DNA of 64,000 bases, from positions 682,501-746,500 of the forward strand of contig NZ_CP040094.1 of NCBI RefSeq assembly GCF_013343235.1, read 5' to 3'. This DNA is from Nostoc sp. TCL240-02. GTDB taxonomy: Bacteria; Cyanobacteriota; Cyanobacteriia; Cyanobacteriales; Nostocaceae. This document shows, piece after piece, positions 1 through 64,000 of this stretch (position 1 is its first letter; every line of letters begins with the position of its first letter). The position numbers and the translations under genes are program-made. A model generated the notes under the pieces. That model did no database searches. It worked only from the letters and a program-made list of their open reading frames with translations, and was not told where the DNA came from.

Positions 1-859
1 CTGCGCCTAAACACATTTCGGGGAGAACCAGCTAGCTCCTGGTTCGATTGGCATTTCACCCCTAACCACAACTCATCCGCTGATTTTTCAACATCAGTCG
101 GTGCGGACCTCCACTTGGTGTTACCCAAGCTTCATCCTGGCCATGGTTAGATCACCAGGGTTCGGGTCTATAAACACTGATTATCGCCCTTTTCAGACTC
201 GGTTTCCCTTTGGCTCCAGCATTCTCGCTTTAACCTACCAGTGCCTATAAGTCGCCGGCTCATTCTTCAACAGGCACGCGGTCAGACTTTTAAATAGTCC
301 TCCCACTGCTTGTAAGCTAACGGTTTCATGTTCTATTTCACTCCCCTTCCGGGGTTCTTTTCACCTTTCCCTCGCGGTACTGGTTCACTATCGGTCACAC
401 AGTAGTATTTAGCCTTACGAGGTGGTCCTCGCTGATTCACATGGGATTCCTCGTGCCCCATGCTACTCGGGATTCAGCTACTATCCTTGAGTTTTCAACT
501 ACAGGACTTTCACCTTCTTTGGTGCAGTATTTAGCTGCTTCGTTTAACCGCCAGATTCGATATTGCTGTCCCACTACCCCAATCGGTAAACCAATTGGTT
601 TAGGCTCTTCCCCTTTCGCTCACCACTACTTAGGGAATCTCTGTTTTGATTTCTCTTCCTCCAGCTACTAAGATGTTTCAATTCGCTGGGTTGGCTCTCT
701 CCTGCCTATATATTCAGCAGGTAGTATATAGGGTTGCCCCATTCGGAAATCTCCGGCTCAATGTTTGCTTCCAACTCCCCGGAGCATATCGTCGGTAACC
801 ACGTCCTTCGTCGCCTCTGTGTGCCTAGGTATCCACCGTTAGCCCTTATTAGCTTGACC
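1..859 (-). rRNA. 23S ribosomal RNA, 5' portion (cut by the window edge)
   Basis: The reverse complement beginning near 859 starts with the conserved bacterial 23S 5' sequence GGTCAAGCTAATAAGGGC, followed by the invariant stretch about added sequence, cross-bridge and domain I motifs. It is the third RNA gene of the operon read right to left, after 16S, tRNA-Ile and tRNA-Ala. Only about 860 nt lie in the window; the rest of the 23S and any 5S lie to the left. Open frames here (for example 441-671) are by-products of the RNA gene. Confidence 0.97.
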
Positions 860-1107
860 ACTCAATTCATTTGGTGTTTCACAATTTGCATTCACAAATA
901 GTTAGTTCTGCTTACCCCCTGACTTCGCACTGACTTTAATCAGCACTCTAACCCGAGGCACTCAGTACTCTCAATGTCTGTGTCTGCCTGCTAATTTCGC
1001 GTTTCTATGCAGTTTTCAAGGTTCTGGCTGAGATTCAACTCAGCAGTCTGACACGAGTGTCATGTTGCTGAACTCTCACTCTTTTTTTCAATGGCAATCG
1101 CCACAGG
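860..1107 (-). other. rrn internal transcribed spacer between tRNA-Ala and 23S
   Basis: About 250 nt of transcribed spacer that should hold the processing stem for 23S and the boxB/boxA antitermination elements usual in cyanobacterial spacers. I did not resolve these individually. No open frame or tRNA is present. Confidence 0.7.
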
Positions 1108-1180
1108 TGGAGGTTAGCGGACTCGAACCGCTGACATCCTGCTTGCAAAGCAGGCGCTCTACCAACTGAGCTAAACCCCC
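1108..1180 (-). tRNA. tRNA-Ala (anticodon TGC)
   Basis: The reverse complement folds as a 73-nt cloverleaf. The acceptor 5' strand GGGGGTT pairs with AACCTCC before the discriminator A. The anticodon loop is TTTGCAA and the T-arm carries GGTTCGAGTCC. CCA is not encoded. It sits in the 16S-23S spacer, the usual place for this tRNA in cyanobacteria. Confidence 0.97.
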
Positions 1181-1183
1181 AGA

Positions 1184-1255
1184 TACAATTAAAAATTAAA
1201 AATTGATAATTAAAAATTAAAGAAGTTATCTGAAATTTTTAATTTTTAATTTTAC
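1184..1255. repeat. AT-rich repeat between the two spacer tRNAs
   Basis: The short stretch between tRNA-Ala and tRNA-Ile is made of repeated AATTAAAAATTAAAAATT-like units. Those at 1186-1220 are roughly complementary to those at 1235-1255, so the RNA could fold into an AU hairpin separating the tRNAs. Units of this kind are common in Nostoc intergenic DNA. Confidence 0.6.
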
Positions 1256-1273
1256 ATCTTTAATTGATTCAGG

Positions 1274-1347
<74 letters not shown>

Positions 1348-1479
1348 CTAAACGAACCAAATCATAGTTTGAAAGCTTTTTATATTTTGCTCATGTCTGC
1401 GACCGACCTAAGGAATGACCAACTTACTATCTATTTAACTGTATGTTTTTCGATATGTAAGGGGTGTAGGTCTCCCTAA

Positions 1480-2969
<1,490 letters not shown>

Positions 2970-3146
2970 GAAGTGTTTGCTTTATTAGCTCAATACTCAG
3001 CTGCTCTTTTTTAACTTCAGCTTAGTTATTTTTATTTGCTTGACGCAATACACTTGCTGTATAATTGCTTTCAAACTATAATATTTTCAAGGTTCGGTAT
3101 CCCTTGTCGCGGTCGCTTTTAAGCTCTCCGCTTCAGGCACTTATTC

Positions 3147-3175
3147 AATATAGCTAACACACCCCCTTGTGTCAA
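3147..3175 (-). promoter_or_regulatory. rrn operon promoter
   Basis: On the reverse strand a perfect -35 TTGACA (3175-3170) is separated by exactly 17 bp from a -10 TATATT (3152-3147). It faces the 16S gene and lies about 180 bp upstream of the mature 5' end. The match to the group 1 sigma consensus is much better than elsewhere in this window, as expected for a strong rRNA promoter. The sequence between it and 16S is leader. The divergent nadC gene begins 112 bp away. Confidence 0.85.
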
Positions 3176-3286
3176 CTATTTTCTCCAAAATTCTTTTGGA
3201 CTGCTTTTCTATCGCCATCAAAGCCTTAGAGTTTAAGAGTTTTAAGCTATAGTATTCCTGGAAGTTACTAAGGAAGCAATATATTT

Positions 3287-4153
3287 GTGAGCAGTTCTGG
3301 TGTTTTACCGCCTTGGCTGGTTTTAGATCCTCTTTTGCGTGGCTGGTTGTTGGAGGATATTGGCCGGGGCGATCGCACAACAAATACGTTATTAGTAGAA
3401 GATGTGACGCTAGGCTCGGCTAAATGGATAGCTAAAGCTTCAGGGATAATTGCTGGCTTATCGGTTGCAGCTAGGGTGTTTCAGATTTTGAATGAAAAAG
3501 TCAGCTTTGCGGCGGTTGCGGCTGAAGGTGCATGGTGTGAGCCGGGACAGGTGGTAGCTGAAATTCATGGTTCGCTGGATGCGCTACTGATGGGAGAACG
3601 AGTTGCTCTCAATTTGGCTATGCGGTTGAGTGGGATTGCTACGCTCACTAATATATATATAGAGAAAATTGCTGATTTACCTGCTCAGTTGGTGGATACG
3701 CGTAAAACTACACCAGGATTGAGACTGTTGGAAAAGTATGCGACTGCTGTGGGTGGAGCGATTAATCACCGTATGGGATTGGATGATGCAGTGATGATTA
3801 AGGATAATCACATTGCGGCGGCAGGTGGAATTGAAAAAGCAGTTACCCGTATTCGTTCTCAAATACCTTATCCCTTGACAATAGAGGTAGAGACTGAAAG
3901 TTTAGAGCAGGTGAAAGAAGCTTTGAAGCACAACGTTGACATTATTATGTTAGATAATATGCCTGTGGATATGATGCGTGAGGCGGTGCGGTTGATTCGC
4001 GAGCGTGATAGCCGTGTGAAAGTAGAGGCTTCAGGGAATGTGACTTTAGAGACGATTCGCAGTGTGGCAGAGACTGGTGTTGACTATATTTCTAGCAGTG
4101 CGCCGATTACTCAGTCGAAGTGGTTGGATTTGAGTATGAGGATTGCACTTTAG
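3287..4153 (+). CDS. nadC: nicotinate-nucleotide pyrophosphorylase (carboxylating)
   Basis: Quinolinate phosphoribosyltransferase, 288 aa: it converts quinolinate and PRPP to nicotinate mononucleotide, CO2 and PPi in de novo NAD synthesis. The N-terminal EDIGRGDRTT (23-32), the phosphate-binding DTRKTTPG (137-144) and the KYATAVGGAINHRMGLDDA region with MIKDNH (to 175) are all family signatures, and the length is normal. The start is GTG at 3287 with AAGGAAG about 12 bp before it; no better start is in frame. It is divergent from the rrn promoter and stands alone. Confidence 0.95.
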   Translation: MSSSGVLPPWLVLDPLLRGWLLEDIGRGDRTTNTLLVEDVTLGSAKWIAKASGIIAGLSVAARVFQILNEKVSFAAVAAEGAWCEPGQVVAEIHGSLDALLMGERVALNLAMRLSGIATLTNIYIEKIADLPAQLVDTRKTTPGLRLLEKYATAVGGAINHRMGLDDAVMIKDNHIAAAGGIEKAVTRIRSQIPYPLTIEVETESLEQVKEALKHNVDIIMLDNMPVDMMREAVRLIRERDSRVKVEASGNVTLETIRSVAETGVDYISSSAPITQSKWLDLSMRIAL

Positions 4154-4565
4154 ATAAGTAAGATGAATTATTTTATTACAAAGTTTGTATAGTCTTGGGT
4201 TTTTGAAGGATAAAATTTCACTAAAAAAATAAGAGTGTTGAAAGTTTTGAACCCGGGGACTGTTCGAGTTCTGTTTAGGAGATTGTTGTGGTGAACCCTG
4301 TAACAAAGGGGTCTTTGTAGATCAAGTTGTGACGGTCTACCACTTCTTCTAAGATACAAGGTTAGGTTTTGTTCCTGATGCTGTTGGCAAAATATAACTT
4401 TATACTTTAAAGTACCAAAAAACCTGATTTTTTCGTAGCTTGGTTTGGCTAAGGAAAACCAATATTTTTAGAAATGACAGGTTTATCGTTGAATTACAAT
4501 ATTAAGAAATAATTCGCCAATAGCATCAGGAATGAAATCCAACCTACCCTTAGAATTTTCGTAGC
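4154..4565. other. intergenic region between nadC and hisS, no gene seen
   Basis: About 410 bp between the convergent 3' ends of nadC and hisS. The open frames on the reverse strand here have no plausible composition or ribosome site. No clear terminator hairpin was found. Confidence 0.5.
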
Positions 4566-5957
4566 TTATAAAGCAAGCTTTTTTTTAATTTCCTCAGCCA
4601 AATCTACCAGTAACACTTCTACTTGCTCACCTGTTTTCAAATTTTTCAGGGAAGACTTTTGTGTTGCTGCTTCCTCAGAACCAATAATTACACAAAATTG
4701 AATTCCTTGTTTATCGGCTAGCTGAAATTGTTTACCCAAGGGACGCTTATCAAAGTTAGTGATAACATTAATTCCACATTGACGCAGATGTTGCGAAACT
4801 TTTAAATAAGTTGGCATTAAATCTTCTTGCATATTCACTACCATCACCTGGGCTGGTGTAGAGGCTAAGGTACTAAGAATACCAGCTTTTAACAATCGAC
4901 TAATTAAGCGAGTTAAACCAATAGAAATGCCTACACCAGGCATTTTTTCACCCAAGAATACCTCAACTAATTCTTCATATCTCCCGCCAGAACAGATGCT
5001 ACCTAAAGCTTCATGTCCTAATAAGGTTGTTTCGTAAACTGTACCAGTATAGTAATCAAGACCACGTGCAATGGATAAATCAATACAGAAACGATTCTCA
5101 GACACTCCGAGATTACGCACGCCTGTAATTACCGTTTCTAATTCGCTAATCCCCAGGCTTAATTGCTCGGTTTCTGGCAGGTTTTGTGTGAGATGCTTAA
5201 GTTTAGTTAATACTTCATCAACAGAACCATCAATTTTAATAAAATCAATAATTTTTTGAGTCTGTTCCCCTGAAATTTCCTCTTTTTCTAATTCTTGTTT
5301 TACTTTATTTTCACCAATTTTTTCTAAATTATCAACAATACCAATACACGATTTAATTTTATCTTCAGTAATTCCTACTGACTTAAAAAAACCTGTAAGA
5401 ACTTTACGATTATTGATGCGAATCAAAAAATCACCAATATTTATTGCTTCAAATATCTCAGTTATAATTGCAGGCATTTGAGCATCATAGAGCAAGCTGA
5501 GTTCACGACGAGCAACTACGTCAATATCACACTGGCGGAACTGACGAAAACGCCCATCTTTCGCGCGTTCTCCTCGAAAAACCACATCCATTTGATAGCG
5601 GGCAAAAGGAAAGGTTAACTCATTCAGGTGACGGGCAATATAAGCTGCTAAAGGAACTGTTTGATCAAACTTTAATGCTCTTGCTTCTGAACCCATTTCG
5701 CCCGATTTATCTCTCTCAGCTTGTCGATTTGGTGGCAGAATGGGGTCAATGCCATAAATGATATTATCGCCTTGATTTCCTTTAGCTTGTAGCACTTCTA
5801 AACGTTCTACAGCAGGTGTTTCTATGGGCGTAAATCCATAGCTTTCAAAAACTCTACGAATGATATCTAGCAAATATAATTCTAGACGCTTTTCATTAGG
5901 CAGAAATTCTGGAAAACCACTAGGAGTAGAAAAGTTTATTTTGTCACCTTTTGCCAT
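4566..5957 (-). CDS. hisS: histidine--tRNA ligase
   Basis: Class II aminoacyl-tRNA synthetase that charges tRNA-His, 463 aa. Visible signatures are motif 2 FRGERAKDGRFRQFRQCD (127-144), the histidine-specific RGLDYYTGTVYE (298-309), SGGRYEEL (325-332), and motif 3 GVGISIGLTRL (341-351). A C-terminal anticodon-binding domain follows (about 370-460, including GKQFQLADKQG). The start is ATG at 5957 with AAGG about 10 bp upstream. The insert at about 210-260 is longer than in the E. coli enzyme but fits the longer cyanobacterial type. Confidence 0.95.
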   Translation of the reverse strand: MAKGDKINFSTPSGFPEFLPNEKRLELYLLDIIRRVFESYGFTPIETPAVERLEVLQAKGNQGDNIIYGIDPILPPNRQAERDKSGEMGSEARALKFDQTVPLAAYIARHLNELTFPFARYQMDVVFRGERAKDGRFRQFRQCDIDVVARRELSLLYDAQMPAIITEIFEAINIGDFLIRINNRKVLTGFFKSVGITEDKIKSCIGIVDNLEKIGENKVKQELEKEEISGEQTQKIIDFIKIDGSVDEVLTKLKHLTQNLPETEQLSLGISELETVITGVRNLGVSENRFCIDLSIARGLDYYTGTVYETTLLGHEALGSICSGGRYEELVEVFLGEKMPGVGISIGLTRLISRLLKAGILSTLASTPAQVMVVNMQEDLMPTYLKVSQHLRQCGINVITNFDKRPLGKQFQLADKQGIQFCVIIGSEEAATQKSSLKNLKTGEQVEVLLVDLAEEIKKKLAL

Positions 5958-6083
5958 GCGTGTACCTTACTAAGATTTAAATTTGAGATGAAAGCCTAAC
6001 CATTTGAAGCTGTAGCTACACAAACAAAGTCCGCCTGGACGGACTAGAGAATAATGATTGATGATTTCTGAAAACAGAAATTA

Positions 6084-6530
6084 CTATTTTAGCCGTTCTT
6101 CTTGAATTAGGGTGCGTTGAAAGATTTTATTATTCTTAAACCAATGCCAAGTGCGGGCACGATTATTGCTGTCAGGACTAATGTAGATCATTTCGTATAA
6201 ACTCATTTCTGGGTTTGTTTTATAACTAAACCACAACATCACAACAGAATCATCAATTTCCCAGGCTTTTCCTTGGATGCGCTCGGTGTCAAACCAGAGT
6301 TTATTATCTTTATAACTTCCTGGAAATTCATACTCTTCTTGTTTCCCATCAGACCATTTGTAGCGATTAATTTGGTAGTAGGGATGAGGGCCATTTTCTG
6401 GAAATTGACAGGTTAAGTGAGACTCATAACTGTCGAGAATTTTTCCTGTTGTATCAATTAATGTATAAGTTCCTACCCAATCTCCCTCGTGACGGGCAAG
6501 TACGGGCATTCCTTCTCGAAGATTAGACAT
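6084..6530 (-). CDS. DUF3598-like, lipocalin-type protein of unknown function
   Basis: A 148-aa soluble protein with no signal peptide or membrane segment. It starts with an ARHEGDWVGTYTLID-type opening, and the alternating hydrophobic and polar residues (for example LTCQFP, YYQINRYKWSDG, WFDTERIQGKAW) look like a small beta-barrel of the kind found in cyanobacterial DUF3598 and bilin-lyase-like proteins. The assignment is by general resemblance, not a diagnostic motif. The start is ATG at 6530 with a good GAGAGGT site 9 bp upstream. It stands alone on the reverse strand, upstream of hisS. Confidence 0.6.
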   Translation of the reverse strand: MSNLREGMPVLARHEGDWVGTYTLIDTTGKILDSYESHLTCQFPENGPHPYYQINRYKWSDGKQEEYEFPGSYKDNKLWFDTERIQGKAWEIDDSVVMLWFSYKTNPEMSLYEMIYISPDSNNRARTWHWFKNNKIFQRTLIQEERLK

Positions 6531-6860
6531 TGTAATTCACCTCTCAAAAACTTTGGGTAAGGGATACAACACAAGCGAACTACATACATTTACCGTTGGG
6601 GTAAGTAAGTGACAGACTCAAACTGCAAGCTCACTTTAGGTTGTAGCAGGACGCAAATCATTAGCCATTTCTGTTAATGGTGTTTGAGTCAGACTAAGTT
6701 CCACGCCGCAAAGCTTATTATATAATGCTATATGTAGTACTAACAATTCGATTTAGCACTCTGCTTTTCTAGCTTGTATGGACTAATTTTTGAATTCTAC
6801 ACACAACCAATTGTCCACTAATTATGCAAGTTAAATTTAGAATTGGTACAAAATTGAAAT
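6531..6860. other. intergenic region, no gene seen
   Basis: About 330 bp between the reverse-strand unknown at 6084-6530 and a hairpin at 6861. No open frame, tRNA or promoter with good consensus was found. Confidence 0.5.
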
Positions 6861-6890
6861 GGTGCGTTACGCTTAAAACCGTAACGCACC
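6861..6890 (-). terminator. perfect hairpin after the Pmp3-family gene
   Basis: A perfect 11-bp stem, GGTGCGTTACG paired with CGTAACGCACC, has an 8-nt loop. It lies 32 bp past the stop codon of the gene at 6923-7114, and an imperfect T-rich tail follows on the reverse strand. Hairpins with this GTGCGTTACG core are also a dispersed repeat in Nostoc-type genomes, so terminator and repeat roles may coincide. Confidence 0.6.
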
Positions 6891-6922
6891 ATATTTAATA
6901 TTTACCAATTTTCTCTTACTTA

Positions 6923-7114
6923 TTAGTAAATACCACTTTCTCGATTGAGTTGTTCATCATGCTTGGCAATGACCCAAATTGCATGAATACTGCCGGGTAG
7001 CCAGCCTAGAACTGTGAGCAAAATATTGATAAACAATGTAGGGCCAATTCCAACTGTCAGGAAAACGCCTAAAGGAGGCACTAACAAACCTAGAAGATAA
7101 CGAACTAATTTCAT
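6923..7114 (-). CDS. YqaE/Pmp3 family small membrane protein
   Basis: A 63-aa proteolipid with two membrane helices (about 5-24 and 29-48). The first begins LLGLLVPPLGVFLTVG and the second ends in the WLPGSIHAIWVI pattern that defines the UPF0057/Pmp3 family. These proteins sit in the plasma membrane and are linked to salt, cold and membrane-potential stress in plants and fungi. The bacterial role is unproven. A hairpin follows the gene. Confidence 0.9.
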   Translation of the reverse strand: MKLVRYLLGLLVPPLGVFLTVGIGPTLFINILLTVLGWLPGSIHAIWVIAKHDEQLNRESGIY

Positions 7115-7241
7115 GATTTTGCTGTATTTTTGTGATTTTGTTTAGAGGCTGTCTGAAGATGCCGATTTAGTAAATCCACCTTCGGATATTTTTTATGGAG
7201 TAGAAAAGTGATGAAATTACTATTTCTACCCCTTTTAATAT

Positions 7242-7640
7242 TTATCTAGAAGGTAATTCATTTTGGCTTTTTACATCACCTCTGCTGGTTAAAAGGTTTC
7301 TTTCAACGAAGTAGTTGTTAATGAAGGTGTTAGCAAAAGTTAGAATCACTGGACCAAGAAGGAAACCAATAATCCCACTGACTGAGAAACCAGGAACTAG
7401 AACTGCTGCTAACCAAAAACACAAACCGTTGACGACGAGCGAGAATGCTCCAAATGATAGAAAGTTAAGTGGTAGGGAGAGAGCAGACAAAACTGGTTTA
7501 ACTGAACCGTTAATTAAACCAATTACTAAAGCAGCAATCAAAGCTGCGGGAAAATTAGCAATATTAACGCCTGGAACAACTAAATCAACAATCAACAGGC
7601 TCAAAGCTGTAGCTAGGGCGGTTAATAATGGTGTCAACAT
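7242..7640 (-). CDS. phage holin family 4-like membrane protein
   Basis: A 132-aa protein of four hydrophobic segments (about 5-25, 30-50, 55-80, 85-110) with the LINGSVKPVLSALSLPLNFLSFG motif region of the phage_holin_4_2/YvlD family. Despite the name these are chromosomal membrane proteins of unknown function, and no phage genes are near. The tail after residue 115 is charged and probably cytoplasmic. It lies upstream of the Pmp3-type gene on the same strand with a 127-bp gap, so the two may be stress-envelope neighbours. Confidence 0.85.
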   Translation of the reverse strand: MLTPLLTALATALSLLIVDLVVPGVNIANFPAALIAALVIGLINGSVKPVLSALSLPLNFLSFGAFSLVVNGLCFWLAAVLVPGFSVSGIIGFLLGPVILTFANTFINNYFVERNLLTSRGDVKSQNELPSR

Positions 7641-7858
7641 TTTTTTGACCTAATTTTTTTTGTTTGTAACTTCTTATCTCATCTTTAACTATGTGCCAGA
7701 CTTTCACCTCTCTTGCAAGATAGAATTTCTTTCTACCATTAGGTCTATTATTGACAAAACTATAGTGGTTATCATATTGATATGCCCCTACTGTGATACC
7801 ATGTTTTCAAGGATGCGTTAATTTTTTTGTTTAATGCACCTACGAATTTAAGATTAAT

Positions 7859-8200
7859 TTAATCAGATTTTCCAGACTCAGGCTTATGGTAAAGGGCTGA
7901 CTTATATAAGACTTGTTCTTGATGGGTTTCTAAAGTGCAATTAGACAAGGGGTAAGTTACACAAGTAACAACATAACCAGCTTGTATTTCACTTGGGCGC
8001 AGAAATTTTTGCTCGCTTTGATTAACTTCACCGCTAATTAGTTTGGCAATACAAGCAGAACATTCACCTTGTTTACACCCAGATGGTAGACGGATACCAG
8101 CTTCTTCTGCTATATCCAGAATATATTGATCGTCTGGTACTTGAATGGTGCGATTTAACCCAAGCGTAGGATTGATGAATCGAACTTGATAAACTACCAT
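7859..8200 (-). CDS. plant-type [2Fe-2S] ferredoxin
   Basis: A 113-aa soluble electron carrier. The cluster ligands are Cys42, Cys47, Cys50 and Cys80, in the C-x4-C-x2-C-x29-C arrangement of plant-type ferredoxins (SGCKQGECSAC and VVTCVTYP). A C-terminal extension of about 15 residues goes beyond the usual 97-99 aa of photosynthetic PetF, so this is a divergent paralogue and probably not the main photosynthetic ferredoxin. It starts 13 bp after the stop of tex and is probably co-transcribed with it. Confidence 0.92.
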   Translation of the reverse strand: MVVYQVRFINPTLGLNRTIQVPDDQYILDIAEEAGIRLPSGCKQGECSACIAKLISGEVNQSEQKFLRPSEIQAGYVVTCVTYPLSNCTLETHQEQVLYKSALYHKPESGKSD

Positions 8201-8213
8201 CTGCTGTTTCTAA

Positions 8214-10373
8214 TTATTGTTTAACTGTTTTCATCGACAAACTAATCCGCTTCAGCTTTTCGTTAATTTCTAACACCTGTACTTTAACTACTTGTCCGAC
8301 TTTGACAACTTTATTGGGATCGTCTACAAATCTATCAGTAAGTTGGGATATATGCACTAAGCCATCTTGATGTACACCGATATCGACAAAAGCCCCAAAG
8401 TTGGCGACGTTTGTCACGATTCCTTCTAGTTCCATTCCCACCTTTAAGTCTCTGATTTCCTTAATTCCTTCTTTGAAGGTGGCATACTTAAACTCAGCAC
8501 GGGGATCTCTACCTGGTTTTTCTAGTTCGCTGAGGATGTCGCGCAGTGTAGGTTCGCCGACGCTATCGGTAACATATTTCTTCAGGTTAGTCTTTTTGAG
8601 TTTTTCGGCAATTTGTGTGACCTGATTTAATGGCACATTTAGATCGGATGCGATCGCTTCTACTACAGAATAACTCTCTGGATGTACTGCTGTATTATCC
8701 AATGGGTTGTCACCGCCGCGAATCCGCAGAAAACCTGCTGCTTGTTCAAAAGCCTTCGGCCCCAGCTTCGGGACTTTCAATAATTGGCGGCGATTTTTAA
8801 AGGCTCCATTCTGGTTACGATAGGCGACAATGTTATTGGCAACTGTTGCCGTAATCCCAGAAACGGATGTCAGAAGTTCTTTGGAGGCGGTGTTCAAGTC
8901 TACGCCGACATAGTTAACGCAGCTTTCTACAGTATCATCCAATTTTTTTTTCAACAACTTTTGATCGATATCGTGCTGATATTGTCCGACACCAATGGAT
9001 TTGGGATCGATTTTCACTAGTTCGGCCAAAGGGTCTTGCAAACGGCGGCCGATGCTAATAGCACCGCGCACGGTAATATCTAAATCAGGAAACTCTTCTA
9101 GCGCTACAGTACTCGCAGAATATATGGATGCGCCGGACTCATTCACCATTACCTTAACAGGTTTGCGTTCTATTGTTTGCAATACTTGCGTCACAAATTC
9201 TTCTGTCTCACGGGAAGCTGTACCGTTACCAATGGCGATTAACTCAATTTTATACTTTTCAATCAAATTTTTGACAGTTTGTGCAGCTTTAGCACGTTGT
9301 TCAGCCGCTTGGTGGGGAAAAACCGCTTGGTATTCCAAAAATTTCCCTGTTTGGTCGAGGACTGCAACTTTACATCCAGTTCTGAATCCAGGGTCTATCG
9401 CCAAGGTTGGTTTCATTCCGGCTGGTGCAGACAGCAACAACTCTCGCAGATTAGTTTCAAATGTCTTGATTGACTCTATATCTGCGTAGATTTTTTTCTC
9501 AGAAATTACCTCTCCTATTAGAGAGACTTTCATCAAACGGTTAAATGCATCCTTCAACATCGCCTGATAAAAATCACGAATTGGCCGAACTTTGGTTTTA
9601 ATTTCTTTCGACTCAAGATAGTAAAGTACTATATCTTCATCAAAAGCGATTTCAAAGCTTAATATTTTTTCGGTTTCACCCCGACACAATGCCAGCATAT
9701 TGTGGGGTGCAATATTTTTTACCCTAATTTGATAGTTACGGTACATCTCAAATTTGGTTGTACCTTCGGGATAATCATCTTTGATGCGGGAGACAAATAC
9801 CCCTTCTTCTAAAAGATAATTGCGGATATATGACCGTAATTCAGCTTTTTCAGCGACTTCTTCCGCTAAAATATCAGCAGCACCTTTAAGCGCCTCTTCT
9901 GCTGTTTTGACTCCCGTGGTTTCAGAAATATACTTAGCTGCTTCTTCTTCCAATGAAACTGTTGCAGCATTTTTGATATTTAGCGACTTGATGAATTCCG
10001 TCAGTGGTTCGAGTCCTTTTTCTCTGGCGATAGTGGCGCGGGTGCGACGCTTTGGTCGATAGGGTAAGTATAAATCCTCAAGCTCAGTTTTTTGTAAGCA
10101 GGATGAGATTTTGGCTTTGAGTTCATCTGTAAGTTTACCTTGTTGGGCGATCGCACTTAAAATTACCGATTTTCGTTCTTCCAGTTCTGTTAAATAAGTA
10201 TATCGATCAGCCAGTTCACGTAGTTGCACTTCATTCATTTCATCGGTGCGCTCTTTACGATAACGTGCAATAAAGGGAATTGTTGCACCCTCCGCCAAAA
10301 GTTCCAGCGCGTTTTGCACCTGATGAGATTTGAGGTTTATTTCAGTCGCCAGTAGTTGATGAATGTTCAGCAT
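8214..10373 (-). CDS. tex: Tex family RNA-binding transcription accessory protein
   Basis: About 719 aa in the Tex/YhgF family. The order is an N-terminal helical domain with the PFIARYRKERTDEMNEVQLRELADRY-type signature, a YqgF/RNase H-like fold starting at PTLAIDPGFRTGCKVAV (about 325), helix-hairpin-helix repeats (about 500-550), and a C-terminal S1 domain (GIVTNVANFGAFVDIGVHQD, about 645-715). Tex proteins bind RNA and modulate transcription. ATG at 10373 is preferred over a TTG six codons upstream. The ferredoxin gene follows closely. Confidence 0.93.
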   Translation of the reverse strand: MLNIHQLLATEINLKSHQVQNALELLAEGATIPFIARYRKERTDEMNEVQLRELADRYTYLTELEERKSVILSAIAQQGKLTDELKAKISSCLQKTELEDLYLPYRPKRRTRATIAREKGLEPLTEFIKSLNIKNAATVSLEEEAAKYISETTGVKTAEEALKGAADILAEEVAEKAELRSYIRNYLLEEGVFVSRIKDDYPEGTTKFEMYRNYQIRVKNIAPHNMLALCRGETEKILSFEIAFDEDIVLYYLESKEIKTKVRPIRDFYQAMLKDAFNRLMKVSLIGEVISEKKIYADIESIKTFETNLRELLLSAPAGMKPTLAIDPGFRTGCKVAVLDQTGKFLEYQAVFPHQAAEQRAKAAQTVKNLIEKYKIELIAIGNGTASRETEEFVTQVLQTIERKPVKVMVNESGASIYSASTVALEEFPDLDITVRGAISIGRRLQDPLAELVKIDPKSIGVGQYQHDIDQKLLKKKLDDTVESCVNYVGVDLNTASKELLTSVSGITATVANNIVAYRNQNGAFKNRRQLLKVPKLGPKAFEQAAGFLRIRGGDNPLDNTAVHPESYSVVEAIASDLNVPLNQVTQIAEKLKKTNLKKYVTDSVGEPTLRDILSELEKPGRDPRAEFKYATFKEGIKEIRDLKVGMELEGIVTNVANFGAFVDIGVHQDGLVHISQLTDRFVDDPNKVVKVGQVVKVQVLEINEKLKRISLSMKTVKQ

Positions 10374-10934
10374 TAGGTGTGTAAAATGCAAAAAAATAAA
10401 AATGCTACTTCTAAAGGTAATATGCTAGATCCTTATCCTGGCGCAAGGCCAAAGTTTTAAGCTAATTTACCAGATGATTGCTCACAAGAGTACAAGCCGA
10501 AGAGACAAAATCCACCTACGTAAGTAAGTTTTAAACCCTATTAATCCGCGTAGATGAAGGAGAGTTTGCATAGCATAGCGCAGCTATCCTGAGTCGGGAG
10601 AGAGTTAGAACAAGCATCTTTAAGAAACTTGTATAAGTATACACTTAAATGTTGCTACGTATAGTGTCTTAATATCCCTACCTTGAAAGCTTGTTACACT
10701 CAGTATCTACCACAAATGAAGGAGTTATTCGCCAAGCTTTTGGGTGCTTCATCTATCGCAATAATTATTCAAATTGGTATAAGATATAATGTTGCGTAAT
10801 CTTGATTTTTTCTAATATTTATTTCGTTCGACTGTTGTGTCTACAACCTTATTGAATGTAAAATTGACCACAATTACCAAAACAATTTGTTTTATAAGCA
10901 CAATAAATAACTTTTCATTCAGAGGTTTGCTAAG
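10374..10934. other. intergenic region upstream of tex, no gene seen
   Basis: About 560 bp between the divergent tex and the small membrane protein at 10935. It contains a short local repeat (GCATAGCATAGCGCAGC near 10567) but no open frame of plausible composition. It should hold promoters for both flanking genes; none could be placed with confidence. Confidence 0.5.
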
Positions 10935-11189
10935 ATGCCTTTGTTTTTCTTGATACCACTGTGTACTGCTTTAGCCACAGGCTACTTGTTTAAAAAGAGT
11001 ACTGATGAAATTGCATATCTTGCAGGTGTATTCGCAGCTATTAGCTTGATTTTAAGTCTAATATTGGCACCCTGGCAGATTCAGTTTGGATTGTTAATCG
11101 CTGTCTTAATCATTACGAACAGACTTTTGCAGAAAAGTGAGTTCAAACAAACTGAAGTTACAGGAAAACAACCTAGAGGAATTAAATAA
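10935..11189 (+). CDS. small membrane protein of unknown function
   Basis: An 84-aa protein with two or three hydrophobic stretches (about 2-18, 28-48, 50-64) and a basic, polar C-terminus (KSEFKQTEVTGKQPRGIK). It has an AGAGG ribosome site about 10 bp before ATG. I do not recognise the family. The neighbours give no clue, since it is flanked by two gene-poor regions. Confidence 0.6.
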   Translation: MPLFFLIPLCTALATGYLFKKSTDEIAYLAGVFAAISLILSLILAPWQIQFGLLIAVLIITNRLLQKSEFKQTEVTGKQPRGIK

Positions 11190-12582
11190 TCTCAACCAGA
11201 ACAAAATATTTTTTCTCAACTTTAAACTGCTAAAAATTATAACGAAACTAACCCAGTAGTGTCCTTAAAAACAAAACTTGGAAAATTTTTGGTGAAAAGC
11301 CCCTCAATATGTGTATAATTCTGACCACTTATTGAAACTGTACTGTATTTATTATTTCCTAGTATCATAAGTGACCTGGGGGGTTCTGAGATGTATAAAA
11401 TTTAATATCTTCCTTCGGGGATAATATAAAAAATAATTCAGACTATCAGTATTCATCTATGGTGTGTGCTGTATTTAACCATTTATTTAATGTGCTATAA
11501 TATACAGGCTATTGTCTGCACTGTTGTTCAAGGTTAATTCTGTTTTCTCAAGCTCTTTGCTTTACACTTCTATAGTCTGATATGAAATCGCTACTTCTGT
11601 GAGTTTACTGGCCAGAAAGGGCTTTATAAACATACAAATAAAAATTCATAATATATATGGGAAAATTTCAATTTTATAAAGTTTTTGTTTAAGTATATTT
11701 TCTGTAAATGAATTTTTGATGAAGTGTGCCGATAAATTTGCAACACCCTTTTCTCGTGGTATTCTAGTAAGTGATTATATGTAACAATAAATTTTGAGTA
11801 AAGCTCTAGTTAAAATTACATATAATTAAGAACAATCTAAACAAGCCTAAGACTAAATGTAAAACATCTCAAATCTGCTTAAATTAACGTAAGCTGCGAG
11901 TTAATCGCCAAACGCTAGTTTACATTAGCCGTTAGTCTCGTGAAAAACTCCCTTTGGACATTAAGTAAAATCCCCACAGACCAGTAAAGCACATTACTTG
12001 AGACTGATTCATCTCTCTATTTTCCGCAGCCAAGCAGACTTCTATTACTCATTGTGTTCCTATGTCCAAAAAGACTACGTATACACACCAAAGCTGAGTA
12101 CAAGTTTTTATTAGTCGGCTTAGTTACCAGCCGAGGTTAGAGATATGTATGTAAGCTTGGAGACTGACGAAGCCCTCAATTTTAGCATATCTGCATCACC
12201 TATGACATAGATGTTGCGATCACACTACAAAGTACTCTGGAAGCATAGCTGGCTGATACGGAAGCCTTCTGCAATTCACAGTTGGGTAAAGCCAAACTGG
12301 AAATACAACTATAAGCAACTTGACTCCGACAATACCGGATGCTGCAATAATATAGCAACCGTTTTACAAGCTGTATAGTATTTAGCTGCTAACTCTTGGA
12401 CACAGCTTTCGATGATCATTTTGATATCAGTCCCTTTAAAATAGCCTTCTTAATGTTGTTGTCTATTTTATGAAGTGGAAGTCGAATTGCACAGAAAGTA
12501 TGACCGAAATCAGAAACGTCCAAAACAATAGGCTGTTTACTGGCCGGTTCATACCTACTATCTCGATTGAGGGAAATGTACG
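11190..12582. other. 1.4-kb gene-poor region
   Basis: No open frame of 60 codons or more with plausible composition. The only coding-like trace is at 12145-12378: an ATG-initiated frame of 21 codons closed by TAG, followed without a gap by an in-frame ATG and 55 more codons. A small stem TCGGCT/AGCCGA lies at about 12115-12134. I see no tRNA or CRISPR repeats. Confidence 0.5.
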
Positions 12583-12966
12583 ATGAAATCTATATTGGAA
12601 ATTTCAAACGTTAAAATAATTCCCTATATTATATTGTTTGTCAGTATTTTATTTAGTATTTCTGGGCAATTGCTCATGAAATATACCATGAGCCATACGG
12701 ATGAGGGAATATTGGATTGGGTATTTCTTCAAAAATTAGTATTAGCTGTTAGTGTTTATTGCTTGGGAATAGTCAATTGGATACTGGCTTTGCGATCGGT
12801 AAAATTGAGTATTGCTTATCCACTGACTAGTTTAAATTATGTCGGAATACTTTTCGGCTCACACTACTTTTTTAATGAGGTGATTACACTAACTAGAATT
12901 GCAGGAGTAATCACTATTTTTCTAGGTATTCTTTTAGTTGTTATCCCCCTTAAAAAGTCTATATAA
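12583..12966 (+). CDS. SMR/EamA-type small transporter subunit 1 (ArnE/F-like)
   Basis: A 127-aa protein with four membrane helices (about 12-30, 45-66, 72-92, 98-120), matching the small multidrug resistance fold. The motif ISGQLLMKYTMS early and LSIAYPLTSLNYVGILFGSHYFFNE later are typical of the SMR-related halves that flip polyprenyl-phosphate sugars (ArnE/ArnF). A GAGGGAA ribosome site precedes ATG. The gene is followed after 38 bp by a second such subunit, so a heterodimer is likely. The transport substrate is an inference from the glycosyltransferase two genes downstream. Confidence 0.8.
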   Translation: MKSILEISNVKIIPYIILFVSILFSISGQLLMKYTMSHTDEGILDWVFLQKLVLAVSVYCLGIVNWILALRSVKLSIAYPLTSLNYVGILFGSHYFFNEVITLTRIAGVITIFLGILLVVIPLKKSI

Positions 12967-13004
12967 ATTTTATCTATAGTAAATTCTACGAAAACGATTG
13001 AAAA

Positions 13005-13361
13005 ATGAACATTATTACTTGGCTGCTTTTAATGATTGTAGTTTTATTCGGAACCACAGCTAACGTATCCCTAAAATATGGACTTTATGTTTCTAACCCT
13101 ACTAAGGGAGCTAGCCCATCTATTATAAATCTTTTATTGTCTCGGTATTTTTTAATCTGGTTTGTCTGCTATACATTTATGACTATATTGTGGCTCTATG
13201 TATTGCGAACAGTTCCTTTAAGTCAAGCATTTCCAGTTCTAGGACTAATGTATGCACTAATACCGATTGCTTCTCACTATCTTTTAAAAGAGCAGGTTGT
13301 ATTGAGTCAATGGATAGGAATATCAATTATTATAACTGGTGTAATTCTGGTTGTGAACTGA
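13005..13361 (+). CDS. SMR/EamA-type small transporter subunit 2 (ArnE/F-like)
   Basis: A 118-aa four-helix protein (about 3-22, 45-65, 70-90, 96-117). It shares the SMR pattern: TTANVSLKYGLYVS in helix 1 and VPLSQAFPVLGLMYALIPIASHYLLKEQV in helices 3-4. It differs clearly from the preceding subunit, as heterodimeric ArnE/ArnF partners do. The ribosome site is weak. It probably shares one transcript with 12583-15630. Confidence 0.8.
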   Translation: MNIITWLLLMIVVLFGTTANVSLKYGLYVSNPTKGASPSIINLLLSRYFLIWFVCYTFMTILWLYVLRTVPLSQAFPVLGLMYALIPIASHYLLKEQVVLSQWIGISIIITGVILVVN

Positions 13362-13455
13362 TAGCTTAAAAAGCAACTATTGAGTTTGTTAATAATTTAA
13401 GAGTCTGTGAAGTAAGATATCAAAAATCTCGCTACAAAAATCTAAATAAAATTTT

Positions 13456-14760
13456 ATGAATATAGGAATTATTGGCGGAGGCATAACTGGTCTAGTATTA
13501 GCCCAACGTCTTGCACATCAAGGACATATAGTAACTGTCTTTGATAGTAACAAACAGCTTGGTGGGCTGACCACCTATCATGATTATGGGTTGTTTACTT
13601 GGGATCGCTTTTATCACGTTATCCTACCTTCTGATACTCATTTAATAAATTTTATTAGAGATATTGGTCTTGGAGACAAGCTGCGTTGGCATCGAAGTCT
13701 AACAGGATTCTATGACAATAAGAAATTTTATTCTATCAGTAATACTATAGAATTTCTCCGTTTTCCTCTATTTGGACTTATAGGTAAAATTAGATTAGCC
13801 TTTACTCTCCTCTATGGTTCGCGCCTTAATAATTGGCGGCGCTTAGAGAAAATTTTGGTGGAAGATTGGCTATTAAAACTCGGTGGTAAAAGCACATACG
13901 AAAAGCTTTGGAAACCTTTACTTCTATCTAAACTAGGAGAAAACTATAAGAGAATATCAGCAGTTTTTATTTGGGCTTATATCAAACGGCTATTTTCAGC
14001 GCGTGATTCTTCATTGAATAAAGAACAACTTGGTTATGTTTCAGGCGGTTACAAAACTGTTTTTGACCATATAGAAAAATTAATTTACGCGGCTGGAGGT
14101 CATATTCGCACAGGAGTTGCAGTAGAATATATCGCACCTGATTCAGGGGGTGGAATGTGGGTAGAATTTCAGGGAAAAAAGGAACATTTTGATAAAGTTA
14201 TTTTTACTGGCCCAGTTAATATTTTGCAACAGGTTGCTGCTGATGAACTAGTGAAAGTTTCAGATACTGGTGAAACAGTAGAATACCTGGGTGTAATTTG
14301 CATGGTATTAATTACTCGCAAGGCTTTAGTTCCTTATTACGTAGTAAATATCGCTGATAGAACTATTCCTTTTACCGGAGTCATTGGTATGAGCAATTTA
14401 GTTTCTTTGCAAGAAACAGCAGGATATCACATGACATTTCTACCAAAATATATTCTTTCTACTGACCCATTGTTAAAACAACCAGATGAGGAATTGCGGC
14501 AGATATTTTTCCAGGGTATACGTTTGATGTTTCCAGAACTCAAGTCAGACGACATTGTAGCAGCACACATAAATCGAGCTATTAAAGTCCAGCCATTACA
14601 AGTTCTAAATTATTCCAGCCTTGTTCCCCAAGTGAGCACCGAAAATAATGATTTTTTCGTCGTCAATACCTCACAGTTGGTCAATGATAGCGTCAACAAT
14701 AATGCAGTTGTGAGACAGGTCGATGAATTTCTTAAGAAATCAACATTGCTAAATTCTTGA
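13456..14760 (+). CDS. FAD-dependent amine-oxidase-fold oxidoreductase
   Basis: A 434-aa protein with an N-terminal dinucleotide-binding GIIGGGITGLVLAQRLA (4-20), then an acidic residue ending the second strand (VFDS). This is the Rossmann start of the protoporphyrinogen-oxidase/UDP-galactopyranose-mutase-like family. The central region (WKPLLLSKLGENYKRISAVF, LGYVSGGYKTVFDHIE) resembles members found in glycan and lipid-sugar clusters. The substrate is unknown. It may oxidise, reduce or rearrange the lipid-linked sugar handled by the neighbouring glycosyltransferase; that role is inferred from position only. Confidence 0.8.
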   Translation: MNIGIIGGGITGLVLAQRLAHQGHIVTVFDSNKQLGGLTTYHDYGLFTWDRFYHVILPSDTHLINFIRDIGLGDKLRWHRSLTGFYDNKKFYSISNTIEFLRFPLFGLIGKIRLAFTLLYGSRLNNWRRLEKILVEDWLLKLGGKSTYEKLWKPLLLSKLGENYKRISAVFIWAYIKRLFSARDSSLNKEQLGYVSGGYKTVFDHIEKLIYAAGGHIRTGVAVEYIAPDSGGGMWVEFQGKKEHFDKVIFTGPVNILQQVAADELVKVSDTGETVEYLGVICMVLITRKALVPYYVVNIADRTIPFTGVIGMSNLVSLQETAGYHMTFLPKYILSTDPLLKQPDEELRQIFFQGIRLMFPELKSDDIVAAHINRAIKVQPLQVLNYSSLVPQVSTENNDFFVVNTSQLVNDSVNNNAVVRQVDEFLKKSTLLNS

Positions 14761-14805
14761 AATTTGATTAATTGGATTTTATTTTAAAAATCACAGGAGA
14801 TATTT

Positions 14806-15630
14806 ATGAGTCTTTTTGTTCTTTTACCCGCCTACAACGAGCAAGAATCAATTCGCCCCTTATTCAAAAGGTTTCAGACATTGCAGAAAATCTCTAATAT
14901 GGAGATAAAACTGATTCTTGTTGATGATGGTAGCAGTGATGCAACTGCTCAGACTGCTTTAGAAGAATCGGAATCACTAGGGGTATTACTTAAATTAGTT
15001 CAGCATTCTAAGAATGGTGGTTTAGGTGAAGCAATTAAAACAGGTTTCAGGACTTTTTTAGAAATTTCTCAAGAAGGCGATTTTTTAGCCGCAATGGATT
15101 GCGACGACACTCAACCACCAGAACTATTAATAAAGATGTATGAAACTATGATAGCTGGTAGCTATGATATTGCGATCGCATCTAGATATCGCAAAGGCTC
15201 TAAAGTCATAGGTTTATCAAAATTCAGAGAGATAATGAGTTATGGAGCTAGCTGGCTGTTTAGAATTGCAGCCCGTGTACCAGGTGTAAGAGACTATACT
15301 TGTGGTTACAGGCTGTATAACCGTAATTTTGTTAGTAAACTGGATATGTATTATGGCGACAATCTATTTACTGAAAGTGGATTTGCTTGCATGATAGATT
15401 TACTACTAAAAGCCAAAGTACTCAGACCAAAAATCGCAGAAGTTCCAATGGTTTTGAGATATGACCAAAAGCCAACTGCGAGTAAAATGAAAATTTTGAA
15501 AACTATAATTCGAACATTAAAGGTTCTGTATAAGAATCTAACATCCACAGCACAAACTTCCAATTTAAATCAGACTTTCAATGAGCGAGAAACAGCTAGA
15601 ATTCCACTCAAAATGGCAAATCGTAAATAA
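14806..15630 (+). CDS. glycosyltransferase family 2, dolichyl/polyprenyl-phosphate sugar synthase type
   Basis: A 274-aa GT-A enzyme. It opens with LLPAYNEQES (6-15), has the nucleotide-binding LVDDGSSDA (38-46), the metal-binding DCDD (98-101) and the acceptor-loop RDYTCGYRLYNR (162-173) of DPM1/ArnC-like synthases. No C-terminal membrane helices are visible, so it is DPM1-like, not ArnC-like. The expected reaction is transfer of a sugar from a nucleotide donor to polyprenyl phosphate. A strong AGGAG lies 7 bp before ATG. It is the last gene of the SMR/SMR/FAD/GT2 cluster. Confidence 0.88.
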   Translation: MSLFVLLPAYNEQESIRPLFKRFQTLQKISNMEIKLILVDDGSSDATAQTALEESESLGVLLKLVQHSKNGGLGEAIKTGFRTFLEISQEGDFLAAMDCDDTQPPELLIKMYETMIAGSYDIAIASRYRKGSKVIGLSKFREIMSYGASWLFRIAARVPGVRDYTCGYRLYNRNFVSKLDMYYGDNLFTESGFACMIDLLLKAKVLRPKIAEVPMVLRYDQKPTASKMKILKTIIRTLKVLYKNLTSTAQTSNLNQTFNERETARIPLKMANRK

Positions 15631-15815
15631 ACTTGAGAGCGGGAGTCTAGATTAAATTAAGCGTTTGTAGAAAACAAAATTACCTATTTAATAGGAGTTA
15701 GTCGTCGGGAAATTTCTTTGTTATTACCATTAAAGCATTTCCTCGCTCATGACTTCCTTGGTTGAGAAGAGTACTAGTTAAATACATATAGGTGCATCTC
15801 ATTTTTATCAAAACA

Positions 15816-15862
15816 GAATTTAGGAGTCAGAATCGGCATAGCCCACTCTGACTCCTAAATTC
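15816..15862. repeat. 16-bp inverted repeat hairpin
   Basis: A perfect 16-bp inverted repeat (15816-15831 with 15847-15862) has a 15-nt loop containing GGCATAGCCC. The arm core TTTAGGAGTCAGA is a common Nostoc intergenic word; a similar version ending in CATAGCCCATTCTGAC lies at about 38277-38300. It is 186 bp after the glycosyltransferase stop. Confidence 0.8.
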
Positions 15863-15890
15863 TTCTTCAAAGCATCCTCAAGGGTGCGAA

Positions 15891-15934
15891 TTTTCAAAAT
15901 CTCAGCCCGCAAAGGCGGGCTGAGATTTTGAAAA
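15891..15934. terminator. perfect 20-bp stem, 4-nt loop hairpin
   Basis: Arms 15891-15910 and 15915-15934 are perfectly complementary around the loop AAAG. The GC-rich top CAGCCCGC/GCGGGCTG and A/T-rich base give a bidirectional rho-independent terminator shape. It is one of the strongest hairpins in the window. It may end the glycosyltransferase cluster or belong to a repeat family. Confidence 0.7.
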
Positions 15935-15950
15935 GCTTTTCGAATGAGGG

Positions 15951-16050
15951 TTAGCAATACTTCTTTGTTAAGCACTTTTAACTCGGCATCGGCTTTGGGG
16001 TAAAGGGTAATCAGTAGAAGGTTTTTCCTTTAATCGAGAAGTATTGCTAA
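15951..16050. mobile_element. candidate MITE with 14-bp terminal inverted repeats
   Basis: The 100-bp segment begins TTAGCAATACTTCT and ends with its exact reverse complement AGAAGTATTGCTAA. The interior has no coding capacity. This is the form of a miniature inverted-repeat transposable element. A target-site duplication is not convincing (GGG and GG flank it), so it could instead be a regulatory or transcribed cruciform upstream of tldD. Confidence 0.45.
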
Positions 16051-16176
16051 GGTTAGGGAAATCCACACTACTTTTCAAAGGATTGGTCAAGATGGTAGTT
16101 GAGTAAATTTGCTAGAGTGAACACACCAGGATTTTTCAGTCAAATCTCTGAATTACGCCAGCAGACGAGGCTACCC

Positions 16177-17649
16177 ATGCTTACAAGTACGCTACTTCTC
16201 TCGAATCAACTTCCCACCTTACAATATTCCTCCACACCAGAGCGTTTCGATGAAACCTGGGAGGCCCCCCTGGCTACTCTCTTGGGATTAGGACGCGCTG
16301 CGGGCGCTGACTTCATCGAATTATTTTTAGAGCGTCGCAACTATATTAGTTGTCTTGCAGAAGACGATTCCATTACAAGTATTTCACCCAGTCTGTCCAC
16401 AGGCGCGGGAGTCAGAGTATTTCGTGGCAAAGCCGATTGCTACGTCAGCACCAATGACCTTTCGTTTTCCGGTTTGAAAGCAGCTTTAGAAAAAGGTCTT
16501 TCTATCTTGGGATTGCAATTACCCACTGCTAAAGCTTTCATCCCAGAAATTAACCTGGAACTACTGAGAGATTACGCCACCAAGAGAGGTAAGGATGCAT
16601 GGCTACCAGTGTGTAGCTCTATCCGCGAAATGGGAGAAGTCCTCCTTGATGGAACTGCTCACCTGAAGCAAAAAGCTAGCCACATCCAATCGCGCCGTGC
16701 TACCTATTTTCGCGATTGGCAAGAAGTCTTAATTGCCGCCAGTGACGGAACTTTTGCCCGTGATATTCGCCTCACCCAATCGGTAGGATTTAACTTATTG
16801 TGTGCTGATGGTGCTAATCGTACCTCAATTGGCGATCGCGCGGGTAATACTAGCGATGCCAATTTCTTGAGAACTTGGGATTCTCAACAAGCCGCCGAAA
16901 AAATAGCAGAATCTGCCGGCAAAATGCTCTACGCCGATTACGTAGAATCGGGTACTTACCCGATTATTATGGCCAATCACTTTGGCGGCGTAATCTTCCA
17001 CGAAGCTTGCGGACACTTGCTAGAAACGACTCAAATTGAACGCAATACTACTCCTTTTGCTGACAAAAAAGGCGAAAAAATTGCCCATGAAAGTTTAACA
17101 GCCTGGGATGAAGGGCGTTCTGAAAATGCCTTCGGGACAATTGACATGGATGACGAAGGTATGCCTGCTCAAAGAACCTTATTAATTGAAAAAGGCGTTC
17201 TCAAAAACTTCTTAGCAGATAGAACAGGTTCTGCACGTACCGGACACCCCAGAACTGGAAGCGGCCGCCGCCAAAATTACACTTTTGCTGCTGCTAGCCG
17301 GATGCGTAATACTTATATTGATTCTGGCGAATATAGCAATGATGATTTGTTTGCCTCTGTTGATAAAGGCATTTACTGCAAAAAGATGGGTGGCGGCAGC
17401 GTTGGTGCTACAGGCCAATTTAACTTTAGTGTTGATGAAGCTTATTTGATTGAAAATGGCAAAATCACTAAGCCGCTAAAGGGAGCAATTTTAATTGGTG
17501 AAGCTAAGGAAATTATGAATAAAATTTCTATGTGTTCCCAAGATTTGGAAATTGCGCCAGGTTTTTGTGGCTCTGTCAGTGGCAGTATTTACACCACAGT
17601 CGGACAACCCCACATCAAGGTTGATTCTATTACTGTCGGTGGACGATAA
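16177..17649 (+). CDS. tldD: TldD metalloprotease subunit
   Basis: TldD/PmbA family zinc protease subunit, about 490 aa from ATG 16177. The active-site HEACGH (275-280) carries two zinc-binding His and the catalytic Glu. [19 protein letters not shown] and [21 protein letters not shown] are further family blocks. The partner TldE follows, and the two should form a heterodimer that proteolyses small peptides such as modified-peptide precursors or antitoxins. A TTG 26 codons upstream is in frame, but the ATG gives the usual family length. Confidence 0.93.
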
Positions 17650-17653
17650 GCTG

Positions 17654-17680
17654 ATGAACTCGTTCCCAGGTTCTACCTGG
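17654..17680. repeat. short palindromic repeat between tldD and tldE
   Basis: CCAGGTTCTACCTGG within the context CTCGTTCCCAGG...TGGAAACG is a small hairpin of a type dispersed in Nostoc intergenic DNA. It lies just after the tldD stop. It may attenuate but probably does not separate tldD and tldE transcription. Confidence 0.5.
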
Positions 17681-17787
17681 AAACGTCTTCTTCGTGCCAC
17701 TTATTTTATTTAGGAAGCAGAAGCCCTCCGATATTACACTCCCAGACTGAAGTAGGGAGCGAGAAAATCCAAAATCAAAAATTGACT

Positions 17788-19128
17788 ATGCCAAATATCA
17801 CTGAAATTGCCAACTCTGCCAAGGAAAATGCTGAGAAGCTTGGTATTAAAAAATTTGACATTTATGGCTCAACAGTAGATGATACTAACGTTCAAGTCGA
17901 CCAAGGTGAGCCAAAACAAGTCAAAGCTTCAAATCGCTCTGGTGTTACTGTTCGTGTCTGGAATGAAGATAATACAATGGGTGTTACCAGCACCACAGAT
18001 GTAGATTCCAAAGGACTGGAATTAGCTTTGAAAACTGCCTACGAAGCCAGTTTTTTTGGTGTTAAAGAAAATGTTCCTGATTTTAGTCCCGAAGCTACTG
18101 CCCCTATTCCAAATAAACATCAAGATAAAATACCCCAAGCACCTGTAGCTGAACTTATAGAAAGATTGTTGGTAGCTGAAAAACAATTACTGGCAGCCCA
18201 TCCTGCAATTAAAGGTGTTCCTTATAATGGATTATCGCAAAGAGATATTGACAGGTTTTATCTAAATAGTGACGGTGCAGTCAGAACTGAATCTCATTCA
18301 TTAGCATCAGTTTATCTTTACAGCAAAACTGAAGAAGAAGGAAAAAAACCACGCAGTGCGGGTGCTTTCAGAATCAATCAAAGTTTAAATAATTTAGACA
18401 TCAATGGTTGCATCAAAGAAACCGCCGATAAAACTATCAGCCACTTGAACTATGAAAAAATCAAGACTGGTAAATATCGAGTTGTTTTCTCGGCGGAAGC
18501 TTTCTTAAGTCTGTTGGGTGCTTTTTCTAACTTGTTTAACGCCCAAAGTATTTTGGATAATCAAAGCCTCTCCACTCCTGAAGATTTAGGTAAGCAAATT
18601 GCTTCTCCTCTGCTTTCAGTTTTTGACGATGCACTGCATCCGGCTAACGTAGGCGCAGAAACTTTTGATGGTGAAGGAACTCCGACTCGTCAGATTTCGC
18701 TAATTGAAAATGGCGTTTTAACGAGCTTTCTCCACAGTGCAGGCACTGCCAAAAGATTGAATGCTCAACCCACAGGTAATGCTAATATTGGCGCAAAAGT
18801 TAGCGTTAGTCCGAATTTTTATCACGTTTTTACAACAGCAACTCCTGAACAAGAGTTAAGTTTAGAAACTGCGGAAAATGTGATTTTTATCGATGATTTA
18901 CAAGCTCTCCATGCTGGAGTTAAATCTTTACAAGGTTCCTTTTCTCTGCCGTTTGATGGTTGGCTAGTTAATAAGGGTGTCAAAACGAGTATTGAGTCTG
19001 CAACTGTTGCTGGCGATTTCTTAGAACTCTTAAAGTCAATTATTTATGTAGAAAAAGAGGCAGAGTTAACACCAGGGGGAGTTTGCCCGAAAATATGGGT
19101 TAATGAACTTTCAATTACTGGTGAATAA
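17788..19128 (+). CDS. tldE: TldE (PmbA) metalloprotease partner subunit
   Basis: A 446-aa TldE/PmbA-type partner that lacks the HExxxH motif of TldD, as expected. Family blocks include FDIYGSTVDDTNVQVDQGE (about 23-41), GVTVRVWNEDNTMGV (about 52-66), TFDGEGTPTRQISLIENGVL (about 291-310) and the C-terminal GVCPKIWVNELSITGE-type ending. The start is ATG at 17788; the TTG two codons upstream is unlikely. It works with TldD encoded 138 bp upstream. Confidence 0.92.
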   Translation: MPNITEIANSAKENAEKLGIKKFDIYGSTVDDTNVQVDQGEPKQVKASNRSGVTVRVWNEDNTMGVTSTTDVDSKGLELALKTAYEASFFGVKENVPDFSPEATAPIPNKHQDKIPQAPVAELIERLLVAEKQLLAAHPAIKGVPYNGLSQRDIDRFYLNSDGAVRTESHSLASVYLYSKTEEEGKKPRSAGAFRINQSLNNLDINGCIKETADKTISHLNYEKIKTGKYRVVFSAEAFLSLLGAFSNLFNAQSILDNQSLSTPEDLGKQIASPLLSVFDDALHPANVGAETFDGEGTPTRQISLIENGVLTSFLHSAGTAKRLNAQPTGNANIGAKVSVSPNFYHVFTTATPEQELSLETAENVIFIDDLQALHAGVKSLQGSFSLPFDGWLVNKGVKTSIESATVAGDFLELLKSIIYVEKEAELTPGGVCPKIWVNELSITGE

Positions 19129-19198
19129 AACTTAGTAAGTGCAGAGTTAGGAGTTTAATTTAACTCTTAACTCATCACTTTGAAATCATGACTCACCA

Positions 19199-19639
19199 TT
19201 AATATTCACCACCGACACTAATGGCAGTATTGAATACATCGGCACCGCTTAGATCAATATTAGCCAAAACCGCGCCATCTACGTCACTATTATATAAACG
19301 GGAATTACTCAAATTCACGTTAGTGAGATTAGCATTATTTAAGATAGTATCGCTGACAAATGCTTGTGTGAGATTAGCAGACTTCAAATTGGCACCAGTT
19401 AAATCAGCGCCTTCCAAATTAGCACCTTCAAGATTAGCTCCTTTTAAATTTGCATTTCTCAGGTCAACACCTATCAAATGAGCGCCTTTGAGGTTTGCTC
19501 CTGCTAAATTACACCCCAAACATTCTCTAGTTTCCAGCAAGCGCTTGACAGGGGCGGAGTTTTCTGCCTTGACGGGAATAGGCGCAACTAAAGATAACGT
19601 GCTGAGTAAGGCTGCTGCCGTCAAAAAAATTCGTTTCAT
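19199..19639 (-). CDS. secreted pentapeptide-repeat protein
   Basis: A 146-aa protein. An N-terminal signal peptide (MKRIFLTAAALLSTLSLVAPIP, cleavage after VKA) is followed by about 17 A(N/D)LxX repeats from residue 45 on, forming a right-handed quadrilateral helix. A CxxC (ECLGCNL) sits at the helix start. ATG at 19639 has GGGAGGT 8 bp before it and is preferred over an ATG five codons upstream. It is probably periplasmic or thylakoid-luminal; such proteins are abundant in cyanobacteria and mostly without known function. Confidence 0.88.
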   Translation of the reverse strand: MKRIFLTAAALLSTLSLVAPIPVKAENSAPVKRLLETRECLGCNLAGANLKGAHLIGVDLRNANLKGANLEGANLEGADLTGANLKSANLTQAFVSDTILNNANLTNVNLSNSRLYNSDVDGAVLANIDLSGADVFNTAISVGGEY

Positions 19640-20098
19640 ATTTACCTCCCACACTTCTAGAAGTCATTCAATTTTTAACTTCTACGATACCAGTGTGCCA
19701 AGATTACAGAATTCTGTACTCATACGATCGGAGGAATATATAATTTCTATGAGATTAGATATTCTTCTGAAAATTAGTCCGATAGGATTAAAATTAAAAG
19801 TTTTTTAGCAGATATTACAAATCCTTTGACGAGTAGATAAATTCTTCAATTTCTCTTCTTTCCTTCTTCCTTCGCGTTCTTTGCGCCCTTAGCGGTACGT
19901 TCTCTTATCTCTCAAATTTAATTTGACGGTTGGAGAGACGCGATAAATCGCCGTCTCTACAGGGAATTTATCCGTCAATTAGTTCTTGACAGAGTACTAA
20001 GCTGTTCCACATTTAAATTGTATATACTGGGCGTTTTTTAGCTTAGTCCCATTATTGATTTGGGTATCAGCTTCCTTGGCTCGTAATTGAAGACTTGT
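19640..20098. repeat. repeat-bearing intergenic region
   Basis: The region holds a GCGTTCTTTGCGCCCTTAGC-type dispersed word at about 19872, an imperfect copy of the GAGACGCGATTAATCG palindrome at 19935-19957, and an enclosing inverted pair TTGACGG (19923-19929)/CCGTCAA (19972-19978). The nested inverted repeats could fold as one long stem. No gene is seen. Confidence 0.6.
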
Positions 20099-20875
20099 TT
20101 AACTAACTAACTGCGCGGCGGAATTGAAAAACTGACGACACAACCCCTTAGTAAGCAAAATTGTCGTCAACAAGTTAGCGAAAGCAACCATAAATATAAT
20201 CAAAATTTCGTAAGATACTGCATCCAGAGGTTTCACACCAGCTAGTAACTGTCCAGTGGTAATTCCTGGTATTGCGACCATTCCAATGAGAATCATTTGA
20301 TTAAGAGTGGGGAGCAATCCGGCTCTGATGGCATCTTTGCGATACTGGCTAACTGCTTGCTGGGGCGTTGCACCTAAACTCAAGTGGGTTTCTATTTCGA
20401 GATGACTGGAATTAATGGTGCTGACAAGACGATCGCCTGCGATCGCAGCTGCATTGGTAGCATTGCCTAAGACTATTCCTACTAAGGGAATTATATACTG
20501 TGGTTCATACCATCTGTCTGGTTGAATAATCAAGAAGTTGGTGTAAAACACTGTCAGGACGGTACTAATTAAAATTGCACCCCACACCAAAGGCAACAAA
20601 TGAGGAATTTTTTGGCTGATGCGATTTCGTGCGACAATCGCCGTAATTGTCAGCATTATTGCCAATAGCGCCAAAACTGCCCAAGCATTGTCTAAAGCCA
20701 AGATGAAATCTAAAATGTATCCCAATACAAGAAGTTGTAAGATGGTTCTCCCAGTAGCAAGGGCTAGGTTCAACTCTAATCCTAATTTTTCCCAGGCAGA
20801 TAAACCAATGGCGATCGCCATCAATCCCACAGCAATAGCTAAATCCGCAAAATCCAGCTTGATCATATCCTGCAT
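20099..20875 (-). CDS. FetB/YbbM-like ABC transporter permease (UPF0014)
   Basis: About 258 aa with seven hydrophobic segments spread over its length. ATGRTILQLLVLGYIL near residue 40 and GIVLGNATNAAAIAGDRL plus LSLGATPQQA are diagnostic of the UPF0014 family, whose E. coli member FetB exports iron with the ATPase FetA. The chosen ATG (20875) has AGGAGAT about 11 bp upstream; an earlier ATG 14 codons up has no site. No FetA-type ATPase gene is adjacent, which is unusual for a complete exporter. Confidence 0.88.
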   Translation of the reverse strand: MQDMIKLDFADLAIAVGLMAIAIGLSAWEKLGLELNLALATGRTILQLLVLGYILDFILALDNAWAVLALLAIMLTITAIVARNRISQKIPHLLPLVWGAILISTVLTVFYTNFLIIQPDRWYEPQYIIPLVGIVLGNATNAAAIAGDRLVSTINSSHLEIETHLSLGATPQQAVSQYRKDAIRAGLLPTLNQMILIGMVAIPGITTGQLLAGVKPLDAVSYEILIIFMVAFANLLTTILLTKGLCRQFFNSAAQLVS

Positions 20876-21203
20876 GGGTTTTCTATCTCCTAGTATTTTA
20901 TTCTCAAAGCAGCTCACACACCTGGAACTTTGATCCGATGTGTTGGATCTTGGTTGATATATATCACCTTCATCAATTCAAAATTCAAAAATGGTACAAC
21001 CTTAACATGGCAAACTCCTAGTATGCCTACTATCTCTAAATTAAATGTTCGGTAGTCTACCACTCCACAATTTAAGTAAAAACCCTAATAGATGCGTATC
21101 TTAGGCGATAGTCTTTTACTTGCTCCTTTTTGATTAACAATTCAATCAGCAAAAATTGACTCTCGAAGTGCATCCTTTGTATCTCCCGATAAAATGAGAA
21201 CTC
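20876..21203. other. intergenic region between divergent fetB-like and aminotransferase genes
   Basis: About 330 bp of AT-rich DNA between divergent starts. It must contain promoters for both genes, but no pair of boxes with good consensus and spacing stood out. No gene or repeat was recognised. Confidence 0.5.
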
Positions 21204-22352
21204 ATGATCCAAAGTGTAAATCCCATCCCTGCCTTTGATATCAAGCAGCAATACACCACCATCGAAGCAGAAGTAAGCGCAGCCGTTTTAGAAGTTCTGG
21301 CTTCTGGGCGCTATATTGGCGGCCCTCTAGTTGAAAGCTTTGAGCAACAATTTGCTGCTTATAATACTGTTACTCAATGTGTGGCTTGTAATTCTGGTAC
21401 TGATGCGCTCTACTTAGCGTTACGAGTCTTGGAAATTGGTGCAGGCGATGAAGTGATTACAACGCCTTTCACCTTTATTGCTACATCTGAAGTAATTAGC
21501 GCCGTGGGTGCAAAACCTGTTTTCGTTGACATTGACGCTACTACGTTTAATTTGGATGTGGAGCAAGTAGCAGCAGCGATTACACCCAAAACTAAAGCGA
21601 TTATCCCGGTTCACCTGTTTGGACAACCTGTGGATATGACATCATTGATGGCGATCGCTCTATCTCACAATTTGTCAATAATTGAAGATTGCGCTCAGTC
21701 TACAGGCGCAACGTGGGCCAATAAAAAAGTAGGAAGTATTGGACATATTGGTTGCTTTAGTTTCTACCCTACCAAAAATCTTGGTGGTTGCGGCGATGGC
21801 GGAGCAATAACGACTAATGATCCTGCGATCGCTACTAAACTGCGAATACTCAGGGAGCATGGTAGTAAAGTTAGATATTTACACGAGGAAATTGGTGTAA
21901 ATAGCCGCTTGGATGCTCTCCAAGCAGCCATATTGCAGATTAAGCTGCGTTATTTAGATACTTGGAACGATCGCCGTCGAGATATTGCTAACTATTACTA
22001 TCAGTTTCTGAGCCAAATTCCGGGAATCGTCCCACCTCAAGAATTACCTGGGGGTATTGGGGTATGGAATCAATACACTGTTCGCATCTCAGGCGAAGGG
22101 CGAAATGGTTCTAGCGCCAAATATCGAGATTGGGTGCGTAATCAATTGCAAGAGCAGGGCGTAAGTTCAATGATTTATTACCCCTACCCTTTACATTTGC
22201 AGCCAGTGTATCAAAATCTGGGCTATCAAATTGGAGACTTACCAATAGCAGAGCAAGCTTGCCATGAAGTCATAGCTTTGCCCATGTTCCCAGAATTGAC
22301 ACAGCACCAGCAAGACCAGGTGATTTATGCGTTGAAGGATTGTTTGGGGTGA
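21204..22352 (+). CDS. DegT/DnrJ/EryC1/StrS sugar aminotransferase
   Basis: A 382-aa PLP enzyme. The PLP-binding Lys is K191 in FSFYPTKNLGGCGDGG (185-200); CNSGTDALYLAL (62-73) binds the cofactor phosphate, EDCAQSTGA (161-169) carries the Asp and Gln near the ring. These enzymes aminate UDP- or dTDP-linked keto sugars for cell-envelope or natural-product glycans. The exact sugar cannot be told. It stands alone here; the other sugar-lipid genes are 6 kb upstream. Confidence 0.92.
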   Translation: MIQSVNPIPAFDIKQQYTTIEAEVSAAVLEVLASGRYIGGPLVESFEQQFAAYNTVTQCVACNSGTDALYLALRVLEIGAGDEVITTPFTFIATSEVISAVGAKPVFVDIDATTFNLDVEQVAAAITPKTKAIIPVHLFGQPVDMTSLMAIALSHNLSIIEDCAQSTGATWANKKVGSIGHIGCFSFYPTKNLGGCGDGGAITTNDPAIATKLRILREHGSKVRYLHEEIGVNSRLDALQAAILQIKLRYLDTWNDRRRDIANYYYQFLSQIPGIVPPQELPGGIGVWNQYTVRISGEGRNGSSAKYRDWVRNQLQEQGVSSMIYYPYPLHLQPVYQNLGYQIGDLPIAEQACHEVIALPMFPELTQHQQDQVIYALKDCLG

Positions 22353-22549
22353 GGGGAGCATGAGGGCAGGGGAGCAGATGAGCAGGGGGCAAGGGAGCAG
22401 GGGGTAGGGGGAGAATTTGTAACTCCTAACTCTTCACTCAGCACTCCTTACTCCTCACGGGCTAAACCTTAGCTATCCGCTAACAGCACGGGCTAAACGC
22501 CCCGCTATCGCTAACGGAACTGTTTTGCCAAATACCCACTCCCTACTTC
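22353..22549. repeat. composite intergenic repeat, copy A
   Basis: A G-rich tract of GGGGAGCAGG units, then AACTCCTAACTCTTCAC, then two CACGGGCTAAAC units ending in GCTATCGCTAACGG and AACTGTTTTGCC. The same modules in the same order and orientation recur at 53104-53258. The block lies between the convergent aminotransferase and ycf23 genes. Confidence 0.85.
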
Positions 22550-23296
22550 TTACTTCTGAGTTAGCACTCTTGCAGTCGCCAAAGCTTCTACTAAGCCACG
22601 CACAGCAGCAATCATTGCTATTTCACTATTGAGTTGGTTGATGGCGGAACCAACACCAACACCAGCTGCACCAGCTGCGATCGCTAATGGTGCTGTAACG
22701 TTAGAAATGCCTGAAGCACACAATACTGGCACTGACACCACACGAGAAATCTCAAAAGCTGCTGCCAAGGTGGGAGCAGCTTTTTCAATTAATCCTAAAG
22801 TTCCAGGGTGAACTGGGTTACTGCTAGTACCGCCTTCGGTTTGGATAATATCTGCTCCAGCTTTCACCAGTTCTTCTGCTAACTGCACCTGTTGATCTAG
22901 TTCCAAAATGTGGGGAACGGTGACAGATAAGGTGATTTCTGGGAGTAGAGCGCGGGTTTGCTTAGTCAGCGCTAGCACTTCTGGAGCCTCAAAGCGACGA
23001 CCTTGAGCATAGAAGGAATCGAAATTCCCGATTTCAATTAAATCAGCACCAGCCGCCACAGCTTGCACAAATTTTTCTGGATCTACTGCTGATACACAAA
23101 TTGGTAATTTTGTCAAAGTTTTAGCTAACTGTACCAAAGCGCGATCGGCGGCAATATCAACAAAAGTAGCACCGCCAAATTCCGCAGCTTTGACAGTAGC
23201 AGCAATGCTAGCAGCGTCGAAGTTATTCAAGCCGCTAATCACTTTCAGAACGCGGCGGTTAGTAAATGCACGTTGGAGTGTAGGATGCATCGTCAT
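22550..23296 (-). CDS. ycf23: Ycf23 / DUF561 family protein
   Basis: A 248-aa predicted TIM-barrel protein of the DUF561 family, found in cyanobacteria and red-algal plastids as Ycf23. Strand ends such as LKVISGLNNFD (17-27), GATFVDIAAD (43-52), LIEIGNFDSFY (86-96), ADIIQTEGGTSSNPVHPG and ASGISNVTAPLAIAAGAAGVGVGSAI show the barrel with a phosphate-binding end. Its biochemical role is unknown. The start is M1 or the ATG two codons in. Confidence 0.88.
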   Translation of the reverse strand: MTMHPTLQRAFTNRRVLKVISGLNNFDAASIAATVKAAEFGGATFVDIAADRALVQLAKTLTKLPICVSAVDPEKFVQAVAAGADLIEIGNFDSFYAQGRRFEAPEVLALTKQTRALLPEITLSVTVPHILELDQQVQLAEELVKAGADIIQTEGGTSSNPVHPGTLGLIEKAAPTLAAAFEISRVVSVPVLCASGISNVTAPLAIAAGAAGVGVGSAINQLNSEIAMIAAVRGLVEALATARVLTQK

Positions 23297-23550
23297 GGTT
23301 AGGCTTTTGAAGCTATGAAAATTATAAATTAGGTATATTCTACCGTTACTCAGTTGATGAGGAACTAAATCACTATGGCAGTTGCCAAATTTTGATAGTT
23401 TTATCCTTTACCGCCACTAACCAAAATTTTGCTCTCCCAATTCACCTAGGTATTAAATGCTGTACAACACTACCATGAAGCATAAAGTTCAGCAGATATC
23501 TATGTGAAAATAATTTAGTTCTGTTAAGTAATTCTTTTCAGGAGAAAGAC

Positions 23551-24348
23551 ATGACTGAAGAAATCATGGCAAAATTTGACGAGCAAGAAATACTTGAACT
23601 CTGGGATCATAGAGCTAAAGACTGGGATATTCAAGTTGGGGATGATGGTGACAGCAATCGAATTCTGAACTCAGATCCAGTAATATGGAGTTTCGCTGAT
23701 AACGTTGCGGGATTAGATGTCCTTGATGCTGGTTGTGGTACAGGATATCTAGCACGCCAGCTTTGCCTTAAAGGGGCCAGTGTAACTGGTATAGATTTTT
23801 CACCTCAGATGATCGAAATTGCCAAATTCAGAGCTAGCCAAAATAATCTAGATATAGATTTTCATTTGGATTCATGCACTGAACTAAAGTCGCTTCCAGA
23901 TGAGCAATTTGATATGATCGTCTCAAATTATGTTCTCATGGATTTGCTAGATCTCGAAGGAGCAATAAGGGCATTCAATCGTGTTCTTAAGCTGAGTGGT
24001 GTTGCAATCCTTGTCTTCTCGCATCCTTGCTTTCCCCAAGGTAACTCGACAACTGTAAATGAGGATGGAACAGTTTCTTATAGTTGGGCTTCTTCTTACT
24101 TTGAAAGGACACAACACAACGACGAACCTTGGAATCATTTTACAACACCATTTATCTGGTTCCACCGCCCTCTTTCCGATTACTGGAAAGTCTTCAAGGC
24201 AGCAGGTTTTTCTGTGGACGAATTTGAAGAACCAAGAATTACCCCAGAGCGATATCATCTTGCAGGAAACGACCAGAAGCTCTTCAATTCCAAAACACGT
24301 CCCTATTCAGTAGTTTTTAAACTCCAGAAAGTAATGCGTAATTCGTAA
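23551..24348 (+). CDS. class I SAM-dependent methyltransferase
   Basis: A 265-aa soluble protein. Motif I VLDAGCGTGYLA (57-68), the acidic end of strand 2 (VTGIDFSP, about 77-84) and motif IV-like FDMIVSNYVLMDL (about 122-134) mark the Rossmann-fold methyltransferase. The C-terminal half contains HFTTPFIWFHRPLSDYWKVFKAAGF, common in small-molecule methylating enzymes. The substrate is unknown. A strong AGGAGAAAG site precedes ATG. It is a single-gene unit. Confidence 0.88.
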   Translation: MTEEIMAKFDEQEILELWDHRAKDWDIQVGDDGDSNRILNSDPVIWSFADNVAGLDVLDAGCGTGYLARQLCLKGASVTGIDFSPQMIEIAKFRASQNNLDIDFHLDSCTELKSLPDEQFDMIVSNYVLMDLLDLEGAIRAFNRVLKLSGVAILVFSHPCFPQGNSTTVNEDGTVSYSWASSYFERTQHNDEPWNHFTTPFIWFHRPLSDYWKVFKAAGFSVDEFEEPRITPERYHLAGNDQKLFNSKTRPYSVVFKLQKVMRNS

Positions 24349-24423
24349 TTAAGTTTTGTAATGGGAATCTAGACCCCTATTTTTAAATATGGGTTCCTTT
24401 TCCTCGTGTTTTTCATTACTATG

Positions 24424-24965
24424 CTAATCAAACTCTAAAGGCCACAAATCGGCAATTGGTACTTCCCATCCAGGTAGCAAATCGGGAACTGTTAAAATAT
24501 CGCCATCACGAAGTATTATTGCTTCTTTTCCAAGGTTGTAAACTTCAACAATCCGCTCATCTGGATTGAGCAAAATTCCTACCTTCGTTTCCAAACTCAG
24601 AAATTCTTGAATTTTGGCTCTCAAATCATCTAAATTATCACTAGGGGACTTCACCTCGACAGTCAAATCGGGAGCCAATTGAGCAAAAGACTTAGGACTG
24701 CGACGCAAGCGTTCGGCTAAAACAAATGAGGCATCCGGTGCGCGTAAATCTGAATTTGGCAATCTGAAACCAGCGCTAGAAGCTGCTGTTCGTCCTAGTT
24801 TACGCGGTCTTACCCAGTTACGTAACTCGGCAATCATTGCAGCTGCGACTTCATCTGATTCGTATCCTGATGGACTTGAAACAATAATATTACCCTTAAC
24901 TAGTTCCATACGATAGTCAGGATACTGTTGCTGCATTTTTCCAAGTCTTCAAGCGTTAGGGACAT
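24424..24965 (-). pseudogene. Uma2 family (DUF820) endonuclease-fold protein with a disrupted start
   Basis: The open part (24936-24424, 170 aa) has the PD-(D/E)xK-like Uma2 core: YRMELVKGNIIVSSPSG (8-24), RAPDASFVL (about 65-73), LTVEVKSPSD (about 90-99). The true family N-terminus, reading MSLTLEDLEK, begins at ATG 24965 but is one base out of frame. It joins at the run of five A's (reverse strand 24940-24936); six A's would restore one frame. So this is either a frameshifted gene, a gene that restarts at MQQQYPDY, or a sequence error. Function of Uma2 proteins is unproven. Confidence 0.75.
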
Positions 24966-25127
24966 AAAACCTCTAATTATCACACGCTCTGTATCTATTG
25001 TGGAGGCAATAGACCTCTCTAGGAGCGATCGCTCCATAAATTCCCTAGTTGTTCCCAAACTGTCACTCCAAAGACTTCATATCTAAATGAGAAAACAGGA
25101 ATAAGCAGTAAAATCGAGTATTATTGC

Positions 25128-27506
25128 CTATTTTTCAAAACAATCCATTGCTATTTGAACCTTCTCAACTTGCCTTGGTGCTTGCATTTCGTTAAAAAGT
25201 GCGTAGGCGTAGCCCGTCGCAGACATCGCTTGTAAAAAACTTTCCCTACTTTGACTAATTTCACCCATTTTTTTATGAGTTAATGCCAATTGATAATAAG
25301 CCTCAGCTAAGTCTGATTTAGCACCAATTTTATCAAGAATTCCTATCGCTTCTAAATGATGAAAAATTGCTCTTGCAAATTCTCCCTGTTCTCGGAAAAG
25401 TTCCGCAAGACAACTTATAGCTTTACCCTTAATCTGAGTAAAGTTGTTTTCTTCGGAATGAAATATAGCTTGTTGGCACAACTCAAAAGATTTTTTCAGA
25501 TTACCTAAATTTTTATAAGTTAAGCAGAGAGTTACTAAACTATGCCCTATTCCCCACAAAGTCACTCTAGTTGATGTTGAGATGCTAGAAAAGGCAACTT
25601 CAGCAAGATTAAAGGCATCTTCTCTGCTACCAGAGCGTGATTTTATCATAGCTAGACAGCATTGGGCATAAGTCATGTAATCATCAAGATTGCTATTTTG
25701 TTCAGCAAGTATACAAACAGAATTGAAACAATCTTCGGCTGCTTCTATTTCCCATAATTCAAGTTTGCAAAGCCCTGTATTAAACAAAATAGAAATTTCT
25801 GTTTGTTTAGCATCTAACGTGCCTAAGACTTTTCCTGATTTCTCATAGCATTCTATCGCTTCTCGAATGCAACCGATTATTCGATATGTATAGCCAAGTA
25901 TATTGTAAAGTCTAATTAATCTTTCTGGTGATTTTATATCGTCTATTATTCGTTGAATTACAGAAAAATTTTTCTGAAGTAGTCCCAATTGGTAAAACGA
26001 GGAACCTAAAGGTAAACCTGTACCCCATTTTTTACCTCTTCCTTGTAAGATTACATCACCAGCTTTCTCAAAATCACTAATTTCTACATAGTGATAATAA
26101 GCTTCTAAAGCAGTTAAAGCATCATTTATATTTGTAATAGATGTAACTCTCTGTGTCCAACACTCTGCGGCTTTTCGGTTTACTAATTCCCATTCTTCAC
26201 TGACTAATCTTAATCTACTAATCGCTTCATCACGAATTACAGGATGTAACCAGTATTGTCCTTTTTTTGCTTCTATTAAAGACAAATCTTGTAGAGCTTT
26301 AATTACACCTCGACGTTTTTGAGCTGGTACATCCCAAAGCAAACATAAAACTCCCTCGATAGGTAGTGAAGGAATATCTTGATAACGATAGCATCCTAAA
26401 CGACAAAGGAGACGATAAGCTTCTAAGTCATTTTCTTGGAGACGGGTAAATTGACTGGCGACTAAATCTTTTAATTCTCTTTCTATTAATAAATCTATAG
26501 AGTTTTCCTGCCAATAGGAATGGATGTCACCAGAAAAATCTGTCAGTATTGCTCCTCGAAGAATTTGCATTGCTTTGGCATTCCCTCCATAAGCTCTGCA
26601 CATTTCACTGAGAATAGTACAATCACAATTGATGTGGCAACGGCTGAAAAATTCTCGCCATGCTTCATCATCTAAACCTTCAAGTGGGTAGAGATAAACC
26701 TCTACGCTAGATTCCCGCAAACGCTCACGACTTGTGACTAAAGTAACTGAATGCACATCTGAGTCTGCTAATACTCTCAATAGCTCAACATAAGGGCGAC
26801 GATATTCTAGGAACTTACCATTTTTATCGAGAGCAGTTTCTAGATTATCGATAAATACCCCAATTTTAGAAGTTTGTTCTCGGAGTTTGCGCCGTAGTCG
26901 TTCTAGGCTGATACCAAAATCGCCTCCCGGTTCTTCGTTAAAGTATCGCCGTAGCCATTCTTCAACTACACTCTCTACAGGAGTAAGGTTTTGGATTTCT
27001 GTGGCCATCCACAGTTCTAGGACAAAATTAAATTTTTGACTTTTAAAATATTTGCGTGCTAATCTTGTTTTGCCAACACCACCTTCACCCTGGATGAGGA
27101 TAACTTTTTCTCCCCGACTGAATAAGGTGTGGAGTTCGGCTATTTGGCGATCGCGCCCGACAAAGTTAGAATCTAAATCTTGGGGTTTAGTCCCATTCGT
27201 CGCTAGATTTGGAATCTGAGAAGCTTTTTGCGACTGTTGGTTTGTTCTAAATCCTTGAACTACGCCTTGAAAGGTAGATTTTGAGACTTTTGCTCCTAGA
27301 ACTTTGGAGAGTAAATGCCAAAGTTCTGCACCAACTGCTTTTAAATGCGCTTCTGTATAACCACGGCTGTTGGCGATATGCTGGTAAGTCCGTTTTTCAT
27401 CCTCCCACAAATTACGCAAGATAATCCTTTGAGTTTTATCTAGATGTTCTCCCGTCTGGAGAAAAACCAAGTTATCTACAAACTCTAAGGCCTCTTCTAC
27501 ACCCAT
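25128..27506 (-). CDS. STAND NTPase with N-terminal HTH-like domain and C-terminal TPRs
   Basis: A 792-aa signalling ATPase. Residues 1-85 form a helical, HTH-like domain (WEDEKRTYQHIANSRGYTEA) common in cyanobacterial STAND proteins. An NB-ARC module follows: Walker A GEGGVGKT (140-147), Walker B IGVFIDNLE (215-223), sensor LVTSRERLR (about 256-264). The second half (about 470-760) is made of TPR-like helical repeats. No enzymatic effector domain is seen, so it may act through DNA or partner binding. Near the C-terminus a 29-bp dispersed repeat (25201-25229) is inserted in frame. Confidence 0.85.
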   Translation of the reverse strand: MGVEEALEFVDNLVFLQTGEHLDKTQRIILRNLWEDEKRTYQHIANSRGYTEAHLKAVGAELWHLLSKVLGAKVSKSTFQGVVQGFRTNQQSQKASQIPNLATNGTKPQDLDSNFVGRDRQIAELHTLFSRGEKVILIQGEGGVGKTRLARKYFKSQKFNFVLELWMATEIQNLTPVESVVEEWLRRYFNEEPGGDFGISLERLRRKLREQTSKIGVFIDNLETALDKNGKFLEYRRPYVELLRVLADSDVHSVTLVTSRERLRESSVEVYLYPLEGLDDEAWREFFSRCHINCDCTILSEMCRAYGGNAKAMQILRGAILTDFSGDIHSYWQENSIDLLIERELKDLVASQFTRLQENDLEAYRLLCRLGCYRYQDIPSLPIEGVLCLLWDVPAQKRRGVIKALQDLSLIEAKKGQYWLHPVIRDEAISRLRLVSEEWELVNRKAAECWTQRVTSITNINDALTALEAYYHYVEISDFEKAGDVILQGRGKKWGTGLPLGSSFYQLGLLQKNFSVIQRIIDDIKSPERLIRLYNILGYTYRIIGCIREAIECYEKSGKVLGTLDAKQTEISILFNTGLCKLELWEIEAAEDCFNSVCILAEQNSNLDDYMTYAQCCLAMIKSRSGSREDAFNLAEVAFSSISTSTRVTLWGIGHSLVTLCLTYKNLGNLKKSFELCQQAIFHSEENNFTQIKGKAISCLAELFREQGEFARAIFHHLEAIGILDKIGAKSDLAEAYYQLALTHKKMGEISQSRESFLQAMSATGYAYALFNEMQAPRQVEKVQIAMDCFEK
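25201..25229 (-). repeat. 29-bp dispersed repeat inside the STAND gene
   Basis: Read on the reverse strand it begins GCGATGTCTGCGACGGGC and ends CTACGCCTACGC, a word widely dispersed in Nostoc-type intergenic DNA. It encodes the run SATGYAYA that interrupts a TPR-like helix. A 24-of-29 match lies in the coding sequence at 41142-41170, and a partial copy is at 29701-29716. Confidence 0.8.
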
Positions 27507-27882
27507 TTGCTAACTTGATGTATCATTTGTAATTCATTATAACGATATTTTTACTACTTCTTCCTACCCACAATACTACAAAATACTTTTTCCTACTCGG
27601 TAGGAAGCTTACTTTATCCGACTGCAAAGCATTCTGGACTGTACTACTCTTGTAAGTAATACAGGCGAAGTTAAGTTAAGCGCCAATAATAAGGTGGTTG
27701 AGGAGAGATTTTATCAGCGCTACTACTGCAACCTTAGTAAATCACAGATGTTATTTGTTACCGTCCTATATCAATGACTCCTGAAAGTGGTGTCTACTAA
27801 ACAGCAGTGGGTATTAACTAACTAGATTCTGTAGAGCGTATTTACAACTAAGTATGTAAGTCTTTATCCTACAGGAGGTTCA
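27507..27882. other. intergenic region upstream of the STAND gene, no gene seen
   Basis: About 375 bp between the divergent STAND and small Cys-rich protein genes. TTTTCCTACTCGGTAGGAA (about 27588-27606) is a short imperfect palindrome. Promoters for both genes should lie here but could not be placed. Confidence 0.5.
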
Positions 27883-28155
27883 ATGATGTTAGACAGAGAT
27901 TGTCATCATGATTGCAATCAGAATCAGTGCCCTTTTGCCCAAGATACACGTAATCCCAATAGATATGTTTGCCTGAAATGTGGTGTTGAGCGAGAAATAA
28001 ATAAGTATTCTTCTAGTTTTGGCTCGTTTTTGCTACTGTTGTTGGGCTTGTTTATTTCGTTCCAACTATTAGTTAGTTACGAAAAGCAAAGCAGTCCACA
28101 AAAGCAACAACAATCTCTGAATAATTCACCCCATCAGGGAAATATCCACGTGTAA
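27883..28155 (+). CDS. small Cys/His-rich membrane-anchored protein
   Basis: A 90-aa protein. The N-terminal 40 residues hold CHHDCNQNQCPF and a knuckle-like YVCLKCGVE (about 28-36), which together could bind zinc. One membrane helix follows (about 46-66, FGSFLLLLLGLFISFQLLV), with a polar Gln-rich tail. The AGGAGGT site just before ATG 27883 is among the best in the window and supports real expression. The family is not recognised. Confidence 0.7.
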   Translation: MMLDRDCHHDCNQNQCPFAQDTRNPNRYVCLKCGVEREINKYSSSFGSFLLLLLGLFISFQLLVSYEKQSSPQKQQQSLNNSPHQGNIHV

Positions 28156-28201
28156 AACTAATCTTCGTGCTGGGTATGATTTCCCATTTCTGATTTTGTA
28201 A

Positions 28202-28495
28202 ATGAGAAAAGGGAAATCAAAAAAAATATTCACTGCTAAAAATCTAGCTACTTTCGTGAGTAAAATTATGGACACCAACCAGGATACACTCCTCTTTCGC
28301 TTTGTTTCTAAGTCTTTGAAATATTTCTTGTTAGTGCTGTTTGGAGTTGCGATCGCTTACGTCCTATCCAGTGGTTTAGGTATCTTACAAATCATACCTA
28401 TACTGCTGTACCTGTTACAACAGTTTTTGCTTCCTGTGGGAATTATCCTCTTGTGTTTAATTACAATAGCGGTAATTATTGAATCCCTGCGTTAA
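28202..28495 (+). CDS. small membrane protein of unknown function
   Basis: A 97-aa protein, or 75 aa if the in-frame ATG at 28268 (MDTNQDTLLF) is used. It has two hydrophobic helices (about 40-60 and 65-93 in the long form). It is 46 bp downstream of the Cys-rich membrane protein and may share its transcript. No family is recognised. Confidence 0.55.
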   Translation: MRKGKSKKIFTAKNLATFVSKIMDTNQDTLLFRFVSKSLKYFLLVLFGVAIAYVLSSGLGILQIIPILLYLLQQFLLPVGIILLCLITIAVIIESLR

Positions 28496-28596
28496 TAATT
28501 GGGGAAGTAGAGAGTCTATCAATGTTGGATTTTAAATTTTAGATTTGTTCTTCAATTCAAAATTCAAAATCTAAAATCGATGGACTCCTAACTTCT

Positions 28597-29538
28597 TCAT
28601 TTACCGTAGAAAACCCTGGCATTTCGGTATCCTATATTTCGCAGATACTTATTCCATTCCTCAGCTTGGAATCGATCAGAGAAAGGCCCTACTGCTACGT
28701 GTGGCCCTCGTGGTTGCGTCCTTTCGAGGACTGCGCCAGATCGTCCTAAATCTTGACTAAATCGGGCTAGATTCTGCCTAATTTGTTCTGCTGTCGCAGA
28801 TAACTGTTCTTGAGTAGTCGGGATAACGACATAATATCTAGAGGCTTGCTTGGGAGGATTTATATTGCTGCGTTCCCCTACAAAGCCTCTATTACCTACA
28901 TCTATTTCCTGTCCGTTAGTAAAGCTGATAATCCGAGCGCTATATATTCCCCGTGACTGTAACTCACTCACCCGTTGTTGGGCGTTAGATACTCTGTTAA
29001 AAACACCTGACTGAATAACATTCCTTCCTTGGTACTCGCGAATGTAAGCACTGGGTTCAATCTGGCGGATTGCTTGTAGCGTCTGGAAATCACTACTATC
29101 TACGTAAACTAAGTAGCGCTCAAAGTTCTGGTTATATTGACTAAACTGTGTAGGTTGGGGGGGCTGAAAGTTCTGACCGAATTGATTATTTTGTAATGGT
29201 TGAGGGGGTTGAAAGTTCAGATCGGATTGATTGTTTTGTAATGGTTGCGGGGGTTGAAAGTTCAGATCAGATTGATTATCCTCCACTAGTTCTGCTGGTT
29301 GTAACTGCGTTGATGGATGTTGACCAAAGGGAATTGGCGGTGGTGGTAAAGCTTCACCTCCTTGTTGAGCCAGTAGCATACTGTTGTGGATTTGTGCTTG
29401 TGCTGAGGCATAGTCAGGAATCAGCACTAACCATCCTCCTACTAACAGGGGGAGAAATCGGATAGTAGGCTTCCAACCCTCAGAACTTCGGCGCAGCATC
29501 TGAAAAGGGGTAAATTTACTTGGTATTCCTCTCGACAT
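28597..29538 (-). CDS. SPOR-like exported protein with a Pro/Gln-rich repeat
   Basis: A 313-aa protein. A signal peptide (about 26-46, LPLLVGGWLVLIPDYASA) leads to a low-complexity linker with three 15-residue repeats NQSDLNFQPPQPLQN (88-132). Two SPOR-like halves follow: YLVYVDSSDFQTLQAIRQI (141 on) and YYVVIPTT to VAVGPFSDRFQAEEWNKYL near the C-terminus. SPOR domains bind denuded peptidoglycan, so a periplasmic wall-associated role is likely. The repeats are near-identical in DNA, so their number may vary between strains. Confidence 0.75.
   Translation of the reverse strand: MSRGIPSKFTPFQMLRRSSEGWKPTIRFLPLLVGGWLVLIPDYASAQAQIHNSMLLAQQGGEALPPPPIPFGQHPSTQLQPAELVEDNQSDLNFQPPQPLQNNQSDLNFQPPQPLQNNQFGQNFQPPQPTQFSQYNQNFERYLVYVDSSDFQTLQAIRQIEPSAYIREYQGRNVIQSGVFNRVSNAQQRVSELQSRGIYSARIISFTNGQEIDVGNRGFVGERSNINPPKQASRYYVVIPTTQEQLSATAEQIRQNLARFSQDLGRSGAVLERTQPRGPHVAVGPFSDRFQAEEWNKYLRNIGYRNARVFYGK
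29143..29277 (-). repeat. three 45-bp tandem repeats inside the SPOR-like gene
   Basis: Three in-frame units of 45 bp encode the 15-residue motif; the first two are almost identical at the DNA level, and the third differs at several positions (NQFGQNFQPPQPTQF). The period is a multiple of three, so unit gain or loss would keep the frame. Confidence 0.85.
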
Positions 29539-29841
29539 AGTACTTAGAAAGTAGTCAAAGTATTTTTAGGCAATTTCCATCAGGAACTAATTAGTTCACC
29601 GTTGTAGCAACTATATAGCGTTAACGTAAAATTAGCTCATCTGCGTGGCAAACAATACATCTGTAATTAATCTTAGATAAGAGTCATGGAAGAGTGAATA
29701 GCGATGTCTACGATGGTCACTGAGCTTGCCGAAGTGCTACGCTAATTCACTTCTTCTCAAACCGAAGTGCTTTGGTAGCAAGGCTTTGAAAGAGTGTGTG
29801 CTACAATTGGACAACCACGCAGCTATCGTGTCGTGCTTTGT
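29539..29841. other. intergenic region upstream of mnmA with a repeat fragment
   Basis: About 300 bp between divergent genes. At 29701-29716 it holds GCGATGTCTACGATGG, the first half of the dispersed repeat seen inside the STAND gene. A GTG-initiated extension of mnmA (from 29794) runs into this region but is not the likely start. Confidence 0.5.
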
Positions 29842-30897
29842 ATGAAAAAAGTCGTAGTTGGTCTTTCTGGTGGCGTTGACAGTTCCACCGCCGCAGCTAT
29901 CCTGCACCATCAGGGCTATGAAGTGATTGGTTTGACTCTTTGGCTAATGAAAGGCAAAGGTCAATGTTGCTCTGAAGGTATGATCGACGCGGCTGATCTC
30001 TGTGAACAACTGGGCGTTCCCCATCAAATTGTAGATATTCGGGATCTCTTTCAGACGCATATTGTCGATTACCTGGTAACTGGCTACAGTGCTGGGATCA
30101 CGCCTTTACCTTGCTCACAGTGCAATAAAACTGTGAAGTTTGGGCCAATGGTGCAGTATGCTCGTGAACAATTGGGATGCGATCGCATCGCTACTGGTCA
30201 TTATGCCCGAATTAGGTATGACGAAGCAACTGGATGCTACCAGTTATTAAGGGCTATTGACCGCAACAAAGACCAGTCATACTTCCTCTATGATTTGTCT
30301 CAAGATTTACTTGCAGCAACGATATTTCCTCTGGGCGAACTAGAAAAAACTGACACGCGCCGGATTGCAACTGAATACGGACTGAAAACTGCTGATAAAC
30401 CAGAAAGTCAAGACTTATGCTTAGTTGAAAGTAACGGTTCCATGCGGGCATTTTTAGATAAATATTTAGCTCCCAAAACAGGCGATATTGTAGATACCAC
30501 GGGTAAAGTTTTGGGACAGCATGATGGTGTCCATCACTACACCATTGGCCAGCGCAAAGGTTTGGGAATTGCTGCTGCCGAACCGTTGTATGTGATTGAA
30601 TTAGATGCGGCAAATAATAAGGTAGTAGTAGGCGATCGCACTAAGGTAACTCAGCCAGAATGCACTATAAATCGGGTAAATTGGGTTTCTATTGCTGAAC
30701 CATCTACCCCAATTCATGCCGAAGTGCAAATTCGCTATCGTTCAACGGCTATACCAGTGACGGTGATTCCATTGGAAAACTCCCGTGTGCGTTTGGTCTT
30801 TGATGAACCCCAATTCAGCATTACCCCCGGACAAGCGGCGGTGTGGTACGACGGCGAGAAAGTGTTAGGTGGCGGAATAATTGAACAGTTTAGTTAG
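29842..30897 (+). CDS. mnmA: tRNA-specific 2-thiouridylase
   Basis: MnmA adds sulfur at position 2 of wobble uridine 34 in tRNA-Lys, -Glu and -Gln. From ATG 29842 it is 351 aa. It has the ATP-binding PP-loop SGGVDSS (9-15), the first catalytic Cys at C94 in [11 protein letters not shown] (91-101), ATGHYAR (117-123), and the second Cys C193 in ESQDLCLV (188-195). A GTG 16 codons upstream is in frame but would add a non-conserved lead. A hairpin terminator follows at 30932. Confidence 0.95.
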
Positions 30898-30931
30898 CGA
30901 GCTGCACTGTTAAAGTTGAAAACTCTCAACC

Positions 30932-30958
30932 AACCTAGTTTCATAGAGAAACTAGGTT
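30932..30958 (+). terminator. rho-independent terminator of mnmA
   Basis: A perfect 11-bp stem AACCTAGTTTC/GAAACTAGGTT has a 5-nt loop, lies 35 bp after the mnmA stop, and is followed by a T-containing tail (CGTGCATTTTT). Confidence 0.7.
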
Positions 30959-31071
30959 CGTGCATTTTTATGTAGTTAAAATGTTACTCTATATACTACT
31001 AAAATTTAAGTATTTACTGTGAATTATATTCATTTTAGTAAATATATAGTAAATGTTAATAACGCAAATTC

Positions 31072-31101
31072 TAGACATATACTATTTTATCTAAGTATAA
31101 T
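31072..31101 (+). promoter_or_regulatory. candidate promoter of the DUF262-HEPN gene
   Basis: TAGACA (31072-31077), 18 bp, then a perfect TATAAT (31096-31101) in very AT-rich DNA. It would give a leader of about 95 nt before ATG 31204. The rest of 30960-31203 is AT-rich with no gene. Confidence 0.4.
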
Positions 31102-31203
31102 GTCAATTTAAACATAGCATGGTTGTCAATTACATATTTTATCAATGTAGATAGATAGCCAAGGCTGGCGCATTTACGTTAGTAGAAGGTTTAAGTTGGC
31201 TGT

Positions 31204-33285
31204 ATGGGAACAACTCAAAGTATTCAATTTCTACTCAATGATATAGAAAGAAATCAATATTTTCTTCCTGAATTTCAAAGAGGATTTCGCTGGACACCAG
31301 AACAGGTAAAAAAATATTTTCGTTCCTTGTATTTTGGCTATCCTACTGGATCTTTCTTAGTGTGGAAATGTGACAATCCTCCCAAAATTAAAAGCAGTGT
31401 AACAACGACAGACAGCAAAAGTTTTACTAGATTAATTCTTGACGGTCAGCAGAGGCTAACAACACTATACACGCTTATTAAGGGAACACCTCCTTCTTGG
31501 ATTGAAGGTAAACCTCCTAGAACAGATTTGTATTTCAATCTTGAAACTCATGAGTTTCAGTATTATACTCAGAGTCTAATGATAGGGAAAAAAGAATGGA
31601 TTAATATTTGTGATTTTTTCAGAAAAGAGCTAGGAGATTATGTACAGAATAGTGACGATAGTGTATATTTAATGTCTAATTTTAAAGAGCTATCTCGTTT
31701 ACAAGCTATTCTTAAGTACGAATATTACATACAAGAAATTGATGAGCAAAATTCTCTAAATGTTGTTGAAGTTTTTAATCTTGTTAATAGTGCGGGAACT
31801 CCTCTAATTCAATCAGATTTGATTTTGGCACTGATAACCGGAAGATGGGAAGAATGCAAAGATAAAATGCGAACTGCTATTAAAAAGTTTAGTAGTTCAG
31901 GTTTTGTATTTGATATGGATTTTTTTACTAGATGTATTGCTGTTGTAGGTACAGATAAGGGTGTATTTGATGACGTAAAAAATTTAGATAAAGATGCTTT
32001 GATTGAAGCTTGGAACAAAGTTGAAAAATCATTGAACTATTTATTAAAAGTATTGCCTAAACATGGATATATTGATGAAAATTCCTTTCTCAGCACCTCC
32101 TATGTTTTTTATACTTTAGTCTACTATATTGCAAAGAATAACTTTAAATTTCCTGATTCGATAACAAGAAACAAATTATTATACTGGCTTTATAATGCTC
32201 TAATGTGGGGCAGATACAGTCGAAGCTCAGACACTACACTTGACAAAGATATTCGTATTTTGAAAGAAGCAAATTCTGTTGATGAATTAATTAAGACTTT
32301 AGCTGCATCCAGAGGAGGGAATCTTGAAGTTACAGAGCATGACCTTGAATTACAAGGTGTAAGAAGTAGGTTTTATCAAATTGTATATATTCTTATTCAA
32401 AGTAATGATGCCGCAGATTGGATAGACACTTCACTACCTTTGTATAATAAGATATCTGGACGTAATTATTCAGTAAAAAGATACCACATATTTCTTCCGA
32501 GGAAATTATATAAATTGTATAATTCTAGTTCATCTTATGATAAAAGCCTTGTTAATGAACTAGCTAATCTTGCTTTCTCAGCATCAGATACTAATTCAGA
32601 TACTAATCATGAAATATTCAACAATGATCCAGAAGTGTATCTAAATAATATAGAGATAGAGCAACTACGGCGGCAGTATGTGCCAACAGATAGTAGTTTA
32701 TGGAAAATGAATCGCTACAGCTATGAAGCTTTTCTTAAAGAGCGGCGCAGATTGTTAGCACAAGGTATCAATCAATTTCTGAATAAGCTTTATCATGGAG
32801 AAGGCAAGATTTATGTTTCACGTGATATTACACAATGGCGGCAAAAACTTGAGGAAGTAGAGAAAGCACTCCGTAATATTATTATTGATGTATTACATGA
32901 AAATGAAGATGATATTGATCGAAATTCATATATTCCATCTCACTTTTTAGCAAAACTAGAAGAACGGATTAAGAAATATTTCAAGGATAACCCTTCTGAA
33001 GACAGGGTATTATTTCAAAATGTTGAGAGGAAAATTGATTTTTTTGATGTTTCAGAATACTGCCAGTTAATAATTAGTGGGCAAAACTGGCAATATTTTG
33101 AATCTATATTTGGTGATAAATCTGCATTACAAAATCGCTTTAGTCAGCTTCAAAATCTAAGAAATACTTTAGCTCACAATCGGGATTTAACTGATGTTGT
33201 TATTAAAGATGGAGAAGCCGCCATACTCTGGTTCTCTTCTGCACTGAGAAAATACTTTTACGAAGAAGACTCTACATCAAAATAG
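31204..33285 (+). CDS. DUF262 domain protein with C-terminal HEPN-like RNase domain
   Basis: A 693-aa soluble protein. The N-terminus carries DUF262 motifs: PEFQRGFRW (22-30), YPTGSFLVW (46-54) and the NTPase-associated LILDGQQRLTTLY (77-89). DUF262 is the nucleotide-dependent half of GmrSD-like modification-dependent restriction enzymes. In place of the usual HNH DUF1524 half, the C-terminus (about 540-690) is helical and ends in a Swt1-type HEPN signature, LRNTLAHNR, with R653 and H658 as the R-x4-H RNase pair. The gene is AT-rich, stands alone and is next to toxin-antitoxin debris. A phage-defence role is inferred from these families. Confidence 0.82.
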   Translation: MGTTQSIQFLLNDIERNQYFLPEFQRGFRWTPEQVKKYFRSLYFGYPTGSFLVWKCDNPPKIKSSVTTTDSKSFTRLILDGQQRLTTLYTLIKGTPPSWIEGKPPRTDLYFNLETHEFQYYTQSLMIGKKEWINICDFFRKELGDYVQNSDDSVYLMSNFKELSRLQAILKYEYYIQEIDEQNSLNVVEVFNLVNSAGTPLIQSDLILALITGRWEECKDKMRTAIKKFSSSGFVFDMDFFTRCIAVVGTDKGVFDDVKNLDKDALIEAWNKVEKSLNYLLKVLPKHGYIDENSFLSTSYVFYTLVYYIAKNNFKFPDSITRNKLLYWLYNALMWGRYSRSSDTTLDKDIRILKEANSVDELIKTLAASRGGNLEVTEHDLELQGVRSRFYQIVYILIQSNDAADWIDTSLPLYNKISGRNYSVKRYHIFLPRKLYKLYNSSSSYDKSLVNELANLAFSASDTNSDTNHEIFNNDPEVYLNNIEIEQLRRQYVPTDSSLWKMNRYSYEAFLKERRRLLAQGINQFLNKLYHGEGKIYVSRDITQWRQKLEEVEKALRNIIIDVLHENEDDIDRNSYIPSHFLAKLEERIKKYFKDNPSEDRVLFQNVERKIDFFDVSEYCQLIISGQNWQYFESIFGDKSALQNRFSQLQNLRNTLAHNRDLTDVVIKDGEAAILWFSSALRKYFYEEDSTSK

Positions 33286-33354
33286 ATACAATGAATACAA
33301 GTAATTAAACTTTCAATCAAAAATTACTTTTATAAATGGCTGCTTAAAACTCCT

Positions 33355-33408
33355 CTAAAGCCTGTACGATTCCCGGATGATTTGCGGTCGTTTGCTTACA
33401 TCGCTCAT
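33355..33408 (-). pseudogene. ParE-type toxin remnant fused to a Uma2 tail remnant
   Basis: Directly after the antitoxin, an ATG overlapping its stop (TAATG) opens 17 codons, MSDVSKRPQIIRESYRL, then TAG. The first 12 residues look like the start of a ParE-type toxin; the overlap is the normal antitoxin-toxin junction. In another frame the last part reads GIVQALEEF and stop, close to GTVQALKEF near the C-terminus of the intact Uma2 protein at 33801-34454. So a deletion seems to have joined the toxin start to a Uma2 end. Confidence 0.6.
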
Positions 33409-33677
33409 TAACCTTGGTTTGACCCTTTATGCTTGGCGATTCTTTCCCGTACAGCTTGGCGAATATCTTCCCAATCGTTAGGAGTCATCTCGGTTGCATT
33501 TCCAGAATTTAGACCTTCTAAAAGCATCGCTTCCAAACGTTCAGCAGCTTGACGCTTTTGGTCTTGGCGTACTAACTCGCGGAAATATTCACTGACACTA
33601 CTATAGCCACTAGTCGCCACTTTCTCTTCTATATAAGTCCGCATCGCGTCAGGGAGAGATATATTTATACTTTTCAC
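33408..33677 (-). CDS. ParD/CC2985-family antitoxin, apparently without its toxin
   Basis: About 89 aa. It begins VKSINISLPDAMRTYIEEKV, a ribbon-helix-helix DNA-binding N-terminus typical of ParD, followed by SGYSSVSEYFRELVRQDQKR (dimerising helix) and an acidic toxin-binding tail. GTG at 33677 is better spaced from GGGAAGT than the GTG two codons up. ParD antitoxins neutralise ParE and repress their own operon. Here the expected parE is reduced to a remnant, so the antitoxin is orphaned. Confidence 0.85.
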   Translation of the reverse strand: MKSINISLPDAMRTYIEEKVATSGYSSVSEYFRELVRQDQKRQAAERLEAMLLEGLNSGNATEMTPNDWEDIRQAVRERIAKHKGSNQG

Positions 33678-33800
33678 TGGCACTACTTCCCTAATTTTTG
33701 CTTCATAATATTATTTTATGGCAATTTATGCCATTTATTGCCATATAGGAGCAATTAGCAAAAGCTATACCTGCGGTAAGCTACATCTACGCACTCTCTA

Positions 33801-34454
33801 TCAAAAACTATTTCTATCTAATGTTCCTTCAAATTCTTTCAAAGCTTGTACAGTTCCTACTTGCCAAGCTCGTTCAACTGTAGCGGCAATAATTTGAGTT
33901 ACAGGGATATTTGGAAAGTTAGGACTGTTATCAGATTCGATGTAATGTCCATCTCTGAGTAGAGAAATCCTCAGCTCTTTACTATCGTAAATCCATAGTT
34001 CTGGAACTGCGATCGCTTCGTAAGCATCAAGAGTTGTTTTTGATGTCACATCTGTTCCAATTGCCAAATCAGGAGGCGGATTGTTTTGTTCTAGTTTGCG
34101 ACGACCGATCATTCTTTGGTAATTTTGGATGTAGAAACAAGCATCTGGTTCTACCCCCGCTACATTTTCCCGCTTGAAGGTGGTTGAACCGAAGGGTTCA
34201 TAATTTTTCCCTGCGATCTTCAGCAAGATTTTGACAATATCCGAAATTAAGTCCTTTGATTTTTCGTGTTCGGGTAGAGGAACCATAATTTCTAACGTAG
34301 ACTTGCTGTAAGCAACTCGTAGCGATCGCTTTTCCCCCAGTTCTTGCAAAATAGACTCAAATTCCTTCCAGCTTACATCTTGAATAGACACTGTACTACC
34401 AGGTGCTAGCCGCATTTGGCTAACAGGTTTAACAACGGGAGATACAGCATTCAT
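33801..34454 (-). CDS. Uma2 family (DUF820) endonuclease-fold protein
   Basis: About 217 aa. The core shows the PD-(D/E)xK-like Uma2 pattern: LRVAYSKSTLEIMVPLPEHEK (about 46-66), GVEPDACFYI (about 100-109), PDLAIGTDVTSKTT (about 128-141), VPELWIYDSKELRISLL. Residues D and E/K in these blocks are the likely nuclease site. ATG 34454 is better spaced from AAGGAA than the ATG two codons upstream. Uma2 genes are highly multiplied in filamentous cyanobacteria, and their function is not established. Confidence 0.88.
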   Translation of the reverse strand: MNAVSPVVKPVSQMRLAPGSTVSIQDVSWKEFESILQELGEKRSLRVAYSKSTLEIMVPLPEHEKSKDLISDIVKILLKIAGKNYEPFGSTTFKRENVAGVEPDACFYIQNYQRMIGRRKLEQNNPPPDLAIGTDVTSKTTLDAYEAIAVPELWIYDSKELRISLLRDGHYIESDNSPNFPNIPVTQIIAATVERAWQVGTVQALKEFEGTLDRNSF

Positions 34455-34648
34455 AAGCATTTTCCTTATAAAGGAACTATTCTGAAACTTGAGGCTGGAT
34501 GAGCTTTAGCCTAACCTAATCAGATCGCTTAGAGGCTAGTTGCAAAATTTTCCTCCATTCCCTAAACTCTTTATTTCTACGTACCAGCATTTTGATAAGT
34601 TAGTACATAATCTGAAACAATAACAGTAAAAGCAAAGAGGGGATTACG

Positions 34649-35827
34649 TTGAGTCACAATCCAGATGCCATAGCCCCCCACGGTGGACAGTTGGTTAACC
34701 GTATCGCCACACCAGAACAAAGAGCAGAGTTTCTCTCAAAAGCTGACTTTTTGCCGCGAGTGCAACTTGACGATCGCGCTGTTTCGGATGTAGAAATGAT
34801 TGCGATCGGTGCTTTTAGTCCACTCACGGGTTTTATGAACCACGAAGACTACGATCGCACTGTTACAGAAATGCGACTAGCTAATGGTCTTGTGTGGTCA
34901 ATCCCGATTACATTATCGGTCACTGAAGAAGTCGCTTACCCCTTGCAAGAAGGTGGCTTAATTCGTCTGGATAATTCCAGAGGCGAATTTATTGCAGTTT
35001 TGCAACTCACGCAAAAATATAACTACGACAAAACCCGCGAAGCTATTAATGTCTACCGCACTGATGATGTTAAACATCCAGGCGTACAAGTACTCTATAA
35101 CCAAGGTACTGTACATCTGGCGGGTGATATTTGGCTGTTGCAGCGCGAACCTCATCCCCAATTTCCCACTTACCAAATTGATCCAGCTGCCTCACGGCAA
35201 CTATTTAAAGACAAGGGTTGGAAAACCATTGTTGGTTTCCAAACTCGCAATCCCATTCACCGCGCCCATGAATATATTCAAAAGTGCGCTTTAGAAACAG
35301 TTGATGGTCTATTTTTGCACCCATTAGTTGGGGCGACAAAAGAAGATGATATCGCCGCTGATGTGCGGATGCGGTGCTATGAAATTTTGCTGGAACATTA
35401 CTACCCCTTAGACCGGGTAACTTTGGCAATTAATCCAGCCGCAATGCGCTATGCTGGGCCTCGTGAGGCCATATTCCATGCTTTAGTCCGCAAAAACTAT
35501 GGCTGTACTCACTTTATCGTCGGACGCGATCATGCTGGCGTTGGTGACTATTACGGTACTTACGATGCCCAGTATATCTTTGATGAATTTGCCCCAGGTG
35601 AATTGGGCATTGTGCCGATGAAATTTGAACACGCTTTCTACTGCACGCGTACTAAGCAAATGGCAACATCTAAAACCAGTCCCAGCAGACCAGAAGAACG
35701 CATTCACCTATCGGGGACAAAAGTCCGAGAAATGCTGCGGCGTGGTGAATTACCTCCACCAGAATTTTCTCGTCCAGAGGTAGCAGCAGAGTTGGCACGG
35801 GCAATGCGAATAGAAGTACCTGTTTAG
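34649..35827 (+). CDS. sat: sulfate adenylyltransferase
   Basis: ATP sulfurylase, 392 aa: it forms adenosine phosphosulfate from sulfate and ATP, the first step of sulfate assimilation. Visible are [17 protein letters not shown] (196-212; QxRN and HxxH nucleotide-binding motifs), the [12 protein letters not shown] block (about 292-303) and [15 protein letters not shown] near the C-terminus. The start is TTG at 34649 with AAGAGGGG 7 bp upstream; no ATG is in a better place. It is alone, with no PAPS reductase nearby. Confidence 0.95.
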
Positions 35828-35877
35828 AGAATTGGGAATTGGGAATTAGTTTTTTACTCACACTCCTAACTCCTGTA

Positions 35878-35899
35878 GAGACGCGATTAATCGCGTCTC
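35878..35899. repeat. 22-bp perfect palindrome (GAGACGCGATTAATCG family)
   Basis: A perfect 22-bp palindrome with a TTAA centre, flanked by TGTA and CTCAGCACTCCC. Relatives: inside the caspase-like gene at 37586-37605, imperfect copies at 19935-19957 and 49377-49396, and a half-copy at 39357-39364. It may end sat transcription. Confidence 0.85.
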
Positions 35900-35994
35900 T
35901 CAGCACTCCCCACCTTTGCAAACAGTGTAACTTTACAATACAGAGTTCAGCCCTGTAAGCTGCTAGCTAATGGGCTTAGGGCTGATAGCTAATT

Positions 35995-38124
35995 ATGAAA
36001 CGCCGCACGTTTTTACATAAAATTGGCTCAATACTCGCGGTATTGGGAGTAACGGAAGCTGAGTGGTTGACTTTAGGAAATCGCTATTATCAGGCTTTGG
36101 CACAACCCAACTCGCGCAAGTTGGCATTGTTAATAGGTATTAACCAATACTCCAAAATTCCAAACCTCAGTGGTTGTCTGACGGATGTAGAATTGCAAAG
36201 AGAACTTTTGATTAACCGCTTTGGTTTTCAAGGGTCAGATATTCTAACCTTAACTGAGGAACAAGCCAGCAGGGAATTCATTGAAGCGGCTTTTTTAGAT
36301 CATCTGGGCAAACAAGCTAAACCTGGTGATATAGTTTTTTTCCACTTTAGCGGTTATGGCACTCGTGTAAAATTGGAAAAATCGCCAGATACAATGCAAA
36401 ATGCTCTGGTGACAGCTAATGTAGCTCTTGACCTACAAGATGACAAAATAGTCAATCATATATTAGAAGAAACTCTACTGCTATTATTGCGATCGCTCCC
36501 TACAGACCGAGTAACAGCAGTATTGGATACTAGCTATGATGCTTCTAACACAGTAATAGGATTAAAAACTCGTGCCCTTCAGGAGTCGGCAACAAAGCTA
36601 GCAACAGAAGAACTCGACTTTCTCAAACAACTTAAAACTCAGAAGTTATCCAACACTCCGATTGTTTTAGCAGCTACCTCAGAACCAAAGCAGCCAGCAA
36701 GGGAAGGTCTTTTTTCTGGTTTTAGTGCTGGGTTATTTACCTACGCCTTGACGCAGTATTTGTGGGAATTCACGCCAGCCACCAAAATTCAAGTCGCCCT
36801 TTCCCACGTGGAAAATTCTCTATATAAATTAGGTAGTAAACAGCAACCAACGTTATTAAGTAGTCAGAAAAATCCAGATATAACGTCTCTACTGCCAGAC
36901 GGTATCATTGGTGCAGAAGGCGCGGTGAGTGATATTGAAGAAGACGGTAAAACCGTGCATCTGTGGTTAGCAGGATTACCCCCACAAGTGCTGCTATACT
37001 ACGGAGTGAATTCTAGATTTACACTACAGACAAAAGAGCAATTAGTATTGCGATCACGCACTGGATTAACAGCAAAAGCGCAAATTTCCAAAATTGAAGG
37101 TGCAAATCCCCTACAAATCGGGCAACTCGTCCAAGAAGCAGTCCGAGTTTTACCCCGAAATATTAATTTAACAATAGCTTTCGATACTGGATTGGAAAGA
37201 ATTGAGCGGGTAGACGCTACAAGTGCCTTTGCTGGATTTTCCCATGTATCTACCGTAGTTGCAGGAGAGAAACCAGCTGATTATGTATTTGCCAAGCTAC
37301 AGGAAACTCCGAGTCGTTATGGTCTATTTTCTCTTGGGGGCGAGCTAATTCCCAATACCAAGGGGGAAGTAGGAGAAGCAATAAAATTAACAGTGCAAAG
37401 GTTAGCGCCAAAATTATCAACCTTGCTAGCAGCCAAGTTATGGCGACTTACAGAAAATGGAGGTTCTTCTCGCTTGGCTCTCAAGGCAACCTTAGAAATA
37501 ATTAATAATATATCGCCTCGCGTCATCATGCAGCGCGAAACAGTGCGAACTTTCAAAACTGAAACTTCGATTAAAAAATCAGTACAGACGCGATTAATCG
37601 CGTCTCTCCCCACTCCCATTGTGCCTATCGGTAGTCGAATGCAATATCGAGTGGAAAACCAGAGCGATCGCCCAGTATATTTAATCTTGCTGGGATTAAA
37701 CAATAATCATACAGCAGTTGCCTTCTACTCTTGGAAAACTCCCCAAGAACCAAATACTACCGACATCAAGCCTATCCTCCAAGAAGTCGTCATCGCCCCA
37801 GGTGAAAGCCTCACCCTACCCCAAACTAATGCTGCTTCCCAATGGGTGATTTCAGGGCCAGCTTCTGAGTGCGAACAACAACTTATTTTTAGTCCTGTCC
37901 CCTTTAGCGAAACTCTAGCCGCCTTGAGTACTGCTAAGTATTCCACAGTCGAACAACGGACGATCGGACCATTGTTGAATCCCTTAGACGTTGCACAAGC
38001 CTTGCTGCAAGACTTGCATAACGCCAGCGCCCTCAAAACTGAGATGAACAGCACAGCAACCGACTCATATATCTGGGATGTGAATAATTGGGCAAGTCTT
38101 AGCTTTAGTTTTCAAGTTGTGTGA
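35995..38124 (+). CDS. caspase-like (peptidase C14) protein lacking catalytic His and Cys
   Basis: A 709-aa exported protein. A twin-arginine-like signal (KRRTFLHKIGSILAVLG) precedes the p20 caspase fold (about 40-280; LALLIGINQYSKIPNLSGCLTDV). The usual HYSGHG is HFSGYG (117-122, Tyr121 for the catalytic His), and the usual DSCHSG is DTSYDA (178-183, Ser180 for the catalytic Cys). So it is probably not a protease. The C-terminal part (about 500-709) is a predicted beta-rich domain (MQYRVENQSDRPVYLILLGLN). A palindromic repeat is embedded in frame at 37586. This Tyr-Ser variant is a known subgroup of cyanobacterial orthocaspases. Confidence 0.85.
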   Translation: MKRRTFLHKIGSILAVLGVTEAEWLTLGNRYYQALAQPNSRKLALLIGINQYSKIPNLSGCLTDVELQRELLINRFGFQGSDILTLTEEQASREFIEAAFLDHLGKQAKPGDIVFFHFSGYGTRVKLEKSPDTMQNALVTANVALDLQDDKIVNHILEETLLLLLRSLPTDRVTAVLDTSYDASNTVIGLKTRALQESATKLATEELDFLKQLKTQKLSNTPIVLAATSEPKQPAREGLFSGFSAGLFTYALTQYLWEFTPATKIQVALSHVENSLYKLGSKQQPTLLSSQKNPDITSLLPDGIIGAEGAVSDIEEDGKTVHLWLAGLPPQVLLYYGVNSRFTLQTKEQLVLRSRTGLTAKAQISKIEGANPLQIGQLVQEAVRVLPRNINLTIAFDTGLERIERVDATSAFAGFSHVSTVVAGEKPADYVFAKLQETPSRYGLFSLGGELIPNTKGEVGEAIKLTVQRLAPKLSTLLAAKLWRLTENGGSSRLALKATLEIINNISPRVIMQRETVRTFKTETSIKKSVQTRLIASLPTPIVPIGSRMQYRVENQSDRPVYLILLGLNNNHTAVAFYSWKTPQEPNTTDIKPILQEVVIAPGESLTLPQTNAASQWVISGPASECEQQLIFSPVPFSETLAALSTAKYSTVEQRTIGPLLNPLDVAQALLQDLHNASALKTEMNSTATDSYIWDVNNWASLSFSFQVV
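37586..37605. repeat. palindromic repeat inside the caspase-like gene
   Basis: A perfect 20-bp palindrome identical to the core of the intergenic one at 35878-35899. The downstream flank is also alike (CTCTCCCCACTCCC versus CTCTCAGCACTCCC). It encodes part of the run VQTRLIASLPTP. Confidence 0.85.
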
Positions 38125-38487
38125 CTTGGAAAATTTTTTATCGAAACAGAATTGATTCTGAATTCTAACCGAAAAAGCGGATAGTACAGCGTAAAGCCTT
38201 CTCGACAAGAGGCTTTACCAACTGTAGAGCAACTCTTACGAGCGTCTTTATTCTGGCTCTTGTTAGCAAAGTGGGGCGTAGCCCATTCTGACTTCTGAAT
38301 TCTTTTTAAAACCAGCATAAGCTAAAAGTTTTTATGACTTTAGTTATACTCCTATTGATTACGCTGAGTGTTAAAACTGAGTGTTTCACTCATAAAATAT
38401 CTCAACTGAATTCAGTCGCCAGCAGGATGAGACTTAGCACAATATTTTTTACACTAAAATTTATAAACAACCTGGAAACAACAGAGT
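38125..38487. repeat. repeat-bearing intergenic region before the DUF2382 genes
   Basis: About 360 bp. It contains a hairpin GTAAAGCC(N12)GGCTTTAC at about 38190-38219, and GGGCGTAGCCCATTCTGACT near 38273, related to the hairpin at 15816. The remaining AT-rich part should hold the promoter of 38488. No gene is seen. Confidence 0.55.
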
Positions 38488-39330
38488 ATGCCTCTTCATA
38501 AACTTGAACATTTTGATCCAAACTATCGAGAAACTTTTGGTGGAGACGACGTTAAATCACTGGTTCTTTATACTGAGGGAGGAGACAGAGTTGGCTCAGT
38601 CGCTGATGTTTTAGTTGATGATGATGGTCATTTCCGATATTTAGTTATTGACACAAGTGGAGATTTTTCTGGTAAAAAAATCTTACTACCAATTGGTCTT
38701 TCCCGGATTGATTATCCTGCAAAACGTGTCTATGTTGATGGGTTAAGCAAACAACAAGTAGAAGGTTTAGTTGAGTACAAAGAAGACACAATCTTTGATC
38801 ACAATTACGAAGAAAAGGTACGTAGTGGATTTCGTTCTTCAACTAGCGGTGTAACTTACGATCGCAATACATATAATTACCAGACAGAACCAGCTTTATA
38901 CGGACTGAATGAGCAATCTCATCAAACTTTCAAACTCTATGAAGAACGGTTGATTGCAAATAAACAGCGCATCAAAACCGGAGAAGTAACAGTTGGTAAA
39001 CACATTGAAACAGATACTGCAAGTGTTACAGTACCTATTCAAAAAGAACGAGTTGTAATTGAGCGAGTTGTGCCAACAGAAGCAGGAAGCGTTATAGATA
39101 CCAATGAACTTAAGTTTCAAGAAGGTGAAGTTGCACGCATAGAAGTGTACGAAGAAACGCCTGACATACGTAAAGAAGCCTTTGTGCGTGAAGAAGTGCG
39201 AGTCAAGAAAGTCGTAGAAAGGGATATAGTGGAAGCACAAGACACTATTCGTCGAGAAGAGTTAGATGTTGATACTGCGGGTAACTTACATGTGAATGAA
39301 CATGGCAGTACTACAGATGGTGCTATTTAA
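38488..39330 (+). CDS. PRC-barrel plus DUF2382 (YsnF/AvaK) stress protein, copy 1
   Basis: A 280-aa acidic, soluble protein. Residues about 1-90 form a PRC-barrel (VGSVADVLVDDDGHFRYLVID, KILLPIGLSRIDY). Residues about 148-270 form a DUF2382 domain (LYEERLIANKQRIKTGEVTV, VTVPIQKERVVIERV, EEVRVKKVVER). AvaK, with this domain, is an akinete marker in Anabaena, and YsnF is a general-stress protein in Bacillus; the biochemical role is unknown. It is the first of three related genes in a row and very similar to the second. Confidence 0.88.
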   Translation: MPLHKLEHFDPNYRETFGGDDVKSLVLYTEGGDRVGSVADVLVDDDGHFRYLVIDTSGDFSGKKILLPIGLSRIDYPAKRVYVDGLSKQQVEGLVEYKEDTIFDHNYEEKVRSGFRSSTSGVTYDRNTYNYQTEPALYGLNEQSHQTFKLYEERLIANKQRIKTGEVTVGKHIETDTASVTVPIQKERVVIERVVPTEAGSVIDTNELKFQEGEVARIEVYEETPDIRKEAFVREEVRVKKVVERDIVEAQDTIRREELDVDTAGNLHVNEHGSTTDGAI

Positions 39331-39726
39331 GGGGATTGAATTTTTTAAAAGTTGTAGAGACGCGGGATATTAGTGTAGCGGAGCATACCCCTATGGGGAC
39401 GCAAACTACGCGGTAGTGTTTTGTAGAGAAGCCCAGGTCAATTGTATTCTCTACACTATTTTAATTACAACCAAAATTCCTAACTTCTTAAATCTGTTTT
39501 GTGAAAATTTGTGGTGTTTATATCCCCAACTTTTTTAAAAAGTTGGGGATATAACTTTTAAATTATTATTCAATTAGGGCTGCTTTTATCTACCATCAAG
39601 AAAAAGTAACTATAACTTTTGGTTATTTAACTATTGAAATAATTCATTCGGCAGAAGGATGTAAACAAGTAAAAAAAATATCATAATTGCTATGAATTGA
39701 AAAAAAAATATTGAGGTTAAATAATA
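39331..39726. other. intergenic region between DUF2382 copies, with repeats
   Basis: About 400 bp holding a half-copy of the GAGACGCG palindrome at 39357, the imperfect repeat word CATACCCCTATGGGG at about 39384, and the strong hairpin described at 39519. No gene is seen. Confidence 0.5.
39519..39553. terminator. hairpin terminator between DUF2382 genes
   Basis: A 17-bp perfect inverted repeat (39519-39535 with 39537-39553) built around ATCCCCAACTTTTT; the central A/T pairs will open as loop. It is T-rich on both sides, so it can terminate in either direction. A related design with the CCCCGACTT core follows the gene at 57637. Confidence 0.75.
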
Positions 39727-40602
39727 ATGGTACTCTACAAATTAGAAGATTTTGAGCCTAACTATCGTGATGCGTTTGAAGGTCACAATATTACTGGACT
39801 TGGGGTTTATACACAAGGAACTGATGACAAGATTGGTACTGTCAACGATGTTTTAGTTGACGAAGAAGGTCATTTTCGCTATCTAGTTGTTGACTTAGGA
39901 TTCTGGATTTTTGGTAAAAAAGTATTACTACCAATTGGTCGTGCCCGTATCGACTATAACGTTGATCGCGTCTACACAATTGGCTTGACTAGAGAGCAAG
40001 CAGAAGATTTACCTGAGTTTAATGAGCGCCAAAGCCTTGATTACGACTATGAAGAACGGGTGCGTGGCGTATATCGCCAACCCACTGACTATACTGCTCC
40101 TGTAGATGCTTCCGCACCATTAGATTCTGTAGCCCCATTGGGTACAACACCCACTTACGCCCGTGATAATTATAGTTACGAACGTGAGCCTTCTTTATTT
40201 GGGTTAAATGAGCAAGATCATCAAACTCTGAGATTGTATGAAGAACGGCTGATTGCCAGCAAACATCGCCAAAAAACTGGAGAAGTATCCATTGGCAAGC
40301 GTATCGAGACTGAGACTGCACGGGTTGCAGTACCAGTAGAAAGAGAGCGAGTTGTGATTGAACGTGTAACTCCAGCAGATGCAGGTACTGCCGTTTCTGG
40401 ACGCGAAGCAGATTTCCGTGAAGGCGAAGTTGCTCGTCTAGAAATCCACGAAGAAACTCCTGATGTTCGTAAAGAAGCATTTTTGCGTGAAGAAGTCAGA
40501 GTTAGAAAGGTGGTCGATCAAGACACAGTAGAAACGCAAGAAACTGTGCGTCGTGAAGAGCTAGATGTGAATTCTAGTAATCTTCCCATCGAAGAACGCT
40601 AA
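39727..40602 (+). CDS. PRC-barrel plus DUF2382 (YsnF/AvaK) stress protein, copy 2
   Basis: A 291-aa paralogue of the preceding gene with the same layout: PRC-barrel about 1-90 (IGTVNDVLVDEEGHFRYLVVD, KKVLLPIGRARIDYN) and DUF2382 about 160-285 (LYEERLIASKHRQKTGEVSI). The linker is longer and rich in Ala, Pro and Thr (VDASAPLDSVAPLGTTPTYA). The two are closely alike over most of their length and so are probably a tandem duplication. Each has its own intergenic space, so separate control is possible. Confidence 0.88.
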   Translation: MVLYKLEDFEPNYRDAFEGHNITGLGVYTQGTDDKIGTVNDVLVDEEGHFRYLVVDLGFWIFGKKVLLPIGRARIDYNVDRVYTIGLTREQAEDLPEFNERQSLDYDYEERVRGVYRQPTDYTAPVDASAPLDSVAPLGTTPTYARDNYSYEREPSLFGLNEQDHQTLRLYEERLIASKHRQKTGEVSIGKRIETETARVAVPVERERVVIERVTPADAGTAVSGREADFREGEVARLEIHEETPDVRKEAFLREEVRVRKVVDQDTVETQETVRREELDVNSSNLPIEER

Positions 40603-40765
40603 CCAAATATAGTCATTAGTTAATAGTTAATAGCTAATGGCTAATAATTAATTCGACACAGTACAGGTAAAGCTGTTGAATTAGCTTTACCTGTGTTTCC
40701 AATAGCTTAGAATGAGAAATACATTTAATTTAGCTAAGTAAAAAGCAAAAAGCAGTTCATAAACT

Positions 40766-41686
40766 TTGCATATTATGAATAGCCAACCGATGACAAAAAA
40801 CATTGGACAGGCAAACGGTAATTCTGGCACTAACACCTCAATAGCAGATTTGAAAAAGAAGGTGAAGAATTTTGCTGTGTTCGATAACCAAGGTCAGCTA
40901 GTAGGAGTCGTTCATGATTTAATTGTGGATGCTAATAGGCGGTTAAACCTAGTGATATCAAACCAGGTTAATCAACAAACTCTAGAATATGGCGAGCAGT
41001 TAGCCGATAAACATCCTTCTTTATTTCGATTGCAGAGCCAGAGAATAAAAAAAATCGACAAGCCGACTAAATCTGTTTTCATAGACTTCAACAAATCAGA
41101 AATCGAGTATATGCCTGAATATTCAGAAGCAGAAAAACCCGGTGATGTCTACGAGGGCCTACGCCTAGGCAACTCAACGGAGCAATTGGTTAATAATCAA
41201 ACTAGAAGTAGTGCAGTTGAGCCAGTAAATTTAGAAGAGGTCAGCGAAGAACAGATTATTCGTCTATTAGAAGAACGACTAGTTGTTGAAAGCAGTAAGC
41301 GAAAAATTGGTGAGGTGATTGTTCGCAAAGTCATCGAAACCCAGATGATCCAAGTTCCTGTCCGGCGTGAAAAGCTGATTGTAGAACAAATTAGCCCAGA
41401 ACACAAACAACTTGCAGAAATTGATTTAGGTCAAGAAGAAATTGCTAATGTTGACTTTACCGGAGTAGAAAGACTCGAAGGTACATATTTTGAAAGCGGT
41501 TTAACAATAAGCGGCGAATTTAACTCGCCGAAAACTGCTAGTTTATTGTTGAATGCGATCGCAATAGAGCAAAATCACGGCTGCAATCGAGTGCGTGTTA
41601 CCATTGCTGTTGAAGATGAGTCACACAAGAATAAATACCAGGAGTGGTTTGATCGCTGTTCGAAAGATCAATCACCCAAGCCGTAA
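40766..41686 (+). CDS. diverged PRC-barrel/DUF2382 protein, copy 3
   Basis: A 306-aa protein. An N-terminal PRC-like segment (FAVFDNQGQLVGVVHDLIVDANRRLNLVIS, about 37-66) and a shortened DUF2382 (IRLLEERLVVESSKRKIGEVIVRKVIETQ, about 165-195) show relation to the two upstream genes. The C-terminal 70 residues (ISGEFNSPKTASLLLNAIAIEQNHGCNRVRVTIAVED) differ. The first methionine may instead be the one four codons in. The stretch YEGLRLGN is encoded by a dispersed repeat at 41142-41170. Confidence 0.8.
   Translation: MHIMNSQPMTKNIGQANGNSGTNTSIADLKKKVKNFAVFDNQGQLVGVVHDLIVDANRRLNLVISNQVNQQTLEYGEQLADKHPSLFRLQSQRIKKIDKPTKSVFIDFNKSEIEYMPEYSEAEKPGDVYEGLRLGNSTEQLVNNQTRSSAVEPVNLEEVSEEQIIRLLEERLVVESSKRKIGEVIVRKVIETQMIQVPVRREKLIVEQISPEHKQLAEIDLGQEEIANVDFTGVERLEGTYFESGLTISGEFNSPKTASLLLNAIAIEQNHGCNRVRVTIAVEDESHKNKYQEWFDRCSKDQSPKP
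41142..41170 (+). repeat. 29-bp dispersed repeat inside the third DUF2382 gene
   Basis: It matches the repeat inside the STAND gene (25201-25229, other strand) at 24 of 29 positions. It begins GTGATGTCTACGAGGGCC and ends CTACGCCTAGGC, and it falls in the linker between the PRC-like and DUF2382 parts. Confidence 0.65.
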
Positions 41687-41812
41687 AAATAAGTTTCTAG
41701 CAGATAAATTAGTAGGATGGGCATTGCTCATCCTATTTTTTTGCTGATTTAATCACTTCAGCCCAGAGAGTGTCAAAATACTAAGCAGTTGCCGTTCTTT
41801 TGGCTACTTGCA

Positions 41813-42736
41813 ATGAAATTTCGATTGAAGAGACTTTCACGGAAGAAACAACAGCATCTGATTTCACCTATTCAGATTCAAGTTCGAGACGGAAAATTTG
41901 AGATTATGGGTATGGGTGTATGGCATTCTTACTGGCGCGATCCCTACCATTTGCTGTTAACGATTCCCTGGGCTGGCTTTCTACTGCTGATTTGTACTTT
42001 CTATATAACTATCAATGCTCTATTTGCCCTAGCTTACTTGATAGGAGGAGATTGTATTGCCAACGCCCGGCCAGGCTCTTTTTTAGATGTTTTTTTCTTT
42101 AGCGTACAAACCCTAGCATCCATCGGCTATGGGGCAATGTATCCTAAAACAACTTACGCCAACATTATTGTCACCATTGAAGCAATGATTGGTGTGGTGG
42201 GAATCGCCGTGATGACGGGACTAGCCTTTGCTCGATTTTCCCGACCTACAGCTAGGGTGCTTTTTAGTCGTGTTGCTGTAATTACACCCCATGATGCAAT
42301 GCCGACTCTCATATTTCGCACCGCTAATCAGCGTCGCAATATGATTCTAGAGGCGCAGATGCGAGTCTACTTAATGCGCGACGAAATAACTCTAGAAGGG
42401 CAATTTATGCGTCGGTTCTACGATCTCAAACTATTAAGGAACCAAACACCTAGCTTCACCTTAAGCTGGTCAGTGATGCATGTCATTGATGAGTTTAGCC
42501 CTCTATATGGGATGACACCAGAATCCTTAATCCACACAAATACTATCCTGATTGTCTCTTTGAGTGGCATTGATGAAACGGTTGCACAGGTAGTCCATGC
42601 CCGTCATAGTTATGCTGCTAATGAAATTTTGTGGAATAATCAATTTGCTGATATCTTTTACCACACACCTGATGGACATCGCTACATTGATTACAACCGC
42701 TTTCACGATGTCTTACCTCTAGATGAAATGCTTTAG
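41813..42736 (+). CDS. inward-rectifier potassium channel (KirBac type)
   Basis: About 307 aa from ATG 41813 (a TTG eight codons upstream is less likely). It has a slide helix with WHSYWRDPYHLLLTIPW (37-53), TM1 (about 54-78), a pore helix and selectivity filter TLASIGYG (100-107), TM2 (about 116-140), then the cytoplasmic immunoglobulin-like Kir domain (about 150-300; ITLEGQFMRRFYDLKLLRNQTPSFTLSWSVMHVID). It forms a tetrameric K+ channel in the plasma or thylakoid membrane. It follows the DUF2382 genes after a 126-bp gap. Confidence 0.93.
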   Translation: MKFRLKRLSRKKQQHLISPIQIQVRDGKFEIMGMGVWHSYWRDPYHLLLTIPWAGFLLLICTFYITINALFALAYLIGGDCIANARPGSFLDVFFFSVQTLASIGYGAMYPKTTYANIIVTIEAMIGVVGIAVMTGLAFARFSRPTARVLFSRVAVITPHDAMPTLIFRTANQRRNMILEAQMRVYLMRDEITLEGQFMRRFYDLKLLRNQTPSFTLSWSVMHVIDEFSPLYGMTPESLIHTNTILIVSLSGIDETVAQVVHARHSYAANEILWNNQFADIFYHTPDGHRYIDYNRFHDVLPLDEML

Positions 42737-43050
42737 ATGCCTGAAACTTACTCGGAAGTCTGATTGTCTGAGGATTGTAATGCTTTAACGACGACTCGAC
42801 CATTTTCAACTACAGTGCAATTTTTAACCATACTTTTGCTGTGGTTAACTGGTACATCCTGACACTGGTTTTGGTGCGAAATATTTTGCTCCTGTTGTTG
42901 GTTGAGGACGACAACACAACAGGCGGAGGGGGAAAAGGACATATAAAGTATTTTGATCTCTATATCTATTATCGCCCTACTGATGATGTTTGGCTGAAAA
43001 ATTTGCTACCCATCTGCTTTGATTAAACCAATTCAATGTAGTTCCAACAA
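42737..43050. other. intergenic region between the channel gene and psbA, no firm gene
   Basis: About 310 bp. A reverse-strand frame of 64 codons (42942-42748) is present, but it lacks a ribosome site and recognisable features, so it is not called. Confidence 0.5.
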
Positions 43051-43082
43051 AAAAGCGCCCTCCATCACTGGAGGGCGCTTTT
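43051..43082 (-). terminator. rho-independent terminator of psbA
   Basis: A perfect 14-bp stem AAAAGCGCCCTCCA/TGGAGGGCGCTTTT has a 4-nt loop and, on the reverse strand, runs into TTTTTTGTT. It lies 31 bp past the psbA stop. This is the clearest terminator in the window. Confidence 0.92.
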
Positions 43083-43112
43083 TATTACTTTTTATTTAGC
43101 TAATCTTCGGAA

Positions 43113-44195
43113 TTAACCGTTGATAGCAGGAGCAGTCATTGCTACAGGAGTAATTTTACCAGCAGCTAAGTCTAGGGGGAAGTTGTGAGCGTTACGCTCG
43201 TGCATTACTTCCATACCCAAGTTAGCGCGGTTGATTACGTCTGCCCAGGTGCTGATAACGCGACCTTGGGAGTCAATGATTGATTGGTTGAAGTTGAAAC
43301 CGTTTAAGTTGAACGCCATCGTGCTGATACCCAAAGCAGTGAACCAGATACCGACGACAGGCCAAGCTGCGAGGAAGAAGTGCAGTGAACGGCTGTTGTT
43401 GAAAGAAGCGTATTGGAAGATCAAACGACCGAAGTAACCATGGGCTGCAACGATGTTGTAGGTTTCTTCTTCTTGACCGAATTTGTAACCATAGTTTTGA
43501 GATTCGGTTTCGGTGGTTTCACGCACCAAGGAAGAAGTTACCAGAGAACCGTGCATTGCAGAGAACAAGGAACCGCCGAATACACCAGCCACACCTAACA
43601 TGTGGAAGGGGTGCATCAAGATGTTATGTTCTGCTTGGAACACAATCATGAAGTTGAAGGTTCCAGAGATACCCAAAGGCATACCATCAGAGAAAGAGCC
43701 TTGACCGATGGGGTAGATCAAGAATACTGCGGTGGCAGAAGCCAAAGGTGCGCTGTAAGCTACGCAAATCCAAGGACGCATACCTAAGCGGTAAGAAAGT
43801 TCCCACTGACGACCTAGGTAGCAAGCGCAACCGATCAAGAAGTGGAAAACTACCAATTGGTAAGGACCACCGTTGTACAACCACTCATCTAAGGAAGCAG
43901 CTTCCCAGATTGGGTAGAAGTGCAAACCAATAGCGTTGGAGGAAGGAACAACTGCACCAGAGATGATGTTGTTTCCGTAGATCAAAGAACCTGCAACTGG
44001 CTCACGGATACCATCAATGTCTACTGGAGGTGCTGCGATGAAGGCAATTACGAAGCAAGCAGTAGCAGCTAGTAGGGTTGGGATCATCAGTACACCAAAC
44101 CAACCGACATATATACGGTTGTCAGTGCTGGTAATCCACTCGCAAAAGCGATCCCAAACGTTAGCGCCAGAGCGCCGTTGTAAGGTTGTGGTCAT
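43113..44195 (-). CDS. psbA: photosystem II D1 protein
   Basis: A 360-aa core reaction-centre subunit with five membrane helices that binds P680, pheophytin, QB and the Mn cluster. All key residues are present: Tyr161 (TyrZ), Asp170, Glu189, His190, and His332, Glu333 and Asp342 near the C-terminus. A 16-residue tail follows Ala344 and is removed by CtpA. Residue 130 is Gln, the standard (D1:1, low-light) form, not the Glu130 high-light form. The gene is monocistronic. Confidence 0.98.
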
Positions 44196-44543
44196 TGTTT
44201 TATAAGTGCTATTTTTTGTTAAAAATGGAACAAGCAGATTTTGTTTTGCCTGTTGAATTACAGTCTACATGAAATTACTTGGACGCGATCTTTGGCTTAA
44301 TATTCTGTAATAGAATCCTTTAACAAGATCGTCGAAATGTAAAGTTTTTCTACTATTAATAATAGTGAGAAAAGTAAGCAATTAAAGCTTTTTAAGCCAT
44401 TACAACATTAAACTAGCTATAACTTTTAATGACGCGATCGCCAGTTTCTTCTCTTTACATTCTGTTACAAACAGCCAGGATAATCTGTAACGAAATAATA
44501 AGTTGTACATTGTCTTATGTCGCTGTTGATTGTTTGTAGAAAC
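44196..44543. other. psbA upstream region
   Basis: About 350 bp. On the reverse strand CTTTACA (about 44342-44336) is a possible -35 box, but I cannot assign a convincing -10 at proper spacing. The leader ends with an A/T-rich stretch before ATG. It also separates psbA from the MBOAT gene. No gene is seen. Confidence 0.5.
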
Positions 44544-46043
44544 TTAAAAATCAAAGTATATGTAGGGCAAACTGCCTTCAGGAGCTAATAACCAAACAGC
44601 GTAGAAACATAGAGGGACAAAGACAAGCTTAATGGGCCAGTTAAACTCTAACTTCAGCATTCGGTTAAAGGCATAAACTACAGCCATCAGAGCAGCTAAA
44701 GTTAGCAGCACCCAAGTGAGTTGGTATTGGCTCATATTTAAAGCATCTACATAGACCTTTTGAGCAAACTGGGCATCAGCAGGATAACGCCAAAGGTGTC
44801 GGATTACTAAAGAAGAGTCTGCGAGATTCGGTAGACGGAACCAAATCCAAGAGGTAAAAACCATCAGTTGGGTCAAAAACCAAGCCACGAAGATACCTAG
44901 AGGATTTTGCCAGAATTGCTCCAGATTTTCATAGCGATCGCTCATAGCATCTGTAAGTCGATGAACCACCAAGGCTAACCCGTGGAATATGCCCCAAACT
45001 ACATAACCCAAAGCAGCACCATGCCAGATACCAGCGATTAGCATCACAGTAAATAAATTCCAGCAGGTGCGGACTAAACCCCGACGCGAACCACCCAAAG
45101 GAAAGTAGACATAGTTACGTAGCCAATCTCCGAGAGTGATATGCCAGCGCCGCCAAAATTCTCCAATACTGGTGCTGAAGTAGGGAAAATCAAAATTTTC
45201 AGGTAGAACCAAGCCGAAAAGTAAGGCACTCCCACGGGCAATATCTACGTAACCGTTAAAATCTAGATATAACTGCAAACCGTAGGCGAATGTTGCTAAC
45301 CAGAGATCGGTACTACCGGCCCGTTGTAAGTTACCAAAGCATAAATCGACAAAAATTCCCAGGTGGTCTGCAAAAATACCTTTTTTGACTGCACCTCTAG
45401 CAATTAACCACAGCGCCTCTGCTACTCTATCGGCACTGGGAAAGTCTAGCGTATTGAATTGATTTGCTAAGTTGTGATAGCGCGTAATCGGGCCGGAAAT
45501 CAGTTTGGCGAAGAATAATTTATAGGTGGCAAATTTCAGAAACTGATCGGTAGCAGGCGCACCACGATAGACATCTATTAAATAGGCAATACACTCAAAG
45601 GTGAAAAATGAAATTCCCAAAGGTGCAATCAATTTAAAAGAGCTATCTGGTGAGTTTGCTTGGATATTGAAAACAAACTTAAATAAAGGGGTTAGATACT
45701 TAAAAGCTAATAATAGTAAAACATTTAGAGCTATACCTAGCCACAAAACTTTTAGACGACGACGATTCCAGTCGCCTTGGGCAAATTGCCACTCTTCATT
45801 AGAAATTTGCCAGTCAAGAGAATGTTTTCCTGGTGATGTATTTTTCCCAATCTCTAGCCCCAAACGGAAATTGATAAACGTCAATGCTAATAGCAATGGT
45901 ATGTACTGAATATGCAAAGATGCGTAGAAAACCAAACTAGCAATTAGCAGCGTCCATAATCGTAATTTCTGTTGTGCTAAAGACCAGTAAATTCCTAAAA
46001 CACTCAACAAGAAAAGACCATAGAAAATTGATATAAAGTTCAT
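44544..46043 (-). CDS. MBOAT family O-acyltransferase (AlgI/DltB-like)
   Basis: A 499-aa protein with about ten membrane helices. The conserved block FWRRWHITLGDWLRNYVYFP (297-316) and the catalytic-type His341 in GIWHGAALGYVVWG (338-351) define the family. AlgI/DltB-type members move an acyl group across the membrane for transfer to an extracellular polymer by a partner. The likely partner is the SGNH-like DUF1574 protein encoded next to it on the same strand (103-bp gap). The polymer is unknown. Confidence 0.93.
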   Translation of the reverse strand: MNFISIFYGLFLLSVLGIYWSLAQQKLRLWTLLIASLVFYASLHIQYIPLLLALTFINFRLGLEIGKNTSPGKHSLDWQISNEEWQFAQGDWNRRRLKVLWLGIALNVLLLLAFKYLTPLFKFVFNIQANSPDSSFKLIAPLGISFFTFECIAYLIDVYRGAPATDQFLKFATYKLFFAKLISGPITRYHNLANQFNTLDFPSADRVAEALWLIARGAVKKGIFADHLGIFVDLCFGNLQRAGSTDLWLATFAYGLQLYLDFNGYVDIARGSALLFGLVLPENFDFPYFSTSIGEFWRRWHITLGDWLRNYVYFPLGGSRRGLVRTCWNLFTVMLIAGIWHGAALGYVVWGIFHGLALVVHRLTDAMSDRYENLEQFWQNPLGIFVAWFLTQLMVFTSWIWFRLPNLADSSLVIRHLWRYPADAQFAQKVYVDALNMSQYQLTWVLLTLAALMAVVYAFNRMLKLEFNWPIKLVFVPLCFYAVWLLAPEGSLPYIYFDF

Positions 46044-46049
46044 TTTTTA

Positions 46050-46084
46050 GTCATTTGTTATTTGTCATTTGTCATTTGTCAATA
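46050..46084. repeat. heptamer tandem repeat (GTCATTT)
   Basis: Five consecutive 7-bp units, GTCATTT with one GTTATTT and a final GTCAATA, make a short tandemly repeated repetitive sequence typical of heterocyst-forming cyanobacteria. It lies in the gap between the DUF1574 and MBOAT genes, just before the MBOAT start. Confidence 0.85.
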
Positions 46085-46091
46085 AATAGTT

Positions 46092-46145
46092 CTTCTTCCC
46101 CTGCCTCCCCTGCCCCTCATCCTCCACTCCCCATTCCCCTGCTCC
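46092..46145. repeat. C/T-rich repeat tract
   Basis: Units of CCCCTGCCTCCCCTG and CCCATTCCCCTGCTCCC run up to the DUF1574 stop. It is the same kind of sequence as found inside ppc (51933-51985) and, on the other strand, in the two composite repeats at 22353 and 53104. Confidence 0.75.
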
Positions 46146-49100
46146 CTACTTCACTGGCCAAGGAATCATTGGGTCATTAGCCAGCTTTTTGGAGACTTCG
46201 TATGCTCCGAAGCGGTTGAGGTGGCTGGGATCGGAGAAGTAGTCATGTGCTTTGGGCCACTTTTGGCTCAGATCCCGATAAATAAAGTTGGGGTTAGTAG
46301 CTAGACGCAACATATATTGCTGAAATTGTTGCTCATATTGTCTACGCACTGGATCTAAATAATCTGCCGTGAGAGGCATATTGACAAATACTAAGGAAAT
46401 TTTCTGAGATTGGGTAAACTGAAGCACTTCTTGAAGAGCAGCATCTTGCTGTCCTTCTACTTGGAAAGATTTATAGTCGTTGTCGTAATTTCCGGGAACT
46501 CTAGAATGTTTTTGATAGTATCTAGCAGGATTGAAGCGAATAGACAAAGGTAGAAAGCCATCAAAATCAACTGCTTGCTGGGAAATACTCTCATCTGAAG
46601 TTCCGTCTGTTAGCTGTTTTTGTGATGCAACTGTCTGATTACGACCAAATATAAGCAATTGTTTTTGCAGTAAGCCTTTAATTTGATCGCGGTTTTGATA
46701 GCTAGCAGAAAGAGATGCTAAACCCTGATTTAAAGAATCATTGACTGCTTGATATGTGCTTATCTCCTGTTTTTCTTCTTTTACCTTCTCTTCTGGCGAA
46801 CTTTCCTGATTTTCGGGCGATTCGCTGCTATTTGCTATTTTTGGGTTTTTTTGGAATGCTTGCTTATAACCAGCTGATGCAGCGATGGATTTAAAAGTAA
46901 TGTCCTCGCGTCCACCATTGAAAGCACGGGCCCCATCTGCCCAGAGAATTATTTTAGGCAGTTCTGATGGTTCCAGTACGTGACGAAGCACAAAGTCTAC
47001 AACTTGTGCAGTAGCACCGTTGATCCCAAAGTTAAACACGTCAATATTGGGATAACCCTGGGCTGCTAAAGCTTTAGAAAGTTCTGCTGGATCTACTCCT
47101 CTGAGGGCGCGAGAGGAGCCAATAATCAACACATCGGGCGGTGTACCAGTTCTCGCTAAACGCTGTTTATATAGTGCTAGCTGCTCATCTAACTGCCTGA
47201 CATTGAAACTTGGCATTTGCGATCGCGCTGCTAAAAGAATAGCTGTTGCGGTTGCTTTTTCTTTCAATGGTGCAGCTGCCAAATTCTTTGTCGAAGTATC
47301 ATCACTTTGGGTAAACTCAGAAGCATTAAATACAGAACTCTGATTTGCAGGAGATTTTGTTTTAGAAGTGCTGCTAAAAAATACCGTTTTCTCACTCTGA
47401 GTTTTTTCAGATGTTAAAGATGCCTTTTGTCCAGATGATGAAGGTAAGACACTGGCTACTTTTGGCAAACTCGGTTTAGTCTGTGCAGTAATTCGACCCA
47501 ATACCCAATCAGTTTGGAGAGTGAGTAATAATCCCAGTGTCCCCCAAACTAAAGCAATCTTAAGTCCTTGATCGTCAGGATTTTCTTCTGCCAACTGGTG
47601 GCTTTCAGTAAATAGCTGGCTTTTTAACAGGAATTTTTTCGCGGTTGCACTCGCCGTTGCTATCCAATCTCGCGCTACTTCTGTTACAAAACTTTGAACT
47701 TCTTCTGTTGTTAAGTCTGGGCGCAAAATTGGTTCACTAGTCTCAGAGGGTATTAAATCATCTACGTATTTAGAAGTGGCAGCGAATTCTGGGGTTGCTT
47801 CTGGTACTAAACGTTGGCGATGTTCAAGATCAACGCCATAGTGCCAAAAAGGTTCTTTATTCCCAGCCCGGCGACCGTATATACGTATTCCCATAATACC
47901 GGGAATTTTCAAATGGCGGATAAACTGCGTAATTTTACTTGCTACTTGTTGACGACCTGGACAAACAGGCGCATCACACATGATGTGCAGTAAATCATTT
48001 TTATTCAGTAAGAGGACGCGAATTCCACCTGTCAATAAACGCCAATCGAGGTCAGGATTGAGTAAACGCTCTAGTAAAAATGTGATGGCTGGTTCATCGC
48101 CAGTATTAGCTAAATCTAGCGGTGATGTGGCAAAGGCGGGATGGCTGGTGGCGGGTAAAGCTAGCCAATCAATCCAAGTGGGTTGCTTGTCGCCTGCTTT
48201 TTGCCCGTAGATGGTGGCGGCGAGAATGCCTTGAGGTGCGATCACTTCTAACTGGGGTACAATCGCCTCTAAACACACTGCTTTGTCTGGGATTGGTGCA
48301 GTTCCTAAAGGATCAAAAGCTGGCGTACAAAAGATATGTAGAGTTGATTCTTTTAGAGAAGCTTGGACAGCAACTTTTAATCCTGACAATACCTCAGTTA
48401 ATAGCCGAGCGATCGCTTGGATATCACCCCAACGCGCCCATTCTTTCAGCATTACCTCTGATGGTGTCAAATCGACACGCAGCAACCAATCAGGGGCAGT
48501 TTCGCCGCTCACCTGGGAAACAATTACGGCATCTTGGTAGCCAGAAAGCTTGAGATAACGCAACTTCTCTGCTATTGGTTCCGCAAGCAATGAGGCATCA
48601 GGGCTATAGCTCGACTGGCAAAATATCCACAGGCGATTTTCTTCCGGCTGAGAGTTCTTTGGCTGATATGGCTTAATCTTTGCCTGTACCGATACACCTA
48701 ACGTACTCAGAGTTTCGCTGAGATATCGAGCAATAGCTTCTGGATTGCCTTGACGTGCCAAACTTTCGTTAGAGACAATTAGCGCCCCACCCGATTGTTT
48801 TGATTTTTCTGAATCTGCTAGCAAGGCTTGCTCCACTTGCTCCAGATGCTTATCTATTTGATTCAAGTAAACCCGATGGCACCATTTGGGGCGCTGTTCC
48901 CCTTTTCTTCGGCCATAGACAAATACTTGATATATTGAGGTTTGTTCGCTGCTTGTGAGGATATCTAAGTTTGTTTGCTGTAATGCTTGCAGCAAATCAG
49001 ACAAAGTACGCCAACGCTGCGGACATTCAGTACCTTCACAAAGAATATGAAGGTCATTTCCTCGTAACCGGACTTTCACCCCAAAAGTGTTAATCCCTGT

Positions 49101-49157
49101 GGCTTGGCTTACCCATTGCACTAAGGATTGCTGGCGATCTGGTAATACTGTTTTCAT
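46146..49157 (-). CDS. DUF1574 protein with C-terminal SGNH-like domain
   Basis: A 1003-aa protein. The first 460 residues hold several repeats of a domain marked by LRGNDLHILCEGTECP, IYGRRAGNKEPFWH and similar FVYGRRKGE motifs. One membrane helix follows at about 530-548 (IALVWGTLGLLLTLQTDWVLG). The C-terminal part is SGNH-hydrolase-like: block I DVLIIGSSRALRGVDP (about 676-691) and block V SDPSHLNRFGA (about 978-988), with the Ser, Asp and His of the triad. This fits an acyltransferase partner for the adjacent MBOAT, as AlgJ/AlgX or DltD are. The N-terminal repeats are of unknown role. Confidence 0.85.
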   Translation of the reverse strand: MKTVLPDRQQSLVQWVSQATGINTFGVKVRLRGNDLHILCEGTECPQRWRTLSDLLQALQQTNLDILTSSEQTSIYQVFVYGRRKGEQRPKWCHRVYLNQIDKHLEQVEQALLADSEKSKQSGGALIVSNESLARQGNPEAIARYLSETLSTLGVSVQAKIKPYQPKNSQPEENRLWIFCQSSYSPDASLLAEPIAEKLRYLKLSGYQDAVIVSQVSGETAPDWLLRVDLTPSEVMLKEWARWGDIQAIARLLTEVLSGLKVAVQASLKESTLHIFCTPAFDPLGTAPIPDKAVCLEAIVPQLEVIAPQGILAATIYGQKAGDKQPTWIDWLALPATSHPAFATSPLDLANTGDEPAITFLLERLLNPDLDWRLLTGGIRVLLLNKNDLLHIMCDAPVCPGRQQVASKITQFIRHLKIPGIMGIRIYGRRAGNKEPFWHYGVDLEHRQRLVPEATPEFAATSKYVDDLIPSETSEPILRPDLTTEEVQSFVTEVARDWIATASATAKKFLLKSQLFTESHQLAEENPDDQGLKIALVWGTLGLLLTLQTDWVLGRITAQTKPSLPKVASVLPSSSGQKASLTSEKTQSEKTVFFSSTSKTKSPANQSSVFNASEFTQSDDTSTKNLAAAPLKEKATATAILLAARSQMPSFNVRQLDEQLALYKQRLARTGTPPDVLIIGSSRALRGVDPAELSKALAAQGYPNIDVFNFGINGATAQVVDFVLRHVLEPSELPKIILWADGARAFNGGREDITFKSIAASAGYKQAFQKNPKIANSSESPENQESSPEEKVKEEKQEISTYQAVNDSLNQGLASLSASYQNRDQIKGLLQKQLLIFGRNQTVASQKQLTDGTSDESISQQAVDFDGFLPLSIRFNPARYYQKHSRVPGNYDNDYKSFQVEGQQDAALQEVLQFTQSQKISLVFVNMPLTADYLDPVRRQYEQQFQQYMLRLATNPNFIYRDLSQKWPKAHDYFSDPSHLNRFGAYEVSKKLANDPMIPWPVK

Positions 49158-49667
49158 GGGAAGTTAACTTTACAGGAAGCGATTGTTGGGGGATAGTGCC
49201 TGCACTTGTAAACTAGAACCATAGGTCTATCACACTCTGACGTTTTTTTTTAACAATTTTGTTACCTTCGCAGCTCACAAAATCGGCCAAGATAGTCTTG
49301 TACAGGTTGTAAGTCTGACTAATATTGAGTTTTGCGTTTATTTTACTAATAGGGAGTCATAAATCAGAAGTTAGGAGAGACGCGATTCATCGCGTACAGG
49401 AGCCAGGAGTCAGAATAATTCTATATGACTGGCTGATGACTTGTCCTTTAAAGCTAGACTTGCGTTTCATTGCGCTAACGCCCCTAATAGGTGAAATAAC
49501 CAACAAGCTTATCTCATTTCAACTCCATCCCTCGATTGTTGGAGTCATCCTAATTCCTAAGTAAGTTGGCGCAAAAAAACCAAGTATATTACGAAACGTA
49601 AATAGGTTTAAAGCCCTTACCAATGACCAATGACTCCTAAATCAATTCCCATAACCAAAAATTAGCA
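49158..49667. repeat. repeat-bearing intergenic region, no gene
   Basis: About 510 bp. It holds an imperfect copy of the GAGACGCGATTAATCG palindrome (49377-49396), a following AGGAGCCAGGAGTCAGAAT word, and CCAATGACCAATGACTCC near 49620, a heptamer-repeat fragment. The open frame at 49325-49564 is made of these repeats and is not a gene. Confidence 0.65.
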
Positions 49668-49904
49668 ATGCCTCCTGCCAACCAAGAACCCTCAACTAAC
49701 CAGCCATCCAATCTTGATTTATTTACCATTCCCCAATCGTTCCTTTTACAAATAGGTACAGCGTCTATATTACTGCTGCTCATTACCGGAAAAACCACCG
49801 TAAGGGCACTAGAAAGCATAGGGGAAGCCAGTGAAGAATTGTTTCGAGGCGATCGCCTACCCATTCTCGACTTCCCAGAGGAGCGCGAAAATAATCAAAC
49901 TTAG
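49668..49904 (+). CDS. small single-helix membrane protein
   Basis: A 78-aa protein. A polar, Asn/Pro-rich start, one membrane helix (about 27-46, FLLQIGTASILLLLITGKTTV) and an acidic tail (IGEASEELFRGDRLPILDFPEERE). There is no strong ribosome site, but codon use and the ordered hydrophobic segment look real. It lies 101 bp before ppc in the same direction. The family is not recognised. Confidence 0.6.
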   Translation: MPPANQEPSTNQPSNLDLFTIPQSFLLQIGTASILLLLITGKTTVRALESIGEASEELFRGDRLPILDFPEERENNQT

Positions 49905-50005
49905 AAAATATACACCAAATAATTATTTGCTCAGGAATAACCCGATGAGCATTCAGTAGAAAACCTAGAAGCGTCAACAGTAATTAGCTTTACAAGATAG
50001 AGAAT

Positions 50006-53000
50006 ATGGGTTCCCTTTTATACTCTTCGTCTCAAACTGCGGATATATACCCGGTGTCGGAATTATTTTTGCGTCATCGTCTCCAGGTAGTGGAAGAATT
50101 GTGGGAGTCTGTTCTGAGGCAAGAATGCGGTCAAAACATGGTAGACTTGTTGCGGCAGTTGCGCGATTTGTGTTCGCCAGAAGGACAGGCAACAAATGAC
50201 CAAGCATCCTCAGCCGTCAAATTAATTGAACAACTAAATATCAACGAAGCAATCCGCGCGGCTCGTGCCTTCGCTCTGTATTTTCAGCTGATTAACATCA
50301 TAGAGCAGGAATACGAGCAAAGGCAGCAATTGAGCCGCTATGAGGCAGAAATAGAGCCTACAGATGCAGAAAGAGCATCTAATGTCAATTACTCGTCTAA
50401 TCAAAGAGAAGATGATGCGCCTCTTAGCAAGGGAATAGCAGCAGAATTGCTGGCAAAGAATTATCTCGAAAAAGCGCAAGTCAAACCAAAAGGGACTTTT
50501 GCTGCTTTGTTTCCCTATTTATTCAAATTGAATGTACCACCCCAACAAATTCAACGTCTCATTGCTCATCTGGATGTGCGCTTAGTTTTCACAGCGCACC
50601 CGACGGAAATTGTTCGTCATACCATCCGGGATAAGCAGCGACAGGTGGTACAACTCTTGCAAAAACTGGATACCTTAGAAAACCATGCTGGTGGTACAGG
50701 TGGCGGATATGCTTGGGAAGCAGCAGATGTCCGCGAACAATTGCTCGAAGAAATTCGCCTCTGGTGGCGCACCGACGAACTTCACCAGTTCAAACCTACT
50801 GTGCTAGATGAAGTAGATTATGCCCTACACTACTTCCAAGAAGTTTTATTTGATGGCATTCCTCAACTTTATAAACGTTTCAAACATACACTATCCAATA
50901 CCTTTCCTTGGCTAGAACCACCAAGTAAAAACTTTTGCTCTTTTGGCTCTTGGGTAGGCTCAGACAGGGATGGGAACCCATCAGTTACACCAGAAGTCAC
51001 CTGGCAAACAGCTTGCTATCAGCGCAAAATGGTGCTGGGAAGATATATTCAGTCAGTGAAAAATCTGATTGAATTGTTGAGTGTGTCGATGCACTGGAGT
51101 GATGTTTTACCAGATTTGCTGGAATCTCTAGAGTTAGATCAGTCCCAGTTGAGTGAGGTATATGATGCCCTGGCGCTGCGTTATCGGCAAGAACCCTATC
51201 GGCTGAAACTCGCTTATGTACTGAAACGGCTAGAAAATACTCGCGATCGCAATCTAGCTTTGTACAATCGGGAAACGCCAAAAAATCAAGATAGTCCCCT
51301 GTATCGTTCGGGAGACGATTTTTTAGCAGAACTGCGGATGATTCAGCGTAACTTGACAGAAACAGGTTTAAGCTGTCGAGATTTAGAAAATCTCATCTGT
51401 CAGGTAGAAATTTTTGGTTTTAACTTGACACAGCTAGATATCCGTCAGGAATCATCCCGCCACGCTGATGCGCTGAGTGAGATTCTACAATACCTGCAAA
51501 TATTACCTCAACCTTACAACGACCTATCTGAGGAGCAAAGAGTTGCTTGGCTTACAGGAGAACTGAAAACCCGCCGACCGTTAATTCCAGCAGAATTGCC
51601 ATTTTCTGAAAAAACCAACGATGTAATTGAAACTTTTCGCGTCGTGCGATCGCTCCAACAAGAATTTGGTCTAAATATCTGCCAAACTTACATTATCAGT
51701 ATGTGCCGCGATGTGAGCGACGTGCTAGAAGTACTACTGTTAGCCAAAGAAGCCAGGCTTTTTGACCCCGCCATAGCCGTGGGAACCATTCAAGTTGTCC
51801 CCCTATTTGAGACAGTAGAAGACTTACAACGCTCCAGAGGCGTTATGCGGAAACTATTTGAACTCCCGTTATATCGCGCTTTGTTAGCTGGCGGCTACGA
51901 ACAGACAAAAGCAGAGGATACTGATGAAAACTCATCCCCCCCTGCTCCCCTGCTCCCCTGCTCCCCTGCCTCCCCCTCCCCTCTCACCCCTAACTTGCAA
52001 GAAGTGATGCTGGGGTATTCTGACAGCAACAAAGACTCTGGTTTTTTAAGCAGCAACTGGGAAATTCATAAAGCCCAAAAATCACTGCAACAAATAGCAG
52101 AAGAATACGATATAAATTTGCGGATTTTCCACGGACGCGGCGGTTCTGTAGGGCGGGGAGGTGGCCCTGCTTACGAGGCAATTTTGGCTCAACCGGGTCA
52201 TAGTATCAATGGGCGAATCAAGATTACCGAACAAGGAGAAGTTTTGGCTTCTAAATACTCCTTGTTGGACTTGGCTTTGTACCACATGGAAACCATCACC
52301 ACTGCTGTGATTCAAGCTAGCCTGCTGCGGACAGGGTTTGATGATATTGAACCCTGGAATGAGATTATGGAAGAATTAGCAGCGCGATCGCGGCAACATT
52401 ATCGCGCTTTAATCTACGAACAGCCTGATTTTGTTGACTTCTTCCACCAAGTAACCCCCATTGAAGAAATTAGCCAGCTACAAATTAGTTCTCGTCCAGC
52501 CCGCCGTCCATCTGGTAAGAAAGATTTAAGCAGTCTGCGAGCTATTCCTTGGGTATTTAGCTGGACGCAAACCCGCTTTTTGCTTCCTTCTTGGTATGGC
52601 GTTGGCACAGCGTTACAAGAATTCTTGAATGCAGAACCAGAAGAACACTTGAAATTAATGCGCTACTTTTACGTTAAGTGGCCCTTTTTCAAAATGGTGA
52701 TTTCTAAAGCCGAGATGACTTTAGCAAAAGTAGATATGCAAATGGCACATCACTACGTTCAGGAATTGTCACAATCAGAAGATCAACTTCGTTTTGCCAA
52801 GGTTTTTGACCAAATTGCCAGCGAGTTCTATCTCACAAGAGATTTGGTGTTAAAAATCACCGATCACAATCAACTGTTAGATGGCGATCCTGTCTTACAA
52901 CGATCTGTGCAGTTACGCAATGGCACAATTGTCCCCTTGGGATTTATCCAAGTTTCCCTGCTCAAGCGCCTACGCCAGTCTATGAATACTAATGCCACTT

Positions 53001-53098
53001 CTGGAGTCATCCATTCTCGTTACAGCAAAGGCGAATTACTGCGAGGTGCATTATTAACTATTAATGGAATTGCAGCCGGGATGAGAAATACAGGGTGA
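50006..53098 (+). CDS. ppc: phosphoenolpyruvate carboxylase
   Basis: A 1030-aa enzyme that carboxylates PEP to oxaloacetate, the anaplerotic CO2 fixation step. The active-site His198 is in [13 protein letters not shown] (194-206). Also seen are [12 protein letters not shown] (about 314-325), [17 protein letters not shown] (about 668-684), the [14 protein letters not shown] loop (about 707-720) and the C-terminal RNTG. Residues about 642-662 ([18 protein letters not shown]) are an insertion encoded by a C/T-rich repeat and absent from the usual enzyme. Confidence 0.96.
51933..51985 (+). repeat. C/T-rich repeat tract inside ppc
   Basis: About 53 bp of CCCCTGCTCCCCTGCTCCCC-type sequence lies within ppc, in frame, just before the conserved [16 protein letters not shown] block. 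It is the complement of the GGGGAGCAGG tracts at 22353 and 53104. It encodes a Pro/Ser/Leu-rich loop. Confidence 0.9.
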
Positions 53099-53103
53099 TT
53101 GGG

Positions 53104-53258
53104 AATGGAGAGTGAGGGATGAGGGGCAGGGGAGGCAGGGGAGCAGGGGAGCAGGGGGAGATTCGTAACTCCTAACTCTTCACGGGCTAAACGCCCCGCT
53201 ACCGCTAACAGCACGGGCTAAACGCCCCGCTATCGCTAACGGAACTGTTTTGCCCAAT
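53104..53258. repeat. composite intergenic repeat, copy B
   Basis: A GGGGCAGGGGAGGCAGGGG tract, AACTCCTAACTCTTCAC, then two CACGGGCTAAACGCCCCGCT units and GCTAACGGAACTGTTTTGCC. This is the same module order as copy A at 22353-22549. It lies between ppc and the small membrane protein at 53277. Confidence 0.88.
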
Positions 53259-53276
53259 GCTCAATGCCTAATACAA

Positions 53277-53531
53277 ATGATTAAAAACAGAATTTTAATT
53301 TGCACTTTTCTGGCGCTATCATCAGGTTTTTTTGGTGCTTACACTAGTGGGCAAATCACCATAATGGTGCATAGCCAAAAATGTCAAAATCAATCTTGGG
53401 GTTTGCAGGTGATGTGCAACGCTTGGATGACACCAGGAGCAATATGGCAAGGTAGCACAACAGGACTATGGACAGGAACTATTTTAGGGGCGTTTGTTGG
53501 GGGTTTGATGACACGACAAGCTCGTGATTAA
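53277..53531 (+). CDS. small exported or membrane protein of unknown function
   Basis: About 84 aa from ATG 53277. A signal or first helix (IKNRILICTFLALSSGFFGAY), two cysteines in SQKCQNQSWGLQVMCNAW that could pair outside the membrane, and a second helix rich in Gly (GLWTGTILGAFVGGLM). An earlier in-frame start would run into the repeat element and is rejected. The family is not recognised. Confidence 0.55.
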   Translation: MIKNRILICTFLALSSGFFGAYTSGQITIMVHSQKCQNQSWGLQVMCNAWMTPGAIWQGSTTGLWTGTILGAFVGGLMTRQARD

Positions 53532-53753
53532 TCTGTTAACTACTCAATTAAACGTGAGTTAGACGAACCTTTCCCTGCCTCGAATTTTAGTTCAAGTCTT
53601 TCCCTCTCAGATTCGGAGAGGGAAGGATTTTGTGTAGTAAAACCAGGGAGTGGTTTTTTAATTCAGACAATTGCAATTAACCTTCAGCAGGAGAAAGGTG
53701 TCAGCAAGGCTGGTAAAATCTACCCATAGCAACGAAGAGCAAAGCAAATCACT

Positions 53754-54059
53754 ATGCCTACCGAAACTAACCCAGGGAATCAAACTACCACGGGTGCTGA
53801 TGCTATTGATGAAGCGATCGCACAGGGAATTGATTTTGATGGTTCTCCCATTCCGCCTGCCAAATTAGAACTTTATGGTAAAGTCATGGCGCTAGAGGGC
53901 AATAGACAGCGCAGTGGCGTATCTAATACTATGCGATCGCGCATTGTGCGAATTGGTGCAAAACACATTCCCCAAGCAGAACTCGACCAATTACTTGTAG
54001 ATGCTGATTTCGCACCCCTAAAAGAAAAAGAAATTGCCTTTTTTTATAGCGGAAAATAA
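53754..54059 (+). CDS. conserved-looking soluble protein of unknown function
   Basis: A 101-aa acidic protein with no signal or helix. The middle (DFDGSPIPPAKLELYGKVMALEGNRQRSGVSNTMRSRIVRIGAKHIPQAELDQLL) reads as an ordered helical domain and the ORF carries HIP1 octamers like its neighbours. The ribosome site is weak. No family or function is recognised. Confidence 0.65.
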   Translation: MPTETNPGNQTTTGADAIDEAIAQGIDFDGSPIPPAKLELYGKVMALEGNRQRSGVSNTMRSRIVRIGAKHIPQAELDQLLVDADFAPLKEKEIAFFYSGK

Positions 54060-54276
54060 ATATCGCAGCGCAGCACAGTCAAGGCCCATATAATTTGCGG
54101 CTACACAAACAAGTAAAGTAGCCGTGAAATTACTGTAAATAAACGAACTATTAACCCATCCATAACCTATCTGTCATCGACAATCCGGTAATCTAAATTT
54201 CTCACTGAAATGGCGTGGGCAAGGAGCTAATCCTCCAAAATGCGCTCACGATCCCCAAGAATAATCGAGGATAGAG

Positions 54277-55440
54277 ATGATGGCAAAGGTTGGGTACTCA
54301 GTGTTTCAACGCGTCACCACTGCGCGTTTGCTGCGTAAAATATGTTTACTGGCGCTGACTGTGCCGTTTTTAGCAAGTTCTGCAATCGGTTTGGCTACTG
54401 CCAACGAGAGGAAGTACGAGTACGAGTATGAGGGTGAGAACGAGACTTATGCCATCGGACTTTGGGGCGATCTCCCCTATTCTGATCTCCAGGCGACAAC
54501 GGGAGTCCCGAACCTGATCGCTGATATGAACGCGCAAGACCTGGCCTTCACTGTCCACGACGGCGACCTAAAGGGGGGCAACTCTACACCAGGCTCGGTC
54601 ACGCCGACCACATGCAGTAATGAACTCTACGCCCAGGCGCTCGGCTTCTTTAACTCCTTGAAAGCACCAGCAGCCTTTACTCCGGGCGACAACGATTGGA
54701 CTGATTGCGATCGCCCCTCTAACGGTGGATTCAACTCACTCAATCGCCTCGACTACGAGCGTCAGGTATTTTTCAGCACGAAGTTTTCCCTTGGGCAGCG
54801 TCGGCTAGTCCAGGAGGTGCAGACAACACCACTGTGTCTTGGTGCAACTGGTGCAGTACCCTGTGTTGAGAACCGTCGCTGGACGGTTGGTAGAGTTACT
54901 TATGCGACACTCAATATCCAGGGTTCGTGCAACAACCTGTGTGACACTGCGCCTAACCCAGATGAGTACACAGCGAGAAATGCGGCTGATATTGCATGGA
55001 TGAGAGAAACTTTTCAAGTGGCAAAGACACGCAATTCGGCGGCGGTCATGTTTATCTCCCAAGCCGATCCAGGGTGGGATCTGACCGATGGAACCAGAGC
55101 ACCTTTGCGCGATCCGAAGACGCTTACCGAAACCGATGGACAGCCTGATAGCTTCAAGGACTTTTTATTAGCGTTCCGAGATGAAGTGATCGCTTTCCGT
55201 AAACCGATTGCCTACGTGTATGGTGACTCGCACTACTACCGTGTTGACAAGCCATTTCTGGATGCTCAAGGCAGACGCATCGAGAACTTCACTCGTGTCG
55301 AGACATTTGGCGACAATGCGGCGAACGGTACCAACGATGTGAATTGGGTTAAAGTAACCGTAAATCCCCGTAGCCGAGAAGTATTTTCGTATCAGCCACA
55401 GATTGTTCCCGGTAATCGAGTAGCGGTTCCGTCTCCTTAA
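54277..55440 (+). CDS. exported calcineurin-like metallophosphoesterase
   Basis: A 387-aa protein with a signal peptide (cleavage near ATA, about residue 43), then a YEYEYEGE stretch from a short tandem DNA repeat. Phosphoesterase-like metal motifs follow in order: GLWGDLPYSD (about 61-70), VHDGDLKGG (about 93-101), TPGDNDWTDC (about 133-142) and, near the C-terminus, YVYGDSHYYRVD. Four Cys pairs fit an extracytoplasmic enzyme. The codon choice is more GC-rich than the neighbours, which hints at transfer. The substrate is unknown. Confidence 0.75.
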   Translation: MMAKVGYSVFQRVTTARLLRKICLLALTVPFLASSAIGLATANERKYEYEYEGENETYAIGLWGDLPYSDLQATTGVPNLIADMNAQDLAFTVHDGDLKGGNSTPGSVTPTTCSNELYAQALGFFNSLKAPAAFTPGDNDWTDCDRPSNGGFNSLNRLDYERQVFFSTKFSLGQRRLVQEVQTTPLCLGATGAVPCVENRRWTVGRVTYATLNIQGSCNNLCDTAPNPDEYTARNAADIAWMRETFQVAKTRNSAAVMFISQADPGWDLTDGTRAPLRDPKTLTETDGQPDSFKDFLLAFRDEVIAFRKPIAYVYGDSHYYRVDKPFLDAQGRRIENFTRVETFGDNAANGTNDVNWVKVTVNPRSREVFSYQPQIVPGNRVAVPSP

Positions 55441-55724
55441 ACATAAAAGCCCAAAACTGCTATTTTGAGTTTTTACGGGATAACCCAAACCTTCATTTTT
55501 CGGTAGGGGCAATTCATGAATTGTCCCCACTGTGTGTAATTTTGCATAAGTCCTATCTTTACCTCACACATCCTAAATTGCCATCGATATTTTGGCTTCT
55601 TCAATCTTTTCCTAATCTGTTCAAAAACTGTATCTTCAGCAAGATATTGTCAATTTTCCCTTGCATTTTGAATTGGCACACGGCTATATGTACTTAAGTA
55701 ATAGCTGAAAGACTTGGAGAACAA

Positions 55725-56687
55725 ATGTCAGGAACTACGCCAAATTCAGAAATGTCATATCGAGTTCTTGGTAGTACAGGAGAGAGAGTTTCTGCAATTG
55801 GATTGGGTGGTTGGCACATTGCATTAAAACACGTTGATGAGCAACTGGCTATCCGAATTGTTAGAACAGCGATCGATCGCGGCATCACTTTTATGGATAA
55901 CAGTTGGGATTACAACGATGGAGTCAGCGAGATTCGTATGGGAAAAGCCCTGCGCGATCGCTACCGCGATAAAGTTTTCCTAATGACGAAAATCGATGGA
56001 CGCTCTAAAAAAGAAGCAGCAAGACAGCTAGACGAATCGCTTAAACGCCTGCAAGTGGATTGCATCGATCTCGTTCAGCACCACGAAATCCTTCGGCACG
56101 AAGATCCGCATCGAGTTTTTGACGAAGAAGGGGCGAATGCTGCTTTTCTTGAGGCGAAACAAGCTGGCAAACTCCGATACATTGGTTTCACTGGACACAA
56201 AGACCCATCTGTTCATCTTCACATGTTGGAAGTTGCAGCTTCTAACGGGTTTAAATTTGATACAGTGCAGATGCCGCTCAATGTAATGGATGCCCACTAC
56301 CGGAGTTTTGCAAAGCTGGTTGTGCCAGAACTTGTTAAACAAAACATCGGCGTTCTGGGAATGAAAAGCTTGGCAAACGGTATTCTTTTACGGTCAAAGA
56401 CTGTAACGCCAATTGAATGTTTACATTATGCTTTGAATCTGCCCACGTCAGTTGTGATTACCGGAATTGACAGCATGGAGATTCTAGAGCAGGCTTTTGA
56501 AGCCGTGCGGACTTTCCAGCCGATGAATGACGAGCAAGTGCGATCGCTCTTAGCAAAAACAGCACAAGCAGCATCACGCGGCGAGTTTGAGCCTTTCAAA
56601 ACCTCATCAATTTTTGATAGCACTGCCCAAAATCCAGATTGGCTAGGAGAAGAACCACAACGTATTCAACAATTGATGTCAGCGTGA
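55725..56687 (+). CDS. aldo/keto reductase
   Basis: A 320-aa NADPH-dependent oxidoreductase with a TIM-barrel fold. The catalytic tetrad is D58, Y63 (DNSWDYNDG), K89 (MTKIDG) and H120 (DLVQHHE). GLGGWHI near the start, GFTGHKDP in the middle and VITGIDSMEILEQAF near the C-terminus are normal for the family. GGAG sits 8 bp before ATG. Substrate unknown; it stands alone before a minisatellite. Confidence 0.92.
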   Translation: MSGTTPNSEMSYRVLGSTGERVSAIGLGGWHIALKHVDEQLAIRIVRTAIDRGITFMDNSWDYNDGVSEIRMGKALRDRYRDKVFLMTKIDGRSKKEAARQLDESLKRLQVDCIDLVQHHEILRHEDPHRVFDEEGANAAFLEAKQAGKLRYIGFTGHKDPSVHLHMLEVAASNGFKFDTVQMPLNVMDAHYRSFAKLVVPELVKQNIGVLGMKSLANGILLRSKTVTPIECLHYALNLPTSVVITGIDSMEILEQAFEAVRTFQPMNDEQVRSLLAKTAQAASRGEFEPFKTSSIFDSTAQNPDWLGEEPQRIQQLMSA

Positions 56688-56712
56688 TTCTTTCTTAGTG
56701 TCGTCACTGCTG

Positions 56713-56859
56713 CAATGCGATTGTTTCGACTGACAATGCCATTATTTCAAGTAGCAATGCGATTGTTTCGGCTGACAATGCGATTGGTTCGACTAACAAT
56801 GCGATTGTTTCGGCTGACAATGCCATTGTTTTGGTTAACAATGCCATTGTTTCGACCTG
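56713..56859. repeat. 21-bp minisatellite, seven units
   Basis: Seven head-to-tail 21-bp units of the form CAATGCGATTGTTTCGGCTGA with scattered substitutions. The forward frame through all units stays open (NAIVSAD-type heptads) but has no start codon. It is 25 bp after the aldo/keto reductase stop; the rest of 56860-56999 holds nothing recognised. Confidence 0.92.
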
Positions 56860-56999
56860 CAAAAATTAACTCACCCTTCCTCTAACTTTGTTCTATTTAA
56901 AAAGCTTTCCATCTACGGGACGCACAACTATGTGCCCCTACTGTTAGTTTTATTGTTTTAATGGGCACATTAAAAATATACCTATACTAGTATAAATAT

Positions 57000-57371
57000 A
57001 TGCCTGTCCAGGATAAAACACGCCGCTTACCTTCTCAATCAATTAGTCAAGATATAACCTCATTACACGGTTTGCAAACCATCACCACATATAATACAAC
57101 CCGTGCTGATGCGTCTGTAGTAAATTTACAGCAAGCTTATCAGACTATGTTGGCGCAGCAACAAGCTGAAACCGAGAAACTAGCTTTATACCGTGCTGCT
57201 GCTGATGCTGCACGATTAGCAGAATGGGAATTTCATAATGCTGTATTAGCCATGAAAGAAGTTGTGCGCGGACAATATGGATCGGATAGCGATCAAGCCC
57301 AAGCAATTGGACTGAAAAAGAAATCAGAACGCAAGCGTCCCAATCGTAAAAAGTCAGTTGCGATGGCGTAA
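57000..57371 (+). CDS. helical protein of unknown function with a basic tail
   Basis: A 123-aa soluble protein. Residues about 42-92 are a predicted coiled-coil or long helix (VVNLQQAYQTMLAQQQAETEKLALYRAAADAARLAEWEFHNAVLAMKEVV). The tail (KKKSERKRPNRKK) is strongly basic and might bind nucleic acid. There is no clear ribosome site. The family is not recognised. Confidence 0.65.
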   Translation: MPVQDKTRRLPSQSISQDITSLHGLQTITTYNTTRADASVVNLQQAYQTMLAQQQAETEKLALYRAAADAARLAEWEFHNAVLAMKEVVRGQYGSDSDQAQAIGLKKKSERKRPNRKKSVAMA

Positions 57372-57636
57372 CCGTCCGATGGAAGCGATCGCAAGTTAAT
57401 TAACTCAATGGCGATCGCTAACTTTTTTTATACGCGATCGCAGATGTCTACAATCTGTAACCTGTTTAATTAACCTTTAATTACCACCAGAAAAAATCTT
57501 TTTTCAAAATTCAATCTATCAAAATAGTGAACTTGTTTCATAACTAATGATGCAAGAACTTCTATCTGGGGATCGATATGGTGAATAAGCTAAATAAAGT
57601 AGATTTAGTATACTAAATCACATGAGATTGTATTGT

Positions 57637-58083
57637 ATGAAATCGAATTATTTTACAAAACAGCTTTCCACTGTAAAACGCTGGATGGCTACAGCACTGT
57701 TTTGTATGTTAGCGATCGCTTTCGTTTGGCAAGGTGCATTTTTCTCGAACACCTCAGCAATGGCTGAACCTAGTGCAACCTTGATTGCATCAAAAGACGC
57801 AGGCGATCAAGTTCAAGAAAAAGCCAGTAAAGATGCTGGACGAGCCAAGAATTTTATCCAAGATACGGCAGATAAAGTTAAGCAAGCTGCCAAAAGCAAT
57901 GCCAATAAAGTTGATCAAGCAACAGACAGTGGTAGTTTTGCCGAGCGCAAAGCCAAGAGAGATGCAGCTACAATCCAGAAAAGAGCAGATGAAGATGCTG
58001 CTCGGACACAAAAAGCAGTAGACAACACAAAGAACGCTGTTGAACGCACTGTTGATAACATCAAGGATGCTTTTGGTAAATAG
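57637..58083 (+). CDS. exported LEA-like, Lys/Ala/Asp-rich helical protein
   Basis: About 148 aa from ATG 57637. A signal peptide (ATALFCMLAIAFVWQGAFFSNTSAMA) is followed by repeated amphipathic 11-residue-like units rich in Lys, Asp and Ala (DQVQEKASKDAGRAKNFIQDTADKVKQAAK). This resembles group 3 late-embryogenesis-abundant or apolipoprotein-like helices, which protect membranes under drying or stress. The resemblance is one of composition. A terminator follows directly. Confidence 0.7.
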   Translation: MKSNYFTKQLSTVKRWMATALFCMLAIAFVWQGAFFSNTSAMAEPSATLIASKDAGDQVQEKASKDAGRAKNFIQDTADKVKQAAKSNANKVDQATDSGSFAERKAKRDAATIQKRADEDAARTQKAVDNTKNAVERTVDNIKDAFGK

Positions 58084-58118
58084 TAATCCTATTTGATTTT
58101 GTTCAAATCTAAAGGCTT

Positions 58119-58151
58119 AGATCCCCGACTTTTCAAAGAAGTCGGGGATCT
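58119..58151 (+). terminator. rho-independent terminator after the LEA-like gene
   Basis: A perfect 13-bp stem AGATCCCCGACTT/AAGTCGGGGATCT with a 7-nt loop, followed by TTGTTGTTT. It lies 36 bp past the stop codon. Confidence 0.85.
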
Positions 58152-58641
58152 TGTTGTTTACGGAGATTACTAAGTAAGAGTATTTTTCCATACATATTTG
58201 TTGCGCTTAGATAAACTGCGATCGTAGAGAAAATTAGCTGCTATTAATGAAAAACAGAAAAGATATTTGCTAGCAACGATCCTGAACATCTAGCCAGAAA
58301 TGAGATATTTAATTCTTTTTTATAATTGCTTAAAAAAAGAAAGCTGAGTGTTTGAGTTAAGGAATTTACGCAAAATCCTTCTGAAAGATTGATTTTTTAT
58401 ACAAATTAAAGAGCATATTTAAGTGGCATTACTTATTGACAAATGTGCCAATAGTTTATGTAATTGCAACCTTATTTTGACAAATTGTTAATGGTTAACA
58501 AATTTTTCACCATTATTAATTACGAAGTTATACTTTCCACTACAACTTAGTAACAATGTAAGAGTGTGATTATGTGGACAACCCGACCGTGGGAAAATCA
58601 AAATACTGAAAAAGTGAAATTAGAGAGGAAAACACTATAAT
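58152..58641. other. upstream region of dxs
   Basis: About 490 bp of AT-rich DNA with no gene. Near 58473-58508 are repeated TTGACAAATTGTTAATGGTTAACAAAT-like words that could be operator half-sites. The best promoter is given at 58436. Confidence 0.5.
58436..58464 (+). promoter_or_regulatory. candidate dxs promoter
   Basis: TTGACA (58436-58441), exactly 17 bp, then TGTAAT (58459-58464), one change from TATAAT. It would give a leader of about 170 nt. Another TTGACA at about 58476 lacks a good -10. Confidence 0.5.
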
Positions 58642-60549
58642 ATGCACCTGAGCGAAATCACCCATCCTAATCAGTTGCACGGTTTATCTGTTCGCCAACT
58701 GCAACAGATTGCCCGTCAGATTCGAGATAAGCATCTCCAAACCGTAGCAGTTAATGGTGGACACTTGGGGCCAGGGTTGGGTGTTGTAGAATTAACACTA
58801 GGGCTTTACCAGACACTGGACTTAGATCGGGATAAAGTGATTTGGGATGTAGGACACCAAGCTTATCCGCACAAACTTCTTACAGGACGTTACGATCGCT
58901 TCCACACCCTCAGACAAAAGGACGGAGTTGCAGGTTATCTCAAACTCTGTGAAAACAAATTTGATCACTTTGGGGCTGGACATGCTTCTACAAGTATTTC
59001 AGCAGCATTAGGCATGGCTTTAGCACGAGACTTGAAAGGCGAAAAATTTAAAGCCGTTGCTGTGATTGGGGATGGGGCGCTAACTGGAGGTATGGCTTTA
59101 GAAGCCATAAACCATGCGGGACACATGCCAAAAACTAACCTATTGGTTGTTCTCAACGACAACGACATGTCTATATCTCGCAATGTCGGCGCGATTCCCC
59201 GCTACCTCAACAAAATGCGCCTCAGCCAGCCGGTGCAATTTATCAAAGATAATCTTGAGGAACAATTTAAGCAAATTCCCTTCGTGGGTGAATCTTTGTC
59301 TCCCGAACTCGCACGCATCAAAGAAGGTATGAAACGCTTGGCTGTTCCCAAGGTAGGGGCAGTGTTTGAAGAACTCGGTTTTACCTACATTGGGCCAGTA
59401 GATGGGCATAATCTCGAAGAATTGATTGCCACCTTCCAACAGGCACATCAGATACAAGGCCCTGTTTTAGTACATGTAGCAACAATTAAGGGCAAAGGCT
59501 ATGAAATTGCTGAACTAGATCAAGTTGGCTACCACGCCCAAAGCCCCTTTAACGTTGCAACTGGCAAAGCTATTCCTTCTAATAAACCCAAACCCCCAGC
59601 TTATGCCAAAGTCTTTTCTCACACTCTGGTAAAACTTGCCGAACAAAACCCCAAAATCGTTGGGATTACTGCGGCTATGGCAACGGGAACAGGTTTAGAT
59701 AAACTTCAAGCCAAACTACCCAATCAATATGTTGATGTCGGCATTGCTGAACAACATGCAACTACCCTAGCCGCAGGGCTTGCCACTCAAGGGATGCGCC
59801 CCGTAGCTGCCATTTATTCTACCTTCCTGCAACGCGCTTACGATCAGATAATTCACGATGTCTGCATCCAAAACCTGCCAGTGTTTTTCTGCTTAGATAG
59901 GGCAGGAATTGTTGGATCTGATGGCCCCACCCACCAAGGTATGTATGACATCGCTTATCTGCGTTGCATTCCCAACATCGCAATCATGGCACCCAAAGAT
60001 GAAGCAGAACTACAACGCATGGTAGTAACTGGTGTTGAGCATACCAGTGGCCCCATCGCTATGCGCTACCCTCGTGGCAATGGCTATGGTGTTCCCCTGA
60101 TGGAGGAAGGTTGGGAACCTTTGGAAATCGGCAAAGGCGAAATTCTCCGCACTGGCGATGACGTGTTAATCGTTGCTTATGGCACAATGGTTTATCCAGG
60201 GATGCAAGCTGCCGAAATTCTCAGCGAACATGGGATTGAGGCAACTGTGATCAATGCGCGTTTCGTTAAGCCTTTGGATACCGAGTTGATTTTGCCTTTA
60301 GCTAAGAAAATCGGCCGCGTCATCACCTTAGAAGAAGGCTGTGTGATGGGTGGCTTTGGTAGTGCGATCGCTGAAGCTTTAATGGATGCAGATATTCTAG
60401 TTCCCGTCAAGCGATTTGGTGTCCCAGATGTGTTAGTAGATCATGCTGAACCTAATGAATCTAAAACAGAACTAGGTTTAACTAGCCATCAAATAGCAGA
60501 GAGAGTTTTGAAAGCTTTCTTTAAGCAGCAAGTATCTGCTGTTGTTTAG
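58642..60549 (+). CDS. dxs: 1-deoxy-D-xylulose-5-phosphate synthase
   Basis: A 635-aa thiamine-diphosphate enzyme. It condenses pyruvate and glyceraldehyde 3-phosphate to DXP, the entry to the MEP pathway that feeds carotenoids, phytol and quinones. Seen are [14 protein letters not shown] (39-52), the cofactor motif [18 protein letters not shown] (about 143-160) with [21 protein letters not shown] [15 protein letters not shown] and the C-terminal domain KRFGVPD. The length is normal. A terminator follows. Confidence 0.97.
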
Positions 60550-60567
60550 TTAATTTTTTGTAAAATG

Positions 60568-60602
60568 AATCGCCCACACTTGTGACTCAGGTGTGGGCGA
60601 TT
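60568..60602 (+). terminator. rho-independent terminator of dxs
   Basis: A perfect 12-bp stem AATCGCCCACAC/GTGTGGGCGATT with an 11-nt loop, 19 bp after the dxs stop. The rest of 60603-60788 holds a dispersed ACGCAAAGAGG-type word and no gene. Confidence 0.8.
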
Positions 60603-60788
60603 GCTAGATAAACTTTAGGAAATGACAAAAAATAAAGTATGTGAGCAAGGATTCTAAGACTTACGGAAAATAATGGAAAAACGTAGACGCAAAGAGGCTT
60701 TCCGCAGGGTAGGACACAAAGAAATGAGAGTTTCAGAGAGTTATTGCGTAAGTTCTAGATTCTTATAGTTAATAATTCCTGTGAAAGC

Positions 60789-61970
60789 TCAGACAGTTGG
60801 TTCCTGGTATTTAACCCCTCGTTTTTGATGACGGTCATTAGCAACAATAGGATAAACAATGCTGCGTAACCGATTGATCGCACCAACAGGACGATGCACT
60901 GCTAGACCATTCCCAGGAGAAAAACTGAGATTTTCTCCAAAATCATTTTCTTGGGGAGAATTAACCTTTTGATGCTTAATTGTTAGGCGACCAACTGTAA
61001 AGAATGGTGATTCCTCTTCATTCCAAACAATGGTGGTATCATCAATAGACATTTCTGGGCTAGTTTGAAATTGGATTTGAAAGTCCCAATAGTATTCAGC
61101 ATCAGGCTTTTCTAAAGCTTGAATGATGTCATCTCGGTAGTAGTTATCCTCTGAACCTGAAGATTTGGCTTTTCTTAGTTCACTTTCTGATCTGGACTCA
61201 AGAGGAAGTTGTTGATGAGGTGGTTGAGTGGAAACCGGAGTAAATCCATATTTAATCACAGCCGGATATTCTACAGGAACTCGACCTGGTTGAGATGGGT
61301 CAAAATCAGATTTGAGTCCCACAGAAAATGCTGAAGCACTCCAATAGCGCTCTTTAAGTAAACTCTTGGGAAAACGTTTGAAACTAGTTTGTAAAAGAGT
61401 GGATTCGTAGGGATGCAACTTTAGCCAAAAAAGCACCAACAGCTTAAAAAGTGGAAACAGCCCGGCTCGATAAACTGTCAAAAAAAAGCTGTGAAAGTCT
61501 TTGATGGTTCTAACAAAAAAGAATTCAGTATTGTGGGTAATAATATCTTGGGTTTTTAACTCGTGACTTTGCGATAGTCGTTCTCCTTCTACGCCGATCA
61601 CTTTTACGGCCATGGAGCGAGTATCTCCTTCATAATCATTCTTGACTGAAAATGCCCCATTGGCAAATCGTAGCCAAACCGGATATTGTTTCGGTGTGGC
61701 AAATAAACCTTGTTTGAGAGAAATCGCAGAAAGTTCAGCTTCAGATAATGAGGTGCGTTTGCTCAATTCCTGCTTAATTGCTGCTTCATCAAAGTCAAAG
61801 ATTTCTAGAGTTCCTTGAACAGCAGCGTGGGTTTTAGAATGGGTATCTCTTTTTGCAGTTTTTTTCTTCTCACCTCCGTAAAGATTTTCCATGTTCTTTT
61901 TGACTAACTCACTCATGAGATCGCAATATTTGAGTTCGTCTTTTTCTGGATATTCAGTAAAAAGTTTCAT
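60789..61970 (-). CDS. catalase-related haem protein, likely fatty-acid hydroperoxide lyase
   Basis: A 393-aa member of the catalase-related (cAOS-like) family, shorter than true catalases. The distal His48 lies in KTHAAVQG with Thr47 before it, as in coral allene oxide synthase and not in catalase. The proximal Tyr373 is in RSIVY (R369-x3-Y373), the catalase haem-ligand pattern. Upstream on the same strand (89-bp gap) is a cyclooxygenase-like dioxygenase. In Nostoc punctiforme such a pair is a linoleate 10S-dioxygenase and a 10S-hydroperoxide lyase; the same role is proposed here. Confidence 0.85.
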   Translation of the reverse strand: MKLFTEYPEKDELKYCDLMSELVKKNMENLYGGEKKKTAKRDTHSKTHAAVQGTLEIFDFDEAAIKQELSKRTSLSEAELSAISLKQGLFATPKQYPVWLRFANGAFSVKNDYEGDTRSMAVKVIGVEGERLSQSHELKTQDIITHNTEFFFVRTIKDFHSFFLTVYRAGLFPLFKLLVLFWLKLHPYESTLLQTSFKRFPKSLLKERYWSASAFSVGLKSDFDPSQPGRVPVEYPAVIKYGFTPVSTQPPHQQLPLESRSESELRKAKSSGSEDNYYRDDIIQALEKPDAEYYWDFQIQFQTSPEMSIDDTTIVWNEEESPFFTVGRLTIKHQKVNSPQENDFGENLSFSPGNGLAVHRPVGAINRLRSIVYPIVANDRHQKRGVKYQEPTV

Positions 61971-62059
61971 TTTTTTTTACAGGTAGATTTAATAATTTGG
62001 CGATCGCTAATTTGCGAAAGCGATCGCACTCAAAGCTGATGTAGAATCTTACAATCTCT

Positions 62060-63688
62060 TTAAAGGTCAAAAGTAACTTTATATTTCTTACCTGATGGAG
62101 GAACGTTGCGATTAACTAAATCTGAGACAGTGTTGGTATTCTGAAGAATTTCCCAACCTACAGGAGAAAAAGTTTCTTTATTGAAGATATTGGGTGATAG
62201 TAAAGGATTGGTTAGCGCCTGAGAAAAGGCATCAATCCCAATTAAGCGTGCTACTAAAGCAGGGATAGTTGAATTCTCGCGCCCATCTTCGGCGTAAAGC
62301 CCCACAAAGAACTCAATCTTATCAACATGACCATATAATTCTTTGAGTTTTTGTTGAGCAAATTCATTGCCAGTAACTTGTTCAAATCTCGTCACTCTGG
62401 GGAAACCGCACAATTCTCGATAATCGTTGTAGCTTGCCAATTGCAGTTGTCGTCCCAGTCTGATTGAGGGTAACTCGGTTAATTCCACCAATATATCAGG
62501 GGTGTTAAATAAACCAATTTTTGTACCTGGTTGAGAGCAAGTTTCCTCCATCAATGCCCCTAAACCTTGGTCAATAAACATCTTATTGTTCCAAAGAGAT
62601 GCAGCAATATGAGTTGGTTTACCGTTATAGTTAAATGTTTCTGGAATCGCACTATGCCAGCGATAAACAAAGTCAAACTCAATTGCCATATAGTTGGGAC
62701 GATGCCAACTTTCTTTGGTAAAAGCTTCTGGATCGGCAAACAACTTAAAGTGATAAGGAGTGATGTGGTTAATGTACTCTTCCATAATGATTTTTAGAAT
62801 CATCGCCATAAGAATATTTCTCGATGTTTGGAAGAGGCGTTCATCATCCCAATCTGGATAATTGCTCGCTAATTCATCACAAAGACGATTATGTTCGCGG
62901 AGACATAGAGTGTTGAGCATTACATAACCAATTTGTACGTTTGCTCGTTCTACTCCCATTGCAAACATATATTGCTTTTTATCTACAGACTGTCTTTTTT
63001 CATCATTCAGGGGTTCATAAAGACCTTCAAATTCAGGTTTAATTTTATCCAGTGCTGGATCTGCATAATAAAACAAAGGATATTCTTCTTCTACACCATC
63101 TTGGCGTTTGAGTTTCTGAGTCTTTAATTTACCTCCTTGAAAACTTCTTAAAAGATGTGTTTGTTTTCTGGTTAAACCATAAACATTACACAAATCAATT
63201 TCATGGTTGGAAGTATTTTTTAGTTTATTGTAGTGATTAAGGCGAAGAAAGCTATCTGTAAACCATTGCACCCAATAGGGAAACAGCATAGTTGATTTGC
63301 CAGAATAAATAGTTTTACCGTCTCTTTTACGGAATAAAATAGCTAGGTCTTCAACTTTGGGTAGATTACCCTCAGCGTTTAACTTGGGATCGGGTGGTAG
63401 ATGCCTTCCTGTATAAGTGCGATCGTTGAGTGATTCCCAGGAAGTATAAGTATCAGTTTTCTTAGGAATTTTAGTATCAGGAATATGCTCATCCAGAGTC
63501 ATCATGCTGTAGGGATTAGGACGAGTCGGAATTTTATAGATGAGGCTGTTAAGCAGAGTTTTATTAACTTTACGTGCGATAGATTTGTTACTTTGGAGAA
63601 GTTGCCAAATTGGTTTAAAGTGGGTTAACACGTATGTTTGAATTTTGTTATCTAACCCGTCTTTGGATGTATCTCTTTTTCCAGTCAT
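62060..63688 (-). CDS. cyclooxygenase-like haem fatty-acid dioxygenase (10S-DOX type)
   Basis: A 542-aa member of the animal-type haem peroxidase/cyclooxygenase superfamily. Tyr342 and His345 in FVYRWHSAIPETF correspond to the catalytic Tyr and proximal haem His of cyclooxygenase. FAMGVERANVQIGYVMLNTLCLREHNRLCDEL (242-273) is the conserved helix before it. The usual distal-His segment reads FTDSF (about 143-147), so peroxidase activity may be weak or lost. It probably oxygenates linoleate at C10 and hands the product to the catalase-related protein downstream. Confidence 0.88.
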   Translation of the reverse strand: MTGKRDTSKDGLDNKIQTYVLTHFKPIWQLLQSNKSIARKVNKTLLNSLIYKIPTRPNPYSMMTLDEHIPDTKIPKKTDTYTSWESLNDRTYTGRHLPPDPKLNAEGNLPKVEDLAILFRKRDGKTIYSGKSTMLFPYWVQWFTDSFLRLNHYNKLKNTSNHEIDLCNVYGLTRKQTHLLRSFQGGKLKTQKLKRQDGVEEEYPLFYYADPALDKIKPEFEGLYEPLNDEKRQSVDKKQYMFAMGVERANVQIGYVMLNTLCLREHNRLCDELASNYPDWDDERLFQTSRNILMAMILKIIMEEYINHITPYHFKLFADPEAFTKESWHRPNYMAIEFDFVYRWHSAIPETFNYNGKPTHIAASLWNNKMFIDQGLGALMEETCSQPGTKIGLFNTPDILVELTELPSIRLGRQLQLASYNDYRELCGFPRVTRFEQVTGNEFAQQKLKELYGHVDKIEFFVGLYAEDGRENSTIPALVARLIGIDAFSQALTNPLLSPNIFNKETFSPVGWEILQNTNTVSDLVNRNVPPSGKKYKVTFDL

Positions 63689-63771
63689 AATTATTTCTAT
63701 TTTCTGTTTTTCAATTTATGTATTCGATGCTGTTTAAAATTATCTACTTTGATTACTCCAATTAGTTCAAA

Positions 63772-64000
63772 TTATTTAAGTTTGGAAATAATCTTTTGTA
63801 GATTTTTCGGTCGATAGTCTTTGCGATTTTTCAAACGGTTAATTGTGCTTTCATGAAGGTCTTCAATGACATCGCTAACCTCACGAAACTTGATTCCTGC
63901 TAATTTAAAGAATCCAGCATCGTTTTTAAAGTTACATTCATAATTGGGGTTAATACCTGTAGGAATCACGCTTGTATCGAAGTCAAGCCCCAATTGCATC
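63772..64000 (-). CDS. C-terminal part of a protein of unknown function (cut by the window edge)
   Basis: At least 75 codons are visible, entering from the right edge; the real start is outside. The end is basic and helical (ESTINRLKNRKDYRPKNLQKIISKLK). A segment VIPTGINPNYECNFKNDAGFF precedes it. I do not recognise the family. It ends 83 bp before the dioxygenase start on the same strand, so it may be the first gene of the oxylipin operon, for example a lipase supplying free fatty acid; that is only a guess from position. Confidence 0.5.
   Translation of the reverse strand, partial: MQLGLDFDTSVIPTGINPNYECNFKNDAGFFKLAGIKFREVSDVIEDLHESTINRLKNRKDYRPKNLQKIISKLK

Follow-up and report, generated by a model that had tools for sequence, protein, structure and literature searches.

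Enzymes of the GmrSD family have been studied as DNA cutters, and a gene in Nostoc raises the question of whether such an enzyme may attack RNA as well, or instead. It lies at positions 31204-33285 (+ strand) of the 64-kb window, by which we mean the whole stretch of DNA analyzed here. A first-pass annotation had read its product as a DUF262-HEPN fusion without a DUF1524/HNH part, in which a DNA-cutting effector had been swapped for an RNA-cutting one. From its sequence, the gene is predicted to encode a GmrSD/BrxU-type (Type IV restriction-like) enzyme with an added HEPN RNase domain. We give a probability of about 0.55 to the reading that the Nostoc copy is a DUF262-gated anti-phage RNase, with the HNH degenerate and HEPN as the main working output. 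If this is true, sensing of modified DNA could trigger RNA destruction through a sensor joined to a predicted RNase tail, and the Nostoc copy may have moved from DNA cutting to RNA cutting.

Three modules in one protein

The open reading frame is single and intact and, as first described, encodes one protein of 693 aa; its translation matches GmrSD_N and HEPN_Swt1, and PADLOC HEC-05 over residues 4-527 (E 4.8e-44). The DUF262 head reported at the N-terminus is recovered by Pfam, with PF03235 (DUF262/GmrSD_N, a ParB/Srx-like NTPase and sensor domain) covering residues 10-211 (31231-31836, +) at E 8.3e-28 and 98.3 bits (cut-off 33.2). Its QR (Q25-R26; 31276-31281, +), DGQQR (residues 80-84; 31441-31455, +) and FxxxN (F191 and N195; 31774-31788, +) motifs are each kept in 113/113 aligned rows among the matches listed. 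Whole-protein searches supplied the best 120 of 1,063 matches for the window protein's set and the best 120 of 2,810 for clade B, and the main alignment holds 113 of 121 sequences, restricted to homologues of 660-710 aa. Profile A1 matches PDB entry 7p9k at E 5e-27 over profile positions 6-386, that is, head and linker. The entry, with a chain of 587 aa, is named 'DUF262 domain-containing protein', and we take it to be BrxU.

The middle of the protein does not bear out the view that a DUF1524/HNH part is missing. Residues ~372-533 (32317-32802, +) align with the GmrSD_C/DUF1524 HNH domain, which is intact in most relatives and degenerate in the window copy. Pfam gives no GmrSD_C match in the window protein itself, and the domain was placed by alignment to relatives; a GmrSD_C scan of the HNH region in seven of them put three over the cut-off (P0031, P0038 and P0116) and one below it, with no match in the other three. 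At E up to 1, GmrSD_C matched somewhere in 18/42 members of A1. HEPN as a replacement of DUF1524 was rejected, since the HNH region is present in relatives and alignable in the window copy.

The C-terminal HEPN domain spans about residues 540-693 (32821-33282, +). HEPN_Swt1 (PF18731) matches residues 577-664 at E 5e-5 and 24.0 bits, below the Pfam cut-off of 27.5, and PADLOC PDC-M34B matches residues 550-664 at E 4.6e-10. The assignment also draws on family-wide motifs. E553-x3-R557 (32860-32874, +) is present in 107/107 rows among the matches listed, and an E-x3-[KR] motif has been described for HEPN (PMC3710099). R653-N-x3-H658 (33160-33177, +) contains the R653-x4-H658 signature first noticed, whose conservation in homologues had been proposed as a check. 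The signature exceeds what chance would give: among the matches listed, R stands in 106/107 aligned HEPN-type rows, query included, and so does H, and the sole exception, P0108, has a frayed C-terminus. In clade B (best 120 of 2,810, rows 72-100% identical to their query), RNxxxH and DHH are each found in 120/120, and the full set of three motifs likewise stands in all 120 listed rows. The R, N, H and E-x3-R residues have been linked to HEPN catalysis (PMC3710099). Judged by its motifs, a HEPN tail with active-site residues is present.

Profile matches across the family are more uneven. PF18731 matches 17/42 A1 members at E up to 1, a level at which the unrelated HAD_2 (6) and YodL (5) also match; clade B members P0123, P0149 and P0180 match no Pfam HEPN family at E up to 0.01-0.1, and P0149 matches PDC-M34B at E 7.1e-8. 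All 20 proteins found with a HEPN tail have an HNH region in front, in a search that covered lengths of 0.55-1.75 times 693 aa, a range above that of short HEPN proteins standing by themselves.

HNH damage and HEPN conservation

Most relatives read HHIFPK where the window protein has the damaged motif YHIFLP (residues 427-432; 32482-32499, +), and among the matches listed H stands at column 427 in 103/107 HEPN-type rows and at column 428 likewise in 103/107. An intact (D/H)H-x-x-P nuclease motif is absent from the window protein, which carries Y427, L431 (P in 106/107), A460 (T in 104/107, both among the matches listed) and a four-residue insertion; H428, N455 and N468 are retained. The insertion stems from a 12-bp stretch of the HNH loop that is exactly duplicated in tandem (TCAGATACTAAT x2; 32584-32607, +), scored by Tandem Repeats Finder as 2.0 copies at 100% match. 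Its four extra residues face a gap in 105/107 rows of the matches listed, only P0001 and P0002 having them, and they also occur in the same-genus G1524 copy. Y427 is the motif-level, not structural, counterpart of BrxU D474; the correspondence was drawn by motif, not by alignment or structure, because the HNH-region profile matched no nuclease in the PDB. In BrxU, D474A and H475A each abolish DNA cleavage and phage resistance and leave NTP hydrolysis in place (PMC8565348).

Among the matches listed, the HNH dyad is altered in 7/106 scored HEPN-type rows, by about five changes on the tree, and the HEPN R/H pair is lost in 0/106. The tree (FastTree, 112 rows including the AlbA type) carries long-branch warnings, P0022 and P0018 among them; P0108, with its frayed C-terminus, was left out of the tree and the loss counts, and the six AlbA-type rows out of the HEPN counts. 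Between the window protein and P0002 the differences are 0/211 in DUF262, 5/160 in the linker, 15/162 in HNH and 10/158 in HEPN. The HNH share, one-half, tops the 56 close pairs, in which the second-highest share is 0.37 and the median 0.21; these pairs are not independent of one another. When P0001 is set against P0002, the HNH and HEPN regions do not differ significantly (p 0.41), and in the other 55 pairs pooled it is HEPN, not HNH, that changes fastest.

Compared with its DUF262 and linker parts, the HNH motif of the window copy is changing more quickly; in the comparison with the G1524 copy, omega is 0.02 for residues 1-211, 0.07 for 212-380, 0.36 for 381-484 and 0.27 for 420-484. The gene is full length in 1/53 same-genus genomes, the window's own only; the G1524 copy has nonsense codons and the G400 copy is a 5' remnant of only about 40 residues. 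Changes in G1524 may postdate that copy's inactivation.

Because the HNH motif has decayed and the HEPN motif has not, an effector shift from DNase to RNase may hold in the Nostoc lineage, through decay and not through a swap. The original proposal survives to that extent; its idea of an exchange does not, HEPN being appended to a GmrSD with HNH in front.

Genomic setting and distribution

The gene is AT-rich, as noted at first pass, with a GC of 0.323 versus 0.411 for the 64-kb window; 0.7% of windows the size of the gene are as low. It was also rightly described as standing alone beside toxin-antitoxin debris: the window copy is solo, with no R-M operon, next to a ParD-family antitoxin gene lacking ParE (33408-33683, -; TIGR02606, E 2e-15), which we treat as context, not partner. 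ParD as the antitoxin of the GmrSD-HEPN gene was rejected, given that ParE adjoins ParD in relatives. A 98-aa ORF adjoins ParD in same-genus L095, L102 and L104 and an 86-aa ORF in L106; Pfam identifies the 98-aa ORF as ParE in L104, the only one of those three scanned. Two co-directional small ORFs are found near the gene, one of 30 aa at 31019-31111 and one of 34 aa at 33377-33481; the frame of the former is broken in both compared relatives (L101 and L209), and the latter is mostly antisense over parD. A promoter-like TAGACA-18-TATAAT (31072-31101, +; 11/12) about 100 bp before the ATG comes from a consensus scan only, with 17 such sites versus 11.9 expected in the region, and a terminator-like hairpin after mnmA (30932-30958, +) is weak (1 found versus 0.9 expected).

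Proximity of homologues to defense genes had been suggested as a check on a defense role. In Algoriphagus, whose homologue (L003) has both nuclease motifs, and in an acidobacterial genome (two phyla), the gene has an HsdM gene on either side within a Type I R-M operon, and in Mariniflexile the slot between two HsdM genes holds a version with a Schlafen AlbA_2 tail. Together with the DUF262 sensor and HEPN motifs, these two relatives inside Type I R-M operons keep the candidate defense role in place. A survey with A1 at E 1e-30 found 12/395 genomes in the Algoriphagus phylum, the HEPN part being matched only in Algoriphagus itself; at E 1e-150 it found 1/341 genomes in the order of Algoriphagus, the Algoriphagus genome itself, and 0/397 in the family of L030, a search with no positive control.

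The HEPN form was not found in phages: 7/50,697 phage records match P0001, none covering 80%. In viral_contigs (80 loci retained out of 90 relatives), no match extends beyond residue 570, and a second scan with P0149 gave no match. Among plasmids, 431 records match P0001, two of which cover 80% (one is H11; H17 is a partial match), and 68 match P0149, four of which cover 80%.

Proposed mechanism, alternatives and known systems

By analogy with BrxU, SspE and TgvAB, DUF262 would bind and hydrolyze NTP and sense foreign or modified DNA. What we infer for this protein is a sensing role, cleavage of RNA but no longer of DNA, and a part in phage defense. In the family at large, the sensor signal would allow a pair of nucleases within the same chain to act, the HNH (DUF1524) on DNA and HEPN on RNA. 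In the Nostoc lineage, because the HNH is degenerate, the working output would most likely be HEPN cutting the RNA of the cell or of the phage, which could lead to growth arrest or abortive infection.

Weighing against this reading are the HEPN_Swt1 match below the cut-off, the solo position of the window copy, the HEPN changes relative to P0002, the faster HEPN change in the other 55 pairs pooled and the broken same-genus copies. Some DNase activity is possible because H428, N455 and N468 are kept, and both nucleases might then work as in an ordinary two-nuclease GmrSD-HEPN, with Y427 tolerated, the HNH cutting or nicking DNA and HEPN as a back-up suicide effector. The dyad histidines of the listed matches (103/107 in each column) and the invariant DHH and RNxxxH of the listed clade B rows agree with this, and a last-resort HEPN effector has been proposed for HEPN-DUF499 proteins (PMC12839542). 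However, Y427, L431, A460 and the insertion fall in highly conserved columns, the HNH region holds half of the differences from P0002, and BrxU is inactive as D474A, the motif-equivalent position (PMC8565348); we consider two working nucleases unlikely here.

The broken copies, and a full-length gene in one genome of 53, would also fit a defense gene in decay, its frame open and its function being lost, perhaps with R-M partners left behind. A head constrained until recently (no DUF262 differences from P0002, omega 0.02 against G1524) and intact HEPN motif residues make this less probable still. That the tail is not an RNase and instead regulates the GmrSD part as an RNA- or DNA-binding or dimerizing module seems very unlikely: predicted-inactive HEPN domains exist, eukaryotic Swt1 HEPN being listed as one, but the residues tied to catalysis are strictly conserved here, and HEPN fused to ParB and HNH is entered as 'active', itself a prediction (all PMC3710099). 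The DUF262-gated RNase remains our preferred reading, and natural HNH changes with HEPN kept make it easy to compare the two nucleases in importance.

More tentatively, and with greater doubt than confidence, GmrSD could be a sensor chassis that takes exchangeable RNA-attacking tails (HEPN or Schlafen AlbA_2), fitted to a shared DUF262-HNH body and placed in one HsdM-HsdM slot of a Type I R-M operon. DNA restriction could then escalate to RNA attack, and in the Nostoc lineage, with the DNA nuclease lost and the gene alone, a DNA-sensing, RNA-cutting abortive-infection protein would be left.

The basic GmrSD and HEPN architecture is already in print. Table 1 of PMC3710099 tabulated in 2013 a Swt1-like HEPN with ParB(DUF262) and HNH(DUF2081), exemplar VNG7073, which has the same three modules as the window protein, in one table cell. 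A Halobacterium plasmid homologue has HHIFP, which the window protein has not kept, followed by RNALAH, and matches HEPN_Swt1 at E 9e-4, below the cut-off; the archaeal match is 23.6% identical and annotated as separate CDSs, and P0245 may be VNG7073. BrxU, with which HEC-05 is equated in PMC11411939, shares the head and linker (7p9k) and HEC-05 over residues 4-527 with the window protein. In BrxU, DUF262 is joined to a DUF1524 whose DHIYP is intact (PMC8565348), whereas the window protein carries YHIFLP and extends into a tail of ~150 aa. The TgvAB system, from Vibrio cholerae, belongs to the GmrSD family and lies inside a Type I R-M operon, as do L003 and L232, but it consists of two proteins, the word HEPN is absent from the main text of PMC11411939, and the window gene is solo. 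In PtuXYZ a DUF262 protein and an RNase share an operon; as described in PMC11980606, it has separate genes, a BECR-fold RNase and no DUF1524. PD-T4-2, which protects E. coli from T4 (PMC9519451), is listed with both DUF262 and HEPN (PF18735) domains and, in that listing, without DUF1524 (PMC10952713); compared by listed domains alone, it pairs DUF262 with HEPN as the window protein does.

Domains of the window protein and its relatives

The gene at 31204-33285 (+ strand) is a single open frame of 693 codons in a genome consisting of a single contig of 7.89 Mb, and at a GC content of 0.323 versus 0.411 for the window it is AT-rich, as the first-pass annotation had stated. The DUF262 head proposed there is borne out by a Pfam match to GmrSD_N at residues 10-211 (E 8.3e-28). 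HEPN_Swt1 is matched at residues 577-664 (E 5e-5), with 24.0 bits falling below the curated cut-off of 27.5. PADLOC assigns residues 4-527 to HEC-05 (E 4.8e-44) and residues 550-664 to PDC-M34B (E 4.6e-10), and the sole NCBIfam match is at chance level.

From a homologue search with the window protein, for which the best 120 of 1,063 proteins were listed, the main alignment retains 113 of 121 sequences (query included), those of 660-710 aa, of which 107 are HEPN-type and 6 end in a Schlafen AlbA_2 tail. In the stretch that links DUF262 to HEPN, most aligned relatives carry the His-Me finger signature HHIFPK...N...N. When the HNH region was scanned with Pfam in seven relatives, the GmrSD_C (DUF1524) cut-off was passed by P0031, P0038 and the AlbA-type P0116, P0003 gave a match below cut-off, and GmrSD_C was absent from the results for P0009, P0022 and P0118; 18 of the 42 members of the family profile A1 match it at E <= 1. 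Pfam does not detect GmrSD_C in the window protein. The family thus contradicts the claim that the fusion has 'no DUF1524/HNH part', although for the window copy the claim is understandable.

In the HEPN-type alignment, R653 is kept in 106 of 107 rows and so is H658, in agreement with the expected conservation of R653-x4-H658 in homologues; the remaining row, P0108, ends in a stretch that looks unrelated. N654, E553 and R557 are each kept in all 107 rows. PMC3710099 names two HEPN motifs, R-x4-6-H and, upstream of it, E-x3-[KR]. At the loose limit of E <= 1, A1 members match HEPN_Swt1 (17/42), HEPN_SAV2148 (9, best E 1e-4), Abi_2 (3) and HEPN_RiboL-PSP (2), and likewise the unrelated HAD_2 (6, best E 0.03) and YodL (5).

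A damaged HNH motif in the window copy

Where HHIFPK stands in most relatives, the window protein has YHIFLP, and its residue at column 460 is A, against T in 104 of 107 rows. An exact 12-bp tandem duplication in the gene adds four residues to the HNH loop, at a gap in 105/107 rows. Y427 is common to the window protein, its close relative P0002 (96% identical) and the same-genus G1524 copy; the latter two carry the duplication in a diverged form and, unlike the window protein, have P431 and T460. H428, N455 and N468 are retained in the window protein. In the DHIYP motif of BrxU, a GmrSD-family enzyme, D474A and H475A each abolish DNA cleavage and phage resistance with NTP hydrolysis kept (PMC8565348). 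Matched by motif, Y427 would occupy the position of D474; the correspondence is putative, as a profile of the HNH region did not find the BrxU HNH in the PDB. DNA cutting may be lost or weak in the window lineage.

In the comparison with the G1524 copy, residues 1-211 show an omega of 0.02 (1 nonsynonymous and 10 synonymous changes), rising to 0.07 over 212-380 and 0.36 over 381-484 (15 nonsynonymous, 10 synonymous; 0.27 within 420-484). Some of these changes may be post-mortem, because the G1524 copy contains stop codons and runs into the end of its contig. P0002, an open frame, differs from the window protein at 0/211 positions in DUF262, 5/160 in the linker, 15/162 in HNH and 10/158 in HEPN (HNH versus rest, p 0.0013; HNH versus HEPN, p 0.41). 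The HNH region holds half of these differences, a larger share than in any other of the 56 close pairs (second highest 0.37, median 0.21). When the remaining 55 pairs are pooled, the fastest-changing region is HEPN (0.0995), with HNH (0.0554) close to the linker (0.0547). On a FastTree phylogeny of residues 1-420 (112 rows: 106 HEPN-type and 6 AlbA-type), the HH dyad is altered in 7 rows, needing 5 changes; a group table ignoring unlabelled rows gives one change for the label, and the count over the rows is the one adopted here. HEPN R or H is lost in 0 of the 106 scored HEPN-type rows. These numbers are all small and may include metagenome errors.

Spread of the architecture and losses within the genus

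A search with residues 530-693 of the window protein found 20 proteins, 15 of them with DUF262 (precomputed Pfam) and the remaining five (391-566 aa) all reading HH-x-x-P ahead of HEPN; an HNH region is visible in all the others too. None of the 20 has a window-type HEPN apart from a GmrSD_C-like region, in a search that covered proteins of about 380-1,210 aa and was thereby blind to small standalone HEPN proteins. Through two of the 20 (P0123, P0124) a second clade, B, was reached, of about 742 aa, in which the best 120 of 2,810 proteins listed are 72-100% identical to the query and DHH-x-x-P, RN-x3-H and DGQQR each occur in 120/120, counts inflated by close kinship of the rows. GmrSD_C is unmatched in the clade B proteins P0123, P0149 and P0180, hence the HNH assignment there rests on motif and alignment. 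The GmrSD-HEPN architecture is a common one that usually retains its three sites together.

At E 1e-40, matches occur in 2 of 386 phylum genomes, the window's own and one with a fragment. Within the genus, the full gene is found in 1/53, again the window's own; 33/53 match at E 1e-8, nearly all via other DUF262 genes. The copy in G1524 is broken and lies at the end of a contig. G400 keeps only a 5' remnant of about 40 residues (L101, 9067-9189), followed directly by a Uma2 region. This remnant is a deletion scar and does not represent an empty ancestral site. Elsewhere in the window's genome, a second DUF262 gene (G000:C1:3702826-3704711) seems broken, with one stop codon within the match and a further partial match downstream. 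Same-genus stretches L210-L213, L215 and L217 encode a GmrSD of 771-772 aa with a different C-terminal part of about 240 aa.

The sat region was compared in 18 other same-genus genomes, 10 of which have both mnmA and sat on the stretch. Content between the two genes is variable (ten stretches listed, proteins scanned from six), including an HNH_2 nuclease (L104), a hemopexin-repeat protein (L102) and an AAA/TPR pair (L096), with a PD-(D/E)XK protein in the sat region of L098, where mnmA was not found; no protein was recognised in the slot of L095 (one of two scans) or L103. The differing contents of the scanned stretches indicate a slot that is variable and only in part of defence type. In the window, a ParD antitoxin (33408-33683) stands without ParE, which adjoins ParD in same-genus relatives, and an AAA/STAND-like NTPase with TPR repeats (25128-27506, - strand) is a possible signalling or defence protein.

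Restriction operons, alternative tails and known systems

Neighbourhoods were compared for seven HEPN-type relatives besides the window, with ORFs scanned in part and without a random background. Type I embedding occurs in 2/7. In Algoriphagus (L003:8517-14704), HsdM, the GmrSD-HEPN gene, HsdM and HsdS have overlapping frames, and an integrase lies upstream of the gene at a distance of about 4.7 kb; in clade B (L232:6414-15741, found by searching the phylum of a Vicinamibacteraceae genome, Acidobacteriota) the same order is joined by HsdR and an integrase. Identity between the paired HsdM is 50% in L003 and 48% in L232. A restriction or Abi gene lies within 7 kb in 5/7: besides these two, L234, where the gene is split across two frames, has an M.Eco57I-like gene one ORF away, L231 has HNH_2 and DUF7669 genes at 2-4 kb, and about 5 kb separate AbiEi/AbiEii from the gene in L218, which is a Halobacterium plasmid. 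A sixth, L233, is doubtful (AAA_21 at about 7 kb, beta-lactamase-fold and acetyltransferase genes also near), and L219 has a helicase nearby and no restriction gene among the listed neighbours.

In P0116-P0121 a Schlafen AlbA_2 tail replaces HEPN on the same-family GmrSD body (Pfam in P0116 and P0118), and by similarity the AlbA_2-tail loci are L004, L005, L007, L009, L020, L028 and L030. The HsdM / GmrSD-X / HsdM / HsdS slot, with X = HEPN from two clades in L003 and L232, holds the AlbA_2 version in Mariniflexile (L030:8515-14734). HsdM is on the stretch in 2/7 AlbA-tail loci (L028, L030), and a search with Hsd queries found paired HsdM flanking the gene in 3/41 loci (L003, L030, L232), some of the others being short contigs.

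A full-text literature search, covering few subscription papers, brought up no experimental work on GmrSD-HEPN proteins, no case of a degenerate HNH beside an intact HEPN, and no HEPN/AlbA_2 tail exchange in one operon slot. Our observations are of the modules, motifs, conservation and genomic context of GmrSD-HEPN. GmrSD near Type I genes is already known (PMC4619093; PMC11411939), and the three-part architecture was already published in 2013, when Table 1 of PMC3710099 listed a Swt1-like HEPN fused to 'ParB (DUF262) with HNH(DUF2081) (VNG7073), active'. In BrxU and SspE, DUF262 hydrolyses NTP and gates DUF1524 (PMC8565348, PMC10952713); by analogy, DUF262 may gate HEPN in the same way, and the gated HEPN would cut RNA. 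Schlafen domains are RNases (PMC12839542), and PD-T4-2 is an anti-phage precedent that combines DUF262 with HEPN (PMC10952713, PMC9519451).
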